DNA of 64,000 bases. It comes from Herbiconiux sp. Lineage in GTDB: Bacteria; Actinomycetota; Actinomycetes; Actinomycetales; Microbacteriaceae. The notes beneath the pieces are model-generated. The model saw nothing but the letters and a program-made list of their open reading frames with translations, did no database searches and was not told where the DNA came from. The position numbers and the translations under genes were made by a program. Where the stretch lies: positions 186,001 to 250,000 of the forward strand of contig NZ_SCVE01000007.1 in assembly GCF_004297105.1 (NCBI RefSeq), in the 5' to 3' direction. Below are positions 1 to 64,000 of the stretch, piece by piece (the first letter of the stretch is position 1; each line of letters starts with the position of its first letter).

Positions 1-207
1 GTTCTCCGCGTGTACCCGAGTACGGCCAAGAACGGGCTTCAGTCCCTCCGGGCGCTCGGGATCGGCGTGCTCTGGGGCGGATACGAGGTGCGCTTCGACG
101 TCCCGATCGCGGGGAGCTTTCCTTTCGGATCGCGCCCGGCAACCGCGGAGGAGATCGAGCGCATCATCGATCAGCTGAAAACGACCACCTTGCAACCGAG
201 CGGCTGA
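1..207 (+). CDS. 3' end of an unrecognised CDS
   Basis: An open frame runs from the first base of the window to a TGA at 205-207. Codons before the first possible start (GTG at 10) are also open, so the gene probably begins outside the window. The visible 68 residues contain a hydrophobic stretch followed by an acidic, amphipathic C-terminus (ATAEEIERIIDQL). I do not recognise a family. Codon use has the high third-position GC of the neighbouring genes, which supports a real coding end. The 150 bp after it hold no recognisable element. Confidence 0.45.
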   Translation, partial: VLRVYPSTAKNGLQSLRALGIGVLWGGYEVRFDVPIAGSFPFGSRPATAEEIERIIDQLKTTTLQPSG

Positions 208-358
208 AATGCACGAGAGTCACTGTCGTTGGAAAGCCGGCGACTCATTCCGAGTGCTCGGACACCTGGAATCCGTGCTCTGATACTGCCCACGAAAGTG
301 GAGGATCATCGCGGAAGACGCAGTTGAAGATTGGGTGACACCGTGTGGTCGACCGGAG

Positions 359-643
359 CTAATCGCGTCCGGCCCTGAGGTCCGGCCACGGCTGGGGGAG
401 TACCTCGTCGAGCGTCGCTCCGAGAACCTGGGCTAGGGCCATTACGTTGCGCAGAGACGGATTCGCGGGAGAGCCGGGCATCGACTCGCCGCGCTCGAAC
501 TTCTGGTAGGTGTAGCGACTCAGGCCGGCTGCGTAGGCGACGGCCTCCTGGCTGAGGCCGCGCTTGCGGCGGAGTCGCTCCAGGGAGAGGCCCAGCTCGC
601 GTGCGAACTCGGGCCAGGAACCTTGGGGAGTTCGGCGGGGCAT
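359..643 (-). CDS. XRE-family helix-turn-helix regulator
   Basis: A 94-residue protein with a Cro/C1-type DNA-binding fold at about residues 18-75. The pattern LRRKRGLSQEAVAYAAGLSR, followed by YQKFERGE, is the classic HTH_3 signature. It is predicted to bind DNA in the cytoplasm. The frame continues upstream to 787, but that extension covers the divergent gene and is Cys/His/Arg-rich, so I place the start at the ATG at 643 (MPRRTPQG). It is divergent from the small zinc-binding-like gene at 737, a layout typical of a regulator acting on its neighbour. There is no toxin-like partner on the same strand. Family assignment is secure; the target is unknown. Confidence 0.8.
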   Translation of the reverse strand: MPRRTPQGSWPEFARELGLSLERLRRKRGLSQEAVAYAAGLSRYTYQKFERGESMPGSPANPSLRNVMALAQVLGATLDEVLPQPWPDLRAGRD

Positions 644-660
644 CCCGTCAGCATTGCCGA

Positions 661-689
661 TTGTGCACCTATGAATGGCCTCGTGTATA
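661..689 (+). promoter_or_regulatory. Candidate promoter for the small Cys-rich gene
   Basis: TTGTGC at 661-666 and TGTATA at 684-689 are separated by 17 bp and lie in an AT-rich patch between the divergent genes at 643 and 737. A purine-rich ribosome-binding site (gaggacggagg, near 719-730) follows before the ATG. Weak match to consensus. Confidence 0.3.
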
Positions 690-736
690 TGGCAAAATGA
701 TCCATGGGGCAACATCATGAGAGGACGGAGGCACCG

Positions 737-925
737 ATGTCTATTCACGCACTGCCTACCCCGAGGCGGCTTCGTCGATGTCGTCATTGCGGCATCCGAG
801 TTCCGCGTGCGGAAATGATCTACGGCGGGCGAGCCTGCTCAGAGGATTGCGCCGACGAGTTGTGGATCAGGGCTGGATCGCCGCCCGAAGTCGGCAAGAC
901 GTGGCTCGCTTTTATCGGAAGCTAG
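737..925 (+). CDS. Small Cys-rich (zinc-ribbon-like) protein
   Basis: A 62-residue protein beginning MSIHALPTPRRLRRC. It has a CxxC...CxxxC arrangement (CRHCG, then GRACSEDC about 13 residues later) that could bind one zinc ion, followed by a short tail ending in WLAFIGS. The start at 737 was chosen because it has a strong purine-rich ribosome-binding site just upstream; an in-frame ATG at 704 would add eleven residues. It is transcribed divergently from an XRE-type regulator. Cys-Cys spacing resembles FCS/treble-clef fingers, but no family is recognised and no function is claimed. Confidence 0.6.
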   Translation: MSIHALPTPRRLRRCRHCGIRVPRAEMIYGGRACSEDCADELWIRAGSPPEVGKTWLAFIGS

Positions 926-941
926 GGGTGATCGGCCGACA

Positions 942-1175
942 TCACTCGTCGATGCGGATCCGTTTCAGGCGCGAGGTGTGACCCGAGACGACGGCGACGT
1001 CCGCCCGCCGAACGCCGAAGTGGTCGGCGAGGAGGCGCACCACGGCGTCGTTCGCGGCGCCCTCGACGGGGCGCTCGGGCACTCGCACGATGAGGTCGTA
1101 CTGCTCCGGATGCTCCGACGCCGTCACCGAGGCGCCGCTCCGTGCGCCCGGCTTCACCCAGACGGTGACATTCAT
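942..1175 (-). CDS. DUF167/YggU family protein
   Basis: A 77-residue protein of the DUF167 (YggU-like) family, recognised by the start MNVTVWVKPGARS, the central RVPERPVEGAANDAVVRLLA motif and the VSGHTSRLKRIRI end. The family is a small alpha/beta fold of unknown biochemical role found across bacteria and eukaryotes. Its ATG overlaps the stop codon of the sulP gene (ATGA at 1175-1172), so the two are translationally coupled. It is the last gene of an arsR-sulP-DUF167 operon. Full length for the family. Confidence 0.85.
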   Translation of the reverse strand: MNVTVWVKPGARSGASVTASEHPEQYDLIVRVPERPVEGAANDAVVRLLADHFGVRRADVAVVSGHTSRLKRIRIDE

Positions 1176-2833
1176 GGTCGACCGCCCGGCGTGGGCAGGG
1201 TGGACACGACGACGTGGGTGCGGGCGTGCGCCACGGCCGCGTCGAGGTCGTCGAAGAGGTGGTTCGGGTGGCGGAGGGCGGCGAGCACACCGACGCGGGT
1301 GGTGAGGGGCAGGTGCTCCGGGCGGATGCCCTTGACGAGAACCGTGATGCCGCGACGTTCGAGGGTGGTCACGAGCTCGGCGACGGTGTGGGCGCCGGTC
1401 GAGTCGAGGATCTGCAGCTGGGAGAGTCGCAGGATCACGACCTGCGTGCCATCGATCGAGCCGATCTGCCCGATCACCCGTTCTGCGGTGGCGAAGAAGA
1501 GGGCGCCGTCGAGCCGGAGCAGGGCGATCTGGTCGTCTCCCGCTCGGGCCGCACCGGGAAGCGGCTCGCGCTGCACCCCGCCGGATCGGGCCAGGGCTCG
1601 CAGCGCGAAGAACGCAGCCACGAGGATGCCGATGACCACCGCGTAGATCAGGTCGACGCTGACGGTGACGATCGCCGTCACCACGAACACGACGGCGTCG
1701 GAGCGACTCGACCGGAGCACTGTGGTGACGGTCGACCACGGCAGCATCCGGGTGGCGGTGACCATCAGCACACCCGCGAGGGTGGCGAGCGGGATCACGG
1801 CCACCACGGTGCTGGCGGCATAGACGATCAGGAGCAGCACGAGGCTGTGGGTGATCGCCGCCACCCGGGTGCGAGCGCCGGAACGGGCGTTGACCGCGGT
1901 GCGGGCGATCGCACCGGTGGCCGGCATGCCGCCGAAGAGACCGGATGCGATCGAAGCGAGGCCCTGCCCGACGAGTTCTCGGTCGGGGTCGTAGGCCCCG
2001 GCATCCGTCATCGACGACGCCACACGCGCCGACAGCAAGGACTCGATCCCGGCCAAAGCCGCCACCATCGCGGCGGGTACGACCAACGACGAGAGCGTGC
2101 CCGGGTCGATCGCCGGGACCTGCGGGGCGGGAAGCGTCGAGGGAAGGGCGCCGATCCGCGCCACGGGTGCCCCGAGCAGCACGGCACCCAGGGTCACGAG
2201 CACGACGGCGACGATCGATCCCGGCAGGCGAGGGTGCAGTCGCGGCGCCAGCGTCATGATCACGGCGACGGCGGCGACCATGCCCAGGGTCCACAGGGCC
2301 GTGACCGCGTCGACGTGGGCGAGCGATTCCACGGCGGCGATGGCGGCGTTGCTGCTCGCGCCCGCCGGGGCGCCGATCGCGGAGGGGACCTGCTGGAGGA
2401 AGATGATCGCCGCGATGCCCAGCGTGAAGCCCTCGATCACGGGCCAGGGGATCAGCGCGACCACCCGGCCGATCCGCGTCACGCCGACGGCGACGAGGAT
2501 GAGGCCGGCCATCAGACACACCACGGGCAGCACGCCCATTCCGTGTGCGGCAATGATCGGCCCGAGCACCACGACCATCGCCCCGGTCGGCCCGGAGACC
2601 TGCAGGTTCGACCCACCGAACACTGCGGCGACGACGCCGGCGACGATCGCGGTGATCAGGCCGCTCTCCGCACCCGCTCCGGAGCTCACTCCGAACGCCA
2701 GGGCCAGCGGCAGCGCCACGATGCCGACGGTGAACCCGGCGATCAGGTCGCCGCGAAGGCTCCGCTTCAGCCCGCGGTAGTCGGAGCGGGAGGGGAGGAA
2801 GGCCCGCGCCCGGCGGGCGACGTCGGCGATCAC
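1172..2833 (-). CDS. SulP family inorganic anion transporter
   Basis: A 553-residue SLC26/SulP permease. After a short cytosolic N-terminus, the RGDLIAGFTVGIVALPLALAFG segment is the typical first SulP helix. About eleven hydrophobic helices extend to roughly residue 400. A C-terminal STAS domain follows, with LRLSQLQILDSTGAHTVAELV its central part. SulP proteins move sulfate, bicarbonate or other anions across the cytoplasmic membrane; which one here cannot be told. The gene follows an ArsR-type regulator by 4 bp and overlaps the DUF167 gene. Genes for sulfate assimilation are not nearby, so bicarbonate or another anion is equally possible. Confidence 0.92.
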   Translation of the reverse strand: MIADVARRARAFLPSRSDYRGLKRSLRGDLIAGFTVGIVALPLALAFGVSSGAGAESGLITAIVAGVVAAVFGGSNLQVSGPTGAMVVVLGPIIAAHGMGVLPVVCLMAGLILVAVGVTRIGRVVALIPWPVIEGFTLGIAAIIFLQQVPSAIGAPAGASSNAAIAAVESLAHVDAVTALWTLGMVAAVAVIMTLAPRLHPRLPGSIVAVVLVTLGAVLLGAPVARIGALPSTLPAPQVPAIDPGTLSSLVVPAAMVAALAGIESLLSARVASSMTDAGAYDPDRELVGQGLASIASGLFGGMPATGAIARTAVNARSGARTRVAAITHSLVLLLIVYAASTVVAVIPLATLAGVLMVTATRMLPWSTVTTVLRSSRSDAVVFVVTAIVTVSVDLIYAVVIGILVAAFFALRALARSGGVQREPLPGAARAGDDQIALLRLDGALFFATAERVIGQIGSIDGTQVVILRLSQLQILDSTGAHTVAELVTTLERRGITVLVKGIRPEHLPLTTRVGVLAALRHPNHLFDDLDAAVAHARTHVVVSTLPTPGGRP

Positions 2834-2837
2834 GGCA

Positions 2838-3212
2838 CTACGCCGACGGGGCCGCGAGGGCCGGGAGGTGCTGGGTGGACACCAATTGATCGTGGGTCGT
2901 CTCGAGGATCTGCGCGAGCAGGATCCGTGCCACCCGCAGCAGGTCGGCGACCTCCGGGTACGCCAGGCGATAGAAAACCTGGCTCGCCCGCCGCTCCGCG
3001 ACGACGAGGTGGTTCTTTCGCAGCACGGAGAGGTGTTGCGACATGTGGGATGCTTCGAGCCCGGTCTCTGAGATCAGCTCCGACACCGAGACAGGCTCCC
3101 CGGGGAGGAGCAGTTCGAGCACACGGACGCGCAGCGGATGCGCCAACCCTTTGAACAGGTTGGCTTTCACCTCGTACAGGGGCCGGTCGGATCCGGACAG
3201 AAAGGGTTCCAC
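2838..3212 (-). CDS. ArsR-family winged-helix repressor
   Basis: A 124-residue ArsR/SmtB-type regulator. The LFKGLAHPLRVRVLELLL helix, the SVSELISETGLEASHMSQHLSVLRKNHLV helix-turn-helix and the RASQVFYRL wing are all present. The metal-binding ELCVCDL motif of arsenic and zinc sensors is absent, so it may sense something other than a metal. It heads the operon with sulP and DUF167. A 16-bp inverted repeat 19 bp upstream of its start is a likely self-operator. The ligand is unknown. Confidence 0.88.
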   Translation of the reverse strand: MEPFLSGSDRPLYEVKANLFKGLAHPLRVRVLELLLPGEPVSVSELISETGLEASHMSQHLSVLRKNHLVVAERRASQVFYRLAYPEVADLLRVARILLAQILETTHDQLVSTQHLPALAAPSA

Positions 3213-3230
3213 GTCGCTCCGAATCGTCGA

Positions 3231-3246
3231 ATGATGACTTCATCAT
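3231..3246. promoter_or_regulatory. Inverted-repeat operator upstream of arsR
   Basis: ATGATGA-CT-TCATCAT is a perfect 7+7 bp dyad with a 2-bp centre. It overlaps a TATGAT hexamer on the minus strand (3248-3243) that could serve as the -10 of the arsR-sulP promoter. Position and symmetry fit autorepression by the ArsR-type protein. Confidence 0.65.
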
Positions 3247-3280
3247 ACGGCCAAGTCGGACTCGGGTGCACCGACGCACA

Positions 3281-3322
3281 CGGCCCGCTCCCTCGCTGCC
3301 GGAGCAGTGCGGGAGCGGGCCG
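3281..3322 (-). terminator. Hairpin terminator after the family-43 glycosidase gene
   Basis: CGGCCCGCTCCC (3281-3292) and GGGAGCGGGCCG (3311-3322) form a perfect 12-bp stem with an 18-nt loop, 37 bp downstream of the stop of the leftward glycosidase gene. There is no long U-tract, as is common in GC-rich actinobacteria. Confidence 0.7.
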
Positions 3323-3358
3323 GTGCGGCTCAGCCGTTCGACGGCGGCGGCTTCACCG

Positions 3359-6300
3359 TCAGCCGATGTCGACCTTCCGCGGGCGTACGCGCCGGTTGCG
3401 GCGCAGGAGCCACAGGCCGGTGCCGAGCGCCAGCGCGGCGAGCCAGGCGGCGATCACGCTCGCGGCTCCGTCGCTACCGGTTGACGCGAGCGATCCGCTG
3501 CCGGTTCCCGCGACGGTGCTCGTGCCGCCACCGCCACCGCTGCCGTTACCGGTCACCGTGCCGGTTCCCGTTCCCGTGCCTCCATCGGTTCCCCCGGAGC
3601 CGCCTCCCTGCGCGGCGACGACGGTGAGCGCCAACCTCGCGAGCTCCGTGTCACCGTCGCGCAGCACGATGTGATGCGCTCCCGGTGCGATGTCCGCCGG
3701 AATCACCACGGTGCTCTCCAGGCTCCCGTCGACGACGGTCGCCGTGCCGAGGGCGCGGTACTCGCTCTCGATGCCGATCTCGACCTCAGCTGCGTCGGCG
3801 CCGGTCGCGGTGACCGTGACGGAGTCGCCGGCTGCGACCTCGGTGCGCGAGAGCTGCGCGGAGAACTCCGTGCCCTCGCCGCCGTCCTCGCCCGTGAACG
3901 CCCAGTTGTCGACCTCGAACAGGTCGGCTTCCGCATCGGCACCCTCGGGGCCGGCGAACACGAAGAACACGTCGTGCTCGCCCGTCGCACCGGTCACGTC
4001 CGCCTGCACGGTCGTCCACTCTCCGACGGTTCCGTCGACGGGGATCTCCGCGACGACCGCACCATCGACGTCATCGAGGCGCACCTGGATGCTGCCCCCG
4101 GCGACCAGCGGCTTGACCTTCGCCGAGACCGTCTTCGCGCCGGCGCCGAAGTCGACACCCGAGATGGCCGAGAAGTCGCCGTCGTCGATGCTCGAGAGCA
4201 CCATGTTGCCGCTGCCGTTGTGCTCCGGGAACTCCACGGATGCGACATCCGTGCTCGCGGTGCTGATGCCCAGCTGCCAGGCGAGCGTCTCGGCCTCGAA
4301 GGTGCGGTACGGGTCGAAGCTCTCGACCTGATCGACTCCTGCCCGAGTACCCGTGATCGGCTTGATGGTGCCGTCGTCGTTGAAGTCGAGCTTGTCGATG
4401 TGCACCGACCGGTAGCCCTGCGTCGCACCGGGAGTGCCGAGCGCTGCCGCCCAGGCCGCTCCACGGGTCTGCGCGTGGTAGGTGAAGTAGGTCTCTCCCT
4501 TGTAGGTGAACATGTCGGAGTGGTTGTTGCCGCCGTTGCCGGCGCCGAAGAAGTTCCCCTGGTTCTGGAACGCGACACCCGCGTACTTCGAGGCCGAGAG
4601 ATCCATCGGGTCGTCGGTCATCATGTACGCGATGGCACCGGTCGACGGGTACTTGCCCGGCTCTTCACGAACCTGGAAGTTCGACGAGTAGGAGTAGTAG
4701 TAGGTGTCGCCGTGCTTGAACAGGCTCGAGGCCTCGAACATGCCGGGGCCGTCGATCTCGACGGGGTCGCCGTCGAGGGTCACCATGTCGTCCTTCAGCT
4801 TGACCACGCGGGTCGACTTCGGGTTCTGCGGCCCCTGCACGTTCGGTGCGGTGCCGATCTGCGAGTTGCCGCCGAAGTACAGGTAGCCCTGGCCGTCGTC
4901 GTCGATGAACACCTCGGGGTCGAAGAGCCACATCCCCGCGGGGAAGCCGCCGTTCGCGATGTAGTCGGTCGACACGGTGTCGGGGATGATCTTCTTGCCC
5001 AGCGGGTCCTCCCAGGGTCCGAGCGGCGATCCGCCCACCACCACGGCCGTGCCGGTGCCGCTGTCGCAGAAGTACAGGTAGACCTTGCCGTCCTTCTCGA
5101 TCGCGGCGGGTGCCCACGAGTTGCGGCTCCACGGGGCCGCTCCACCCTCGCGGGCGATCGGGATGGTGCCGTGGTCGACCCAGTTCACCATGTCGCTGGT
5201 CGACATCACGTTCAGTCGGGTGATGCCGCCGTAGCCGTTCGACTGCGTCGGCAGGCCATTGGCGTCTTTCGAGTTCAGCTCGTACTGCTGCGTGTCATCG
5301 GTCGAGTAGATGTAGAGACGACCGTTGTACACGAGGTGGTGCGGATCGGCGCCGAACTTGTGGCCCACCAGCGGGTTGTGGTCGCCGACGGGCTTGGTCT
5401 GCACGGTCTCGAGGCTCGTGAACTCCGGCTCGGCCGGGGCATCCGCGATCTTCACCAACGACAGGTCGTCGACACGGAAGTCCTGCAGTGCGCTGGAACC
5501 CCACGGCGTCTCCACGAAGAACCAGGATGCGCCGACATGGCGCGCCTCGGCCGTGAACTCCTGCGAGAACGTGCCCCACTCGCCCTTGGCGAAGGTGTGG
5601 CCGGAATCGATGCAGCCATTGAAGTTCGTCGGGCAGAAGGTGAAGTTGAACTGCTGCGTGTCGTTGCCCTCGTCGTACTTGAGCGAGCCCGTCATGCGGT
5701 AGGTGGCACCCAGCTCGAGCTTGTCTGCGACGTCGGCGAAGGGGCCCGACTGGGTGTTCTCGCGACCGGACACCTGCAGGGAGTGCGCTCCGCTCGAGGC
5801 GTCGTCGGAGAGCGTCAGGGTGCCCCCGCGGGTGTTGGTCCACCCGGTGGTGTCGGAGACGAATCGGCCGTCGGGCAGCAGGTTGCCCGGAACCGCCGGC
5901 GGCTCGGTGGTCGCGGGCGCGCCGTCATCCGTGGTGAGGGCGACATCGTCGATGACGAAGCTCTGCACATCGGTGTTCCACGGGGTCTCGACGAACATGA
6001 TGTCGTAGTTCGCGGCGAGCGGTGTGAACGTCTTCTCGATCGTGGACCACTCACCTGCGGTGGCCGTGGTCGACGCGACGACATCGCACTGGCTCCGCGT
6101 GGAGGTGCAGAGCACGACGTTGAAGGCCTGCGTCGCCCGCCCGGTGTCGAACTTCAGCGCGAGACTCAGGTCGTACGACTGGTCGGTCTTCAGGAGACCG
6201 GTGACGGTGGCAGTCGGACCGGACTGGAAGCTGGAGCGGTCACTGATGGCGAGGGCCTTCGTGCCGGTCTTGGAGTCGGTGCTCTGCGACAGCGTTCCGC

Positions 6301-6499
6301 CCAGCGGGGCCGTCCAGCCGGTGATACCGCTCTCGAAGGTTCCGTTGGTGATGATGCTCACGGGTGCCGCGGAGGCCGCACCTGCGGCGGCGGTCGCTGT
6401 CATCGCTGACGCGACGAGCGCGACGACGCCCAGGAGCGCTGCTCCGCGCGACGCCGGCCGACCTCTTCGGCGGCCGTCGTGATTCTGCTGAGGTTTCAT
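3359..6499 (-). CDS. Secreted multidomain family-43 glycosidase with LASTG wall anchor
   Basis: A 1046-residue secreted enzyme. Order: signal peptide (about 1-45, cut near ASA-AP); two galactose-binding-like carbohydrate modules (about 47-190 and 205-350); a GH43 five-blade propeller (about 365-700); a CBM6-like module starting FEAETLAWQ; an Ig-like domain; a Gly/Ser/Thr linker; then LASTG (1004-1008), a hydrophobic helix and an Arg/Lys tail. Visible GH43 landmarks are FGADPHHLVYNG (base Asp), DPEVFIDDDGQGYLYF and MFEASSLFKHGDTYY (acid Glu). Family 43 removes arabinose or xylose units or cuts arabinan; the exact substrate is not determinable. LASTG matches the LAxTG signal of actinobacterial class-E sortases, so wall attachment is inferred. 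The start at 6499 has AAGGAG six bases upstream, whereas the open frame to 6574 does not. Confidence 0.9.
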   Translation of the reverse strand: MKPQQNHDGRRRGRPASRGAALLGVVALVASAMTATAAAGAASAAPVSIITNGTFESGITGWTAPLGGTLSQSTDSKTGTKALAISDRSSFQSGPTATVTGLLKTDQSYDLSLALKFDTGRATQAFNVVLCTSTRSQCDVVASTTATAGEWSTIEKTFTPLAANYDIMFVETPWNTDVQSFVIDDVALTTDDGAPATTEPPAVPGNLLPDGRFVSDTTGWTNTRGGTLTLSDDASSGAHSLQVSGRENTQSGPFADVADKLELGATYRMTGSLKYDEGNDTQQFNFTFCPTNFNGCIDSGHTFAKGEWGTFSQEFTAEARHVGASWFFVETPWGSSALQDFRVDDLSLVKIADAPAEPEFTSLETVQTKPVGDHNPLVGHKFGADPHHLVYNGRLYIYSTDDTQQYELNSKDANGLPTQSNGYGGITRLNVMSTSDMVNWVDHGTIPIAREGGAAPWSRNSWAPAAIEKDGKVYLYFCDSGTGTAVVVGGSPLGPWEDPLGKKIIPDTVSTDYIANGGFPAGMWLFDPEVFIDDDGQGYLYFGGNSQIGTAPNVQGPQNPKSTRVVKLKDDMVTLDGDPVEIDGPGMFEASSLFKHGDTYYYSYSSNFQVREEPGKYPSTGAIAYMMTDDPMDLSASKYAGVAFQNQGNFFGAGNGGNNHSDMFTYKGETYFTYHAQTRGAAWAAALGTPGATQGYRSVHIDKLDFNDDGTIKPITGTRAGVDQVESFDPYRTFEAETLAWQLGISTASTDVASVEFPEHNGSGNMVLSSIDDGDFSAISGVDFGAGAKTVSAKVKPLVAGGSIQVRLDDVDGAVVAEIPVDGTVGEWTTVQADVTGATGEHDVFFVFAGPEGADAEADLFEVDNWAFTGEDGGEGTEFSAQLSRTEVAAGDSVTVTATGADAAEVEIGIESEYRALGTATVVDGSLESTVVIPADIAPGAHHIVLRDGDTELARLALTVVAAQGGGSGGTDGGTGTGTGTVTGNGSGGGGGTSTVAGTGSGSLASTGSDGAASVIAAWLAALALGTGLWLLRRNRRVRPRKVDIG

Positions 6500-6518
6500 T
6501 TCGTTCTCCTTTGTTCGT

Positions 6519-6585
6519 TCGATCCGCGCGGGGGCGCGCAGAATCGACTCGTCATTCGACCTGCGCGGGGGCACGCAGAATCGAC
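6519..6585. repeat. Two 30-bp direct repeats in the glycosidase leader
   Basis: Copies at 6519-6548 and 6556-6585 have a 37-bp period and differ at three positions. The shared core is GCGCGGGGGC followed by GCAGAATCGAC. Each copy is itself an imperfect dyad, with TCGA ends and TGCG/CGCA inner arms. They lie 20-86 bp upstream of the glycosidase start, where regulator binding or RNA folding could affect expression. Confidence 0.7.
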
Positions 6586-6730
6586 CGCACTCCCGCTCGA
6601 AACGGGATGCAGCGTGACCGTCGCCGTCAGGCGAAGGTGTGGAAGGGTGGCCGGGCCCGCCGTCCTCGTCGGAGGATCACAGCAGGGTGACTATCGGTCA
6701 TATTCCGAACGGCTGGCGTGAGCTCCAGGG

Positions 6731-6756
6731 GAGGGGCGTGCCGAAGCGAGCCCCTC
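6731..6756. terminator. Short hairpin after the 28-codon ORF
   Basis: GAGGGGC (6731-6737) and GCCCCTC (6750-6756) form a 7-bp stem with a 12-nt loop, 15 bp downstream of the leftward small ORF. There is no U-tract. It could be a weak terminator or attenuator between the small ORF and the glycosidase gene. Confidence 0.4.
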
Positions 6757-6771
6757 ATCACGCGTGCGCGT

Positions 6772-6858
6772 CTACCGGAGGTCGCCGGCCTTCCTCGCCG
6801 GGTCGATGACGGTCGGAGCGACCTCGTCGGCCTGGTGTACCGCGATTGAACAACGCAT
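6772..6858 (-). CDS. Candidate 28-residue peptide upstream of the glycosidase
   Basis: A leftward ORF starts at ATG 6858 with GGAG five to six bases upstream and encodes MRCSIAVHQADEV...KAGDLR before TAG at 6772. Third codon positions are mostly G or C, as in neighbouring genes. It sits between two operator-like palindromes and a small hairpin, 270 bp ahead of the glycosidase start and in the same direction. It could be a leader peptide, the remnant of a lost gene, or chance. There is no recognisable domain. Confidence 0.35.
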   Translation of the reverse strand: MRCSIAVHQADEVAPTVIDPARKAGDLR

Positions 6859-6910
6859 TCATTCTCCTCTTTGAGATGCCACTGGTCGGGGGCGGAAAGC
6901 GCTGAGCTCA

Positions 6911-6963
6911 CCCAGTGGTGATCGTTATCACTGGGATGCTATCGAATAATGTGATCGATCACA
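6911..6963. promoter_or_regulatory. Paired palindromic operators (LacI/GntR-like)
   Basis: GTGATCGTTATCAC (6918-6931) lies inside the larger dyad CCCAGTG...CACTGGG (6911-6935). A perfect 14-bp palindrome, TGTGATCGATCACA, lies at 6950-6963. Their centres are 32 bp apart, about three helical turns. The shape (GTGA-N6-TCAC with central CG) resembles LacI-family sugar-repressor sites that commonly control secreted glycosidases. No LacI gene is in the window. Confidence 0.6.
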
Positions 6964-7076
6964 ATTGGTGTGGCGTGTCCCCTGGTACCCGGCGAACGCG
7001 GTCTCACGAACGGAGCGCGCGGCCCGACGTGCACAGCTCGGCCCGCCCGAAAAAGCGATCGGATCAGGACTATTGC

Positions 7077-7106
7077 TTGTGTGCGACGGCCTCGGCAGTG
7101 TATAAT
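7077..7106 (+). promoter_or_regulatory. Promoter of 13E12 copy 1, leaderless-type
   Basis: TTGTGT (7077-7082), an 18-bp spacer and a perfect TATAAT (7101-7106) are followed by ATG only 12 bp later. Transcription would begin about 5 bp before the start codon, so the mRNA should be nearly leaderless; no ribosome-binding site is visible. The interval from -10 to start is almost identical to that of the second copy at 24619. Confidence 0.7.
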
Positions 7107-7118
7107 TGAGGTACGCTC

Positions 7119-8459
7119 ATGAACTTTCCCACCGCTTCCGCACCTTCCCCCCTCTGCGCCGATGCGCGCGCGGTCGGGAGGCCGGAATCGGTCACGGAGA
7201 CCCGCGATTCGTTGCTGCGGGGGATCGGCTTCGACGCCGACGAGGCGGCGGTGATCCAGCGGGAGCAGGCGGCACTCGAAGCCGCTGCAGTGGTGCGGCT
7301 CGCCGCTGCCGCGCGCAAGGCGAACTGGCTGGCGAATCTGCCCGGGTGGTCGCTCGAGCACGCACGCCGTTCGCTGGTCGCAGAGGTTGCCACCACTCTC
7401 CTGATCCCCGAGTCGACGGCGGCCCGGCGCATCGACGACGCCGAGATGCTCTGCGACTCTCTGCCGCTCACGCTCGCCGCCCTGACGCGGGGTGACATCG
7501 GTTATCGCCACGCTCAAGCGGTCGTGCGGCAGGCGGCGTCGCTGCCGGAGTCGGCGCGCGCGGAGTTCGAAGCCGTCGTCATGTCGAATGCCGCGGTGCA
7601 GACCAGCACCCAGCTCGGCGCGCACGCCCGAGCGGTGCGGGAGCGCATGCATCCCGAGTCGATCGACACCCGTCACCGTCAGGCTCGCGAAGAGCGGGCG
7701 GTCTGGGTCGAGAAGGAGCGCGACGGCATGGCCACTGTGGTGTGCCATCTGCCCGCCGCATCCGCTTTCGCGATCGACGACACCCTCGACCAGCTGGGGC
7801 GGGCCCTGCGGTCACCCGATGAGACGCGAACCCACGCCCAACTCCGCGCCGATGGCCTCGTCGAGCTGCTCCTCCACCGTGACGGTGAGACCGCCGGCCG
7901 GGCGTCCGGCATCACCGCGAACGTGGCCGTCACCGTGCCCGTCATGACTCTTCTCGGCCAGTCGGATGAGCCCGCCGAGCTCCAGGGCCACGGGCCCATC
8001 GATCTCGAGACCGCCCGCCGGCTCGCGGCCGGCGCGCCCTCGTTCATCCGCATCCTCACCGACCCGATCACGGGCGAACGGCTCTCGGTGGGTCGCGATC
8101 GCTACAAGGTGCCGGCCGATCTCCGGACGGTGGTGATCCTCGACGACGAGACCTGCCGCTTTCCCGGTTGCCGCCGTCGCGCCGACCGCTGCGACCTCGA
8201 TCACACCCAAGACTGGGCGAAAGGCGGCGAAACCAGCCTCGCCAACCTCGCCGCCTTGTGTCGCCGACATCACACGCTGAAACATCAGGGCGGATGGCGG
8301 GTCAGATCCGGTGAAAGCCGGGCATTGCACTGGACGTCACCGGCCGGAGCCCTTCACACCACGAGGCCCACGGGTCACGCGCCGACTCGCCGTGCCTTCT
8401 CCACGCCGCCTGACCCATCGAGTCGCCGCGAACTCGGTGGCGACCCCGCACCCTTCTGA
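7119..8459 (+). CDS. 13E12-family DUF222/HNH endonuclease-like protein, copy 1
   Basis: A 446-residue protein with an alpha-helical DUF222 region (about 40-270) and a C-terminal HNH finger. The finger is CRFPGC...DRCDLDHTQDWAKGGET...LCRRHHTLKH, with all four zinc cysteine/histidine positions and the catalytic DLDH present. The family is highly amplified in actinobacteria; nuclease activity is predicted, and its biological role is not established. The ATG is 12 bp from a perfect -10, implying a leaderless message. A closely related copy lies at 24637-25965 but is interrupted by a stop codon. Copy 1 looks intact. Confidence 0.9.
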   Translation: MNFPTASAPSPLCADARAVGRPESVTETRDSLLRGIGFDADEAAVIQREQAALEAAAVVRLAAAARKANWLANLPGWSLEHARRSLVAEVATTLLIPESTAARRIDDAEMLCDSLPLTLAALTRGDIGYRHAQAVVRQAASLPESARAEFEAVVMSNAAVQTSTQLGAHARAVRERMHPESIDTRHRQAREERAVWVEKERDGMATVVCHLPAASAFAIDDTLDQLGRALRSPDETRTHAQLRADGLVELLLHRDGETAGRASGITANVAVTVPVMTLLGQSDEPAELQGHGPIDLETARRLAAGAPSFIRILTDPITGERLSVGRDRYKVPADLRTVVILDDETCRFPGCRRRADRCDLDHTQDWAKGGETSLANLAALCRRHHTLKHQGGWRVRSGESRALHWTSPAGALHTTRPTGHAPTRRAFSTPPDPSSRRELGGDPAPF

Positions 8460-8553
8460 ACCGCCGACTCCGTGCGGGTGTGATCGAGAATGCATGTCCG
8501 CACGGATGAGCGCTCAGGAAGTCGGATGCTCGCTCACGAGGTCGGATGCGCGC

Positions 8554-9105
8554 TCAAGGCGTGGAGGCGCGCACGAACGACAACGCGTAGATGGTGGGCG
8601 CCCCGTCGACACTGAGCTCCGAGACGAGACCGGGGGTGGCCGTGGCCGCGTCGAACGCGATGGTGCTGTTCTGGCAGACCACGGGTTCGGCCTCGGGCTC
8701 GGCGTCGATGGGGTGCACGGACACCGTCAGAGTTCCGTCGCCGCGGCAGGCGATCTGAACCTGGTAGGTTCCCGCGTCGATCGTGTGATCGGTGTTGGTC
8801 TGGTGTCGTGACGAATTCTGGCTGAGCCAACCTGAATAGGTTGACTGGTGGCCCTCGGTATCGGTACCGGGCACAGCGGCCTCGGCCCAGTCGCGGATGT
8901 CCTCCACCGGCATCGGCAGAAGCTTCTCGTCGGCTGCTGCAGCGGCGATCGCGGCTGCGGTCGGGTCGGGAGTGGGGGTGGCCGACGATGGACTGGGCGC
9001 GGGAGGTTCGGCGACCTCCGAACCGGCGACGCACCCGCTGAGTGTCACCAGCCCCGCGGCCATGGCGGTCGCTCCGGAAATTCTCACGCGTCGCATAGAG
9101 ACCAT
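8554..9105 (-). CDS. Secreted lipoprotein of unknown function
   Basis: A 183-residue lipoprotein. The N-terminus MVSMRRVRISGATAMAAG ends in the lipobox TLSGC (Cys25). A Pro/Ser/Thr-rich linker follows, then a globular domain with two further cysteines (QIACRG and PVVCQN) that may pair. It would be anchored to the outer face of the membrane. The start could also be the ATG at 9096; neither has a good ribosome-binding site. No domain is recognised. It is convergent with 13E12 copy 1 and followed by no clear terminator. Confidence 0.75.
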   Translation of the reverse strand: MVSMRRVRISGATAMAAGLVTLSGCVAGSEVAEPPAPSPSSATPTPDPTAAAIAAAAADEKLLPMPVEDIRDWAEAAVPGTDTEGHQSTYSGWLSQNSSRHQTNTDHTIDAGTYQVQIACRGDGTLTVSVHPIDAEPEAEPVVCQNSTIAFDAATATPGLVSELSVDGAPTIYALSFVRASTP

Positions 9106-9213
9106 GCGGGCACGCTATTCGACGAACGTTGAAGCAGCATCTGAGCGGTTCGGGACTCGGAGTGGTAGTGGCGCGGGGGTTTCGCGGAGCCCTCGGCCCC
9201 GGCCGAAAAAGGG

Positions 9214-9241
9214 ATGTGGGGCCCCACGCGGGGCCCCACAT
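9214..9241 (-). terminator. Strong intrinsic terminator with U-tract
   Basis: ATGTGGGGCCCC (9214-9225) and GGGGCCCCACAT (9230-9241) make a perfect 12-bp stem with a 4-nt loop. On the minus strand the hairpin is followed by CCCTTTTT. It starts 9 bp after the stop of the small leftward ORF at 9250 and argues that this strand is transcribed there. Confidence 0.85.
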
Positions 9242-9249
9242 CGGTCCGG

Positions 9250-9537
9250 TCACCTCAGGCGAGTCGGGGGTGATCTCTCCCGGTTGCGCCCATGGTGACG
9301 CCATCCCATTCGCCCCCGCAACCACACCGAGGGGGAGTGCTCACGGTGACCGCGTTCTGTCGACGGGGATGGCGGATTCGTGCAGCCGGTTTTCACTACA
9401 GGGGGTCTGTTCGCGCGAACGATCTCCCAGAACACGCGATCGACATCGTCTTGGCCCCACTCGAGGGCGAAGACCCGCTCTTCGACCGGCTCTCCCGCGC
9501 GGGGAGTGGCTGCGTACACGATCATCACCTCCACCAC
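9250..9537 (-). CDS. Hypothetical 95-residue protein
   Basis: The N-terminal half (MVEVMIVYAATPRAGEPVEE, then FALEWGQDDVDRVFWEIVRA) has native-looking composition and high third-position GC. The C-terminal half is Arg/His/Pro-rich and less convincing, so a frameshift near residue 50 is possible. An excellent intrinsic terminator begins 9 bp after the stop, which supports a real transcript. The start could also be the ATG at 9525. No family is recognised. It follows hsp20 (start 9991, stop 9557) on the same strand after a 19-bp gap and may be co-transcribed with it. Confidence 0.5.
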   Translation of the reverse strand: MVEVMIVYAATPRAGEPVEERVFALEWGQDDVDRVFWEIVRANRPPVVKTGCTNPPSPSTERGHREHSPSVWLRGRMGWRHHGRNRERSPPTRLR

Positions 9538-9556
9538 AGAAGAAGAGCGCGTCGGA

Positions 9557-9991
9557 CTAGCTGGTGAGCGTCTTCTGCTCGTCGACCGGCGCGGTCTGTG
9601 ACTGCACCTCGATCTTGCGCGGCTTGGCCTTCTCGCTCACCGGGATGATCACGCTGAGCACCCCGTTGTCGTACGACGCCGAGATGCCGGCCGTATCGAC
9701 GCCTTCGCCGATGCTGAACTGCCGCAAGTAGCTCCCTGCCGGGCGCTCCTGGGCCAGCCACTTCGCGCCGTCAGCGGATGCCACGGTGCGCTGCGCGCGG
9801 ATCGTGAGCAGTTGGCCGTCGACATCGACATCGACCGATCCCGGATCGACACCGGGGAGGTCGGCGTTCAGCACGTAGCGATCCTGGTCGCGGTAGAGAT
9901 CCACCGGCATCACCCGAGGGGCCGAGCGCCCCTGGAGAAGGCCGGCGGCGAGCCGGTCCAGCTCGCTGAAAGGATCAAAAGACATCGCCAT
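9557..9991 (-). CDS. Hsp20 small heat-shock chaperone
   Basis: A 144-residue alpha-crystallin-type chaperone. The N-terminus MAMSFDPFSELDRLAAGLL precedes a full alpha-crystallin domain (about 35-125): PVDLYRDQDRYVLNADLPGV near its start, GEGVDTAGISASYDNGVL, and the IxI-like VIIP. Such proteins hold unfolding client proteins in the cytoplasm. The start at 9991 lies after AAGGAG (11-nt spacing); the open frame reaches 10033, but the ribosome-binding site is then internal. A perfect CIRCE element 61 bp upstream means HrcA control. The HrcA gene is not in this window. Confidence 0.93.
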   Translation of the reverse strand: MAMSFDPFSELDRLAAGLLQGRSAPRVMPVDLYRDQDRYVLNADLPGVDPGSVDVDVDGQLLTIRAQRTVASADGAKWLAQERPAGSYLRQFSIGEGVDTAGISASYDNGVLSVIIPVSEKAKPRKIEVQSQTAPVDEQKTLTS

Positions 9992-10051
9992 AATGAATCG
10001 TTCTCCTTCCGAATCGAAGACCTGAGCGCTCATCGCTCAAGTACTCACAAT

Positions 10052-10078
10052 TTAGCACTCGGCCGAGGGGAGTGCTAA
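10052..10078. promoter_or_regulatory. CIRCE element (HrcA operator) of hsp20
   Basis: TTAGCACTC - N9 - GAGTGCTAA is an exact match to the CIRCE consensus. It is placed directly upstream of hsp20 and would be bound by HrcA at normal temperature. CIRCE usually controls groES/groEL; control of an isolated hsp20 in an actinobacterium is less common. Confidence 0.95.
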
Positions 10079-10119
10079 GTCTCCCTGGCTCAAAAAAACC
10101 TGAAAATCTGCTCGTTCGT

Positions 10120-10776
10120 CTACGCCGGGACAGTGGATGATTCGCGGGCGAGGTGGTCGCGAACGAGCTGCGCCCACGTGTTGAGCAGTGGTTCGTCGGC
10201 GGGGTCGCGGGGGCTGAACGCATAGGTCAGCGCCGCGCCCCGCATGCTGGAGATGAGCAGGTTTCGGAGGGCGACGAACGAATCAGAAGGGCCCGGGGAG
10301 TCGGGTGTGCCGGGGTGGTCGGGTGTGCCGGGTGCCGCATGATCCCTGCCGAACAAGCGGCTGAACGCCTCGTCGACGAACTGGCCCAGTCTTCTGGCTT
10401 GCGGATAGATCTCCCGGCGCAGGTCGGGGTCGGTGCGCGCCGCGACCCAGAGTTCGATCGACGACCAGAAGTAGCGCATCCGGAACGTCTGCCAGAGCAC
10501 CTCGACGATGTGCTCCGGCTCCGGCGCCCGCGCCTCGGGGCCGATCGAGTGCGACAGGTCGTTCATGCCCTCGGTCACGAGATGGCTCATCGCGGCCAGG
10601 AGCAGGGCCTCCCGCGACGGGAACTGGTGAAGGAGGCTGCCCCGTGAGACACCCGCGCGGGACATCACGGCGACCGTCGTGGTGCGCGCGTACCCGACCT
10701 CGATCAGGCTGTCGATCGCGGCGTCGAGGAGCCGCTGCCGGGTGTCCCTCGATCGCGCCTGCTGGGGCTCTGCCAT
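10120..10776 (-). CDS. TetR-family regulator
   Basis: A 218-residue TetR-type repressor. Its N-terminal domain (about 8-60) reads RDTRQRLLDAAIDSLIEVGY, then TTTVAVMSRAGVSRGSLLHQF, a canonical helix-turn-helix. The rest is the variable ligand-binding helical domain, with a Pro/Gly-rich insert (repeated GTPD/PGTPDSPGPSDS, about residues 155-170). It is divergent from the thiolase gene at 10854, and a symmetrical operator lies between them, so it probably represses both. The inducer is unknown; the context suggests an acyl-CoA or the parent acid. Confidence 0.88.
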   Translation of the reverse strand: MAEPQQARSRDTRQRLLDAAIDSLIEVGYARTTTVAVMSRAGVSRGSLLHQFPSREALLLAAMSHLVTEGMNDLSHSIGPEARAPEPEHIVEVLWQTFRMRYFWSSIELWVAARTDPDLRREIYPQARRLGQFVDEAFSRLFGRDHAAPGTPDHPGTPDSPGPSDSFVALRNLLISSMRGAALTYAFSPRDPADEPLLNTWAQLVRDHLARESSTVPA

Positions 10777-10792
10777 GGTCGCCTTCCCAAAT

Positions 10793-10808
10793 TAGTCAGC
10801 TCTGACTA
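10793..10808. promoter_or_regulatory. TetR operator between divergent tetR and thiolase genes
   Basis: TAGTCAG-CT-CTGACTA, a 7+7 bp dyad. It overlaps the hexamer TATTAT (10807-10812), a plausible -10 for the thiolase gene. Symmetry and position support binding by the adjacent TetR-type protein. Confidence 0.75.
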
Positions 10809-10853
10809 TTATACAGAGACGCCATGAACTCCAGGCGCGAACGGGAGGTACGC

Positions 10854-12062
10854 ATGTCTGAGCGGGTATTCGTCGTCGGTGTGGGCATGACCAAGTTCGA
10901 GAAGCCCGGTCGCCCCACCGAGCACGAGGCGCCGTGGGACTACCCGTCGATGGCGCACGAAGCCGGCACGGCAGCGCTCGCGGATGCGCGCATCCGCTTC
11001 GACGACGTGCAGCTGGCCGTCGCCAGCTACGTCTACGGTGACTCCACGTCGGGCACCCGCGCGGTCTACGAGCTCGGTGAGACGGGCATCCCGGTTCTCA
11101 ACGTGAACAGCAACTGCTCCAGCGGGTCGAATGCGCTCTACCTCGCGCGGCAGCTGCTGCGGTCGGGCGAGACCGACGTCGCACTGGCGCTCGGCTTCGA
11201 GAAGATGCAGCGCGGCTCGCTGTCGGAGGGTTATGCCGATCGGGAGAGTCCGCTCCGCCGCATCCGCGAGTCGGTCGAAGCGCGGTACCCGTCGTCGGGG
11301 ATGCCGATGACCCTCGAGATCTTCGGTGCCGCGGGGCTGGAGCACATGGAGCGCTACGGCACCACCGCGGAACAGTTCGGCAGAGTGGCGGAGAAGAACC
11401 ATCGGCACTCCCGCGACAACGCCCGCTCCCAGTTCCGCGACGTCTACTCGCTCGACGAGATCATGGACTCGCCGGGCTACTACGGGCCACTGACGAAACT
11501 GATGTGCTCGCCCACGAGCGACGGGGCCGCGGCTGCGATCCTGATGACCGAACGCGGGGTGGAGCGCTACGGCCTCGCAGCGCAGGCCGTGGAGATCGTG
11601 GGGCAGGCGCTGGTGACCGATCAGCCCGACTCCTTCGACGGCTCATCCGCCATCGCCGCCTCGGGCGCGGGGTTGACGCAGCGGGCCGCGCGACAGGTCT
11701 ACGACGCGACGGGATACGGGCCCGAGGATGTCGACGTGATCGAGCTGCACGACTGCTTCGCCACCAACGAGTTGATCAGCTACGAGGGTCTCGGGCTGTG
11801 CGGAGCCGGTCAGGGCGGAGCGCTGATCGACTCGGGGGATGCGACCTACGGCGGCCGATGGGTGATCAACCCCTCGGGCGGTCTCATCGCGAAAGGGCAC
11901 CCGCTGGGGGCCACCGGCATTGCCCAGTGCGCGGAACTCACCTGGCAGCTCAGGGGCCTCGCGGGCGAGCGTCAGGTGGATGGTGCCGCCCGGGCGCTGC
12001 AGCACAACATCGGGTTGGGCGGATCCGCCGTGGTCAGCATGTACGCGGCCCCCGCCGCCTGA
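10854..12062 (+). CDS. Thiolase-like acetyl-CoA acetyltransferase (SCP-x/lipid-transfer type)
   Basis: A 402-residue thiolase-superfamily enzyme of the SCP-x/lipid-transfer subfamily. The nucleophilic cysteine lies in NVNSNCSSGSNAL (Cys88). HDCFATNELI and NPSGGLIAKGHPLGATG supply the other active-site loops. It would cleave or condense acyl-CoA thioesters in the cytoplasm; members often act in degradation of sterol or branched side chains. The start at 10854 follows GGGAGG at 7-8 nt; an in-frame ATG at 10824 lacks one. It is convergent with an SDR gene and controlled by the divergent TetR. Confidence 0.88.
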   Translation: MSERVFVVGVGMTKFEKPGRPTEHEAPWDYPSMAHEAGTAALADARIRFDDVQLAVASYVYGDSTSGTRAVYELGETGIPVLNVNSNCSSGSNALYLARQLLRSGETDVALALGFEKMQRGSLSEGYADRESPLRRIRESVEARYPSSGMPMTLEIFGAAGLEHMERYGTTAEQFGRVAEKNHRHSRDNARSQFRDVYSLDEIMDSPGYYGPLTKLMCSPTSDGAAAAILMTERGVERYGLAAQAVEIVGQALVTDQPDSFDGSSAIAASGAGLTQRAARQVYDATGYGPEDVDVIELHDCFATNELISYEGLGLCGAGQGGALIDSGDATYGGRWVINPSGGLIAKGHPLGATGIAQCAELTWQLRGLAGERQVDGAARALQHNIGLGGSAVVSMYAAPAA

Positions 12063-12082
12063 CCGCCGGCTCGAGGCCGAGG

Positions 12083-12109
12083 GGGGGCGCCTCATCGCGA
12101 GGCGCCCCC
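12083..12109. terminator. Bidirectional hairpin terminator between thiolase and SDR genes
   Basis: GGGGGCGCCTC (12083-12093) and GAGGCGCCCCC (12099-12109) form a perfect 11-bp stem with a 5-nt loop between two convergent genes. Confidence 0.85.
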
Positions 12110-12119
12110 GTGGCGGTGA

Positions 12120-12923
12120 TCAGGAACCCATGCCGCCGTCGACGGCCAGGCCGGTACCCGTGATGAACGAGGCCGCGTCGGAGGAGAGGAAGACGACGGC
12201 GTTGGCCATGTCCTGCTGCTCGCCCAGGTGGCCGAGCGGCGTGAGGCCGACGACCCCGCCCACCGCGGTCTCGACGTCGGGGAACAGTCCGATCTCCACG
12301 ACGTCGGTGGCGAGCTTGAGCCCCATCTCGTTGGCGATCAGCCCCGGGTAGATGCAGTTCACCCGCACCCCGTAGCCCAGCGCCCCGGACTCCGCCGCCG
12401 CGATCCGCGTGATGCGGTCGACGGCCGACTTCGACCCCGAGTAGCCCGAGAGCGCGGGAAACGCGATCAGGGCGGCCACCGAGGCGATGTTCACGACCGC
12501 GCCGCCCGCGCCGGCGATTCCACCGGGCTTCATGGCGTTGAAGGCGTTCTTGATGCCGAGCGAGGTTCCCACGACGTTGACGTCGAACATCGTGCGGAGT
12601 GCGTCGGGGTCGAGGTCGGCGAGCAGCGAAGTGACCTCGATGCCTGCATTGTTGACCAGGATGTCCAGTCCGCCGAGCTTCTCCACCACCTGGGGGATCG
12701 CCGCGTTCCAGCTGGCCTCGTCGGTCACGTCGAGGTGCACGAAGGCCGCCGTCGCGCCGGAATCGCGGAGCGAAGCCGCGGTCGCCTCGCCCACGTCGTC
12801 TTTGAGATCGCCGATGGCGACGGATGCGCCCGCGTCGGCGAGTGCTTTCGCAATGGCGGCCCCCAGGTTCTGAGCGCCGCCCGTGACCAAGGCCTTACGG
12901 CCGGTGAGATCAAACTGACTCAT
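12120..12923 (-). CDS. Short-chain dehydrogenase/reductase (SDR)
   Basis: A 267-residue classical SDR. The cofactor loop TGGAQNLG (14-21) is a variant of TGxxxGxG. NNAG, the YSGSK catalytic Tyr/Lys and the usual C-terminal GTGLAVDGGMGS end are present. It should oxidise a secondary alcohol or reduce a ketone with NAD(P). The start at 12923 is preceded by AAAGGAG. An operator motif shared with the genes at 13712 and 13945 lies 84 bp upstream, so the three probably form one regulon. Confidence 0.9.
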   Translation of the reverse strand: MSQFDLTGRKALVTGGAQNLGAAIAKALADAGASVAIGDLKDDVGEATAASLRDSGATAAFVHLDVTDEASWNAAIPQVVEKLGGLDILVNNAGIEVTSLLADLDPDALRTMFDVNVVGTSLGIKNAFNAMKPGGIAGAGGAVVNIASVAALIAFPALSGYSGSKSAVDRITRIAAAESGALGYGVRVNCIYPGLIANEMGLKLATDVVEIGLFPDVETAVGGVVGLTPLGHLGEQQDMANAVVFLSSDAASFITGTGLAVDGGMGS

Positions 12924-13006
12924 CCCGAACTCTCCTTTGAGTTGTCCGTCGGTCATCTCACGCTGTTTCGCGCGGACCCGACGATGGCTTCACCCTAACG
13001 CTCGAA

Positions 13007-13022
13007 CTTGACAACTGTCCAA
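13007..13022 (-). promoter_or_regulatory. Shared operator motif, SDR copy
   Basis: CTTGACAACTGTCCAA on the plus strand; the minus strand reads TTGGACA-GT-TGTCAAG, with a GACA-GT-TGTC core dyad. The same motif recurs at 13826-13841 and, inverted and weaker, at 13804-13819. It is the likely target of the TetR-type protein at 13095. Confidence 0.7.
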
Positions 13023-13094
13023 GGTTTTTCATCCACTAGTCCAGTTTTGGGCGCGCCGAAGCGCAGAGACTCCGTGCGGGTGAGTCGGGAGGGC

Positions 13095-13712
13095 TCAGGC
13101 GAGGGCGCTCTTCAGCAGCCCGCGCACCTCGATGCTCAGGTTCTCGACGGCCTGGGTGTCGCCGCGCAGGAAACGGATGAGCGTGTTCTGGAACACTCCG
13201 TCGAAGAGTGCGTATGCCAGCGGCGGAGTGAGTGCCGGCGCCACCCCCTCGAGCTCGGCGAAGCGGCTCACGACCGCCCAGACCATCTCCTGCAGGAGAT
13301 CATCGATCGCCACGATCGTGTCGCGGAACCCCGTGTTGAACATCGCCTGGTTGCGCAGGTCGTACCAGAGGCGGTGCAGCGTGGCCTCATCCCGCAGCGT
13401 GCCGGTCATCGTGCTCGCGAAGCGGTCGGCGAACTCCTCGGGCGTGCGTGCCGTCGCGATGATGTCGTCGTACCGGCGCGCGCATTCCGACTTGTAGTTC
13501 CACACCGCGAGGGCGATGAGGTCGTCTTTGTCTTCGAAGTAGTAGTGCAGCGAACCGTGCGACAGCTCGGAATGCTGGGCGATGGCCCGGAGGCCGGTCT
13601 CGGCGTAACCCTGCTCGGCGATCGCCTTCAAGGCGGACTCCGCCAGCATCTGCCGACGCTGTGCGAACTTGTTCACGGTCGAACGGGCGACGCGCTCGGC
13701 GGTTGCGCTCAT
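13095..13712 (-). CDS. TetR-family regulator (BetI-like)
   Basis: A 205-residue TetR-type regulator. The DNA-binding region is RRQMLAESALKAIAEQGYAE, then TGLRAIAQHSELSHGSLHYYFEDKDDL. The C-terminal domain resembles the BetI/TetR_C_6 type. The start at 13712 has GGAGGGG upstream. It sits between the SDR gene and the saccharopine-dehydrogenase-like gene, and copies of one operator flank it on both sides. That layout makes it the probable local repressor of this catabolic island, including itself. Confidence 0.88.
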   Translation of the reverse strand: MSATAERVARSTVNKFAQRRQMLAESALKAIAEQGYAETGLRAIAQHSELSHGSLHYYFEDKDDLIALAVWNYKSECARRYDDIIATARTPEEFADRFASTMTGTLRDEATLHRLWYDLRNQAMFNTGFRDTIVAIDDLLQEMVWAVVSRFAELEGVAPALTPPLAYALFDGVFQNTLIRFLRGDTQAVENLSIEVRGLLKSALA

Positions 13713-13803
13713 GGTCTGCCCCTCCACTGATCGTCGTCGAGCCTCACAGGTTGAACCCATAGTACGCACCCGGGCGCGGAAGTGGGCATCCGTCTGGCAA
13801 TTC

Positions 13804-13841
13804 TCGGACAGGCGTCAAAAAAACACTTGTCACCTGTCCAA
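13804..13841. promoter_or_regulatory. Two further copies of the shared operator
   Basis: CTTGTCACCTGTCCAA (13826-13841) matches the SDR copy at 14 of 16 positions. TCGGACAGGCGTCAAA (13804-13819) matches its reverse complement at about 12 of 16. They lie between the divergent tetR (13712) and the gene at 13945 and could control both. Confidence 0.7.
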
Positions 13842-13944
13842 ATTTCTGATCTGCTGTGACACACCCACCCTCGACGACGAGCTGGAATCTCCGCTGGAGC
13901 CGACGCCCGTCTGTCGACGGCTCGATGTCAATCAAAGGAGATAG

Positions 13945-15066
13945 ATGATGAGCACAGACAAGCCCGTGGTCGTCTACGGCGTGAGCGGATACACCGGACG
14001 CCTCATCTGCGAGTACCTGCGCGAACTGGGCGTTCCCTTCGTGGCAGCCGGTCGCGACGCCGATCGTGTGCGAGCGGTCGTGGAGAAGATCCCCGGCATC
14101 GAGACGGCCGACTACGAGGTGGTCGGCGTGGAGAACGACGCGGACGCCCTGGCCGAGGCCTTCGACGGCGCGCGAGTGATCTGCAACACCGCGGGGCCGT
14201 TCATCAAGTTCGGGCCCGAGGTGGTTCAGGCGGCGCTGAAGATCGGAGCGCACTACACCGACACGACCGGTGAGCAGGACTGGGTGCTGCACGCCCGCGA
14301 CACCTGGGGCGACGCCTTCGCCGACGCCGGACTCCTCCTGTCGCCGGGCATCGCGCACATGTACACCGTGAGTGAGATCGCGGCCAACATCGCCCTCGAG
14401 CCGGGCGGGTACGACACCCTCGACATCCTCGTGCTCTGGAAGGGCCTGCCCACCTACGCGTCGACGCAGACCATCTTCACCATCCTCAAGGCCAACTGGT
14501 ACTACCTCGAGCAGAACAAGCTCATCGAGTGGGATCACCTGTCGGCGTTCGACGTGCCCGTACCCGGGTACCACGAGATGGGGATCGCCGTTCCGTGGGG
14601 TGGGATGTCGCATCCGATCTGGTTCCAGAACGACCCCCGCGTGGCCAATGTGCGCTCGATCGGCGGGGTGCTCAACCGCGCGGTGATGGAGGGCGTCGGG
14701 CAGACGGTGCAGATGTTCGAGGAGCAGCTCCGCCCGCTCGATGCCGCGGCGCAGGAGAAGGCGCTGGGCGACATCGCGGCTTCGCTCCAGGCCGATATGC
14801 CGCCGCGTGAGAATCCGCGACTGAACCGATCGGTCGACTCGGTGCACGCCTCCGGCCCGCTCGGACGCTCGCACGTCGTCATCCACGGCAACAGCAACTA
14901 CAAGCAGACCGGGCTCCTGCAGGCGTTCGCCGCGTTCTCGCTGATCCAGCAGGCGCCCCGGCGCGTGGGATTCGCCTCGGCCTGCCAGGCATTCGGCCAC
15001 ACCGAGCTGCTCGGTCAGCTGCGCGGCTTCGGACTCGTGGCCGAGCCGGTGGTCACCCGCAACTGA
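13945..15066 (+). CDS. Saccharopine-dehydrogenase-like NAD(P)-binding protein
   Basis: A 373-residue protein with an N-terminal Rossmann domain of the saccharopine dehydrogenase family (KPVVVYGVSGYTGRLICEYL), the same fold as trans-acting enoyl reductases. CNTAGPF and HYTDTTGE motifs follow. The second half (aromatic-rich, WYYLEQNKLIEWDHL, GNSNYKQTGLLQAFAAFSL) forms the substrate domain. The reaction is unknown; an oxidoreductase acting on an acyl or cyclic substrate is an inference from fold and neighbours. AAAGGAG precedes tandem ATGs at 13945 and 13948. It heads a rightward pair with the acyl-CoA ligase, 63 bp apart. Confidence 0.8.
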   Translation: MMSTDKPVVVYGVSGYTGRLICEYLRELGVPFVAAGRDADRVRAVVEKIPGIETADYEVVGVENDADALAEAFDGARVICNTAGPFIKFGPEVVQAALKIGAHYTDTTGEQDWVLHARDTWGDAFADAGLLLSPGIAHMYTVSEIAANIALEPGGYDTLDILVLWKGLPTYASTQTIFTILKANWYYLEQNKLIEWDHLSAFDVPVPGYHEMGIAVPWGGMSHPIWFQNDPRVANVRSIGGVLNRAVMEGVGQTVQMFEEQLRPLDAAAQEKALGDIAASLQADMPPRENPRLNRSVDSVHASGPLGRSHVVIHGNSNYKQTGLLQAFAAFSLIQQAPRRVGFASACQAFGHTELLGQLRGFGLVAEPVVTRN

Positions 15067-15129
15067 CCCAGGGCGGGGCCGGCGACGAGACCGGCCCCGT
15101 CTCCGTCCGACGACCATCGAGGAGTCACC

Positions 15130-16587
15130 GTGACACTGACCGACCTTCCCGAGGCGCGCGCGAGCGAGGCGCCCGACGAGCTCTGCATCACCGACGACAG
15201 CGGCACCTACACGAACTCCGCCTTCGCGCGGCGGGTGCGGCAGGCGGCGGCCGCGCTGGCGGCATCCGGCATCCGTCGAGGAGATGTGGTCGCGGTGAAA
15301 CTCCCGAATCGCATCGAGCTGATCATCGCCGTGTTCGCCGCGTGGCGGCTCGGAGCCGTCGTGACGCCGATCAACCCGGCGCTCGGGGAGGCGGAGACGA
15401 CCTTCCAGATCACCGACTCGGGCGCCGCGATCGTCATCATGGATCCGGATGCGGAGCCCGACGCGCACTGGGCGACGCAGGTCGTTCCCGTGGGGAGCCT
15501 CGCCGGCGAGCGTGAGCCCGCGGTCGTGCCCGTCTCGCCGGAGGACATCGCCTTGCTGATCTACACCAGCGGCACGACCGGCAGCCCGAAGGGGGTGATG
15601 CTCACCCACGCGAATCTGGATGCGATGACCTCGTCGTTCATCGAGTGGTTCGCGCTCGGGCCGCACGACCACAGTCTTCTCGTGCTCCCGCTGTTCCACG
15701 CCAACGGCATCGTGCTCGGCACCCTGAGCCCGCTTCGCGCCGGGGGGAGAGTGACGATCGTGGGGCGATTCTCTCGGGACAGGTTCTTCTCCGACGTGGA
15801 GAAGCACCGGCCCACGTTCTTCTCGGCCGTGCCCGCCATCTACGCGATGCTGAGCGCGCTCCCCGACGAGGTGCAGCCGGACACGTCATCGCTGCGCTTC
15901 GCGGTCTGCGGCGCAGCGCCCATGCCGGCCGACCTCATCCGCCGCTGCGAGGAGCGGTTCGGCTTCACGATCGTGGAGGGCTACGGGCTCAGCGAGACCA
16001 CCACGGCGTCGACGATCAATCCGCTCGACGGTGTGCGCAAGCCCGGATTCGTGGGGCTTCCCCTTCCGGGCCAGCGGGTGCAGATCGTGGGTCTCGACGG
16101 CCGGCCGGTTCGGGCCGGCGAGAGAGGTGAGGTCGTGATCGCGGGCCCCGTGGTGATGGCCGGGTACCTCAACCGCCCGGATGCCACCGCGGAGGCGATC
16201 GTCGACGGGTGGCTCCACACCGGCGACATCGGCCGTTTCGACGACGACGGCTACCTGCAGATCGTCGATCGGGTGAAGGACATGATCATCCGCGGCGGGG
16301 AGAACGTCTATCCCAAGGAGATCGAGAACGCCATCTACTTGAACGAGGACGTGTTGGAGACCGCCGTGGTCGGCCGGCACGATGACGTGATGGGCGAGGT
16401 GCCGGTCGCCTACGTGACCCTCCGCGCACCGGGCGCCGTGACACCGGACCAGCTCATGGACCTCTGTGCCACGCACCTCGCCGGCTTCAAGCGCCCGGTC
16501 GCCGTGCACGTCGTCGAGGAGATTCCGAAGAACGCCGTGGGAAAGATCGACAAGCGCCGGCTCCGCACCCTCGCGGACTCCACGTGA
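15130..16587 (+). CDS. Acyl-CoA synthetase (AMP-forming)
   Basis: A 485-residue ANL-superfamily ligase with the phosphate loop YTSGTTGSPKGV, the adenine motif VEGYGLSETT and the hinge GDIGRFDDDGYLQIVDRVKDMIIRGGENVYPKEIE. The acetylatable lysine PKNAVGKIDKRRL (Lys472) is present. It activates a carboxylic acid to its CoA ester with ATP in the cytoplasm. It is shorter than long-chain ligases, consistent with a medium or aromatic substrate. The start is GTG at 15130 after GAGGAG. It is downstream of the saccharopine-dehydrogenase-like gene and likely in the same TetR-controlled unit. Confidence 0.92.
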   Translation: MTLTDLPEARASEAPDELCITDDSGTYTNSAFARRVRQAAAALAASGIRRGDVVAVKLPNRIELIIAVFAAWRLGAVVTPINPALGEAETTFQITDSGAAIVIMDPDAEPDAHWATQVVPVGSLAGEREPAVVPVSPEDIALLIYTSGTTGSPKGVMLTHANLDAMTSSFIEWFALGPHDHSLLVLPLFHANGIVLGTLSPLRAGGRVTIVGRFSRDRFFSDVEKHRPTFFSAVPAIYAMLSALPDEVQPDTSSLRFAVCGAAPMPADLIRRCEERFGFTIVEGYGLSETTTASTINPLDGVRKPGFVGLPLPGQRVQIVGLDGRPVRAGERGEVVIAGPVVMAGYLNRPDATAEAIVDGWLHTGDIGRFDDDGYLQIVDRVKDMIIRGGENVYPKEIENAIYLNEDVLETAVVGRHDDVMGEVPVAYVTLRAPGAVTPDQLMDLCATHLAGFKRPVAVHVVEEIPKNAVGKIDKRRLRTLADST

Positions 16588-16629
16588 GCGCCGCGAGCGC
16601 GCCGGGCGTAATCGGGGCATGGTGGTGGG

Positions 16630-17028
16630 GTGAAGCAGATTACTTACGCGGGTGAGTCCGTCATTACCTCGGATGAAATCGGAACCGTGCTGGTGGAACT
16701 GACCGCCGCGCTGGCCAAGAAGGGCCTGGCGGAGGCCGTGGTCATCCCGATCTGCGACGCATCCGGGCTCGATCACCGCACCGCCGAGCTGGTGATCGGC
16801 CAGGGCAACGATGTTCTCGCGGTGCCGGTCGACAGTGACGTCGACGAGCCCGATTTCGCGGCCGAGACCGAAGAGCTCCGCACTCAGCTCCGAAAGCTGA
16901 ACACGAGCAACCGCACGTCTGCCACGGCGTACGCCACGTCATCCGACGAAGGAGCCGGGGCCGAGTTCGACTACGACCTCGACCTCGCCGTCTTCGACGA
17001 CTTCGACGGGGACGCCGACCCGAAGTAG
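16630..17028 (+). CDS. Hypothetical acidic protein
   Basis: A 132-residue protein from a GTG at 16630 preceded by a G-rich stretch. The N-terminal 85 residues form a compact alpha/beta-looking domain (VLVELTAALAKKGLAEAVVIP, then VIGQGNDVLAVPVDSD). The C-terminus is a highly acidic tail (FDYDLDLAVFDDFDGDADP). Codon use is native. No family is recognised. It is convergent with the Imm-5-like gene, 19 bp apart. Confidence 0.65.
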   Translation: MKQITYAGESVITSDEIGTVLVELTAALAKKGLAEAVVIPICDASGLDHRTAELVIGQGNDVLAVPVDSDVDEPDFAAETEELRTQLRKLNTSNRTSATAYATSSDEGAGAEFDYDLDLAVFDDFDGDADPK

Positions 17029-17047
17029 CGCGCCGGCACGTCGGTCG

Positions 17048-17587
17048 TCAGCGTCGGATCAGCAGGGCGCTCTGGATCGTGCGGATGGTGGCGCCGAGGG
17101 TTCCTGACGCCAGGAGGCCCGCACCGAGTGGGCCCGAGTTGTCGGCGCCGAGGAGCGGGAGGTGGCGCAGGGCATCTCTCGCGGGATCGCTCAGCTGGTC
17201 CAGCTGCCAGGAGATCTGCGCGTCACCGGCATCCGGAGTCGCGTTCGCGGCGATCATCACGGCCTTCGTGGCATAGGCGGCCGCGCCCAGGGCGTGTGCC
17301 CCCATGTGCGCGACCCCGGATGCCTGCGCCGCCGACCAGGCGGCCGCCTTGGCCGCGGGCGATGTGACCGCATGAGCGGCACGCCCGGCGACGAAGCGCC
17401 GGCGGATCTCGCCCGCGGCCTCCAGCTCGCCCTGCGCGAACGCCCGTGCTCGCGCGATCGCATCCCGAGGCCGGCCATCCGCCGGAGCCTCGTCTTCGAA
17501 CAGGTGCAGCACCCGTTCTGCGCAGTCGGCCGCCCAGGCGGCGACCAGCCGGCGCTCATCCAGGCTCAGCGACTGCGACGAGGGCAT
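17048..17587 (-). CDS. Imm-5-like putative immunity protein
   Basis: A 179-residue alpha-helical, Ala-rich protein. The beginning LSLDERRLVAAWAADCAERVLHLFE, the DGRPRDAIARARAFAQGE segment and AHMGAHALGAAAYATKA are the pattern of the Imm-5-like family. That family is called immunity on genomic grounds because some members sit next to polymorphic toxins; many, as here, stand alone. The start at 17587 has AGAAGG upstream. It lies 34 bp downstream of the polymerase IV gene on the same strand and may share its transcript. There is no toxin-like neighbour. Confidence 0.7.
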   Translation of the reverse strand: MPSSQSLSLDERRLVAAWAADCAERVLHLFEDEAPADGRPRDAIARARAFAQGELEAAGEIRRRFVAGRAAHAVTSPAAKAAAWSAAQASGVAHMGAHALGAAAYATKAVMIAANATPDAGDAQISWQLDQLSDPARDALRHLPLLGADNSGPLGAGLLASGTLGATIRTIQSALLIRR

Positions 17588-17621
17588 GGGAGCACCTTCT
17601 CATATTCCGGCCGGCATCGCG

Positions 17622-18818
17622 TCACTCGTGCTCCGGGAGCAGCGGGGTCGACCAGCCCGGGTCGCGGTCGAGGTGGGCGGCGCGGGCGACCGAGGTCGCG
17701 CCGAAGCGGTCACGCACCGCATCGAGCACGGAGTCGAGTGCGGCCTGATCGTTCCAGTCGATGGGGAGCTCGGGCGTGAGGGTGTCGGCGCGTGCCAGGT
17801 GCGACAGGGAGACGCCGATGAGGGTGATGCCGCGGGCGGCGATCTCGTCGTGCGTCGTGGCGAGCAGCTCCCGGGCGACACCGAGCAGCACCGTCGTGCG
17901 GTCGGAGCCCGACCGCACGGTACGCGATCGGGTGGCCTTCGTGAAGTCGCCGAAGCGGAGGCGCAGCACCACCGTGCGGCACACGCGGTCGCCGTCGCGG
18001 AGGCGCCGGGCCAGGCGATCGACGATCTGGGTGAGGATGAGGTCGAGCTCGCCCGGTGAGCGCGGCCTGCTGCCGAGTGCACGCTGCGAGCCGATGGAGG
18101 CGCGACGACGGGTGGTGTCGACGGGTCGCGGGTCGCGGAGCCGGGCCAGAGCATGGAGGTGCGCGCCCGTCGCACGGCCGAGCAGGCGCTCCGCCGTGGC
18201 GGATTCGAGCTCGGCCAGCTGACCGACGGTACGGATGCCTAGACCGTGCAGCTTCGTCGCAGTGGCATCGCCGACTCCCCACAGCCGTTCCACCGGGAGG
18301 GGTAGCAGGAAGTCGTGTTCCCGGTCGGGCTCGACGATGAGCAGTCCGTTCGGCTTGCTCACCGCGCTGGCCACTTTGGCGAGGAACTTCGTGCGGGCGA
18401 CCCCCACCGAGATGGCCAGGCCGACCTCCGCGAGCACCCGCTCGCGCAACCGGACCGCCACCTGCTCGGGAGTGCCGGCGATGCGCCGGAGTCCGCCCAC
18501 CTCCAGGAACGCCTCATCGATCGACAGGCCCTCCACGAGCGGTGTCGTGTCGCGGAAGATCGCGAAGACGTCCCGGCTGGCCGCCGCGTACGCGTCCATC
18601 CGCGGAGGCACGATCACCGCATCCGGACACAGGTCGAGGGCCTGCCGCCCGCCCATCGCGGTGCGCACTCCGCGGGCCTTCGCCTCGTAGCTCGCCGCCA
18701 GAACCACTCCGCCGCCGACGATGACGGGCCGGCCACGAAGCGCGGGGGCGTCGCGCTGCTCGACCGAGGCATAGAACGCGTCGAGGTCGGCGTGCAGCAC
18801 GGTCGCTTCTCCGCGCAT
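17622..18818 (-). CDS. dinB: DNA polymerase IV (Y family)
   Basis: A 398-residue error-prone Y-family polymerase. The metal-binding motifs are VLHADLDAFYASVEQRD and LSIDEAFLEVGGL. The helix-hairpin-helix region (LWGVGDATATKLHGLGIRTVGQLAEL) and the little-finger domain follow. It copies damaged DNA templates. The start at 18818 has GGAGGGAGAC upstream; the longer frame to 18941 overlaps the divergent flavoprotein gene and is Arg/Cys-rich. The C-terminus does not end in an obvious clamp-binding peptide. No LexA box was noticed upstream. Confidence 0.93.
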   Translation of the reverse strand: MRGEATVLHADLDAFYASVEQRDAPALRGRPVIVGGGVVLAASYEAKARGVRTAMGGRQALDLCPDAVIVPPRMDAYAAASRDVFAIFRDTTPLVEGLSIDEAFLEVGGLRRIAGTPEQVAVRLRERVLAEVGLAISVGVARTKFLAKVASAVSKPNGLLIVEPDREHDFLLPLPVERLWGVGDATATKLHGLGIRTVGQLAELESATAERLLGRATGAHLHALARLRDPRPVDTTRRRASIGSQRALGSRPRSPGELDLILTQIVDRLARRLRDGDRVCRTVVLRLRFGDFTKATRSRTVRSGSDRTTVLLGVARELLATTHDEIAARGITLIGVSLSHLARADTLTPELPIDWNDQAALDSVLDAVRDRFGATSVARAAHLDRDPGWSTPLLPEHE

Positions 18819-18915
18819 CCGGTCTCCCTCCGATCGGTCCTCGGGCGATCGTCGCACGCACCGGCGACACCGATGGGTGCGGAACATCCGCGGGTGCACG
18901 AGCGTTGCACCGCAC

Positions 18916-20040
18916 ATGACGGGGTTCGAGCGCAGCGCCACGGTCGTCGTGATCGGCGCCGGTCAGGCGGGCCTCTCGGCGGCGTATCACCTGCAGCGGC
19001 GGGGATTCCTGAGCGCTCTCGAGCAGACCCCGGCCGGGGCCGGCGACCTGCCCACCTTCGTCGTGCTCGACGCCGATGTCGCGGCCGGGGGCGCGTGGCA
19101 GCATCGCTGGGAGTCGCTGCGGATGGCGACCGTGAACGGGATCTTCGACCTGCCCGGGGCGCCACAGCCGGCGCCCGATCCGGATGAGCCGAGCAGGGCC
19201 GCCGTGCCGCGCTACTTCGCCGCCTACGAGCGAGAGCACGGCTTCCCGATCCTTCGGCCGGTGCGGGTCACCTCGGTGAGCCCCGACGGCGACCAACCCG
19301 ATGCGCCGCTGCAGGTGGAGACGGATGCCGGATGCTGGCGCGCCCGGTTCGTGGTCAACGCGACCGGCACGTGGACGAACCCCGTGCATCCGGTCTACCC
19401 CGGGCAGGAGTCGTTCCTGGGTCGGCAGCTGCACACGAAGGACTACGTCGACCTCGAGGAGTTCCGCGGCCACCGGGTCGCCGTGGTCGGCGGCGGCATC
19501 TCGGCGGTGCAGCAGCTCGAGGAGATCTCGCGGGTGGCCACCACCGTCTGGTACACGCGGCGCGAGCCCGTGTTCATCGAGGGCGGATTCCAGCGCGAGA
19601 CCACCGGGCGGGACACGATCGCGCAGGTGACCGCCGAGGTCGAGGCCGGCAGGCCGAGCCGCAGCATCGTGTCGTACACGGGGCTCAGCTGGACTCCGTA
19701 TGCGGTCGCGGCCCGTTCCCGGGGCGCGTTGCAGCGCCGCCCGATGTTCACCGCGATCGAGCCCTACGGGGTGCGCGAGGCCGACGGTTCGTTCACCTCG
19801 GTCGACACCATCCTGTGGGCGACCGGGTTCCGGCCGGCGCTCGAGCACCTCGATCCGCTGCACCTGCGCAATGACCTCGGAGGGATCGCGCTGCGGGGTA
19901 CGGAAGTGCTGGCCGATCCGCGCATCCACCTCATCGGGTTCGGGCCGTCGCAGTCGACCGTGGGAGCGAATCGTGCGGGCCGGGATGCGGTGACCGCGAT
20001 CGCGCGGCGGCTCCGGGAGGAGTCGGCCCTGAGCGCCTAG
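18916..20040 (+). CDS. FAD-dependent pyridine nucleotide-disulphide-type oxidoreductase
   Basis: A 374-residue flavoprotein. The FAD-binding motif GAGQAGLSAAYHLQRRG lies near the N-terminus. A second Rossmann motif, VVGGGISAVQQLEEI, binds NADPH. DTILWATGFRP is the ATG motif of flavin monooxygenases and thioredoxin-reductase relatives. Likely a small flavin-containing monooxygenase or reductase; substrate unknown. No ribosome-binding site precedes the ATG at 18916, and an in-frame GTG at 18877 is possible. Its stop codon shares bases with the stop of the convergent DUF2277 gene. Confidence 0.85.
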   Translation: MTGFERSATVVVIGAGQAGLSAAYHLQRRGFLSALEQTPAGAGDLPTFVVLDADVAAGGAWQHRWESLRMATVNGIFDLPGAPQPAPDPDEPSRAAVPRYFAAYEREHGFPILRPVRVTSVSPDGDQPDAPLQVETDAGCWRARFVVNATGTWTNPVHPVYPGQESFLGRQLHTKDYVDLEEFRGHRVAVVGGGISAVQQLEEISRVATTVWYTRREPVFIEGGFQRETTGRDTIAQVTAEVEAGRPSRSIVSYTGLSWTPYAVAARSRGALQRRPMFTAIEPYGVREADGSFTSVDTILWATGFRPALEHLDPLHLRNDLGGIALRGTEVLADPRIHLIGFGPSQSTVGANRAGRDAVTAIARRLREESALSA

Positions 20041-20339
20041 GCAGTCGCCGCAGCGGTGCGGATCCGCACCTCGCGCTCCATCCGCTTCTCGTGCCGCTCC
20101 CGGCCCTTGACGGCCTCCATCTCGCGGCTCTTCGGCGGCGCGGTGGTCACGAGCTCGTCGAGCATGATCCGCGTCGCGGCGGCGATCTCGTCGATCGCAC
20201 GGTCGAAGGCGGCGGTGTTCGCCCGTGACGGATGAGTCGAACCGCTCACCTTGCGCACGAACTGCAGTGCCGCCTCGCGCACTTCGTCGTCGGTCGTGGG
20301 GGGTTCGAAATTGTGGAGCACACGGATGTTCCTGCACAT
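20037..20339 (-). CDS. DUF2277 family protein
   Basis: A 100-residue protein beginning MCRNIRVLHNFEPPTTDDEV, the diagnostic start of DUF2277, followed by ALQFVRKVSG, ELVTTAPPKSREMEA and a charged helical tail. Small cytoplasmic family common in actinobacteria, function unknown. The start at 20339 gives the family's usual length; the upstream open frame to 20399 is not family-like. Its TAG stop (CTA at 20037-20039) overlaps the convergent gene's TAG within a shared CTAG. Confidence 0.9.
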   Translation of the reverse strand: MCRNIRVLHNFEPPTTDDEVREAALQFVRKVSGSTHPSRANTAAFDRAIDEIAAATRIMLDELVTTAPPKSREMEAVKGRERHEKRMEREVRIRTAAATA

Positions 20340-20503
20340 GCGGGCGAGGATACTCCGGGGGCCGCAGGGTGTCCACGGCGCGCAACCCACGGCGCGCAAC
20401 CCGCGGATCGGCGCGCGTGAGGACGGTGTGCGGTGCGATACTCGTTACACCCTGCACCGAGCCGTCTCCGGAACGGCGCGGCACTGAGTTCGAAGGCGAA
20501 ATC

Positions 20504-21337
20504 ATGAATCCCACGACACTGCGTCCCGACGACGGAGAACTGGTGCGCCAGGCCACCCGCACGCTACGGGTCGCGACCGGGGCGGATGTCGTCTTCGCGG
20601 GTCTGCGGGGGGAGCGGGGCATCCGCATCTCCTCGTATTCGGGAGCCTGGTCGGATCGGCTCGGCAGCATCGAGGTGCAGCCCGCCCGGGGCCTGGGCGG
20701 GGTGTCGTGGGAGACCCGGCGCGCGATCCTCGTCGACGACTACCGCGGAGCGCGCACGATCACGCATCACTTCGATCCGCAGATCCTCGGCGAGGGCATC
20801 CAGAGCCTGGCGGTGGCGCCCATCGTGGTCGGCCGGCATGTGCGAGGCCTCCTCTACGCGGGCAACCGCGAGACGGCGGCGAGCGAGATCCGGCCCGGCG
20901 AACTCGTGCGGGCCGCCTCCCTCGTGGCGGAGGAGCTGCGCATCCGGGACCTCGTCGACGAGCGCCTCGAGATCAAGGTGCGTCAGACGGCCGCGGGGGT
21001 GCCCGACCAGCTCCGGTCGCAACTCCGGCAGGTGGCGGCCGAGACCCAGGATCCGGAGACCGCGCGACGGCTCGTCGAACTCCTGGGCGGGATGCCCGGA
21101 GCGGAGCCGGCCATCTCCTCGCCCGACGGCGGTCTGACCCGGCGTCAGCAGGACGTTCTCGGCCTCGTGGCCTACGGCCTCACGAATGCCCAGATCGCGA
21201 CGCGACTCGGCATCTCCGAGGTCACGGTGAAGAGCTACCTCCGCACCATCATGTCGCGCTTCTCCGTGCGAACCCGCAGCCGAGCGGTCATCGAAGCCCG
21301 TCGGCTCGGCCTGCTCCCTGCGTGGCCGAACGACTGA
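20504..21337 (+). CDS. GAF-domain LuxR-type transcriptional regulator
   Basis: A 277-residue regulator. A GAF-like sensor fills about residues 10-150 (RATGADVVFAGL-like beta strands, VEPIVVGRHVRGLLYAGN region), followed by a linker helix. A C-terminal LuxR helix-turn-helix follows: LTRRQQDVLGLVAYGLTNAQ, IATRLGISEVTVKSYLRTIMSRF. It is the architecture of RamA-type acetate regulators of actinobacteria. It is convergent with acs (8 bp between stops). RamA activates acetate genes in Corynebacterium, so the proximity is suggestive but not proof of control. Confidence 0.85.
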   Translation: MNPTTLRPDDGELVRQATRTLRVATGADVVFAGLRGERGIRISSYSGAWSDRLGSIEVQPARGLGGVSWETRRAILVDDYRGARTITHHFDPQILGEGIQSLAVAPIVVGRHVRGLLYAGNRETAASEIRPGELVRAASLVAEELRIRDLVDERLEIKVRQTAAGVPDQLRSQLRQVAAETQDPETARRLVELLGGMPGAEPAISSPDGGLTRRQQDVLGLVAYGLTNAQIATRLGISEVTVKSYLRTIMSRFSVRTRSRAVIEARRLGLLPAWPND

Positions 21338-21345
21338 CCTGCGGG

Positions 21346-23322
<1,977 letters not shown>

Positions 23323-23385
23323 ATTGACCTCCTTGTCGATGTGCGCCGACGGCGTGAGCCGTGTGCGCTTCTCGATATCCTCGCG

Positions 23386-23422
23386 GTACCTCCTCCGTCG
23401 CGCTAGGTTCCGAAGGAGGTAC
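23386..23422. terminator. Hairpin between quinone reductase and acs genes
   Basis: GTACCTCC (23386-23393) and GGAGGTAC (23415-23422) are perfect 8-bp arms around a 21-nt loop. It lies 33 bp after the stop of the upstream gene and 63 bp before the acs start, so it may terminate the former or fold in the acs leader. Confidence 0.5.
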
Positions 23423-23455
23423 GGCGAGGTCACTCGCCCGGGTGCGTCCGTGGAG

Positions 23456-24442
23456 TCAGTTGCGGGCGTCGGCCACGTCGCGGGCCTTGAGATAGCGGAA
23501 CGTGGAGACGGGGTGCGTGGCGAGCACGACTTTGCCTCGGGAGTGCAGCTTGTCGAGGTCGGCGTAGGCGAGCGCGACGTCGCCGAGCGGGTAGAACCCG
23601 GAGATCAGCAGGCTGAACGCCTGCTTGTCGGCGAGGTCGACGAGGGCCGCGAGTTGCCGGGTCGCGTGCTGCACCGTCTCCGGGTCGCTCCTGAGGAGCT
23701 TCAGCTCGAGTTCGCGCCGGTCGTCGCTCGACCGGTACCGCGAGGCTGGCACCCCGAGTTCGCGGGCGAGTTCGTGGCCGTCCTGGCCGAAGTTGTCGAT
23801 GAAGGCGGTCACGCCACGGGGGGCGGCGGCCTGGATCCGCTCGGTCATACCGGGCCCGTACTGGATGGGGGTGATGCCGAGCTGGCGGAGGTAGTCGAAG
23901 TTGCGCTCGCCGCAGGTGCCGATCACCTTCGCACCCCGATAGCGCGCCAGCTGTGCCTCGATGCTCCCCACCGCGCCGGCTGCGGCGGAGATGACGATGG
24001 TGTCACCCTCGGCGATGTGGAGGGCATCCAAGGTGTCGAGGGCGGTGACGCCGGCGAGGTAGAGGCCGCCCGCGGTCTCCCAGGTGACGTGCTTGGGCTT
24101 CTTCACGAGGGCGTCGGCGGAGACGGTGAGGTAGGTCGCGTGGGCACCAGAGCGCACATGGCCCACCACCTCGGTGCCGCGGGGGAAGCGCGGGTCGGCC
24201 GAATCGACCACGACTCCGGCGAAGTCGGACCCGGAGGCACGGGGGAAGGGCTCTGCCGCCCAATCGGGTTCCTGACCGGTGCGGATGAACCCGTCGATGT
24301 GGCTGATTCCCGCCACGATCACCTCGACGGTGACTTCGCCGGGTTCCGGCGCGCGAAGCGGACGCGTTCTCGCCTGCAGGACATCGGCACCGCCGACCTG
24401 GTCGTATTCGATGACGCTGGTTTCACTCGGCTTCTTTGCCAT
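23456..24442 (-). CDS. Zinc-free quinone-reductase-type MDR oxidoreductase
   Basis: A 328-residue medium-chain dehydrogenase/reductase. The N-terminal GroES-like part has ISHIDGFIRTGQEP and ASGSDFAGVVV. The Rossmann motif VISAAAGAVGSIEAQLAR is the AxxGxVG loop of the NADPH:quinone reductase branch. No zinc cysteines are seen. It would reduce quinones or enones with NADPH. The start ATG at 24442 follows a GAGGTTGTC stretch. It is divergent from 13E12 copy 2. Substrate unknown. Confidence 0.87.
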   Translation of the reverse strand: MAKKPSETSVIEYDQVGGADVLQARTRPLRAPEPGEVTVEVIVAGISHIDGFIRTGQEPDWAAEPFPRASGSDFAGVVVDSADPRFPRGTEVVGHVRSGAHATYLTVSADALVKKPKHVTWETAGGLYLAGVTALDTLDALHIAEGDTIVISAAAGAVGSIEAQLARYRGAKVIGTCGERNFDYLRQLGITPIQYGPGMTERIQAAAPRGVTAFIDNFGQDGHELARELGVPASRYRSSDDRRELELKLLRSDPETVQHATRQLAALVDLADKQAFSLLISGFYPLGDVALAYADLDKLHSRGKVVLATHPVSTFRYLKARDVADARN

Positions 24443-24595
24443 GACAACCTCACTCTTCGAGTCAGGTTTCAGGCTATTCAGCCTTGGGTGTCGCGTCTAC
24501 GGCGATCGGCGGAATCGCCTCACGAGGTACGATTCCGCCCTCCACCGCGCACCCGCGAGCCTATCCGAAAAGAACGGTCTGATCAGCAGTTTGTC

Positions 24596-24624
24596 TTGTT
24601 CTCGGGCGCACCGGTCGATATACT
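24596..24624 (+). promoter_or_regulatory. Promoter of 13E12 copy 2, leaderless-type
   Basis: TTGTTC (24596-24601), a 17-bp spacer and TATACT (24619-24624), then ATG 12 bp later. The 23 bp from the -10 through the first codons differ from copy 1 at only three positions, so the promoter-start module was duplicated with the gene. Confidence 0.65.
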
Positions 24625-24636
24625 TGAGAGACGCTC

Positions 24637-25965
24637 ATGAAACAGTCACCTCATCCCTCATTCGCCCGACCGAACGGTGGCGTGCCGTCGATGCGGGAGG
24701 AGCGCGAAGCGCTGCTTCGGGGGATCGGGTTCGATGCCGATTCGGTCGCGGTGATCCGGCGGGAGCAGGCCGTGCTTGATGCGCGATCGGTTGCGTCGCT
24801 CGCTGCGGCCGCTCGCAAGGCGAACCGGTTGGCGGCTCTGGCCGGCGGCTCGCTCGAGCACTCCCGGCGTTCGCTCGTCGCCGAGGTCGCCACCACCCTG
24901 CTGCTCCCGGAGTCGACAGCGGCGCAACGCATCGACGAAGCCGAGATCCTCACCGGGTCGCTGCCCGCCACCCTCGCTGCGCTCACCCAGGGTGACATCA
25001 GCTACCGGCACGCCCAAGCCGTTGTGCGGCAGGCGAAGTCGCTTCCGGAGCAGGCGCGTGCCGAGTTCGAGGTGGCTGCGCTGGCCAAGGCGACCTCGCA
25101 GACCAGCACCCAGCTCGCCACGCATGCCCGCGCGGTGCGTGAGCGGATGCATCCCGAGTCGATCGACACCCGCCACCCCGAGGCTCGCGATGAGCGGGCC
25201 GTCTGGGTCGAGAAGGAGCACGACGGGATGGCCACGGTGGTCTGCCACCTGCCCGCCGTGTCGGCGTTGGCGATCGACGACACGCTCGACCAGCTCGCGC
25301 GCTCCCTCGGCACCGCCGAGGAGGCCCGAACCCACGCTCAGCTGCGCGCCGACGGGCTCGTCGCGATGCTGCTTCACCGCGACGGTGACACCGCGGCCCG
25401 TGCCCGCGGCATCACCGCGAACGTCGCCGTCACGGTTCCGGTCATGACGCTGCTCGGACACTCTGATGACCCGGGCGAACTCCGCGGCTACGGGCCGATC
25501 GACCTCGAGACCACCCGTCGTCTCGCCGCGGGCGCACCCTCGTTCCTCCGCATCCTCACCGACCCGATCACGGGGGAGCGGCTCTCCGTCGGTCGTCGGC
25601 GCTACACGGTGCCCGCCGACCTGCGCATAGCGGTCGTTCTCGATGACGAGACGTGTCGCTTCCCGTGCTGAGTTCGCCCTGCCGACCGGTGCGATCTCGA
25701 TCACACCCACGACTGGGCGAAGGGTGGCGAGACCGCTCTCGCGAACCTCGCGGCACTCTGCCGACGACATCACACCCTGAAACACCAGGAAGGATGGCGC
25801 GTCAGTCCCGGCCGAGGCCGCGCACTGCACTGGACCTCACCGTCGGGGGCCGTGCACACCACCAGGCCACCCGACCACGCGCCGAATCGGTCGCAGCTCA
25901 CACCGCACCTCTCTGACCTGTCCCGACCGGGCGAGAACCCCGGTGCTGACATCGCGCCCTTCTGA
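24637..25965 (+). pseudogene. 13E12-family DUF222/HNH protein, copy 2, with internal stop
   Basis: A 443-codon frame closely paralogous to copy 1 at 7119. It is open except for one TGA at 25669-25671. Before the stop, 344 residues (DUF222 region) are intact and end CRFPC. After it, the same frame continues VRPADRCDLDHTHDWAKGGET...LCRRHHTLKH and ends GADIAPF, matching copy 1's GGDPAPF. The stop falls inside the first zinc knuckle, where copy 1 has FPGCRRRADRC. Local base comparison suggests a compensated small frameshift (one base lost, one gained) that created the TGA. The product lacks the HNH nuclease unless read through. The remainder shows no further decay, so the event looks recent or the truncated product is retained. 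Confidence 0.85.
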
Positions 25966-26243
25966 GAAGACTGCTTCTGCGCCGCGCGTGTTCCCGCTGT
26001 GCAGTTCCCTGACGTCGCGGTCGATCGCGGTCGCTCAGGTGCTGTCGGTTGTCGCGGTGACGGGCATGGTCAGCCAGGCGCACAGTGCCGGGGTGCGTCA
26101 CTCCGAGCCACACGCTCTCGGGTCGGCAGGGGTTCTGCCAGACTACGAAGGGGAGCATCCCGCCTGGCCGTTCCCCACCACGGTGACGCGGCGGGGGCGG
26201 GCGACGAACGGGGGCGTTGTGGGTTCGAGAGTCGAGCAATTCG

Positions 26244-27401
26244 GTGGCTGATTCGACGCGACACGTCGAGCGCGCGGTGGTCGAGGGTCGTCATCGGCTG
26301 GTGCTGTTCTGGCTGGCAGGCGGGCAGCACGTGAACCCTCGGGATCTCACCCCTTCGAGACGGCTCGCGTTCGGAGGTGACCAACCGACGAACGTCGGGA
26401 AGGCCATCGACAGCGCATTCCGGCGAGGCGCCCAGGGCGCGGCCATCGCTCTCTTCCCTCTGCTCGTTCTCGCCGTGAGTTCCGCGCTCGGCGACGCGCG
26501 CGATGCTCCCGGCTGGATCACGTGGGTCTGGTGCAGCGCCCTGTGCGCGATCAACCTCGTCTTCCTGATCGGCGGTCCCGTGCTCTGGAACGCCTTGATC
26601 ACGGCCGGCATCGCCATCGATCAGCTGGCCATGTCCCGCGAAGACAACCACGCTGTCGCGGCCTGGGTGCGAGGCCACTACGCGTCCCGAGTGGTACAGG
26701 GCATCTTGATGCTTCTGGGAGCCGGCGTCGGGATGGGGTTGCTCGTGTTCATCGACGGCGCCTCGGAATCGGCGTTCACGCTCGGGCCGGGTGAGTTCGT
26801 GACGATGGCGTGGACGGCCGGACTCGCCGTGAACGGCCTGTGGATACTCTGGTGGATCGCGGGGCTCATCCCGGTGCTCGGCCGGCGGGAGAGTCTGCGA
26901 CTGGACTGGCACAATCCCGCCAGAACCCCGGCCGTGGTGTTCCTGAACCGGGCACTGTGGAAGGCGGGCGGTGCCATTTCGCTCGGCATGGTCCTTCTCG
27001 CGGTCGCCGTGCAAGGGCAGCCCTCGCCCTTCACCTTCGCGGGCGGCATCCCTCCGGCCTGGGTGGCGGCGGTCATCGTGGAGTATCTCGCCTTCGTGAT
27101 CGTCGCGTGCGTCTTCGTGAGAGGCGGCTTCTGGGCCCAGTGGAAGGTGTTCCGCCTCGTGCGCGTGCACATCGACCGCGGGCGCGCCCCCGTCGATGCG
27201 CAGTTGATCTCGCTCACGGATGAGTACCCGAAGCACAACCGCCGCAGTGCGAAAGTGCAGTACTACGCCGAGCTCGACCGGCATTTCGACTCCCTGCGCA
27301 CGGTGGACCTGAAGCTCGGATGGGCGCTCGCCTGGGCGACGAGCATCTTCGGTGCCGCCGCGAGTGTGTTGTCCTCGGCCATCTCGATAACGCCCAACTG
27401 A
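26244..27401 (+). CDS. Polytopic membrane protein of unknown function
   Basis: A 385-residue integral membrane protein. A hydrophilic N-terminus (about 50 residues) is followed by roughly six hydrophobic helices (AAIALFPLLVLAVSSAL, WVWCSALCAINLVFLI, VVQGILMLLGAGVGMGLLVFI, TMAWTAGLAVNGLWILWWIAGLI, AISLGMVLLAVAV, WVAAVIVEYLAFVIVACVFV). A soluble C-terminal segment then precedes one last helix. The start is uncertain: GTG at 26244 gives a clean N-terminus, and TTG at 26217 is in frame. No family is recognised. The 278 bp before it show no feature beyond the 13E12 copy-2 end. Confidence 0.7.
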   Translation: MADSTRHVERAVVEGRHRLVLFWLAGGQHVNPRDLTPSRRLAFGGDQPTNVGKAIDSAFRRGAQGAAIALFPLLVLAVSSALGDARDAPGWITWVWCSALCAINLVFLIGGPVLWNALITAGIAIDQLAMSREDNHAVAAWVRGHYASRVVQGILMLLGAGVGMGLLVFIDGASESAFTLGPGEFVTMAWTAGLAVNGLWILWWIAGLIPVLGRRESLRLDWHNPARTPAVVFLNRALWKAGGAISLGMVLLAVAVQGQPSPFTFAGGIPPAWVAAVIVEYLAFVIVACVFVRGGFWAQWKVFRLVRVHIDRGRAPVDAQLISLTDEYPKHNRRSAKVQYYAELDRHFDSLRTVDLKLGWALAWATSIFGAAASVLSSAISITPN

Positions 27402-27490
27402 CCGCATCCCCGCTGTCCGGCCGACCCGCCACGAGGTGGACACCTCCATCTGCGCGGGGTCTGTCAGACTGAGAAGGGAAGGATTTCGTC

Positions 27491-27832
27491 ATGCCGTTTC
27501 GCAGCAAGGAGACACTCGAGCGCTGGGTCGGCGACTTCGGGTCGCAGGGCCACGACGTCGTCGGAACCGTGGTCGTGCTCGACCACGAGGGTGACGACGG
27601 AGGCGACACGGGGCTCGTGGTCGTGCACCTCGACGATGTGCCGATCGACGTCTTCTTCGAGCCCCTTGCGCTCGGCGATCCCCGCTGGACCGTGACGTTC
27701 ACGAGCCGCGACTCCGATCTCACGATGGACGCCGCGATGCTGGCCAAGCTCGTGGTCGAGCTCGGTCTCGCCTCCGAGCTGTGCACCTACCTCGAGATGC
27801 GCTCGCGCGAGCACATCGCGACACATTCCTAG
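27491..27832 (+). CDS. Hypothetical 113-residue protein
   Basis: A compact acidic protein beginning MPFRSKETLERWVGDFGSQG. The body is rich in beta strands (HDVVGTVVVLDHEG, TGLVVVHLDDVPIDVFFEPL, WTVTFTSRDSD) and it ends in a helix (AAMLAKLVVELGLASELCTYLEM). It has a clear ribosome-binding site (gaagggaagg). There is no signal peptide. No family is recognised. A small GAGGTG-ga-CACCTC hairpin lies 45 bp upstream (27433-27446). Confidence 0.65.
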   Translation: MPFRSKETLERWVGDFGSQGHDVVGTVVVLDHEGDDGGDTGLVVVHLDDVPIDVFFEPLALGDPRWTVTFTSRDSDLTMDAAMLAKLVVELGLASELCTYLEMRSREHIATHS

Positions 27833-27898
27833 AGCGCGTTCAACTTCCCGCCCCTGGCGGTTCACCTTCCGTTCGCCCGCTCTCGGCACGGTGGGACG

Positions 27899-30868
27899 GT
27901 GCTGAAGACCGCCTCTCGTCCCCTTGCCCTCTCGGCCGGAGCAGCCCTCGTGCTCGCCGGCCTCGTCGCCTTCCCGGTGACCGCCTCCGTCGCATCCGCC
28001 GCCCCCGCCGCGGCCGACGTGCGCATCACCGAATGGGAGTACAACGGCTCCGAGTTCGTGGAGTTCACGAACCTCGGCACCGCCTCCGCCGACCTCACGG
28101 GCTGGTCGTTCTCCGACAGCGCCGCCCACGCCGGCGATGTGAGCCTCAGCTCGGTGGGCACGGTCGCCCCCGGGGAGTCGTTCATCGTCAGCGAGGCCTC
28201 CGCCGCCGCGTTCCGCACCGAGTGGAAGCTGCCCGACACCATCAAGGTCGTCGGCGGCAACAGCACCAACAACCTCAGCCGCAGCGACGCGGTGAACCTC
28301 TACGACAGCACCAGCACGCTCGTCGACACCCTGACCTACAGCGACCAGGCGAGCAACGGTCCCCGCACCGACACCGCCAGCGCCTGGCCCTCCATCGAGG
28401 CCGTCATCGGCACCAACACCGCCGCCTCCTGGACCCGCTCCACCGAGAGCGACGCCGAGGGCAGCTGGAAGTCGGTGTCCGGATACATCGGCTCGCCCGG
28501 TGTCAGCCAGTACGGCGCCCCGGTCGGTCTTCTGCGCATCAACGAGATCGAGACCGACGGCAGCCCCGACTGGGCCGAGCTCGTGAACCTCGCGCCGCGC
28601 GCTCTCGACGTCTCGGGCTACGTGCTCACGGGCCGCGCCAACGCGGTGACCCTCACCATCCCGAGCGGCACCGTCATCCCGGCCGGCGGCGTGTACACCG
28701 CCGAGAGCTCGACGTTCAAGCTCAAGAAGGGCGACAAGCTGAGCCTCTTCGCACCGGATGCCGCCACTCTGCTGGATTCCTACGAGTGGGGCGACTTCCA
28801 CCTCGACACCTACGGCCGCGTGCCGAACGGCACCGGCGAGTTCGTGCCGCAGGCGGCCGCATCGAAGGGCGCGCTCAACCCCGACACGACGACGCCGACG
28901 GATCCGACCGACCCCACGGATCCGACCGACCCGACCGACCCCGGCACGGGATGGCAGTCGATCACGATCAACGAGGTCACGTCGGCCAACGACAACCCGT
29001 ACCACGACGCCTACGAGCTCGCGAACTCCGGCGACACGGATGTCGATGTCGCCGCCTGGAAGCAGGCCGACAGCGCCAGTAACCCGGCCGCGCTGAACGC
29101 TCCGAACGGCACCGTGGTCCCCGCTCACGGCTACCTCGTGCTGCTCTCCAACCAGGGTCTCAGCTCCGGGGGCGACTCCGTGAAGCTCTACCTGCCCGAC
29201 GGCTCCACCATCGTCGACACGGCCAGCTGGGGTGCGAACGATGCTCAGCCCGGCACCTGGTCGCGCTGCGCGGACGCGACAGGCACCTGGGTGCACACCG
29301 CCGCGTCGAGCTGGGGTGTGTCGAACGCCACGGCGTGCGCCGGTGAGATCATCCCGCCGAGCACCCCGACCGGCCCCACGGTGCCGTGCCAGACCGAGCT
29401 CCCTTCCGGCAGCGGCGCTGCCCTCGCCGGTGGGCTCGCCTGGCCCGGTGGCCAGTCGGCGATCAACTCCGACAACCCGTGCCAGTTCGTCACCTCGCTC
29501 TCGGGCCAGGACGTCTCCGGCCTCGACATCGACCCCAGCGCGCCCGACGTGATGTGGGCCGTGAAGAACAAGAGCCACGTGTACCGTCTCGTGAAGACCG
29601 AGGCCGGTCTCTGGGTGCCCGACACCGCCAACGGCTGGACGGCCGGCAAGGACCTCGTGTTCCCGAGCGGCAGCGGACAGCCGGATGCCGAGGGCATCAC
29701 GGTCGGACCCGACGGCTTCCTCTACATCACCACCGAGCGCGACAACAGCGCGAGCGGCGTGCCGCTCGACAGCGTGCTGCGCTTCGACCCGAGCGAGACC
29801 GGTACCACGCTGCATCCCACGAACCAGTGGATCCTCACCGCCGACCTCTCCGACGTGATCTCCACCGTGGGCAGCGCCGACTCCAACCTCGGGTTCGAGG
29901 GCATCACCTGGGTGCCCGACTCGTACCTCACGACGAACGGTTTCGTGGATCAGAGCACGGGCGCCACGTACGACCCGGCCGACTACCCGGGTCACGGCGA
30001 AGGCCTCTACTTCACCGCCCTGGAGAAGAACGGCCACCTCTACGCCTACGCCCTGAAGGCCGACGGCTCGTTCAGCCGCATCGCCTCGATCGACACCGGT
30101 CTGCCGCTCATCGCCGACACCCAGTGGGACCCGGATGCGCAGCGCATCTGGGCCGTCGCCGACAACAGCGTGGCGGGTTCGTCGACCCTGCTCAAGATCG
30201 ACTCCGAAGGCGCCTTCGCGGTCGACCGCATCTACGACCGCCCCACGGGCCTGCCGAACTACAACAACGAGGGCTTCGCCCTCGCGCCGAACTCCACCTG
30301 CGCCGACGGCGTGAAGGAGGTCATCCGCTCCGATGACGGCAACAACGGCGGTCACTCGCTCTGGTCGGGCACGATCGCCTGCGACCTCGAGCTGGGCCCG
30401 CAGGGCGTGACGCCGCCGGCATCCGCCCAGCCCACCGTCTCCACGAACCTGCCGAGCGTCAAGGCGGGCGACCCCATCACGGTCACCGCCACGGGCCTCA
30501 CCGCAGGAACCGTGTACTCGATCGTGCTGCACTCCGACCCGGTGACCCTGGGCAGCGGAACGGCCGACTCGAGCGGCACGCTGACGCTCACCGCGGTCAT
30601 CCCGGCCGGCATCACTCCGGGAGCACACACCCTCACCCTCGTGTCGGCCGCCGATCCCTCCGTGGTGATCGCGAGCGTTGCGCTCACGGTGACCGCCGCC
30701 ACGACCGTGACCCCGGTGACGACCACCACGACCAGTACCGGGACCACGTCGGCGCTCGCCTCCACCGGTGCCGAGCCCGCCCCCTGGCTCGCGATCGGCT
30801 CCCTGATCGTGCTCCTCGGAGCCGGTCTCGTGCTGATGCGGGTGCGGATGCGCCGCGGCGACGTCTGA
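27899..30868 (+). CDS. Secreted lamin-tail-domain protein with beta-propeller and LASTG anchor
   Basis: A 989-residue wall-associated protein. Signal peptide (about 1-36, cut near ASAAPA); three lamin-tail domains (about 38-160, 205-320 and 355-470; each with a VRITEWEYNGSEFVEFTNLG-type start). These are separated by a (T/D)PTDPTDPTDP linker. A beta-propeller of esterase/SdiA-regulated type follows (about 510-830: SGLDIDPSAPDVMWAVKNKS, PDAEGITVGPDGFLYITTER), then an Ig-like domain, a Thr-rich linker, LASTG (953-957), a membrane helix and MRVRMRRG. Lamin-tail domains often accompany extracellular nucleases and phosphatases; no nuclease motif is seen here. GTG start at 27899. A strong terminator follows. 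Confidence 0.85.
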   Translation: MLKTASRPLALSAGAALVLAGLVAFPVTASVASAAPAAADVRITEWEYNGSEFVEFTNLGTASADLTGWSFSDSAAHAGDVSLSSVGTVAPGESFIVSEASAAAFRTEWKLPDTIKVVGGNSTNNLSRSDAVNLYDSTSTLVDTLTYSDQASNGPRTDTASAWPSIEAVIGTNTAASWTRSTESDAEGSWKSVSGYIGSPGVSQYGAPVGLLRINEIETDGSPDWAELVNLAPRALDVSGYVLTGRANAVTLTIPSGTVIPAGGVYTAESSTFKLKKGDKLSLFAPDAATLLDSYEWGDFHLDTYGRVPNGTGEFVPQAAASKGALNPDTTTPTDPTDPTDPTDPTDPGTGWQSITINEVTSANDNPYHDAYELANSGDTDVDVAAWKQADSASNPAALNAPNGTVVPAHGYLVLLSNQGLSSGGDSVKLYLPDGSTIVDTASWGANDAQPGTWSRCADATGTWVHTAASSWGVSNATACAGEIIPPSTPTGPTVPCQTELPSGSGAALAGGLAWPGGQSAINSDNPCQFVTSLSGQDVSGLDIDPSAPDVMWAVKNKSHVYRLVKTEAGLWVPDTANGWTAGKDLVFPSGSGQPDAEGITVGPDGFLYITTERDNSASGVPLDSVLRFDPSETGTTLHPTNQWILTADLSDVISTVGSADSNLGFEGITWVPDSYLTTNGFVDQSTGATYDPADYPGHGEGLYFTALEKNGHLYAYALKADGSFSRIASIDTGLPLIADTQWDPDAQRIWAVADNSVAGSSTLLKIDSEGAFAVDRIYDRPTGLPNYNNEGFALAPNSTCADGVKEVIRSDDGNNGGHSLWSGTIACDLELGPQGVTPPASAQPTVSTNLPSVKAGDPITVTATGLTAGTVYSIVLHSDPVTLGSGTADSSGTLTLTAVIPAGITPGAHTLTLVSAADPSVVIASVALTVTAATTVTPVTTTTTSTGTTSALASTGAEPAPWLAIGSLIVLLGAGLVLMRVRMRRGDV

Positions 30869-30884
30869 CCCGACAGCACCCCCG

Positions 30885-30925
30885 ACAGCGCGGCCCTCTC
30901 CCTCCGGGGAGACGGGCCGCGCTGT
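30885..30925 (+). terminator. Strong hairpin terminator after the lamin-tail gene
   Basis: ACAGCGCGGCCC-TCTCCC (30885-30902), a TCCG loop, then GGGAGA-c-GGGCCGCGCTGT (30907-30925): an 18-bp stem with a single bulged C, 16 bp after the stop codon. Confidence 0.88.
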
Positions 30926-31042
30926 GCGTCGGAGGTACCTCTGCACGGTGGCCCGCGACAGCCGGGACGCGGCAGACTGAGTACATGGACCTGGATCCGA
31001 GCGCGCCGCCGCCCCGCCGCACGAACGGGAAGGCGGCTGCCC

Positions 31043-31801
31043 GTGGCTGAGGCGGTGCGCGGTGCGCAGCTGGTGTCGAAGATCGGGCGCATCCTGCAGG
31101 CGGTGGCGCAGCATCCCGATGGCATCTCCGCCGCCGCGGCCGCGCACGCCACCGGGCTCACCCGGCCCACCACCCACCGGCTGCTCACCTCGCTGGCCGC
31201 GGAGGGGTTCGTCGACCACGATGCGTCCCGCGGACGCTGGTTTCTCGGGCCGGAGCTGTATCTGCTCGGCTCGCTCGCCTCGGCCCGGTACGACATCCCG
31301 GATGTCGCCCGCGAGAGTGTGCGGCTGCTCGCCCGGGAGACCGGGGAGAGTGCGTTCTTCTCCGCACGGCGCGGTACCGAGACGGTGTGCCTGTTGCGGG
31401 AGGAGGGGAGCTTCCCCATCCGTTCGTTCGTGCTCTACGAAGGCGTCCGGTTCCCCCTCGGTGTCGCCTCCGCGGGACTCGCCATCCTGTCGTACCTCCC
31501 CGACGAGGAGATCGACTCCTATCTCGCCGGCGCCGATCTCGAGAGCCGCTGGGGAGCGCAGCATTCCGCCCCGGCCGTGCGCGAACGCATCGCGGCGACC
31601 CGCGAGACGGGTTACGCCGTCAACCCCGCGTTGATCCTCGAGGGCAGCTGGGGCATGGGCGCCGCGGTCTTCGACGCAGCCGGCCGGCCCGCCTGGGCGC
31701 TCAGCCTCACGGGTGTGGAGTCACGCTTCCGCCCCGAGCGCCAGCAGGAACTCGGCGCCCTGCTGCTCGAGCGGGCGCACGTGATCAGTGCCGGCCTCTG
31801 A
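31043..31801 (+). CDS. IclR-family transcriptional regulator
   Basis: A 252-residue IclR-type regulator. The N-terminal winged helix (KIGRILQAVAQHPDGISAAA, HATGLTRPTTHRLLTSLAAEGFV) is followed by the GAF-like effector domain (FFSARRGTETVCLLREEG, PLGVASAGLAILSYLPDEE, GYAVNPALILEGSWGMGAAV). Such regulators sense small acids and control catabolic operons. GTG start at 31043 without a clear ribosome-binding site. It is convergent with the three-gene dehydrogenase operon, ending 5 bp from it, so a role in its control is plausible but unproven. Confidence 0.9.
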   Translation: MAEAVRGAQLVSKIGRILQAVAQHPDGISAAAAAHATGLTRPTTHRLLTSLAAEGFVDHDASRGRWFLGPELYLLGSLASARYDIPDVARESVRLLARETGESAFFSARRGTETVCLLREEGSFPIRSFVLYEGVRFPLGVASAGLAILSYLPDEEIDSYLAGADLESRWGAQHSAPAVRERIAATRETGYAVNPALILEGSWGMGAAVFDAAGRPAWALSLTGVESRFRPERQQELGALLLERAHVISAGL

Positions 31802-31806
31802 GCGGG

Positions 31807-32781
31807 TCAGCCCGCCGCGTCCCAGATCGGTTTCAGGCGCATGAGCTGCTCGTCGCGCCAGCGCACGCGGTCGTCCCACTGCTCGAGCGGCAGTGCCGCG
31901 CGTCGCTGCGCGGCGACGGATGCCACGAGCTCCGGCGTCCACGGATCGTGCTGCCCGCGTTCGGCCCCCATGCGCTCGTAGGCCGGGCCCATCTTGTCGG
32001 CGTGCGACTCCACTCCTCCGCGGGTGTTGAGGTCGACGGTCTCGAACGGCCCGATGAAGCTCCAGCGTCGGCCCAGGCCGCTGCGCACCACCTCGTCGAT
32101 GTCGTCGACCGAGGCGACCCCGTCGCGCACGAGCGCGTACGCCTCGCGGAGCACCGCACCCTGCAACCGGTTGAAGAGGAATCCCTCGATCTCGCGGCGC
32201 ACGAGCACGGGTTTGAGGCCGGCCGACCGGTAGACCTCCGTTGCCTGCTCGACGAGGACAGGATCAGTATCGGGCGAGGGCACGACCTCGATCACCGAGA
32301 GGAGATAGGGGGGATTGCCCGGATGCCCCACGATCAGCCGGCGGGCCAGTCGCGGATCGCCTTCGGCGATGGAGCTGGGCACGATCGCCGAGCTCGAACT
32401 CGCCAGCGCGGCGTCCGCGGGCGCGACGGCGAGCACGGCCTGGAAGAGGGCCCGCTTCAGCTCGACCCGCTCGGGAGCGCACTCCTGCACCAGCACCACG
32501 TCGGCGACCGCACCTGCGAGGTCGGCGACGAAGACCACCCGGGCTCCGACGACCTCGGCGGGCTCGTGGAGCAGGCCGAAGTCTGCCAGCAGGCCGAGAC
32601 GGGCCGTCAGCTCACCGCGCGCGCGGTCGAACGCCTCGGGGAAGGCATCCCAGACGCGCACCGGGCGCCCCGACGCGGCGAACAGCACCGCGAACGCGAC
32701 GCCGATCGATCCGGCACCGGCGATCGCCACGGGGCGCGTGGGACCGTGAGGGTCGTCGGCTGCGGGTGCCTTCTCGCTCAC
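31807..32781 (-). CDS. 3-hydroxyacyl-CoA dehydrogenase / lambda-crystallin family dehydrogenase
   Basis: A 324-residue NAD-dependent enzyme of the 3-hydroxyacyl-CoA dehydrogenase superfamily. The Rossmann motif is VAIAGAGSIGVAFAVLFAASG. The segment GHPGNPPYLLSVIEVVPSP matches the lambda-crystallin/L-gulonate dehydrogenase branch better than fatty-acid enzymes. The C-terminal domain carries FNRLQGAVLREAYALVRDG and GRRWSFIGPFETVDLN. It would oxidise a 3-hydroxy acid or its CoA ester. The GTG start at 32781 overlaps the upstream Fe-alcohol dehydrogenase stop (GTGA); a GTG at 32790 is also in frame. Last gene of a three-gene operon. Confidence 0.85.
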   Translation of the reverse strand: MSEKAPAADDPHGPTRPVAIAGAGSIGVAFAVLFAASGRPVRVWDAFPEAFDRARGELTARLGLLADFGLLHEPAEVVGARVVFVADLAGAVADVVLVQECAPERVELKRALFQAVLAVAPADAALASSSSAIVPSSIAEGDPRLARRLIVGHPGNPPYLLSVIEVVPSPDTDPVLVEQATEVYRSAGLKPVLVRREIEGFLFNRLQGAVLREAYALVRDGVASVDDIDEVVRSGLGRRWSFIGPFETVDLNTRGGVESHADKMGPAYERMGAERGQHDPWTPELVASVAAQRRAALPLEQWDDRVRWRDEQLMRLKPIWDAAG

Positions 32782-34010
32782 ACCTCCCACCAGGTGCGGT
32801 CGTTCGCGTAACCGCGCTCCAGAATCGCCACCACGAGTTCACGGGTGAGCGTTCGGGGATTGTTCGCGGTGAGGCGGGTGGCCAGCATCGCCTGGTCGGC
32901 GACGAAGCCGAAGTCGTCGGGGGAGAGCCCGAGCGTCTTGAGGTCGAGCGGAGCGCCGAGGGCCGCGAGCAGCTCCTCCACCCGGAGGATGCCCGCATGC
33001 GCCTGCTCGAGCTCGGATGACGCCGGATCCGCCACCCCGAAGATCCTCCCGATCTCGGCGAACTCCGCCACGCGTTCGGGCAGGTTGAACCGCATGACGT
33101 AGGGCAGCAGGGCGCTGATGCCGAAGCCGTGCGGCGTGTGCGTCAGGTTGCCGATCGCGCCCTGGATGGCGTGAGCCCCGGCCGTGCCCGCCGTGTTGAT
33201 CGACATGCCCGCCGTGTAGGAGGCGAACATGGTGTCGGAGCGGGCGTCGAGATCGGAGGGGTCGGCGGCGACCGCCTCCAGGGAGTGGTTCAAGAGGCCC
33301 AGGCCGGTGCGGCAGAAGACATCCGTCAGCGGGTTCTTGCCGATGTAGAGCTTCGAGTCGATCTCCTCGGGCGTCGGCGTCTTCACGCGGTCGGTGAAGG
33401 CCTCGACGAGGTGGGAGAGGGCGTCCGCCCCGGTCGCCGCGGTGAGGCCGGGCGGGCAGGTGAGCGTGAGCTCGGGATCGATCACGGCCGTGTGCGCTTC
33501 GAGGAAGGGGCTCGCGACCCCGACCTTCATGCCCTTCTCCGTGTCGAAGACGACCGAGATGCAGGTGACCTCCGCGCCGGTTCCTCCCGTGGTCGGGACC
33601 GTGATCACGGGCACACCGGGCCCGGGCACGAGGAACTCGCCGTAGTAGTCGCGCACGTCGCCGCCGTTGGCGAGCACGATCGAGGCGACCTTGGCGAGGT
33701 CCATGCAGGAGCCGCCGCCGATGCCGAGGATGGCATCGACCTGGGTGTGCCCGAAGCGCTCCACCACGGCCATCACGTCTTCACGGGGCAGGTCGGGTTC
33801 GGCCTCGGCGTAGATCGACACGTCGACGCCCGCGGCCCTGATCGCTTCGATCAGCTCGATGAACTCGGGGGTCGTGGCCATCCGCGCATCGGTGGTCACC
33901 AGCAGGTGCTCGGCGATGGCCTTGACCAGGAAGGGGATCTGGTGCCGTCGGCCCGGGCCGAACAGCACGGTCTTCGGTTGACGCAGGATGCCCAGGGTTG
34001 CGGTGCTCAT
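32778..34010 (-). CDS. Iron-containing alcohol dehydrogenase
   Basis: A 410-residue group-III (Fe-dependent) alcohol dehydrogenase. ILGIGGGSCMDLAKVASI binds NAD, TVPTTGGTGAEVTCISV is the family block, and the metal ligands sit in GADALSHLVEAF and AGAHAIQGAIGNLTHTPHG. It oxidises an alcohol, possibly a 4-hydroxy acid, to an aldehyde. It starts 3 bp after the aldehyde dehydrogenase stop and overlaps the next gene, so the three form one transcript. Pairing with a succinate-semialdehyde-type aldehyde dehydrogenase is reminiscent of 4-hydroxybutyrate catabolism. Confidence 0.92.
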   Translation of the reverse strand: MSTATLGILRQPKTVLFGPGRRHQIPFLVKAIAEHLLVTTDARMATTPEFIELIEAIRAAGVDVSIYAEAEPDLPREDVMAVVERFGHTQVDAILGIGGGSCMDLAKVASIVLANGGDVRDYYGEFLVPGPGVPVITVPTTGGTGAEVTCISVVFDTEKGMKVGVASPFLEAHTAVIDPELTLTCPPGLTAATGADALSHLVEAFTDRVKTPTPEEIDSKLYIGKNPLTDVFCRTGLGLLNHSLEAVAADPSDLDARSDTMFASYTAGMSINTAGTAGAHAIQGAIGNLTHTPHGFGISALLPYVMRFNLPERVAEFAEIGRIFGVADPASSELEQAHAGILRVEELLAALGAPLDLKTLGLSPDDFGFVADQAMLATRLTANNPRTLTRELVVAILERGYANDRTWWEV

Positions 34011-34013
34011 GCT

Positions 34014-35525
34014 CTATTCCAGTCCTTTGCTCTCATCGACGGTGATGGCGAGGTATTTCGGTTCGAGGAACTCGTGGATGGCGTGGTGCCCGCCCTCGCG
34101 GCCGAGCCCCGACGACTTGACACCGCCGAAGGAGGCGGCCGGGTCGGCCATGATGCCGCGGTTGATACCCACCATGCCCGAGTCGAGCCGCTCGCTCACC
34201 GCGATGGCGCGCGAGAGGTCGCGGGTGAACACGTAGGCGGCGAGGCCGTAGCTCGTGTCGTTCGCCACCTCGATCGCCTCGCGTGTGGAGTCGACCGTGT
34301 AGATGGTGGCGATCGGAGCGAAGAGCTCGCGGTTGCAGACGTCGTTGTCGCGGTCGTTGATCGCGAAGACGGTGGGTTCGAAGAAGTAGCCTTCGCCCTC
34401 CACCGGGGATCCCCCCGTGAGCAGCTCGGAGTCGATCGAGCCGAGCTCGGCCACGAGCCGCGCCACCCCGTCGCGCTGGGCGGCGGAGATGATCGGGCCG
34501 ACATCGACGCCCTCGGAGAAGCCGTCGCCCACGCGCAGGTTCTTCGCGAGCTCGACGAAGCGCCGGGTGAACTCCTCCGCGACCGCGGAGTGCACGATGA
34601 TGCGGTTCGCGGCCACGCAGGCCTGGCCCGCGTTGCGGAACTTGCAGAGGATGGCCTGCTGGGCGGCCAGTTCGACGTCGGCATCGTCGAGCACCACGAA
34701 GGGGCCGTCGCCGCCGAGTTCCATCGACGCGTTCACGATGCCGGGTGCCGCCTGCTTCAACAGGGTGCTGCCCACGCCCGTGGAGCCGGTGAAGCTCACC
34801 TTGCGCAGGCGCGGATCGGCCATGACCGCGGCGGAGACATCCGCCGAGTGAGTGGTGTGCACGAGGTTCACGACGCCCGGGGGGAAGCCCGCGTCGTGCA
34901 GGGTCTCGACGAACAGGGCGCAGGTGAGCGGCGTCTCCTTGGCCGACTTCACCACGATGGTGCAGCCGGCACCGAGGGCCGCTCCTGCTTTGCGCGCGAT
35001 CATGAGCAGCGGGAAGTTCCACGGCGTGATGAGCAGCGAAGGGCCGACGGGCTGATGCGTGGTGATCACCCGGTAGCCGCCCCGCGAGCCCTCGGCGTAG
35101 GTGCCGTGGAGGTGGGCCACCTGCTCGGCGTACCAGAGGAAGAAGTCGGCGGAGAGCTGGAACTCGCCCCGGGCCTCGGCGAGCGGCTTGCCGCTCTCGA
35201 GGGTCATCGTCTCGACGATGGCATCGGCGCGGTCGAGCAGCAGGCGGTGCGCGCGGTGGAAGAGGTCGGCGCGGTCGCGCGGGGCGACGTGACCCCAGGC
35301 ATCCTGCGCCGCGGCGGCCGCATCGAGCGCGGCGAGGGCGTCGGCATCGGTGCCGTCGGCCAGCTGAGCGATCACGCCGCCGGTCGCCGGGTTCACCACG
35401 TCGAACGTGGTGGAGACGGGCCGCCACTGCCCGGCGATGTAGAGGCCGACCGGGATGGTGTGGCCTCGGAGGGTCACCGTCGCGGCAGTCGTCGCCTCGT
35501 CGGTCTCGCTGCTGAGAATCGTCAT
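34014..35525 (-). CDS. Aldehyde dehydrogenase (succinate-semialdehyde type)
   Basis: A 503-residue NAD(P)-dependent aldehyde dehydrogenase. TPWNFPLLMIARKAG, FTGSTGVGSTLLKQAA, the catalytic Glu in MELGGDGPFVVLDDAD and the nucleophilic Cys in FRNAGQACVAANRI are all present. Sequence style is that of succinate-semialdehyde dehydrogenases; the substrate is inferred. The start at 35525 follows AAGGGACGG. First gene of the operon with the Fe-alcohol dehydrogenase and lambda-crystallin-type dehydrogenase, divergent from the GntR regulator. Confidence 0.93.
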   Translation of the reverse strand: MTILSSETDEATTAATVTLRGHTIPVGLYIAGQWRPVSTTFDVVNPATGGVIAQLADGTDADALAALDAAAAAQDAWGHVAPRDRADLFHRAHRLLLDRADAIVETMTLESGKPLAEARGEFQLSADFFLWYAEQVAHLHGTYAEGSRGGYRVITTHQPVGPSLLITPWNFPLLMIARKAGAALGAGCTIVVKSAKETPLTCALFVETLHDAGFPPGVVNLVHTTHSADVSAAVMADPRLRKVSFTGSTGVGSTLLKQAAPGIVNASMELGGDGPFVVLDDADVELAAQQAILCKFRNAGQACVAANRIIVHSAVAEEFTRRFVELAKNLRVGDGFSEGVDVGPIISAAQRDGVARLVAELGSIDSELLTGGSPVEGEGYFFEPTVFAINDRDNDVCNRELFAPIATIYTVDSTREAIEVANDTSYGLAAYVFTRDLSRAIAVSERLDSGMVGINRGIMADPAASFGGVKSSGLGREGGHHAIHEFLEPKYLAITVDESKGLE

Positions 35526-35548
35526 TGAATCCGTCCCTTCGGGTATTC

Positions 35549-35564
35549 TCGTATTACGGTACGA
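35549..35564. promoter_or_regulatory. GntR-type operator between divergent genes
   Basis: TCGTA-TTACGG-TACGA, a 5+5 bp dyad that also contains CGTA-T-TACG. The GTNNNAC core is typical of FadR-subfamily GntR sites. It lies 23 bp from the aldehyde dehydrogenase start and 50 bp from the gntR start. Confidence 0.6.
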
Positions 35565-35614
35565 TGCAATCACCCCGCACGGGCACGATGAGTCAAATTG
35601 AGAAAGGGCGACGG

Positions 35615-36322
35615 ATGCCCCCCACCAAGATCGAGCGCCACGCCGCCCCGTTGCGGCAGCAGGTGGTGCAGAATCTGCGCGACGACATCCTCGACGGGCT
35701 GCTCTCGCCGGGCGAGCGACTGCTCGAGAACGCGCTCTGCGAGAGCTACGGCGTCTCGCGCACGGTCGTGCGCGAGGCCCTCCGGCAGCTCGAGAGCGAG
35801 CGGCTCATCACCATGCTGCCCGGGCGCGGCCCGATCGTGACGGTGCTCACGAAGCACGACATCCAATCGCTCTACGAGGTGCGTCGAGTTCTGGAAGGGC
35901 TCGCCGGCGAGCTGTTCGCCCGCAACGCCGACGACGAGCAGGCCGCCGGTCTGATCGCACTCCTCGAGCGGATGGAGACCAGCTACCTGCACGGAACGGT
36001 GGAGACGCGCGAGCAGAGCAAGGCGGAGTTCTACGACCGCCTGCTCGATGGCGCCGGCAATCCCGTGCTCGCGAGCAATCTGCGCGGCGTGCACACCCGC
36101 ATCGGGCTGTTCCGCCGCTACGCCTTCCTCGACGAGCACCGGGTGGCGCTGTCGATGGAGGAACTCCGGCTCATCGTGCACCAGGCGGCCGCGGTGCGCG
36201 ACCCCGACAGCGCCCGCCGGCACTGCGAGCAGCACATCCAACTGGCCGGCGAACTCGCCGTTCTGGAGTACAACAAGCGCCTGCAGCGCAGCGAGACCGA
36301 CGCCGTCGAGATCGCGATCTAA
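35615..36322 (+). CDS. GntR-family (FadR subgroup) regulator
   Basis: A 235-residue regulator. The N-terminal winged helix (QQVVQNLRDDILDGLLSPGERLLENAL, YGVSRTVVREALRQLESERLITMLPGRG) is followed by a FCD effector domain (VRRVLEGLAGELFARNA, YDRLLDGAGNPVLASNL, RRHCEQHIQLA) with His/Asp/Arg positions for a metal-bound carboxylate. The start at 35615 has GAAAGGG upstream; an ATG at 35588 is also in frame. It is divergent from the dehydrogenase operon, with an operator between, so local control by a carboxylic acid effector is likely. Confidence 0.9.
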   Translation: MPPTKIERHAAPLRQQVVQNLRDDILDGLLSPGERLLENALCESYGVSRTVVREALRQLESERLITMLPGRGPIVTVLTKHDIQSLYEVRRVLEGLAGELFARNADDEQAAGLIALLERMETSYLHGTVETREQSKAEFYDRLLDGAGNPVLASNLRGVHTRIGLFRRYAFLDEHRVALSMEELRLIVHQAAAVRDPDSARRHCEQHIQLAGELAVLEYNKRLQRSETDAVEIAI

Positions 36323-36353
36323 CCGTTACTTGACCTGCACCCGAGGAGCCGTG

Positions 36354-36464
36354 ATGATGACGTTACGTTCCGCTCACCCGGCGTGCACGCACCCAACCGG
36401 TCCTGTGTTCTCGACGACGAGGCAACCCGCGTCGTTCGAGCGCGCGGACAGACCCCAGGAGTAA
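36354..36464 (+). CDS. Candidate 36-residue leader peptide ahead of the AcoR-like gene
   Basis: An ORF opens at tandem ATGs (36354, 36357) five bases after GAGGAG, encodes MMTLRSAHPACTHPTGP...RADRPQE and stops at TAA 36462-36464. The next gene's GTG begins three bases later. Its last codons (CAG GAG) form the ribosome-binding site of that gene, a classic translational-coupling layout. The peptide is rich in Thr, Pro and Arg and resembles no known family. It may be a leader controlling expression of the regulator, or a small protein in its own right. Confidence 0.5.
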   Translation: MMTLRSAHPACTHPTGPVFSTTRQPASFERADRPQE

Positions 36465-36467
36465 ACC

Positions 36468-38192
36468 GTGCCTCTCCATTTCGACGCGAATCGCGTGCAG
36501 AAGGTCAAAGACGACTTCCTCGCCGCGGACGACCTCACCAAGACCCTCAACCCCGAACTGCTCAAGTCATGGCAGCGATCCCGAGCGGCCATCGGCGTGC
36601 CCGCCAACATCCGCGACGTGCCCCGGGTCGACGGCGACCTGCTCGACGCGCACCTCCTCGACATGTTCCAGGCGCCGCTCACCCGGGTCTCCGACGACCT
36701 CGACGGAACCGGCATGGGGCTGCTGCTCGCCGACTCGCAGGGCCGCATCCTGCAGCGCTGGTCGCACGACCACAGCGCGCTCGACCACCTCGACCGGCTC
36801 GGCACGGTGCGCGGCGCCATCCTCGCCGAAGACGTGGTGGGCACGAACGGAGTCGGCACCGTGGCGGCCACCGGGAAGAGCGTGCAGATCTCGGGTGTCG
36901 AGCACTTCGCCGACTTCTACAGTGGCGCCGTGTGCACCGGCTCGCCCGTGCGGCATCCGGTCACCGGCAAGCTCCTCGCCGTGGTGACGCTCTCCAGCAA
37001 GATCTCGGACCGCAGTGTGCTGCTGCGCCCTCTCATCAACGCGGTCACCATGCAGCTCGAGCAGCAGGTGCTCGATGTCGAGCGGCCGGTCGCCCGCGTG
37101 ATCTTCAACTCCTTCCTCGAGGCGTCGCGGTCGCACACCGGCCCCGTGGTGGCCTTCGGGCCGCAGGGCCTCGTGATGCAGAGCCAGAAGGCCGGCCGGC
37201 TCACCGTGGCCGACATCAATCTGATGCAGCAGCACTGCATGGACGAGGGCCGAACGGGGCAGTTCACCCTCGAGCTCTCGACCGGCACGGTGGAACTGCG
37301 GGTGAGCTCGCTCGAAGACGGTGCGGGTTCGATCGCGGTGCTCGAGAGGGAGCACCGCGCCACCACCACGAGCATCGGCCCCGCCCGGCCGCAGCTCGTG
37401 GGGCGCTCGCCGGAATGGCTGACGGTGGCCCACCAGGTCGCGCGGCACCGCGAGCTGCGCAAGCCCCTCGTGATCGCGGGCGAGAACGGATCCGGCAAGG
37501 CGTCGCTGGCGCTCGGTCTGCCGTTCCGCGCGGGCACCGCCATGACCCAGCGCATCGTCACGGATGCGGCCGAGCGGCACGTGCTGGGCAGCCGCAAGTG
37601 GCTGCAGCGCCTCGCCGAGCGGCTCGCGGCATCCGCACCCGTGGTGATCCGGGGCATCGAGACGCTCGACCCGCACACGATCGACGGGGTGAAGTCGCTG
37701 CTGGAGAGCGGATCCGGCCGTGGTCCCGTGCTGCTCACCCTCTCGGCCGACGACCGCTCCGAGGCCGAGACGCTGTCGGCACGACTCGGGGTCTCGATGA
37801 TCTGGGTGCCCCCGCTGCGGGAGCGCAGCTCCGACCTCGCCGCGTTGTGGCGCGTGATCGCCGACCAGCTCGCCCCCGGAGCAGGGCTCGAACTGCGGGC
37901 CGACGCCCTCGACGTGCTCACCGCGTACCAGTGGCCCGGCAACCTCACCGCGCTCCGCGGGCTCATCGAGCAGCTGACCCTGAGCGGCAAACGCGGAGGC
38001 GTGCAGGCGGCCGACCTGCCGGCATCGATGCAGGGCGCCCGCGTGCTCTCGATGATCGAGCGTGTCGAGCTCGAGGCCATCCGCAAGGCGCTCGCGGAGG
38101 CGGATGGCAACCGGTCGAAGGCGGCCGAGATCCTCGGGCTCTCCCGGGCCACGGTGTACCGCAAGATGAAGGCCTACCGCCTCACCGCCTGA
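36468..38192 (+). CDS. AcoR/MimR-like Fis-type regulator with degenerate AAA domain
   Basis: A 574-residue regulator. An N-terminal AcoR-type segment (LNPELLKSWQRSRAAIG) leads to a GAF domain (about 80-210, DGTGMGLLLADSQGRILQRW, LAEDVVGTNGVGTVAAT). A decayed AAA domain follows (about 305-500). Its P-loop is GENGSGKASLAL, but the GAFTGA loop that contacts sigma-54 and the normal Walker B are missing. PPLRERSSDLAAL, YQWPGNLTALRGLIEQL and a Fis helix-turn-helix (GNRSKAAEILGLSRATVYRKMKAYRL) complete it. Actinobacteria lack sigma-54; MimR-type relatives activate alcohol, acetoin or propane operons by another route. GTG start coupled to the leader ORF. Confidence 0.87.
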   Translation: MPLHFDANRVQKVKDDFLAADDLTKTLNPELLKSWQRSRAAIGVPANIRDVPRVDGDLLDAHLLDMFQAPLTRVSDDLDGTGMGLLLADSQGRILQRWSHDHSALDHLDRLGTVRGAILAEDVVGTNGVGTVAATGKSVQISGVEHFADFYSGAVCTGSPVRHPVTGKLLAVVTLSSKISDRSVLLRPLINAVTMQLEQQVLDVERPVARVIFNSFLEASRSHTGPVVAFGPQGLVMQSQKAGRLTVADINLMQQHCMDEGRTGQFTLELSTGTVELRVSSLEDGAGSIAVLEREHRATTTSIGPARPQLVGRSPEWLTVAHQVARHRELRKPLVIAGENGSGKASLALGLPFRAGTAMTQRIVTDAAERHVLGSRKWLQRLAERLAASAPVVIRGIETLDPHTIDGVKSLLESGSGRGPVLLTLSADDRSEAETLSARLGVSMIWVPPLRERSSDLAALWRVIADQLAPGAGLELRADALDVLTAYQWPGNLTALRGLIEQLTLSGKRGGVQAADLPASMQGARVLSMIERVELEAIRKALAEADGNRSKAAEILGLSRATVYRKMKAYRLTA

Positions 38193-38257
38193 GGCGGCGA
38201 CTCCGGCTACACTCATCCACATCGGCGGCTCGGATCCGCGCGTCAGGGTGAGGTGAA

Positions 38258-39652
38258 GTGGCCGGAATCGATCGATTCGTGCGGCGGCGCAGTCGTGCCG
38301 CATTCGCGATCTGGGTCGCGCTCTACACGCTGCTCGTGGTGCTGCCGTTGCCGCTGGCGCTCATCCGGCTCGATCCGGGGCGCGGGTTCTGGATCAACCT
38401 CTCGGTGGCCTTCGGTTTCGTGGGGCTCGCCATGTTCGGGCTGCAGTTCGTGATGGTGGCGCGCTCGTTCGTAGTGGTGCATCCGGTGGGCATGGACCTC
38501 GTGCTGGGTTTCCACCGGCAGATGGCCTACCTCGCCACCCTGCTGGTGTTCGCGCATCCGATCATCCTCTTCGTGGTCGACACCCGGTTCCTGGGGTTGC
38601 TCGACGTGTTCACGTCGCCCATGAGAGCCAAGTTCGCCGTGGCGTCGTGCGCACTGCTGCTCGCCATCATCGTGCTCTCGGTGTTCCGGCGGCGGCTGCG
38701 AGTGAGCTACGAGGCGTGGCAGATCACGCACGCCGTGCTCGCGCTGGCGGTGGTGGTGACGGCGCTCGCGCATGTGCTGCTCGTGGGCTACTACGTGCGG
38801 GAGTGGTGGGAGCAGGCCCTGTGGATCGTGCTCAGCGCGGCGTTCGTGGGGCTGGGCGTCTGGGTGCGGCTGCTGAAACCGGTGCTGCGGAGGCGGAGGC
38901 CGTGGGTGGTGGAGTCGATCGATCGCGACATCGACGCGGTGACCACCATCACCATCCGGCCGAAGCAGACGGCGGATGCCGTTCGGCCCGGCACGCACTC
39001 CGGCCCGGCCGACCTGGCGGGCGGCCTCTGGCGCCCGTTCCACTTCGAGCCCGGGCAGTTCGCCTGGCTGCAGGCCCGGCGGTCGGCCTTCGCCCTGACC
39101 TACCACCCCTTCTCGATCTCGTCGAGCGCGGAGCACCCCGAGCACATCCGCTTCTCCATCAAGGCGCACGAGAACTTCAGTCGCGACATCGCCGAGCTCG
39201 TGCCGGGCGACACCGTGTACGTCGACGGGCCGTTCGGCGCCTTCGTGCTGCCACCGGCCGGCCCGATCGTCTTCGTCGGCACCGGAGTGGGCGTGACGCC
39301 GCTGCTGAGCATGCTCGAGACCCTCGCCGACCGGGGCGACACGAGGCGCTGCGAGTTGTGGCTCGGCAACCGAGACGAGCGCAGCATCGCCGGGCGGTCG
39401 CAACTCGAGGCGCTCGAACAGCGTCTCGACCTGTCGGTGGTGCACCTGCTCTCGCGGCCGTCGGCCGAGTGGCAGGGGCCGAAGGGCCACATCGATGCCG
39501 CGTTCGTGCGGGCGCGTCTGCCTCTGGCCGCCGAGGGCTCCTCGTTCTGCATCTGCGGTCCCGACGCGATGATGGACGAGGTGGAGCGCACCCTCGCCGA
39601 TCTCGGAGTGCACCACGACGTCATCCACTCCGAGCGCTTCGGGATGGTGTGA
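38258..39652 (+). CDS. Ferric-reductase-like transmembrane flavocytochrome
   Basis: A 464-residue membrane protein of the ferredoxin-reductase/ferric-reductase type. Six helices occupy residues 15-215, with histidines in QMAYLATLLVFAHPIILF, YEAWQITHAVLALAVVVTALAHVLL suited to bind haem. An FAD domain (FEPGQFAWLQ, YHPFSISS) and an NAD(P) domain (FVGTGVGVTPLLSML, CICGPDAMMDEVE) follow. It would move electrons from cytoplasmic NAD(P)H across the membrane to iron, quinone or oxygen. GTG start after a GTGAGGTG stretch. A 56-residue membrane protein follows after one base. Confidence 0.88.
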   Translation: MAGIDRFVRRRSRAAFAIWVALYTLLVVLPLPLALIRLDPGRGFWINLSVAFGFVGLAMFGLQFVMVARSFVVVHPVGMDLVLGFHRQMAYLATLLVFAHPIILFVVDTRFLGLLDVFTSPMRAKFAVASCALLLAIIVLSVFRRRLRVSYEAWQITHAVLALAVVVTALAHVLLVGYYVREWWEQALWIVLSAAFVGLGVWVRLLKPVLRRRRPWVVESIDRDIDAVTTITIRPKQTADAVRPGTHSGPADLAGGLWRPFHFEPGQFAWLQARRSAFALTYHPFSISSSAEHPEHIRFSIKAHENFSRDIAELVPGDTVYVDGPFGAFVLPPAGPIVFVGTGVGVTPLLSMLETLADRGDTRRCELWLGNRDERSIAGRSQLEALEQRLDLSVVHLLSRPSAEWQGPKGHIDAAFVRARLPLAAEGSSFCICGPDAMMDEVERTLADLGVHHDVIHSERFGMV

Positions 39653-39653
39653 G

Positions 39654-39824
39654 ATGTGGCGGGAGCGTGCCGCCCTCCGGGCCATGATCGTGGTGACCCT
39701 CGTGGTGCTCGCCGCGTGTGTCGGGTGGGCTGTGCTCGCGCAGACCGTCGTGCCCTCGGCCTGCGTGCTCAGCACCGCGCCAGCGGATGCCGGGCCGCTC
39801 ATCTGCCCGACATCCGCCCCCTGA
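39654..39824 (+). CDS. Small single-helix membrane protein
   Basis: A 56-residue protein. MWRERAALRA is followed by a hydrophobic helix (MIVVTLVVLAACVGWAVLAQ) and a short outer tail with two cysteines (PSACVLS, PLICPTSAP). The ATG comes one base after the ferric-reductase-like gene's stop and the TGA abuts the convergent permease gene's stop at 39825, so the ORF exactly fills the gap. This suggests a co-translated small partner of the flavocytochrome. No family is recognised. Confidence 0.65.
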   Translation: MWRERAALRAMIVVTLVVLAACVGWAVLAQTVVPSACVLSTAPADAGPLICPTSAP

Positions 39825-40867
39825 TCACTCGGCCGATTGCCGCCGGGATGCTCGTCTCCGGAGGAAGGCCGGAACGAGCTCCCGCACGAGCACCACGGCG
39901 ATCAGCACCACCGACTGCGCGATCAGCTGCAGCGCGTCCTGCCAGCCCACCGAGCGCAGCAGCTGGCCGAGCTGGGTCAGGAAGAGCGCCGCGATGCCCG
40001 TGGAGACCACGCTCGCGATCCCCCCGGTGAGCGCGGTGCCACCGAGCACGACAGCGGCCACGGAGGGCAGCAGGTAGGAGTCGCCGAGGAACAGTGCCGG
40101 GGTCTTCGTGTAGCCCGCCAGCAGCACACCTCCCGCCCCGTAGCAGAGACCCGCGAAGGCGTAGGCGAACATCTGATAGGCGTTGACCCGCACCCCGAGG
40201 GCGGCGGCGGCCCGCTCGCTCACGCCGACGGCGGTGAGCCGACGGCCGATGATGGAGCGCTGCGTCACGAGCCCCGCGATCACCACGATCACGATCGCGA
40301 TGAGCAGGGTGTTCGGGATGCCGAGGGTGCGGTCGAGCGCGAAGCCGTTGAGCTCCGCGGTGGCTCCGGATGGCGTGCCGTCGGCGATGAAGAACACGGT
40401 GCCGAGCAGCACGGCGTTCATCCCGAGCGTCACCACGAGGGGCATCACCCGGAAGAACGTCACGAGCACGCCGTTCACGAGCCCCACGATCCCCGGGCCC
40501 ACGATGCCGGCGATCACCGCCGCCCAGAGCGGCCATCCGTAGTTCTGGGGGAGACCCGTGGAGAGCACGGCGGCGAGGGCGATCATGCCGGGTACCGAGA
40601 GGTCGAGACCGCGCTGCTGCACCACGAGCGTCTGCCCGGCCGCCACGATGGCGAGCACGGAGGCGAACGGGAGCATGCTGAGCAGCGGTGCGGTGCCGAG
40701 GCTGCCGGGGGCGATGACGGGCGACAGGGCGAAGAGCAGCACGGTGGCGACCGTGATGCCCACCCAGCTTCCGGAGAGCATCCGGCGCCACGCCGATTCG
40801 GCGGCGCCGATCGGCTTGGGGGCCGGCGCGCCCGAGGGGGCGGGTGCGGGTCGGTCGAGGGTGGCGG

Positions 40868-40871
<4 letters not shown>
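39825..40871 (-). CDS. CUT2-type ABC transporter permease
   Basis: A 348-residue inner-membrane permease of the RbsC/branched-chain family. About nine to ten helices are visible, with family blocks GQTLVVQQRGLDLSVPGMIALAAV and GVSERAAAALGVRVNAYQMFAYAFAG and the C-terminal LGGTALTGGIASVVSTGIAALFL. With the fused ATPase-permease upstream it forms the import channel. Its ATG overlaps the upstream stop (ATGA). Last gene of the four-gene importer operon. A sugar or sugar-like polar substrate is usual for the family. Confidence 0.93.
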
Positions 40872-43507
<2,636 letters not shown>

Positions 43508-43558
43508 CGATTTCGCTTCTTTCGTGTCAGCCGGAGATGTCTCGGCGGGCGGGGTGTC

Positions 43559-44281
43559 TCATTGGGCGAGGTAGCCGCCGTCGATCACGAGCTCGGATCC
43601 GGTCACGAAGCTCGCCTCGTCGGAGGCGAGGAACACGAGTCCGTTCGCGATCTCGCGCGGCGTGCCGGCCCGGCCCATCGGCGTCATCGACACCACGTAC
43701 TCGTTGATCTCGGGTGCTTGCGCATCCGTCAACGGCGTCTCGATGAAGCCGGGGTGCACCGAGTTCACCCGCACGTTCTCTTTCGCGTAGGTGATGGCGG
43801 CGCTCTTCGACATGTTGCGCACCGCACCCTTGGTGGCGTGGTAGGCGTGGGCGCCGGCCACGGCGACCGAGCCCCAGATCGACGAGATGTTGATGATCGA
43901 GCCGCCGCCCTGAGCGATCATGTGCGGGATGACCTCGCGCATGCCGAGCCAGGTGCCGGTCTGATTCACGGCGACCACGCGGTTCCAGTCGTCGAGTGTC
44001 AGGTCGTGCAGCGTCTCGTAGGCGATGATGCCCGCGTTGTTGGCGAGCACGTCGACGTGACCGTGCCGCGCGATGACGTCGGCGACGACCTCCGCCCAGC
44101 CCTTCTCATCGGAGACGTCGAGCTGGTGGTACTCGACGCCCTCCGGGAAGGGGGCGGGGGAGGCGCCACGGCCGGTGGCGATCACCGTGGCGCCTTCCTC
44201 GGCGAAGACCTCGGCGATCGAGCGGCCGATTCCCCGCCCTGCCCCGGTCACGATCGCGACCTTGCCGTCGAGTCGGTTCAC
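43559..44281 (-). CDS. Short-chain dehydrogenase/reductase
   Basis: A 240-residue classical [15 protein letters not shown] cofactor loop, NNAG, the Ser/Tyr/Lys active site (ISSIWGS, YHATKGA) and the end [14 protein letters not shown]. It oxidises an alcohol to a ketone or the reverse. The GTG start overlaps the stop of the binding-protein gene (GTGA at 44281-44278), placing an enzyme inside an importer operon. It may act directly on the imported compound, giving the ketone used by the divergent monooxygenase operon. Confidence 0.9.
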
Positions 44282-45429
44282 TGGAACAGCTGCTTCAGTG
44301 AGTCGACGCTGAGCCCCGAGGAGAGGATGGCGTCCGGCGGGAGGTCGGCCTCGCACTTGGGCTGCAGGTTCGGGTCGGTCGAGTCCTCGATGATCTCGAG
44401 GTTGTAGGTCGAGGGCTCGTCGTTCGGCAGGCCGTTCGCGGCGGCGAGACCCTTGTGCAGGGCGGCGGCCACGACCCAGTTGCGCGACGACTCCGTGGCG
44501 ATCTGGTAGGTCGGCTGCGCGTCCTTGTACTGGTACCAGAGGCAGGCGAACTCGTTCGAGTCGTTCGCCGACCAGACGGGGAGCGGCTTGCCGGCGGCCT
44601 CGAAGGCGCGGATACCGCCCACCGAGCCTCCGCCGTAGTCGGCCACGATGCCGTTGATGTCGCCGTACTTGGTGATGAGGCCCGCGACGACCTGCTGTGT
44701 CTTGCCGGGCTCCCAGTCGGTGGCGACGGGACCGTCCTCGTTCAGCAGCGTGATGCCGGGGTTCGCCTTCACGGCCTCGAGCACGCCGTCGTAGACCGCC
44801 TGCGAGTACGAGTTGCCGGCGATGCCGCCGAGCATCACGAGGTTGCCGGTGCCGCCCATCTTCTCGATGGTCCACTCGGCGAGGTTCTTGCCGTAGGTGT
44901 TGATGTCCTCCGACACGAAGTCGACGTAGTCGACGCCGGGCGTGCCGCCGGGCGATCCGACGTAGGGAACGACCTTGACGCCGGCCTCGGTGGCCTTCTG
45001 GATGGTGGGCAGCAGCGCCTCACCGCCATCCACGAAGGTGACGATCACGTCGACCCCCTGGGCGACGAGCGAGTTGATGTCGCTGATGGCCTTCTGGGTG
45101 TCGCCCTGGGCGTCCGTGTAGAGCACCTTCGTGATGTTGGGGCACTTCGCGGCCTCCTCCTCGAAGATCGCGCGGGTGATCTTGCGCCAGGAGTTGCCGC
45201 CGAACCCGTCGGCGAGGGCGACCGTGATGTCCTTGTCGCCGCAGAAGTTGGAGATGTCCTGGATGTCGCCCTGCACGCCGACGGTGCCGACGGTGACGGC
45301 GGAGTCGGTGGCGGCGGCCGTCGAGTCGGCGTCACCTCCGCCGGAGGAGAGCGAACCCGTGGAACAACCGGCCAGGGCGAGTACCGCCACCGTGCCGATC
45401 GCCAGGAGCGATGCCTTCTTGGTGAACAT
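44278..45429 (-). CDS. CUT2-type ABC transporter substrate-binding lipoprotein
   Basis: A 383-residue lipoprotein. The signal [22 protein letters not shown] (Cys22) precedes a periplasmic-binding-protein type-1 fold with repeated Rossmann halves ([77 protein letters not shown]). It captures the substrate outside the membrane for the fused ABC importer. First gene of the operon; GAGGAA is placed upstream of ATG 45429. The substrate is unknown; the family usually binds sugars or polyols, and more rarely autoinducers and small alcohols. Confidence 0.92.
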
Positions 45430-45495
45430 GGGGAGTTCCTCGTTTCTCTTCGTTGAGCTGCGTGTCTAGAAGTCTGTGTTCCCCCGGATGCGCCC

Positions 45496-45536
45496 TGTCG
45501 CATCACCCTGAGACACGGGTGCGTCATTTTGCGACA
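45496..45536. promoter_or_regulatory. TGTCGCA half-site cluster between importer and degradation operons
   Basis: TGTCGCA (45496-45502), TGAGACA (45509-45515) and TGCGACA (45530-45536). The first two form a 7-N6-7 dyad with one mismatch; the third is an inverted copy of the first. They sit midway between divergent starts at 45429 and 45603. A regulator bound here could co-ordinate uptake and breakdown; the AcoR-like protein at 36468 is a candidate. Confidence 0.6.
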
Positions 45537-45602
45537 AGCGTTCAAGCGGCCATTCCCCGCGGTCATCCTTGGTGTCATCCCCGACGATGAGGAGAGAGTT
45601 CA

Positions 45603-46511
45603 ATGTCGACGAACAAGCCGACCGACCTTCTCGGCGAGATCTACGCACAGTGGACCGTCGAGTTCCTGGCCGCCCCCGAGATGTCGCTTCCCGTTCTGCG
45701 CTGGGTCTTCGAGGACTGGCAGCGCGCCACGACGGAGCCGGAGGACGTGACCTACGCCAGCACCGCGATCGGCGGTGTGCCCGGCATCGCGGTGCATCCG
45801 ATCGGCGCCGACGAGTCGAGGATCCTGCTGTTCCTCCATGGCGGCGGCTTCGCCCTCGGGTCGGCTGCGAGCCACCGCAAGATGGCAGGGCACATCGCCA
45901 AAGCCTGTGGGGTGTCGGCTTTCGTGGTCGATTTCCGGCTGGCGCCGGAGCATCCGTACCCCGCCCAGCTCGACGATGCCACGGCGGTGTTCGAGGCCCT
46001 TCTCGCCGACGGCCGCTCCGCCGCCGACATCGGGTTCGTGGGTGACAGCGCAGGCGCCAGCATCGCGATCGCGACCACCCTGCGGCTGCGGGACACCGGG
46101 CGGCCGATGCCCGGCCAGGTGATCACCCTCTCGCCGTGGCTCGACATGGAGAACACCGGCGAGACGATCGAGACCAATGACGACACCGACTTCCTGATCG
46201 CCCGGGAGGGGCTGCAGGGCAACATCGACCGGTATCTCTCCGGTGGCGCCTCGCCCACCGACCCTCTCGTGAACCCGCTCTACGCCGACTTCACCGGCTT
46301 CCCGCCTCTCTTCATCGTGGCGTCGGCGCACGAGTCGCTCTTCCACGACGCCCAGCGGCTGGATGCTCTCGCCCGCTCCGCCGGTGTCGACGTCACCTTC
46401 CAGGCCGCTCAGGGCATGCAGCACGTCTTCCCGCTGCAGGCGGGCAACCTCCCCGAGGCCGACCAGGCCATCGCCGATATCGCGGCGTGGTACTCGGCGC
46501 ACACGAACTGA
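45603..46511 (+). CDS. Alpha/beta hydrolase (hormone-sensitive-lipase family)
   Basis: A 302-residue esterase. The oxyanion motif is HGGGF (79-83) and the nucleophile elbow GDSAG (Ser149). The catalytic His lies in GMQHVF near the C-terminus. The usual Asp motif reads ASAHESLFHDA, so a Glu may replace Asp. There is no signal peptide. It would hydrolyse a short-chain ester or a lactone in the cytoplasm, fitting a step after the Baeyer-Villiger monooxygenase encoded next. AGGAGAG lies upstream of the ATG. First gene of the six-gene operon. Confidence 0.9.
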   Translation: MSTNKPTDLLGEIYAQWTVEFLAAPEMSLPVLRWVFEDWQRATTEPEDVTYASTAIGGVPGIAVHPIGADESRILLFLHGGGFALGSAASHRKMAGHIAKACGVSAFVVDFRLAPEHPYPAQLDDATAVFEALLADGRSAADIGFVGDSAGASIAIATTLRLRDTGRPMPGQVITLSPWLDMENTGETIETNDDTDFLIAREGLQGNIDRYLSGGASPTDPLVNPLYADFTGFPPLFIVASAHESLFHDAQRLDALARSAGVDVTFQAAQGMQHVFPLQAGNLPEADQAIADIAAWYSAHTN

Positions 46512-46542
46512 CACCTCTCATCACCGCGAAAGGACCATCACA

Positions 46543-48192
46543 ATGACCGAAACCACTCCCCGTGACCACGACGCCGTGGTCATCGGCGCCGGCTTCTCCG
46601 GGCTCGCGCTTCTGCATCACCTCCGCGAGATCGGCCTCGACACCATCGTGGTCGACGGCGAGGACGGCATCGGCGGCACCTGGTGGGTGAACCGCTACCC
46701 CGGCGTGCGCACCGACAGCGAGTTCAGCTACTACTCCTTCTCCTTCTCGAAGGAGGTGCGCGAGGAGTGGACCTGGACCCAGCGCTACCCGGCGGGCGCC
46801 GAGGTTCTCGACTACCTCAACTTCGTGGCCGACCGCCTCGACCTGCGCAAGGACATCCGGCTCAACACCCGGGTCGACTCGGCCGTCTACGACGAGGACG
46901 CCAACCTCTGGACGGTGAACTTCGCCGACGGCACCTCCGTCACCACGAAGTACCTCATCAGCGGCATGGGAGTGCTGTCGCAGGCGATCTACCCCGACAT
47001 CCCCGGTATCGACACGTTCACGGGGGAGAAGTACCACACCGCCCACTGGCCGCGCACGGGGGTCGACCTCACCGGCAAGAAGGTCGGCCTCATCGGGCTC
47101 GGTGCATCCGGCATCCAGATCGTTCCCGTGATCGCGCCCGAGGTCGACGAGTTCTTCGTGTTCCAGCGCACCCCGAACTTCATCGTGGAGACCAACAACG
47201 ACGCGGTCTCCCCCGAGGAGATGCAGTACGTGCGCGAGAACTACGACGAGATCTACGCGAAGGCGGCCGCGCATCCGTTCGGTGTCGCGATGGAGCCCGC
47301 GGAGTTCTCGGCGCTCGAGGTGAGCCCGGAGAAGCGGCGCGCGATCTTCGAGTCGAAGTGGAACGAGGGCGGTTTCCACTTCGCCAACGAGTGCTTCAAC
47401 GACCTGGCCACGAACCACGAGGCCTCCGAGCTCGGCTCGGAGTTCATCCGCTCGAAGATCCGCGAGATCGTGAAGGACCCCGCGACGGCCGAGCTGCTCT
47501 CGCCGACCACCTATTCGTTCAACGGCAAGCGCGTTCCCACGGGCCACGGCTACTACAACACCTTCAACCTGCCCCACGTGCACCTCGTCGACACCGAGGC
47601 CGAACCCATCACCGAGATCACCGAGAAGGGCCTGAAGGTGGGCGACACCGAGTACGAACTCGACGTGATCATCTTCGCCACCGGGTTCGACGCGATGACC
47701 GGCACCCTCACGAACATCGACATCCGGGGCCGTGGCGGGCGCACCCTGCGCGACAAGTGGCTCGAGGACGGCCTGAAGTCGAACCTCGGCATCAACGCCA
47801 ACGGTTTCCCGAACTTCTTCATGTCGCTCGGTCCGCAGACGCCGTACTCCAACCTCGTGGTGCCGATCCAGCTCGGCGCGCAGTGGTTGCAGCGGGCGCT
47901 CAAGTGGGCGGAGGAGAACGGTGTCGAACGCTTCGAGGCCACCCCCGAGTCGGAGGACTGGTGGGCCGCCGAGACGGAGCGCACCGGGAAGTCGACGGTG
48001 ATGTACAGCGAAGGCAAGAAGGCGAAGGCCTGGTTCCTCGGTGAGAACGTGCCCGGGAAGCCGGAGGAGTTCCAGGTGTACATGGGCGGCGGCCAGGTGT
48101 ATCAGCAGCACTGCCGTGAGGTGGAGGAGAGCGGCTACCGCAGCCTCCTCGCCACCGACTCGGCCTCCGCACCCGAGCCGGCGCGCGCATGA
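46543..48192 (+). CDS. Baeyer-Villiger flavin monooxygenase
   Basis: A 549-residue type-I Baeyer-Villiger monooxygenase. FAD motif GAGFSG (15-20), the diagnostic fingerprint FTGEKYHTAHWP (159-170; FxGxxxHxxxWP) and the NADPH motif GLGASGIQIV. It inserts one oxygen of O2 next to a ketone, giving an ester or lactone, using NADPH. Length and style match cyclohexanone/cyclopentanone-type enzymes, but specificity cannot be read. The start at 46543 has GAAAGGA upstream; the frame to 46363 overlaps the hydrolase gene. It overlaps the SDR gene by four bases. Confidence 0.94.
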   Translation: MTETTPRDHDAVVIGAGFSGLALLHHLREIGLDTIVVDGEDGIGGTWWVNRYPGVRTDSEFSYYSFSFSKEVREEWTWTQRYPAGAEVLDYLNFVADRLDLRKDIRLNTRVDSAVYDEDANLWTVNFADGTSVTTKYLISGMGVLSQAIYPDIPGIDTFTGEKYHTAHWPRTGVDLTGKKVGLIGLGASGIQIVPVIAPEVDEFFVFQRTPNFIVETNNDAVSPEEMQYVRENYDEIYAKAAAHPFGVAMEPAEFSALEVSPEKRRAIFESKWNEGGFHFANECFNDLATNHEASELGSEFIRSKIREIVKDPATAELLSPTTYSFNGKRVPTGHGYYNTFNLPHVHLVDTEAEPITEITEKGLKVGDTEYELDVIIFATGFDAMTGTLTNIDIRGRGGRTLRDKWLEDGLKSNLGINANGFPNFFMSLGPQTPYSNLVVPIQLGAQWLQRALKWAEENGVERFEATPESEDWWAAETERTGKSTVMYSEGKKAKAWFLGENVPGKPEEFQVYMGGGQVYQQHCREVEESGYRSLLATDSASAPEPARA

Positions 48193-48962
48193 CGGGCCGG
48201 CTCGAGGGCAAGGTCGCGCTGATCACGGGTGGCGCCTCCGGCATGGGCCGCGCCACTGCGGAACTGTTCGCGGCGGAGGGCGCGTCCGTGGCCGTCACCG
48301 ACTTCAACGCGTCGCTCGGTGCCACCGTGGTGGAGCAGATCACGGCGGATGGCGGCACCGCCCGGTTCTGGGAGATGGACGTGTCGAAGGAGGCCAGCGT
48401 CGCATCCGTCGTGACGGCGGCCGCCGCCGAGTTCGGCGGACTCGACATCCTCATCAACTGCGCCGGGATCATCGGCGTCGACAAGCCCACCCACGAGGTG
48501 ACCGAGGCGGAGTGGGACGCGCTCTTCGCGGTCGACGTGAAGGGCGTGTTCTTCGCCACCAAGCATGCGGTGCCGCACCTCATCGAGCGCGGTGGAGGAT
48601 CGATCGTGAACTTCTCGTCGATCTACGGACTCATCGGCAACGACGAGTTCACGCCCTACCACGTGGCCAAGGGCGCCGTGACGATGCAGACGAAGCAGGA
48701 TGCGGCGAGCTACGGGCGGTACAACATCCGGGTGAACTCGGTGAACCCGTCGACCGTGCTCACCCCGCTCGTGGAGGGCATCGCCGCCGAGTACCCGGGC
48801 GGATTGCCGGCCTACGAGGAGATGATGACGGCGAACCAGTCGATCCGCCGACTCGGCCGGCCGCTGGATGTCGCGTACGGCGTGCTCTACCTCGCGTCGG
48901 ATGAGGCGAGCTGGGTCACCGGGGTGAACCTCGCCCTCGACGGCGGGTACACGGCGCGCTGA
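48189..48962 (+). CDS. Short-chain dehydrogenase/reductase
   Basis: A 257-residue SDR: TGGASGMGRATAELF, DINGAG-region NCAGIIG, YHVAKGA catalytic Tyr/Lys and the end TGVNLALDGGYTAR. It is placed to oxidise a hydroxy acid released by the hydrolase, or to act on the starting alcohol. Its ATG overlaps the monooxygenase stop (ATGA), and its own stop overlaps the next ATG (TGATG), so translation is coupled throughout. Confidence 0.92.
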   Translation: MTGRLEGKVALITGGASGMGRATAELFAAEGASVAVTDFNASLGATVVEQITADGGTARFWEMDVSKEASVASVVTAAAAEFGGLDILINCAGIIGVDKPTHEVTEAEWDALFAVDVKGVFFATKHAVPHLIERGGGSIVNFSSIYGLIGNDEFTPYHVAKGAVTMQTKQDAASYGRYNIRVNSVNPSTVLTPLVEGIAAEYPGGLPAYEEMMTANQSIRRLGRPLDVAYGVLYLASDEASWVTGVNLALDGGYTAR

Positions 48963-49675
48963 TGATCGACCGGGTGAGAGCGGACACGGCGGAGGCGGTG
49001 GCCGGCATCGAAGATGGTTCGACGGTGATGATCGGCGGCTTCGGCCGGGCCGGGCAGCCCGTGGAGCTGATCGATGCCCTTCTCGAGCAGGGCGCCACCG
49101 ACCTGACCGTGGTGAGCAACAACGCCGGCAACGGGGACGTGGGCCTCGCCGCCCTGATCGGCTCGGGGCGGGTGCAGCGGATCGTGTGCTCCTTCCCGCG
49201 GCAGAGCGACTCGTACGTCTTCGATGCCCGCTACCGGGCCGGCGGGATCGAGCTCGAACTCGTGCCGCAGGGGAACCTCGCCGAGCGCATCCGGGCGGCC
49301 GGCGCGGGGATCGGTGGCTTCTACACGCCGACCGGGGTGGGAACCCTGGTGGCGGAGGGCAAGGAGGTGCGCACGATCGACGGGCGGGACCACCTGCTCG
49401 AGTTGCCGCTGCGCGCCGACTACGCACTGATCTCCGCCTTCAAGGCGGATCGCTGGGGCAACCTCGTGTACCGCAAGACCGCGCGCAACTTCGGACCCAT
49501 CATGGCGGCGGCGGCCCGCACCACGATCGTGCAGGTCGACGAGGTCGTGGAGCTGGGGGCTCTCGACCCCGAGACGGTCGTGACCCCGGGGATCTTCGTC
49601 GACCGGGTCGTGGCGGTGGGGGAGCGCGCGTGGCTGGAGGCCGGCGAGTTCGTCGGGGCGGAGTCGGCGCTGTGA
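48962..49675 (+). CDS. 3-oxoacid CoA-transferase subunit A
   Basis: A 237-residue alpha subunit of a family-I CoA-transferase (ScoA/PcaI type): IEDGSTVMIGGFGRAGQPVELI, VVSNNAGNGDVGLAALIGSG, GAGIGGFYTPTGVGTLVAEGKE. With the B subunit it passes CoA from succinyl-CoA or acetyl-CoA to a 3-oxo acid. Starts at 48962 inside the preceding stop, and its own stop overlaps the B subunit start. Confidence 0.94.
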   Translation: MIDRVRADTAEAVAGIEDGSTVMIGGFGRAGQPVELIDALLEQGATDLTVVSNNAGNGDVGLAALIGSGRVQRIVCSFPRQSDSYVFDARYRAGGIELELVPQGNLAERIRAAGAGIGGFYTPTGVGTLVAEGKEVRTIDGRDHLLELPLRADYALISAFKADRWGNLVYRKTARNFGPIMAAAARTTIVQVDEVVELGALDPETVVTPGIFVDRVVAVGERAWLEAGEFVGAESAL

Positions 49676-50349
49676 GCCCCGGGATCGACCGCCGCACGCT
49701 CGCCGCCCGCATCGCCCGCGACATCCCCGAGGGATCGGTCGTGAACCTCGGCATCGGTGCGCCCACCCTCATCGCCGACTATCTGCCGGAGGGGCTCGAG
49801 ATCATCCTGCACACCGAGAACGGGATGCTCGGCATGGGGCCCGCGCCCCAGGCCGGCCGCGTCGACCCCGATCTGCTCAATGCCGGCAAGCAGCCGGTGA
49901 CGGAGCTGCCGGGTGCCGCGTACTTCCACCACGCGGATTCGTTCGCGATGATGCGCGGGGGGCATCTCGACATCTGCGTGCTGGGTGCGTTCCAGGTCTC
50001 CGAGACCGGCGATCTCGCCAACTGGCACACCGGCGGCCCGGGGGCGATCCCGGCGGTCGGTGGCGCGATGGACCTCGCGATCGGAGCGAAGAACGTGTAC
50101 GTGATGACCGACCTGCTCACGCGCGACGGGGTCTCGAAGCTCGTCGCCGAGTGCACCTATCCGCTCACCGGGGTGCGATGCGTGAGCCGCATCTACACCG
50201 ATCGCGCCGTCTTCGACGTGGTCGATGGCGGGCTCGAGGTGAGCGAGGTCTTCGCGGGCTCCTCGCTGGAGGAGCTCCGTGACCTCACGGGGCTCGCGCT
50301 GCGCGACGCGACCGGAACCCCATCCGTCACCTCCGGGAGGACATCATGA
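49672..50349 (+). CDS. 3-oxoacid CoA-transferase subunit B
   Basis: A 225-residue beta subunit of the same CoA-transferase. The catalytic glutamate is in HTENGMLGMGP, and VNLGIGAPTLIADYLPEG and GGHLDICVLGAFQVSETGDLANW are typical ScoB/PcaJ blocks. GTG start at 49672 overlaps the A subunit stop (GTGA). The C-terminal FDVVDGGLEVSEVFAG region is complete. It ends in the ATGA shared with the thiolase gene. Confidence 0.94.
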   Translation: MSPGIDRRTLAARIARDIPEGSVVNLGIGAPTLIADYLPEGLEIILHTENGMLGMGPAPQAGRVDPDLLNAGKQPVTELPGAAYFHHADSFAMMRGGHLDICVLGAFQVSETGDLANWHTGGPGAIPAVGGAMDLAIGAKNVYVMTDLLTRDGVSKLVAECTYPLTGVRCVSRIYTDRAVFDVVDGGLEVSEVFAGSSLEELRDLTGLALRDATGTPSVTSGRTS

Positions 50350-51515
50350 CCGCCAGTTTCATCTACGACGCCGTGCGCAGCCCTTTCGGGCGGTTCGGCA
50401 AGGCCTATGCCGACGTGCGACCTGACGACCTCGCCGCCGCCGCGCTGTCGGCCCTGCTCGAGCGTTCGCCCGTGCTCGACCCGGCGCGCATCGACGACGT
50501 GCTGCTGGGCGCGGCGAACCAGGCGGGCGAGGACAACCGCGACGTCGCCCGGATGGCGCTGCTGCTCGCGGGGCTGCCGACATCCGTTCCCGGTGCCACG
50601 GTCAACCGGCTCTGCGGCTCGAGCCTCGAGGCGGTCATCCAGGCGTCCCGGGCGATCGAGACCGGCGACGCCGCCGTGATGGTGGCGGGCGGCGTGGAAT
50701 CCATGACGCGAGCGCCCTATGTGGTGCCGAAGGCCGCGCGGGCCTTCGCCGCGGGCGACGTGACCATGTCGTCGACCACGCTCGGCTGGCGTCTGGTGAA
50801 CCCCGCGATGCGTGCCGAGTGGACGATCTCCAACGGTGCCTCGGCCGAACTGCTGGCGGAGCGGTTCTCGATCGGGCGCGAGGAGCAGGATGCATTCGCC
50901 GCCCGCTCGCACCGGCAGGCGGCAGCGGCCTGGGATGCCGGCGTCTACGACGCCGAGACCTTCGTGGTGCCGGGCACCGCACTGGCGCGCGACGAGGGCA
51001 TCCGCGCCGACTCCACGGTGGAGTCGCTGGCGTCGCTGAAGCCCGCATTCCTGGCCGGGGGAAGCGTGACGGCGGGCAACTCCTCTCCGCTCTCGGACGG
51101 CACCTCGATGGTGCTGATGGGCGCGGAGGGGGCGCTCGACGGGGAGCCCCTGGCGCGGATCGCGGGCCGAGGGGTGGCGGGCATCGATCCCGAGATCTTC
51201 GGCATCGCCCCGGTCGAGGCCGCGAACCGGGCGCTCGCCCGTGCCGGCAGAACCTGGGGCGACGTCGACTTCGTGGAGCTCAATGAGGCCTTCGCCTCGC
51301 AGTCGCTCGCCTGTCTCGCACTGTGGCCCGAGCTCGATCCCGACCGCGTGAACATCCACGGCGGGGCGATCGCCCTCGGGCATCCGCTGGGAGCCTCAGG
51401 GGGCCGGATCATCGGGCACGCGGCCCACGAACTCGCCCGGCGCGGAGGAGGCGTGGCCGTGGCCGCGATCTGCATCGGAGTGGGTCAGGGTCTCGCCGTC
51501 GTTCTGGAGCGCTGA
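50346..51515 (+). CDS. Acetyl-CoA acyltransferase (thiolase II)
   Basis: A 389-residue thiolase. Nucleophile Cys90 in NRLCGSSLEAVIQ, NIHGGAIALGHPLGASGGR with the catalytic His, and the second Cys in AAICIGVGQGLAVVLE. It splits a 3-oxoacyl-CoA into acetyl-CoA and a shorter acyl-CoA, the logical last step after the CoA-transferase. It resembles PcaF (3-oxoadipyl-CoA thiolase). Last gene of the operon, followed by a strong bidirectional terminator. Confidence 0.94.
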   Translation: MTASFIYDAVRSPFGRFGKAYADVRPDDLAAAALSALLERSPVLDPARIDDVLLGAANQAGEDNRDVARMALLLAGLPTSVPGATVNRLCGSSLEAVIQASRAIETGDAAVMVAGGVESMTRAPYVVPKAARAFAAGDVTMSSTTLGWRLVNPAMRAEWTISNGASAELLAERFSIGREEQDAFAARSHRQAAAAWDAGVYDAETFVVPGTALARDEGIRADSTVESLASLKPAFLAGGSVTAGNSSPLSDGTSMVLMGAEGALDGEPLARIAGRGVAGIDPEIFGIAPVEAANRALARAGRTWGDVDFVELNEAFASQSLACLALWPELDPDRVNIHGGAIALGHPLGASGGRIIGHAAHELARRGGGVAVAAICIGVGQGLAVVLER

Positions 51516-51516
51516 G

Positions 51517-51548
51517 GCGGCGGGCTCACGCAGCGGCGAGCCCGCCGC
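51517..51548. terminator. Bidirectional terminator between catabolic and iron operons
   Basis: GCGGCGGGCTC (51517-51527) and GAGCCCGCCGC (51538-51548) form a perfect 11-bp stem with a 10-nt loop between two convergent genes. Confidence 0.85.
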
Positions 51549-51553
51549 ACGCG

Positions 51554-52558
51554 TCAGCTGACCGCCTTCGACTCCCGCAGGATCGAGGCCAGCTGCTCCA
51601 TGTGGGCGGCCTGCGAGCGGTAGTCGAGCGCCGCCCCGTTCCAGGAGTGCACCTGGCCCGCGACGAGTGCAGGATGCGAGGCGAACGTGGGCTGGGCGGC
51701 CAGCTCGGCCGCTCCGTAGCCCTCCACGTTCACGAGCAGCACATCGCCCGTCATCATCTGGGCGGCGTTCTCCCAGCTGTAGATGTCCCAGTAGTAGTCG
51801 CCATCCGGATGCGCGTCGGTGAACGTCACCCCGAGGTCGGAGTAGAGCTGGGTCTCCGGCTCGTCGGCCGGCTTCACGACGTAGATGCCGTCGGCCGACG
51901 CGTACATCTGCGTCACCTCGAGGTCGCTCTCCGCGGCGGCGGCGGTGAGGTCGGCTGCCGCCGTGTCGTACTCGGCCTTGGCGGTGGCGATCGTGTCGTC
52001 GCTCACCCCGAGTGCGGAGGAGAGCCGGTTCAGGCTGTCGATCACGTCGCTGCCCGCCCCACCGACCTCGATGGCCACGACGGGCGCGATCTTCTCGAGC
52101 TGCGCCTGCTGCTCCATGTCGGCGAAGCCGTAGTAGGGCGCGGTGAGATCGAGGGTCCCCTCGCGATCGGTGGGGTAGATGCCGGTCACGATGAGGTCGG
52201 GCGCGGCCTCGGCGAGGGCCTCGAGGTCGATCTCCCCGTAGGTGTTGCCGACGACCGCGGTGTCGCCGAGGTCGTAGTCGGCGAAGCGATCGTCGCTCGC
52301 CACATCCACCCGGCCGAAGACGGCGACGGGATCGAGACCGTAGCTCAGCAGGCCGATGGCGTAGTCGGCGTAGCTCGCGACGCGCTCGGGTCGATGGTCG
52401 AGGGTGACGGTGGTGCCGGTGTCGTCGGTGAAGCTCCACGCGGCATCGGCGGATGCGGCGGGGTCTGCCTGAGGTGTGGATGAGCAGCCGGCGAGGAGTG
52501 CGATCGTGAGGACAGGGGCGATGAGGGCGGCGGCGAGCCGCGAACGAGATGTGGTCAC
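51554..52558 (-). CDS. Iron-siderophore ABC transporter binding lipoprotein
   Basis: A 334-residue lipoprotein. The signal ends LLAGC (Cys25), followed by the helical-backbone fold of FepB/FhuD-type binding proteins (TVTLDHRPERVASYADYAIGL, APDLIVTGIYP, SALGVSDDTIATAKAEYDTAA). It captures ferric siderophore on the outer face of the membrane. GTG start at 52558. There is no ribosome-binding site; the iron box and the ATPase gene's stop are directly upstream, so its message may be leaderless with its own iron-regulated promoter. Confidence 0.92.
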   Translation of the reverse strand: MTTSRSRLAAALIAPVLTIALLAGCSSTPQADPAASADAAWSFTDDTGTTVTLDHRPERVASYADYAIGLLSYGLDPVAVFGRVDVASDDRFADYDLGDTAVVGNTYGEIDLEALAEAAPDLIVTGIYPTDREGTLDLTAPYYGFADMEQQAQLEKIAPVVAIEVGGAGSDVIDSLNRLSSALGVSDDTIATAKAEYDTAAADLTAAAAESDLEVTQMYASADGIYVVKPADEPETQLYSDLGVTFTDAHPDGDYYWDIYSWENAAQMMTGDVLLVNVEGYGAAELAAQPTFASHPALVAGQVHSWNGAALDYRSQAAHMEQLASILRESKAVS

Positions 52559-52562
52559 GAAG

Positions 52563-52581
52563 TTAGGTTAGCCGATCCTAA
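52563..52581. promoter_or_regulatory. Iron box (DtxR/IdeR type) for the binding-protein gene
   Basis: TTAGGTTAGCCGATCCTAA matches the 19-bp DtxR/IdeR consensus at 17 positions. It fills almost all of the 24-bp gap between the ATPase and binding-protein genes. Confidence 0.85.
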
Positions 52582-52582
52582 G

Positions 52583-53374
52583 TTACAAGACGATATCGAC
52601 CGCGGGAACGATCAGCGGCGTGCCGCTTGCGGGGTCGGGGATGACCGTGGCCTCGAGGTCGAACGCGTCGCGCAGGATCTCGGGAGTCAGGACCTCCCAG
52701 GGCGTCCCGTCCGCGATCACACGTCCGCCGCCCACGACCACGAGGCGGTCGGAGTACCGCCCTGCCAGCGACAGATCGTGCAGAACCATCACCACGGTGG
52801 CGCCCCGCTCGCGATTGATCGACCGCACGAGACGCAGCACGTCGAGCTGATGGCTGAGGTCGAGGAACGTGGTGGGCTCGTCGAGGAGGATGATCGGGGC
52901 CTCCTGCGCGAGCACGAGCGCGATCCAGGCGCGCTGCAGCTGCCCGCCCGAGAGGGCGCCCGCATCGCGCTCGGCGAGGTCGGTGATGCCCGTGGCCGCA
53001 AGGGCGGCGTCGACGATCGCCGAGTCACCGGGCGTCCAGGGCCGGAAGAGACTCTGATGCGGATGCCGGCCCCTCGAGACCAGCTCGCGCACCGTGGTGG
53101 CGGATGGGGTGATCGGCTTCTGCGGGAGGATCGCCAGCCGCTTCGCCACGCTGCGGGCCGACAGACCGCGCAGCGGGCTCCCCTCGAGCAGAACCGTGCC
53201 GGAGGTCGGCACCAGCAGCCGGCCGAACGCCTTGAGCAGTGTCGACTTGCCGCTGCCGTTCGCGCCGATGAGGGTGGTGATCCCGCCCTCGTCGATGCGC
53301 AGGTCGAGCTTGTCGAAGATGGGGGTGCGGTCGTAGGCGAGAGTGAGGTCGCGCACCTCGAGTGCAGGGGTCAT
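52583..53374 (-). CDS. Iron-siderophore ABC transporter ATPase
   Basis: A 263-residue FecE/FhuC-type ATPase: Walker A GANGSGKST, LSGGQLQRAWIALVLAQE signature and IILLDEPTTFLDL Walker B, then the switch His in VMVLHDLSLAG. It powers ferric-siderophore import by the two FecCD permeases. Its ATG overlaps the upstream permease stop (ATGA). Confidence 0.95.
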   Translation of the reverse strand: MTPALEVRDLTLAYDRTPIFDKLDLRIDEGGITTLIGANGSGKSTLLKAFGRLLVPTSGTVLLEGSPLRGLSARSVAKRLAILPQKPITPSATTVRELVSRGRHPHQSLFRPWTPGDSAIVDAALAATGITDLAERDAGALSGGQLQRAWIALVLAQEAPIILLDEPTTFLDLSHQLDVLRLVRSINRERGATVVMVLHDLSLAGRYSDRLVVVGGGRVIADGTPWEVLTPEILRDAFDLEATVIPDPASGTPLIVPAVDIVL

Positions 53375-54432
53375 GAGACGGTATCCCGTTCTGTGCGTCG
53401 GGTCAGGAGCCAGATGAGGTAGGGGGCGCCGATCACGGCGGTGACGATCCCGACCGGCACGCCGGGAGGCAGTACGCCCCGGGCGAACGCGTCACCCCCG
53501 GCCACGATCACCGCACCCATCAGGGCCGACGCCACGAGCGGCGGCCGGCCGGTGCGGGCGAGTCGTCGCACGATCTGGGGAGCCACGAAGGCGACGAACT
53601 CGATCGGTCCGCTCGCCGAGACCGCAGCGGCGGTGAGCAGCACGGCGCAGGCGATCACGATCACCTTGTGGCGCTGCACCGCCACTCCGAGCCCGGTCGA
53701 CAGGTCGTCGCCGAGCTGCCCGATCGCCAGTGCCGACGACTGCAGGAGCGCGATCGGCAGGACCACGGCCAGGGTCAGCAGCACGGGCCACACGCTCGCC
53801 CACGACATCCCCGACAGGCTCCCGACGAGCCACTGCGATGCGGCCTGGGCGTCGGTGATCTGGGCGCGGGCGATGAGGTAGCTGGTGATCCCGGTGAGCG
53901 TCGCGGTGGCGCCGATGCCGATCAGGATGAGCCGGTAGCTGTCGACGCCGCCCCGCCAGGAGAGTCCGTAGACCACCGCTGCGGTGGCGAGGGCACCCAG
54001 GGCGGCCATCGCGGGGAGTCCGAGGCTGAGGAGCCCCGCCCCGACCGCGTAGCTGCCGCCTCCCACCACGATCGCGAGCACGGCGCCCAGCGCGGCACCG
54101 GAGGTGACACCGAGGATGTCGGGGGTGGCGAGCGGATTGCGGGCGAACGTCTGCGTGAGGGCGCCCGCGAGGCCGAGCGCCGCGCCGACGAGGAGGCCGC
54201 CGAGCACCCTCGGCATCCGGAGCTCGAACACCACCAGCTCCTGGCCCGGGGTTCCTCCTCCCAGCAGTGTGCGCACGAGGTCGGGAGCGGTGAGCGACGA
54301 CGAGCCCACCAGGATGCCGATGAGACCCGCCAGCACGGCGGCCACGAGGCATCCGGTGGTCACGAGGGCCACGCGGGTGCGTCTGCGACTGCGGGCCGGG
54401 GTGTGGGCCGGGGTGCGGGTGAGGATGCTCAC
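53371..54432 (-). CDS. FecCD-type siderophore permease
   Basis: A 353-residue polytopic permease. MPRVLGGLLVGAALGLAGALTQTFARNPLATPDILGVTSGAALGAV is the FecCD block. GPIEFVAFVAPQIVRRLARTG and LPPGVPVGIVTAVIGAPYLIWLL are C-terminal family landmarks. About ten helices are visible. GTG start at 54432 overlaps the upstream permease stop (GTGA). Forms a heterodimer with the product of the gene at 54429-55439. Confidence 0.94.
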   Translation of the reverse strand: MSILTRTPAHTPARSRRRTRVALVTTGCLVAAVLAGLIGILVGSSSLTAPDLVRTLLGGGTPGQELVVFELRMPRVLGGLLVGAALGLAGALTQTFARNPLATPDILGVTSGAALGAVLAIVVGGGSYAVGAGLLSLGLPAMAALGALATAAVVYGLSWRGGVDSYRLILIGIGATATLTGITSYLIARAQITDAQAASQWLVGSLSGMSWASVWPVLLTLAVVLPIALLQSSALAIGQLGDDLSTGLGVAVQRHKVIVIACAVLLTAAAVSASGPIEFVAFVAPQIVRRLARTGRPPLVASALMGAVIVAGGDAFARGVLPPGVPVGIVTAVIGAPYLIWLLTRRTERDTVS

Positions 54433-55439
54433 AGGGCAGCGATCCTGCCCCGGCGCACGATGCCGATGAACACGACGCCCCCCAGCACGGTGAGCACGAC
54501 GCCGACCGGAACCTCCGCGGTTCCGCCGATGACCCGGCCGATCACGTCGCAGGCGAGCAGGACGCAGGCGCCGATCAGACCGGAGGCCGGCACCAGCCAG
54601 GAGTGGTCGCCGCGCACCAGCCGGCGCGCGATGTGGGGAGCGGTGAGCCCGATGAAGCCGATCGGGCCGGTGATGGCCACAGCGCTCGCGGTGAGCAGGG
54701 TGATGGCGGCGAGCCCCAGGATGCGGGCGCGCAGGAGGTTCTCGCCGAGTCCTCGGGCGAGCTCGGTGCCGAGTGCGAGGCTGTTGAGCGAGCGCACATT
54801 GGCCACCGCGAACACGAGGCCGGCCAGGGCGAACAGCGCCGCGATCCCGACCCCGTCGAGGGTGCGGCCGGAGAGCGAGCCCACCACCCAGATGCGATAA
54901 GCGGCCAGTGTGGTCTCGTCGGACAGCACCAGGTACGAGGTGAGCGCAACGAGGAGGGCCGAGACCGCCGTGCCGGCGATGGCGAGCGGCACGGGGCTCG
55001 AGAGCCCCCGGCCCAGTGCCGCGACGCCGAACACCACGATGCTGGCGACGATCGCGCCCGCCAGTGCCAGCCACAGCGTGGCGAGCACCGAGCTGGTGCC
55101 GACCACATAGACGCCGATCACCACGGCGAGACTCGCGCCGGCCGAGACGCCGAAGATACCCGGATCGGCCAGCGGATTGCGGGTCTGACCCTGCATCACG
55201 GCGCCGGCCACCCCCAGGCAGAGCCCCACCAGCAGTCCCAGCACGGTGCGTGGAACCCGCGATCCCCACACCACGGCACCCGGGTCGTTCGCCGGGTCGA
55301 CCAGCGCGCCGACCACGGCGTACGGGCTGATCAGGTTGCTGCCGAGCAGAAGACTGAGAGCCGTCATCACCGCCACCAGCCCGACGAGCGCGATCATGAC
55401 GGCGATGCGCCGCCGGATCGGGTTCGGAAGTCGATGCAC
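54429..55439 (-). CDS. FecCD-type siderophore permease
   Basis: A 336-residue permease partner: VPRTVLGLLVGLCLGVAGAVMQGQTRNPLADPGIFGVSAGASLAVV, GPIGFIGLTAPHIARRLVRGDH and EVPVGVVLTVLGGVVFIGIVRRG. First gene of the leftward iron operon, started by GTG at 55439. An iron box lies 5 bp upstream of the start, in the divergent promoter shared with the siderophore-interacting protein. Confidence 0.94.
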   Translation of the reverse strand: MHRLPNPIRRRIAVMIALVGLVAVMTALSLLLGSNLISPYAVVGALVDPANDPGAVVWGSRVPRTVLGLLVGLCLGVAGAVMQGQTRNPLADPGIFGVSAGASLAVVIGVYVVGTSSVLATLWLALAGAIVASIVVFGVAALGRGLSSPVPLAIAGTAVSALLVALTSYLVLSDETTLAAYRIWVVGSLSGRTLDGVGIAALFALAGLVFAVANVRSLNSLALGTELARGLGENLLRARILGLAAITLLTASAVAITGPIGFIGLTAPHIARRLVRGDHSWLVPASGLIGACVLLACDVIGRVIGGTAEVPVGVVLTVLGGVVFIGIVRRGRIAAL

Positions 55440-55443
55440 CAGG

Positions 55444-55462
55444 TAAGCGTAGCCTCACCTAA
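55444..55462. promoter_or_regulatory. Iron box in the divergent permease/SIP promoter
   Basis: TAAGCGTAGCCTCACCTAA; on the minus strand it reads TTAGGTGAGGCTACGCTTA, about 16 of 19 to the DtxR/IdeR consensus. It would block both directions when iron is plentiful. Confidence 0.8.
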
Positions 55463-55475
55463 TAGGCTTGCGCAC

Positions 55476-56306
55476 ATGACCCGACATCCCCGCCTCATGC
55501 CCGAGCACCCGAGAATGTTCTCGGCCACGGTCGTGCGGTCGGTGCGCCTCGCGCCATCGTTCCAGCGCGTGACGGTGGCCGGCGCCGACCTGGCCGACTT
55601 CGAGTGGCGCGGATTCGACCACTGGTTCCGGCTGTTCCTCCCGCCCGCGCCCGGCGCGCCCCTCGTGCTGCCGCGCGTCAGCGGGCGGTCGTGGTGGAAG
55701 CCGTATCTCGCCATCGCCGAGCACGAACGGCCGCACTGCAGCAACTACACCGTGGCCGCGCTGCGCCGCACCGCAGAGGGCGGTGCCGAGATGGACATCG
55801 ACGTCGTGCTGCATCACGACAGCGAGGGGGCGATCGCCGGTGGCGTCGCCATCTGGGCCTCCACCGCCACGGCGGGTTCGCCGCTGGCGATGCTCGATCA
55901 GGGACCCCTGTTCGACCCGCCCGCCGATACCCGCGCGGTGCACCTGGTCACCGACGAGAGCGGCCTGCCCGCGGTGCGCGGCATCCTGCGCGACCTGTCC
56001 GCGGATGCGGCGGGAACCGCGATCATCGAGGTGCCGAGCCCGGGCGACGTCGAGGAGCTGACCCGTCCCGCCGACGTCGACGTCACCTGGATCGTGCGCC
56101 ACGACCAGACCGCCGTGCCCGGTGCGGCGGCGCTCGCCGCCGTGCAGACCTCGGTGGCCGCGGTCGGCCGGGTGGATCCGCTCGACTACGCCTTCGTCGT
56201 CGGCGAGTCGACCCTCGCGACGGAGGGCCGCCGCGCCGTGCACCGGGCGGGGCTGCCCAAGTCGCGCATCCTGTTCTCCGGCTTCTGGAAGCACGAGGGG
56301 CACTGA
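55476..56306 (+). CDS. Siderophore-interacting protein (ferric-chelate reductase)
   Basis: A 276-residue SIP-family flavoprotein: FSATVVRSVRLAPSFQRVTVAGADL, an FAD-binding block near NYTVAALRR, HHDSEGAIAGGVAIWAS and the C-terminal LPKSRILFSGFWKHEGH. It reduces imported ferric siderophore in the cytoplasm, releasing iron. It is divergent from the permease operon across one iron box. No ribosome-binding site; TAATAG at 55460-55465 would put transcription within a few bases of the ATG, so the message is probably leaderless. Confidence 0.93.
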   Translation: MTRHPRLMPEHPRMFSATVVRSVRLAPSFQRVTVAGADLADFEWRGFDHWFRLFLPPAPGAPLVLPRVSGRSWWKPYLAIAEHERPHCSNYTVAALRRTAEGGAEMDIDVVLHHDSEGAIAGGVAIWASTATAGSPLAMLDQGPLFDPPADTRAVHLVTDESGLPAVRGILRDLSADAAGTAIIEVPSPGDVEELTRPADVDVTWIVRHDQTAVPGAAALAAVQTSVAAVGRVDPLDYAFVVGESTLATEGRRAVHRAGLPKSRILFSGFWKHEGH

Positions 56307-56371
56307 TCGGCCGATCCTCTCGGGCCTCGAGGGGCTGGCCGACTCCAGGTCGGGCGGAGCATGATCGGAGC

Positions 56372-57418
56372 ATGGCTCATCCACAACTCCCCGCCCCCAT
56401 GCTCGCGAAGGCGCTCGACGTCGTACCCGAGCCGGATCGAGTTGACGGTGGGCTCTCCTACGAGCCGAAGTGGGACGGCTTCCGCGGCATCGTCTCGTTC
56501 GACGGCACCTCGGTCGAGATCGGCAGCCGCGGCGCCAAGCCGCTCACCCGGTACTTCCCCGAGCTCACGGAGGCGCTCGGCCGCCTGCTGCCCGGCCCCT
56601 GCGTGCTCGACGGCGAGATCGTGGTGCCGCAGGGCGCTCCCGGGAGCCAGCGGCTCGACTGGGAGGCGCTGTCGCAGCGCATCCACCCCGCGGAGTCGCG
56701 CATCCGCACCCTGGCGGCGGAGACACCCGCCCTGTTCGTGGCGTTCGACCTGCTGCGCCAGGGCGACGACGACCTGACGGGGGAGCCGTTCGGCGCGCGC
56801 CGGGCTGCTCTCGAGGGGTTCGCGGGCAGCCTCGGCACGCCGCTGCACGTCACGCGCACGACGACGGATGTCGCCCTCGCCCGCCGCTGGCTCGCCGAGT
56901 TCGAGGGCGCGGGGCTCGACGGCGTGGTGGCGAAGCCGCTCGCCGCGCCGTATGCGCCCGGCAAGCGCACGCTGTTCAAGATCAAGCACCATCGCACCGC
57001 CGACGTCGTGGTGCTGGGGTACCGGGTGCACAAGAGCGGAACGGGGGTCGGTTCGCTGCTGGTGGGGTTGTTCGGCGACGACGGCGAGCTGCGCGGAGTC
57101 GGCGGCATCTCGGCCTTCAGCGATGTGCGCCGGCGGGAGCTGGTCGACGAGCTCGCACCGCTGGTCGAGCACGATGCCGACGGCGGGATCGTGCGCGGAG
57201 AGGGGGAGCGCAATCGCTTCTCGGCGTCGAAGGACGTGTCGTTCGTGCGGCTGCGCCCCGAGCGAGTTGTGGAGGTGCGGTACGACCAGATGGAGGGATC
57301 GCGCTTCCGGCACACCGTGCAGTTCGAACGGTGGCGGCCCGATCGGGATGCACGGTCGTGCACGTTCGAGCAGCTCGACCTCCCGGCGGCCTACGACCTG
57401 GGAGACGTTCTGCTCTAG
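56372..57418 (+). CDS. ATP-dependent DNA ligase (LigC type)
   Basis: A 348-residue ATP-dependent DNA ligase. The adenylated lysine is in motif I, EPKWDGFRG (Lys33). VLDGEIVVPQG, FVAFDLLRQG, GLDGVVAKPL and LFKIKHHRTADVVVLGY are the other nucleotidyltransferase motifs, followed by an OB-fold. No polymerase, nuclease or Ku domain is attached, so it is the stand-alone LigC form, which in mycobacteria assists repair. The main NAD-dependent LigA is not here. Ribosome-binding site CGGAGC. Confidence 0.92.
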   Translation: MAHPQLPAPMLAKALDVVPEPDRVDGGLSYEPKWDGFRGIVSFDGTSVEIGSRGAKPLTRYFPELTEALGRLLPGPCVLDGEIVVPQGAPGSQRLDWEALSQRIHPAESRIRTLAAETPALFVAFDLLRQGDDDLTGEPFGARRAALEGFAGSLGTPLHVTRTTTDVALARRWLAEFEGAGLDGVVAKPLAAPYAPGKRTLFKIKHHRTADVVVLGYRVHKSGTGVGSLLVGLFGDDGELRGVGGISAFSDVRRRELVDELAPLVEHDADGGIVRGEGERNRFSASKDVSFVRLRPERVVEVRYDQMEGSRFRHTVQFERWRPDRDARSCTFEQLDLPAAYDLGDVLL

Positions 57419-57454
57419 CGGCGCGGCCGCATCCGCTCGTCACCCCCGCGAGGA

Positions 57455-58819
57455 TCAGAAGTCGTCGACGTGGAGGTGGTTGCAGGTGTCGGCGAACCCG
57501 ACGAAGTTGATGTAGCTCGGCTCGTTACCGGCCGAGAGGCGGCAGTTCTGCTGGCCCACCCGTGACCCGTTCGGCATGATCGGGTCGAGCACCTTGATGA
57601 GGTTGAGCGAGGCGCTGTTCGCGCCCGTGGTCGGCACCCCGCCGACCGAGGTGAAGTCGACCGCGTGGCCGCCGCCCTGCTTGTAGTGGGCGGATGCCGT
57701 GCCCGCGCCCTCGATCTGGCCCGTGCAGCGCCGGCTGATGTCGCTCACGCCGGCGCTGCCGAAGGCGCGCACGGCGGCCACCATCGCCTGCAGGATCGTG
57801 ACGTCGATGCCGCAGTTCTCCACGCTCTTGCCCTGAGCGATCCAGGCGATCTCGAAGATGTGGTCGGGGCTCGATCCGTGGAACTGACCGGATGCGACGT
57901 ACCCCATGAGTTCCTCGGCGAGAGCCTGGGCATCCCCCGACACGGCACCCACGACGTTCCCGCCGCCGCGCGCGGCTGCGGCCGCGGCGGCTGCCGCGGC
58001 TGCAGCCGCAGCCGCAGCTGCTGCCGCCGCGGCCACGCCGGCCTGGTACTGCTGTTCGGTCGTGGCCACGTTCTGCTGAAGGCTCACGAGCTGTGCGTCG
58101 AGCTCGGCCTGGTGCGCCGACTGCTCCTGCAGAGCGGCCACCATGGCCTGCTGCGCGGCGGCGGCGTCCTCGAGGGCTTTCTGGGCGGCATCCGCCAACG
58201 TCGTGAGCTGGTCTTTCGCCACGGCGGCCTGTTCGGCCAGGGAGGTGGAGGTGTTGGCGTCCTGTTCGGCGCTGGCGTAGATCGCGTTCACCGCCTGGGC
58301 GAGCTGGCCGGCTGAGCTGAGCTGGTTGAGCAGGTCGTCGGCCTGGCTCGAGCTGCTCGTGAGCAGGAGCGAGGTGAGGTCGTTGCCTCCGGTGCGGGCG
58401 AACTGCGAGGCCACGACCGCGGCACGCTTCTTCGAGGCATCGGCGGCGGTGGCGGCCGCCGCTGCGCTCGCGGCAAGGGCGTCGGACTTCGCCTGGCCGG
58501 CTGCCAGGGCGGCCTCCGCGGCATCGTTCTCGGTGGTGCGCTGGTCGACGAGCTGACGGGCGGCGTCGGCTTTGGCCTGCAGGTCGGCGATGATGTTCGT
58601 GATCGTGGTGATCTCGGCCTGTTTGGCGCTCTCGCTGGCGCGGGCCGCCTGCACGTCGTCCCAGCTCGGGTACGAGTCGGCATGGGCGGCGGTCGGGGTG
58701 CCGAGGATGGTCGAGGCCACGGCGACGGCCACGATCAGCACCGTGGGCAGCGCGGGGAAGCGGAGCCTGCGCCGGCGTCGGCCGGATCGGGTGGCGGGTG
58801 AAGCGGAGAGCGCGGTCAT
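57455..58819 (-). CDS. Secreted coiled-coil protein with M15-like peptidase domain
   Basis: A 454-residue exported protein. A long signal (Arg-rich start, LPTVLIVAVAVASTILGTPTAAHA) leads to a heptad-rich coiled coil (about 50-250, NlpC/P60-partner type). An almost pure alanine linker (about 260-285) precedes a C-terminal domain with SAHYKQGGGHAVDF and CNHLHVDDF, the HxxD...H zinc arrangement of VanY/M15-type D,D-peptidases. Three Cys pairs may form disulphides. It probably works on peptidoglycan during growth or division. A GAGGA ribosome-binding site sits between the ATG and a (CGTG)7 microsatellite. Confidence 0.85.
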   Translation of the reverse strand: MTALSASPATRSGRRRRRLRFPALPTVLIVAVAVASTILGTPTAAHADSYPSWDDVQAARASESAKQAEITTITNIIADLQAKADAARQLVDQRTTENDAAEAALAAGQAKSDALAASAAAAATAADASKKRAAVVASQFARTGGNDLTSLLLTSSSSQADDLLNQLSSAGQLAQAVNAIYASAEQDANTSTSLAEQAAVAKDQLTTLADAAQKALEDAAAAQQAMVAALQEQSAHQAELDAQLVSLQQNVATTEQQYQAGVAAAAAAAAAAAAAAAAAAAAARGGGNVVGAVSGDAQALAEELMGYVASGQFHGSSPDHIFEIAWIAQGKSVENCGIDVTILQAMVAAVRAFGSAGVSDISRRCTGQIEGAGTASAHYKQGGGHAVDFTSVGGVPTTGANSASLNLIKVLDPIMPNGSRVGQQNCRLSAGNEPSYINFVGFADTCNHLHVDDF

Positions 58820-58826
58820 GAATCCT

Positions 58827-58854
58827 CGTGCGTGCGTGCGTGCGTGCGTGCGTG
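58827..58854. repeat. (CGTG)7 tetranucleotide microsatellite
   Basis: Seven perfect CGTG units (CACG on the coding strand of the leftward gene), ending 7 bp before the ATG at 58819 and directly abutting its GAGGA ribosome-binding site. Slippage here would change the leader, not the reading frame. Confidence 0.95.
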
Positions 58855-58987
58855 GCCGCAGGGGCGACCTGGAGTTCCAGACCTCATCTAAACCCGAGGG
58901 TGCTCCGCGGGTGGCATCCCGAGGCGGCAATTCGCAAAATCGTTGACCGCCCTGAAGCACCTGCCACGGCTGCTGTATGGTCGGCGC

Positions 58988-59584
58988 ATGAAGAACTCTC
59001 CCGCCCGCGGCGACGACAGCCCCGGGCGCTTCGGCGCGTCGGCGACCGCCGAGGTGGCGCCGCGATCGGTGGGCCGCGTCGACATCGCGTACAACCCCGC
59101 GGTCGATGGTGACGCGGATCCGGGCGAGATCGTATGGACCTGGGTGCCCTACGAGGAGAACGACGGGCGCGGCAAAGACCGGCCCGTGCTCGTGGTGGCC
59201 CGCGAGGCCGGCGGAACACTGCTCGGCCTGCAGCTCACCTCGAAGCCGCACGACGGAACCTGGGACGTGGGCATCGGCAGTGGCGCGTGGGACTCGGCCG
59301 GGCGGCCGAGCTGGGTGCGCCTCGAACGGGTGTTCCGCCTGCACCAGGGCGGCGTGCGACGCGAGGCGGTGGCGCTCGACCGCGCGGCGTTCGGGCGCGT
59401 GAGCGCGGAGCTCGTGAAGCGCTACGGCTGGGCCACGGGCGCGCCGGCAGGCGGCGCAGCGAGGTCGGGCGCGGCGGCGGCGACGGGCGGCGCAGCGAGG
59501 TCGGGCGCGGCGGCGGCGACGGGCGCGGCGGTGGGCGCATCCGTGCTGCGGCTCGTGCGCACCCTCTTCGGCCGCCGCCGCTGA
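58988..59584 (+). CDS. PemK/MazF-like protein with repeat tail
   Basis: A 198-residue protein. The central part (about 35-140: VDIAYNPAVDGDADPGEIVWTWVPYEEND, KDRPVLVVAREAGGTLLGLQLTSKPHD, SWVRLERVFRLHQGGVRREA) matches the PemK/MazF-type growth-inhibitor fold, with PGEIVWTWVPY in place of the usual PGDIVWV. The C-terminus carries two 12-residue repeats (GGAARSGAAAAT) and a basic end. No antitoxin gene is adjacent, so it may be a solitary domain with another role. Divergent from the coiled-coil gene. Confidence 0.75.
   Translation: MKNSPARGDDSPGRFGASATAEVAPRSVGRVDIAYNPAVDGDADPGEIVWTWVPYEENDGRGKDRPVLVVAREAGGTLLGLQLTSKPHDGTWDVGIGSGAWDSAGRPSWVRLERVFRLHQGGVRREAVALDRAAFGRVSAELVKRYGWATGAPAGGAARSGAAAATGGAARSGAAAATGAAVGASVLRLVRTLFGRRR
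59450..59521 (+). repeat. Two identical 36-bp tandem repeats inside the PemK-like gene
   Basis: 59450-59485 and 59486-59521 are identical 36-mers in frame, each coding 12 residues of a Gly/Ala/Arg tail. Exact identity at the DNA level implies recent duplication. Confidence 0.95.
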
Positions 59585-59648
59585 ACCCTCCACATCCGTC
59601 ACTGCGACCCCTGCGCGATGCAAAGAGCTGAACAGAAGTGCAACCTCA

Positions 59649-59780
59649 GATCCGTCACATTTTGCTCGTATTCGCGTCGTTCTGCACCAAAAGTGACGGA
59701 CGTGGGGAAGCGCGACCCCGAGATCCGTCAGTTTCTGCGCGTAGTGGAACAAATTCGCGCAAAAAGTGACGGATGTGGGG
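59649..59780. repeat. Tandem palindromic repeat element (two 59-bp copies)
   Basis: Copies at 59649-59707 and 59722-59780 (period 73). Each starts GATCCGTCA and ends TGACGGA(C/T)GTGGGG, so the ends are inverted repeats. In copy 2 the arms extend inward (TTTCTGCGCG / CGCGCAAAAA), giving a long hairpin; copy 1's centre has diverged. A further ATCCGTCAC half lies at 59594-59602. They lie in the gap between convergent genes, as REP-type elements do. Confidence 0.8.
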
Positions 59781-59791
59781 AGGAGGGACGG

Positions 59792-60394
59792 TCAGGGGTG
59801 GTGCGGCTCGAGGGGGTTGCGCGACATCCGCTCGTCGATGCCGCTCGCCAGGGCGTCGGCTGCCGCACCCGAGGGCTTGCGCGAGGCCTGCTCGCGCAGG
59901 CAGCCCACGAACTCGTCGCGGAGTGAGGAGCGCGGGTACCGCTCCAGCACCGCGGTTCGCAGCGAGGCCGGCCAGAGCTCGCTGTCGCGGCCCGAGATGT
60001 CGAGGCCGGTGGCCACGCAGAGCAGGTGGCCCTCGGCGTCGACCGCGGGATCGACCTCGTTCCACATGTGCCGCACGATGACGTCGCCGACCCGCTCTCG
60101 GCGGGCGGGCCCCCATCCGGCGCCGGCGGCGAACACCCGGGCCACGTGGCCCCCGGCGTGCTCGAACTCGAGCCGGTGGTTGTCGAACTCGGGCACGAGA
60201 CCGATGTCGTGCAGCAGAGCGGCGACGGCGAGCAACTCCTCGTCGACCTCGAGACCGAGCTGCTCGCCCCGGGCGGTGGCCCACAGATACGAGCGGATGC
60301 AGTGGTTCAGCATCGCAGGCGAGTGGTAGGCGGAAGCCACCTCGAGGGCCGCATCCACGGCGGCGGTCGAGGGCAGGCTGACGGTGCGCGACAT
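59792..60394 (-). CDS. HD-domain metal-dependent phosphohydrolase-like protein
   Basis: A 200-residue HD-superfamily protein: NHCIRSYLWATARG, LLHDIGLVPEF (the HD pair), EHAGGHVARVF and VIVRHMWNEVDP. This pattern is that of cyanamide-hydratase/DJ-1-like HD proteins that act on small metabolites or nucleotides; the substrate is unknown. The start ATG at 60394 follows CTGGGGGC. The longer frame to 60637 crosses a hairpin and the neighbouring SHOCT gene, so it is not used. Confidence 0.85.
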   Translation of the reverse strand: MSRTVSLPSTAAVDAALEVASAYHSPAMLNHCIRSYLWATARGEQLGLEVDEELLAVAALLHDIGLVPEFDNHRLEFEHAGGHVARVFAAGAGWGPARRERVGDVIVRHMWNEVDPAVDAEGHLLCVATGLDISGRDSELWPASLRTAVLERYPRSSLRDEFVGCLREQASRKPSGAAADALASGIDERMSRNPLEPHHP

Positions 60395-60456
60395 GCCCCC
60401 AGTCTCGCGCGTCACACCCCCACCCACCCCGCCCTCCTCGCGACTCGGCACTTTTG

Positions 60457-60480
60457 GCCCTAAGACTGGCGGTTTAGGGC
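60457..60480. terminator. Hairpin between SHOCT and HD genes
   Basis: GCCCTAA (60457-60463) and TTAGGGC (60474-60480) form a 7-bp stem with a 10-nt loop, extendable by two pairs past one mismatch. It lies 38 bp after the SHOCT gene's stop. Its flank reads CCAAAAGTG on the minus strand, like the flank of the palindromic elements at 59649-59780. Confidence 0.5.
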
Positions 60481-60518
60481 GAATTTCGACGGGTCGCCAG
60501 GAGGGGGAGGGGGAGGGG

Positions 60519-60848
60519 TCAATGGGTCGGGTAGGGCGGGGTGGGGTTGTTGGCGCGGAGCACCTCGAGGCGGGCGCGGTATTCCACCTCGTCGATGTCG
60601 CCCTGGGCGAAGCGTTCGGCGAGGGTGGCCTCGGCACGGCGCCCGCCCGAGGCGAACTCGCCCGCGCGGTGGGCCCAGGCGGCCCGGCGCCAGCGGCGGC
60701 CGACCGTGGCGAAGAGGATGATCACCACGGCGATCCCGAACAGCGGGATGAGCAGGAACAGGAAGGCGAAACCGCCTCCACCCCCGCCGAACGGGTGGGC
60801 GAGAGCGGCCGGAGCGGCGGTCGAGGCGAGAGCGAGTGAGGAGAGCAC
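60519..60848 (-). CDS. SHOCT-domain small membrane protein
   Basis: A 109-residue protein. A cleavable or uncleaved signal (VLSSLALASTAAPAALAHP) and a Gly-rich turn precede a helix (GFAFLFLLIPLFGIAVVIILF). A basic stretch and the C-terminal SHOCT motif (ATLAERFAQGDIDEVEYRARLEVLR) follow. SHOCT segments are short oligomerisation or membrane-associated domains. I use the GTG at 60848 because AGAAGGATCACA precedes it; the frame extends to 60932 without a site. Confidence 0.8.
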   Translation of the reverse strand: MLSSLALASTAAPAALAHPFGGGGGGFAFLFLLIPLFGIAVVIILFATVGRRWRRAAWAHRAGEFASGGRRAEATLAERFAQGDIDEVEYRARLEVLRANNPTPPYPTH

Positions 60849-60995
60849 TGTGATCCTTCTTCCAGAAGACGGTGCAGCGGATGCTGCGGCGGCGGGATCC
60901 GGTGGAACCCGCACATCCAGACTCGCCGTCACGGTGCATTCGCGAATCCGCCCGCGGGCGGCACTTGCTCTACTCCCACGGGATCAGAAGAGCCC

Positions 60996-61646
60996 TCAGC
61001 TCACGAGACCGGTGCCGTACGCGATGATCACGAGCTGAACGCGGTCGCGCGCCGCCAGCTTCGACATGATGCGCGACACGTGGGTCTTCGCCGTGAGCGG
61101 GCTGAGGAAGAGCCGCGCACCGATCTCGTCGTTCGTGAGGCCGGCACCCACGAGCGCCAGCACCTCGCGCTCGCGGGCGGTGAGCACCTCGAGCCGGCTG
61201 CGGTCGGGAGCATCCGTGAGCCCACCCGCGAAGCGCTCGAGCAGGCGCCGGGTGACTCCCGGGCTGAGCAGCGCGTCGCCGCCCGCCACGACCCGCACGG
61301 CCCGGATGAGTTCCACGGGTTCGGTGTCTTTCACGAGGAAACCGCTCGCGCCGGCACGGATGGCGCGGGCGACGTACTCGTCGAGCTCGAAGGTGGTGAC
61401 GATCACGATCCGGGTGGCGGCCAGGGCGGCGTCGGCCGTGATCTGCTCGGTGGCCCAGAGGCCGTCGCCGTCGGGCATCCGGATGTCCATCAGCACCACA
61501 TCAGGACGCTGCGCCTTCACGAGCGCCACGGCCTCGACGCCCGAGGCGGCTTCGCCCACGACCTCGACGTCGGGCTCGTGCTGCAGCAGCGCGCGGAAGC
61601 CGGCCCGGATGAGCCCCTGGTCGTCGGCGATGGCCACGCGGATCAT
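60996..61646 (-). CDS. NarL-family response regulator
   Basis: A 216-residue response regulator. The receiver has VAIADDQGLIRAGF, phosphorylatable Asp in VVLMDIRMPDGDG, and LVKDT near its end. A LuxR-type helix-turn-helix closes it (LTAREREVLALVGAGLTNDE, ARLFLSPLTAKTHVSRIM). It is coded directly after its kinase with the ATGA overlap at 61646-61643. A palindrome upstream of the kinase gene is its likely operator. Confidence 0.94.
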   Translation of the reverse strand: MIRVAIADDQGLIRAGFRALLQHEPDVEVVGEAASGVEAVALVKAQRPDVVLMDIRMPDGDGLWATEQITADAALAATRIVIVTTFELDEYVARAIRAGASGFLVKDTEPVELIRAVRVVAGGDALLSPGVTRRLLERFAGGLTDAPDRSRLEVLTAREREVLALVGAGLTNDEIGARLFLSPLTAKTHVSRIMSKLAARDRVQLVIIAYGTGLVS

Positions 61647-62995
61647 CGGGGGAACGTCGCTTCCACGGTGAAGCCGGAGGAGCCGGAGGAGCCGAGGGTC
61701 CCGGTGGTCCCGGTGGTGCCGGGGATGCTGGAGCCCACGGAGCCGCCGGAGTTCGGGCCGGCCGTGAGCCGCCCGCCGAGCAGCTCGGCCCGCTCGCGCA
61801 TGCCGAGGAGTCCGCGGCCCTCGTGGGCGGGCTCGGAGCCGAAGCCGGTGCCGGATGCGAGGCCCGCCCCGTCATCGCTGATGGTCGCCGTGTAGGCGGT
61901 GGCCGACTGGGTCAGCCGAACCGTGGCGGAGCGCGCATCCGCGTGCCGCACCACGTTCGTCAGTGCCTCCTGCACGATGCGGTAGAGCGCCAGCTGAACG
62001 GCCTGCGGTGCGTCGACGATCTCGTTCGAGAACCGCACGTCGAGACCTTGGGATGCGACCGACTCCACGAGACCGGGCAGCCGCGAGAGGTCGGGCTCGG
62101 GCACGAGCGGCGCCTCGGACGGATCGGCGACCGCATCCGGCGCCGATGGATCCCCCCGAAGCACACCCAGCACCGACCGCACCTCGTCGAGTGCCGACTT
62201 GCTCGTGCCCTTGATGTTCGCGAGCGCCTTCGCCGCCTCGGCGGGGTCGGTGTCGATGAGGTGCAGCCCCACCCCCGCCTGCACGTTGATCTGGCTGAGC
62301 GAATGGGCGAGCACGTCGTGCAGCTCGCGGGCGATGCGCACCCGCTCGGCCTGGGCTGCCGTCTGCCGGCGTTCGGCCAACCGCCGGCGGTACTCGTCGA
62401 AGCGCCGGCGACGCGTGCGGAGGCTCTCGCCGATGGCGAAGAGCAGCACCAGCCCGAGCGACACGGCCACCAGGAGGGCAGGCTGCCACGGCACGCGCAG
62501 CACGATTCCGAGAGCGACCGTGACCACCCAGGCGATGCCCACCGACCACCAGGCCCAGCGCCGGGCCCCACGCACCACGGCCCCGACGATGGCGAAGGCC
62601 ACGGCGACGTAGGGCGGAGCGGCGCTGCCCGACACGAGCAGCACGTACGCGCCCGCCGCGGCCGAGACCACCGCCACGACGGGGCCGGGGTGGCGTCGCG
62701 CGAACAGCAGCGCGAGAGGGCCCACGAGCGCGAGGCCGAGCCGGGCGGCGAAGCGCCACGGCTCGTCGTCGATCGTGGTCTCGAGGCGGCGGGCGTGCCA
62801 GGTGAGGAGGGCGGCCGGGATCTGCACGAGGAACGAGATGATCACGGGCACCCAGAGCGCGGGCCAGCCCGAGACACGGAAGCGCGGCTCCCAGAGGCTG
62901 GCGCCGGCCTCGGCCTCGGTGGCGGCATCCGTTCCGGCGAGCCAGGCCTCGCGGGCGCGCATCCGGTCGTCGAGACGGCGACCCGGGTGTGGCAT
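61643..62995 (-). CDS. Sensor histidine kinase (HisKA_3)
   Basis: A 450-residue membrane kinase. Five to six hydrophobic helices occupy about residues 45-200 (PALWVPVIISFLVQIPAALL, LGLALVGPLALLFA, ALLVAVSLGLVLLFAI). The dimerisation helix with the phospho-histidine follows (ERVRIARELHDVLAHSLSQI), then a HATPase domain (YRIVQEALTNVVRHAD, ISDDGAGLA). Near its end a low-complexity Gly/Ser/Thr run (PNSGGSVGSSIPGTTGTTGT, then LGSSGSSG) interrupts the last strand before FTVEATFPR. Paired with the NarL regulator; the stimulus is unknown. Confidence 0.93.
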   Translation of the reverse strand: MPHPGRRLDDRMRAREAWLAGTDAATEAEAGASLWEPRFRVSGWPALWVPVIISFLVQIPAALLTWHARRLETTIDDEPWRFAARLGLALVGPLALLFARRHPGPVVAVVSAAAGAYVLLVSGSAAPPYVAVAFAIVGAVVRGARRWAWWSVGIAWVVTVALGIVLRVPWQPALLVAVSLGLVLLFAIGESLRTRRRRFDEYRRRLAERRQTAAQAERVRIARELHDVLAHSLSQINVQAGVGLHLIDTDPAEAAKALANIKGTSKSALDEVRSVLGVLRGDPSAPDAVADPSEAPLVPEPDLSRLPGLVESVASQGLDVRFSNEIVDAPQAVQLALYRIVQEALTNVVRHADARSATVRLTQSATAYTATISDDGAGLASGTGFGSEPAHEGRGLLGMRERAELLGGRLTAGPNSGGSVGSSIPGTTGTTGTLGSSGSSGFTVEATFPR

Positions 62996-63048
62996 GTGTC
63001 GATGCTAGCCCCGGGGAGGGGGTGGGGCATCCGCCCTGGGGCGCCCGG

Positions 63049-63070
63049 GCGTACTCCCGTCGGAGTACGC
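63049..63070. promoter_or_regulatory. Palindromic operator upstream of the kinase/NarL operon
   Basis: GCGTACTCC-CGTC-GGAGTACGC, perfect 9-bp arms around a 4-bp centre, 54 bp before the kinase start. NarL-type regulators bind such dyads and usually control themselves. Confidence 0.75.
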
Positions 63071-63228
63071 GCGACGGGTGGGCACGACGGGAGCACACGA
63101 CGGGAGGCTCGCGCGCGGTACCGCATCCGCGCTCCGACACTCCAGAGGAGAACCCCGTTATCTGTATGAACAGCGGATGTCGGCCACGTCCGCTCTCGGA
63201 CGGCTCTCCGAGGGGGCCGTAAACGCGA

Positions 63229-63242
63229 TGTGAATTCTCACA
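63229..63242. promoter_or_regulatory. CRP/LacI-like dyad upstream of the phosphatase gene
   Basis: TGTGA-ATTC-TCACA, the same TGTGA-N4-TCACA spacing as the palindrome at 6950-6963. It lies about 115 bp before the phosphatase start. Confidence 0.45.
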
Positions 63243-63357
63243 GGAAGCGACAAGGCAGACCGGCGCCCGTCGATAGCGTGATCGGCGTCGCCTGCTGACC
63301 AAGCGCAGACGACGCCATCCCCGGCTCCTGCCGTCACTCCCGAAGGACCCACCTCGT

Positions 63358-64000
63358 ATGAAGAGCGATCAGCTCCTCGGCGCTTTCACGCGCCTGAAAC
63401 CACGCACCGCACTGGTGGCGGGCGGCCTCGCGGCCGTCGTCGCCCTCGGCACACTCGGAGGTGGGATCGCGTACGCCGCCGGCGGTCTCAACCCGCCCCC
63501 CGTGAACCCCGCACTGGTGCACGTCGCCTCCGCGGTGCCCGACCGGGTCATCCTCACGCCCACCGAGACGCCTGCACTGACGCAGAACGTCTCGTGGCGC
63601 ACCTCGACCGACGTCACATCGCCGCAGGTGCAGCTCGCGGCGATGACGGCGGGGCCCGTGACCGCCTCGACCACGATCGCCGCGACCTCCACCACCGAGT
63701 TCGCCACCGACCTCGGGTACCGCATCAAATACCACACCGCCACGCTCACGGGCCTGACCGAGAAGACCGCGTACCTCTATCGCGTCGGCGACGGCGAGAC
63801 CTGGAGCGAGTGGACCGAGTTCGAGACGGCGGCCGCAACCGCCGAGCCGTTCTCGTTCATCGTGCAGGGCGACGCACAGAACGACGTCAAGTCGTACGCC
63901 TCGCGCGCCTTCCGCGCCGCCACCGAGGCCCGCCCGTACGCGAAGGCCGTGGTGCACCTCGGCGACCTCATCGACACGGATGTCGCCGACGCCGAGTGGG
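63358..64000 (+). CDS. Secreted purple-acid-phosphatase-like metallophosphoesterase (5' part)
   Basis: The first 214 residues of a secreted enzyme; the frame runs off the window. A signal peptide (MKSDQLLGAFTRLKPRTALVA..., cut near AYA-AG) precedes a fibronectin-III-like N-terminal domain (about 55-155: VPDRVILTPTETPALTQNVSW, YRIKYHTATLTGLTEKTAYLYRVGDG). The first metal motifs of the phosphatase follow: FIVQGDAQND (GDxQ) and VVHLGDLIDTD (GDxxD). Typical of purple acid phosphatases that release phosphate outside the cell. GAAGGA precedes the ATG at 63358. Confidence 0.88.
   Translation, partial: MKSDQLLGAFTRLKPRTALVAGGLAAVVALGTLGGGIAYAAGGLNPPPVNPALVHVASAVPDRVILTPTETPALTQNVSWRTSTDVTSPQVQLAAMTAGPVTASTTIAATSTTEFATDLGYRIKYHTATLTGLTEKTAYLYRVGDGETWSEWTEFETAAATAEPFSFIVQGDAQNDVKSYASRAFRAATEARPYAKAVVHLGDLIDTDVADAEW

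Follow-up and report, generated by a model that had tools for sequence, protein, structure and literature searches.

A lineage-specific CACG microsatellite adjoining the Shine-Dalgarno sequence of a Herbiconiux gene: probable origin by slippage in an untranslated leader

We analyzed a 64,000-nucleotide stretch of the genome of Herbiconiux sp. (assembly GCF_004297105.1, contig NZ_SCVE01000007.1; hereafter the window, whose coordinates are used throughout), in which seven perfect CACG units lie directly beside the Shine-Dalgarno sequence (SD) of a gene encoding a probably exported coiled-coil protein. We favor, with a probability of about two in three, the view that this tract is a recent, slippage-born and lineage-specific microsatellite in an untranslated leader, unstable in length and either neutral or a weak graded modulator of expression. 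A single ancestral CACG beside the SD would have expanded to seven units by slipped-strand replication in this Herbiconiux lineage only. The tract would be part of the untranslated leader of the mRNA, where gain or loss of 4 nt between the putative transcription start and the SD would alter leader length alone. Because nothing else would change, the tract is probably tolerated, and any effect on expression would be small and graded.

Position and rarity of the tract

The tract and the two genes around it are as follows.

58827-58854, minus strand: perfect 28-bp microsatellite, (CACG)7 on the gene strand and (CGTG)7 on the plus strand
58820-58827, minus strand: SD GAGGA (58827-58823) and the spacer TTC before the ATG
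57455-58819, minus strand: P0001, 454 aa, with a signal-peptide-like N-terminus (judged by eye), a coiled coil, an Ala-rich linker, and a conserved C-terminal domain
58988-59584, plus strand: P0002, divergent PemK/MazF-family gene (PF02452, 7.8e-11)

An earlier note on this DNA had reported seven perfect units ending 7 bp before the ATG, and the letters confirm it: between the last CACG unit and the ATG (58819-58817) stand seven nucleotides, AGGATTC. The GAGGA motif takes its first G from the end of the tract, so that tract and SD touch. An error of assembly or sequencing in the tract length is scarcely credible: although the sequence comes from a single draft assembly (20 contigs, 3,765,052 bases), the contig around the tract spans 296 kb, and ordinary sequencing reads are longer than 28 bp.

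Within the window, (CGTG)7 is the longest perfect tract of units 1-8. The sequence CGTGCGTGCGTG, expected 0.09 times after dinucleotide shuffling, occurs five times, always within the tract. A chance origin was rejected by this shuffling and by first-order Markov copies, 2.66 Mb of which contained one period-4 tract of 4 units and none longer. Three period-4 tracts of at least 4 units (7, 5.75, and 4 units) were found in 444 readable kb of the same genome, that is, the window and 19 stretches, one of them picked for its known CGTG4. A further 380 readable kb yielded no such tract, and the total therefore remains three (CGTG x7, TCCA x5.75, and CGTG x4) in 824 readable kb (the window and 38 of 40 stretches, the other two reading N). 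The CGTG x4 tract is not a random find, as its stretch was preselected, and 4 units are close to the reach of chance. Loci of other Microbacteriaceae, 80 of 80 and 537 kb in all, contained no period-4 tract of at least 4 units.

The two shorter tracts also precede genes, whose labels were assigned by eye. (TCCA)5.75, at L146:10657-10679 (C17:30657-30679 of the genome), precedes a binding-protein-like lipoprotein gene, with 57 nt between the tract and the ATG (10737); this gene lies behind an ABC-ATPase-like gene. The tract is a candidate second leader microsatellite of this genome. (CGTG)4, at L001:1501-1516 (C3:40890-40905), is (CACG)4 when read in the direction of a LysM-like lipoprotein gene; it precedes the start of this gene by 18 or 78 nt, according to the start codon chosen.

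The rarity claimed for such tracts in GC-rich actinobacteria was borne out in the family: among 398 Microbacteriaceae genomes drawn from a larger group, 18 carry (CGTG)n of at least five units and five, including the present one, at least seven. The stress on rarity is tempered by a paper in which tetranucleotide repeats are in general not suppressed in prokaryotes (PMC4060949). The same paper states that pyrimidine-purine patterns can form Z-DNA and are generally suppressed. The 28 bp are a perfect pyrimidine-purine alternation over their whole length, and the tract could in principle act as a supercoil-sensitive Z-DNA element affecting transcription of underwound DNA between the divergent genes. 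We consider this highly improbable, as such alternation is common to any (CGTG)n and the tract is confined to a single lineage.

The putative leader in the genus and similar tracts in the family

Three further features of the leader region were defined.

58886-58893, minus strand: GTTTAGAT, conserved GTTRRAT-type element and putative -10 (genus alignment)
58925-58942, minus strand: conserved box CGATTTTGCGAATTGCCG, between the divergent genes (genus alignment)
58885-58887, minus strand: upstream ATG overlapping the -10-like element, opening a 23-codon frame with 7 units, probably not transcribed

P0001 orthologs are encoded in all 16 Herbiconiux genomes compared, own included, and the closest named relatives of P0001 are Herbiconiux proteins. 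In the other 15 genomes, the gene start carries at most one CACG/CGTG unit (489-540 nt examined). The same was observed over 659-710 nt in G007, G013, and G014, where the gene start is ambiguous or distant from the aligned residue and a wider stretch was hence used, and in 25 of 25 loci (L006-L030) that partly repeat these 15 genomes. G008 (L091) has a single CACG at the very place of the tract, CACGAGGATCC-ATG. A GAGGAnnn-ATG start is shared by 13 of the 15 other orthologs, the remaining two being those of G007 and G014. With more than one unit in 0 of 15 relatives, a conserved regulatory repeat was rejected, and there is no sign that the tract has been maintained as a contingency locus.

The -10-like element starts 74 nt before the ATG here versus 51-57 nt in relatives (11 of 15 measured, with G006, G007, G013, and G014 excluded; the farther of two matches taken in G002). 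The leader is therefore longer by 17-23 nt, and the extra length falls between the putative -10 and the ATG, at the place of the tract. Growth by slippage from one unit to seven would mean a gain of 24 nt. From the conservation of the -10-like element, we infer that transcription starts upstream of the tract, which would place it in the transcribed leader. A scan of 58780-59060 with the sigma-70 consensus found no promoter; this consensus is uninformative for such a GC-rich host.

Across the genus alignment, the conserved box resembles CGATTCGCGAATTGCCG. It lies 48-50 nt upstream of the -10-like element in this genome and in the nine relatives with both measured, chance matches at the wrong place in G008 and G006 being left out and G010 having no match. 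The box may be an operator of both divergent promoters. A narrow pattern search for a regulon recovered a single copy in the 824 readable kb of the genome. At 58925-58942, a CGATTYGCGAATTGCCG-like box is a genus-wide occupant of the region between the two divergent genes.

The (CGTG)n tracts of at least five units in the family, 19 in the 18 genomes, occupy unrelated places. We inspected all of them, including the second tract of G098 (L202). A frame was scored as coding-like, from the table, when GC at first and third positions exceeded that at the second, the third by 0.2 or more. A frame that is coding-like on both sides spans only one of the 19 tracts, that of L117, with just 10 codons on one side; the other 18 have none. 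Neighboring genes passed the gene filter for only nine tracts. Some of these nine are located just behind a stop codon (10 nt in L116, 18 nt in L118, 4 nt in L128, and 27 nt in L129). An independent tract that resembles the present one escaped the filter: in L123 (G350:C50, near 21293-21312), (CACG)5 is followed, as found by eye, by CAACAAGAGGAGCACAGAA and the GTG start of a long open frame; the tract is a few bases before the SD AGAGGAG, and the frame begins VTDVQHMKWWGWG, which is not signal-peptide-like. In L125, 37 nt separate (CACG)5 from an ATG that has an SD-like GGAGA. The five start-proximal tracts (own gene, L001 with 4 units, L119, L123, and L125) all read CACG on the sense strand, which is no more than suggestive; sense-strand CGTG would place GTG codons beside the SD. 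The occurrence of tracts near the starts of unrelated genes speaks for tolerance over a surface-specific device.

Gene product and divergent neighbor

The C-terminal domain of P0001 contains residues invariant in 18 of 18 aligned sequences: S376, H378, GGGHAVDF (382-389), H448, and H450. They form the pattern S376-x-H378 ... H385-A-V-D388 and H448-L-H450, also in 18 of 18. SxH...xD with HxH is what we take to be the zinc-ligand pattern of VanY/M15 (LAS) peptidases, and the domain recalls metallopeptidases of this type, a likeness in sequence that searches of Pfam, NCBIfam, PDB profiles, Foldseek, and hhalign did not confirm. In Pfam, no family passed the cut-off for the C-terminal domain, and VanY matched neither this domain nor the whole protein. 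Comparison by hhalign with nine VanY domains of the genus gave a probability of 0.2%, both alignments being shallow. H378 and D388 are 10 residues apart versus 7 in the VanY proteins of the genus (SEHQTGMAMD). With VIA-align, the VanY-like structure 4jid scored Z 3.4 (106 residues, 3.9 A), tied with unrelated rows; the best Z was 3.6, mostly for histidine-kinase ATPase domains. The model of the domain has a pLDDT of 66.0, and Foldseek returned nothing above a probability of 0.04 for it.

For the full-length model (mean pLDDT 62.7), Foldseek ranked the N-terminal domain of RipA first (6ewy, probability 1.00, E 0.013, query TM 0.30), followed at ranks 2-5 by SMC coils with similar scores; EnvC, PcsB, and RipC came lower, and no match reached E <=0.001. 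We found no Pfam NlpC/P60 match in the whole protein at E up to 1 or in the C-terminal domain of 18 orthologs at E up to 5. P0001 had no match in PHROGs and none over the cut-off in NCBIfam, and the PDB sequence search gave a weak EnvC coil match (E 0.22) and, for the C-terminal domain, one chance-level row. The earlier note took the product to be exported and probably to act on peptidoglycan. Export agrees with the signal-peptide-like start, seen by eye; the peptidoglycan-acting domain itself is unproven, as no Pfam family over the cut-off, convincing fold, or VanY profile supports it. 'Cell-wall hydrolase-like' is a fair label as a guess from sequence. In the Ala-rich linker (57960-58034), GCN repeats form arrays of period 3, 6, 9, and 12, and its length varies among orthologs.

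A PemK/MazF-family ortholog is present upstream in 15 of the 16 genus genomes, own included, the exception being G013 (about 540 nt upstream covered). Seen from P0002, the tract reads CGTG and lies 88 nt before a TTG of its frame and 133 nt before its ATG. TATGGT is found 6 nt before this ATG; a TATGGT-like element close before an ATG is the pattern of leaderless actinobacterial genes. A perfect 36-bp tandem repeat (2.1 copies, 59450-59525) lies within the coding sequence of the Ala/Gly-rich C-terminal tail of P0002. Beyond it, at 59600-59780, and at L001:1520-1625, we noticed by eye intergenic elements with inverted arms (atccgtcac...gtgacggat; gagttgccac...gtggcaactc), possibly small palindromic repeat families.

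Unit number, probable instability, and known systems

A change in unit number leaves the main frame, the SD-ATG spacing, and the spacing of the box to the -10-like element unaltered, and only the leader length shifts. None of the three properties by which a contingency locus operates (frame, promoter spacing, or SD-ATG spacing) is altered here, the promoter being assigned by comparison. The earlier note suggested that the tract might switch a surface trait on and off, as described in host-adapted bacteria. In favor of such classical phase variation, the tetranucleotide tract is perfect and close to the start of a gene whose product is likely exported, and repeat-number switching upstream of genes is reported in the actinobacterium Mycobacterium tuberculosis (PMC12817950). 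The tract, however, falls neither in the open reading frame nor in the putative promoter core, and it precedes the SD; at such a position, the classical routes (ORF frame shift, -35/-10 spacing, SD-ATG spacing) are inapplicable. Nor does the organism look like a host-restricted pathogen: it belongs to Herbiconiux, and the portion of the literature on this genus that was consulted describes strains from plants and soil. We judge on/off switching very improbable. Phase variation is possible; nothing here speaks positively for it, and the place of the tract speaks against an on/off switch. In the open-licence PMC literature, we found no paper on tetranucleotide-repeat phase variation in Microbacteriaceae.

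In silico folding, which assumes a transcription start and ignores proteins and small RNAs, gave a mean unpaired probability of the SD of 0.31-0.38 across 0 to 15 units, nearly independent of unit number, which is a further point against on/off switching. The opening energy of the start region falls from 7.9 (0 units) to 6.3 (7 units) and 6.1 kcal/mol (15 units). An mRNA structure switch was rejected, no step change appearing between 0 and 15 units, and the 119-nt leader with the start region folds no better than its shuffles (z +1.27). When the tract was scrambled 300 times, the SD was unpaired at 0.47 +/- 0.14 (0.32 with the native tract) and was at least as open in 247 cases, whereas the opening energy of the start region was 7.6 +/- 1.6 versus 6.3, only 69 of 300 being as low; the two measures disagree in direction. 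As only leader length changes and SD openness is flat, no on/off effect is expected, and at most a mild graded one.

Unit number might nevertheless grade translation or mRNA life through an RNA or protein binding the CACG leader, or through ribosome access. The tract is in the putative leader and adjoins the SD; AGAT(n) upstream of uspA2 changes mRNA level, according to PMC7302503; and all five start-proximal tracts are CACG on the sense strand, a post hoc count that omits the CGTG reading of the own tract from the side of the divergent gene. Against such a leader rheostat, SD openness is flat with unit number, the tract is not kept in relatives, and 7 units compare with the 13-18 given there for AGAT before uspA2. 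We regard it as rather unlikely. A bolder version is distinctly doubtful: in this environmental actinobacterium, (CACG)n would be a hypermutable element that tunes a RipA-like cell-wall protein, acting as a rheostat via the leader and not via frame or promoter spacing; it would be free to vary since NucS ignores indels, and the genome would carry several such tetranucleotide leader tracts ahead of genes for envelope proteins.

A switch by upstream-ORF coupling has only a slim chance. The frame opened by the ATG at 58887 passes through the tract, and its fate depends on unit number (computed for 3 to 12 units): when n = 1 mod 3, as for the present 7 units, it stops at the TGA of the ATGA that overlaps the main start; n = 2 mod 3 joins it in frame to the gene; and n = 0 mod 3 carries it across the gene in the third frame. 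Upstream ATG, GTG, or TTG frames ending at such an ATGA overlap occur in 8 of 18 leaders (own, five other Herbiconiux, and two Subtercola). However, the upstream ATG shares bases with the putative -10 and, should this assignment hold, would be missing from the transcript; it has, by eye, no SD at the usual distance; upstream starts vary in codon, place, and frame among relatives; and the ATGA overlap is automatic where the second codon begins with A and no earlier stop occurs.

The genome has a NucS match (5.3e-42), and a MutS_V search of it found no match, the same search being positive in 11 of 14 control genomes. EndoMS/NucS is unable to correct indels, according to PMC8228993, so slippage events at the tract would not be mended by NucS. 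The tract is thus probably unstable in length, as no MutS was found and NucS leaves small indels. Four points count against the preferred reading of a recent, near-neutral microsatellite. PMC8228993 also notes that polymerase proofreading may clear almost all short indels, which would lessen the instability; the place of the tract, touching the SD, is not random; both other period-4 tracts of at least 4 units in the sampled part of the genome are likewise upstream of genes for likely secreted proteins (labels by eye), although three cases are too few and the stretch with CACG x4 was deliberately picked; and, by analogy, repeats in leaders and upstream regions can be active in other bacteria. 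If the tract proved both unstable and linked to expression, it would represent contingency-type tetranucleotide variation in an environmental actinobacterium without MutS. At present, its value lies rather in illustrating, cleanly and in nature, how a microsatellite is born, with one CACG in a relative and seven here, at a site where changes are seemingly tolerated and in a NucS-only genome.

Among known systems, the N-terminal coiled coil of P0001 may resemble that of the peptidoglycan hydrolase RipA (Rv1477), whose N-terminal domain is its first-ranked match; unlike RipA, P0001 has no NlpC/P60 domain, and SMC coils score similarly. The AGAT repeat of Moraxella catarrhalis uspA2 is, like the present tract, a tetranucleotide repeat that precedes the ORF of a protein either exposed on the surface or (here probably) exported, with its units outside the reading frame. 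According to PMC7302503, it varies between strains and affects mRNA; there it counts 13-18 units in the tabulated strains and lies 132 bp before the ORF, versus 7 units and 7 nt before the ATG here. The G-repeat of Helicobacter pylori tlpB is likewise a simple repeat in an mRNA leader, and the present tract would, if active, act gradedly as well. It is, however, a mononucleotide tract, where ours is a tetranucleotide, and PMC8295292 reports a small RNA, RepG, and a measured length dependence. In M. tuberculosis, promoter tandem repeats offer an actinobacterial example of repeat-number change upstream of genes, a change only predicted here. PMC12817950 describes them as phase-variable, with variation within cultures; one array is 12 bp upstream of lpdA, and its change in copy number is a 232-bp deletion, as opposed to the 4-bp unit of the present tract. 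The tract thus appears to share a type of position with the repeats of uspA2, tlpB, and M. tuberculosis, a likeness of place that need not extend to action.
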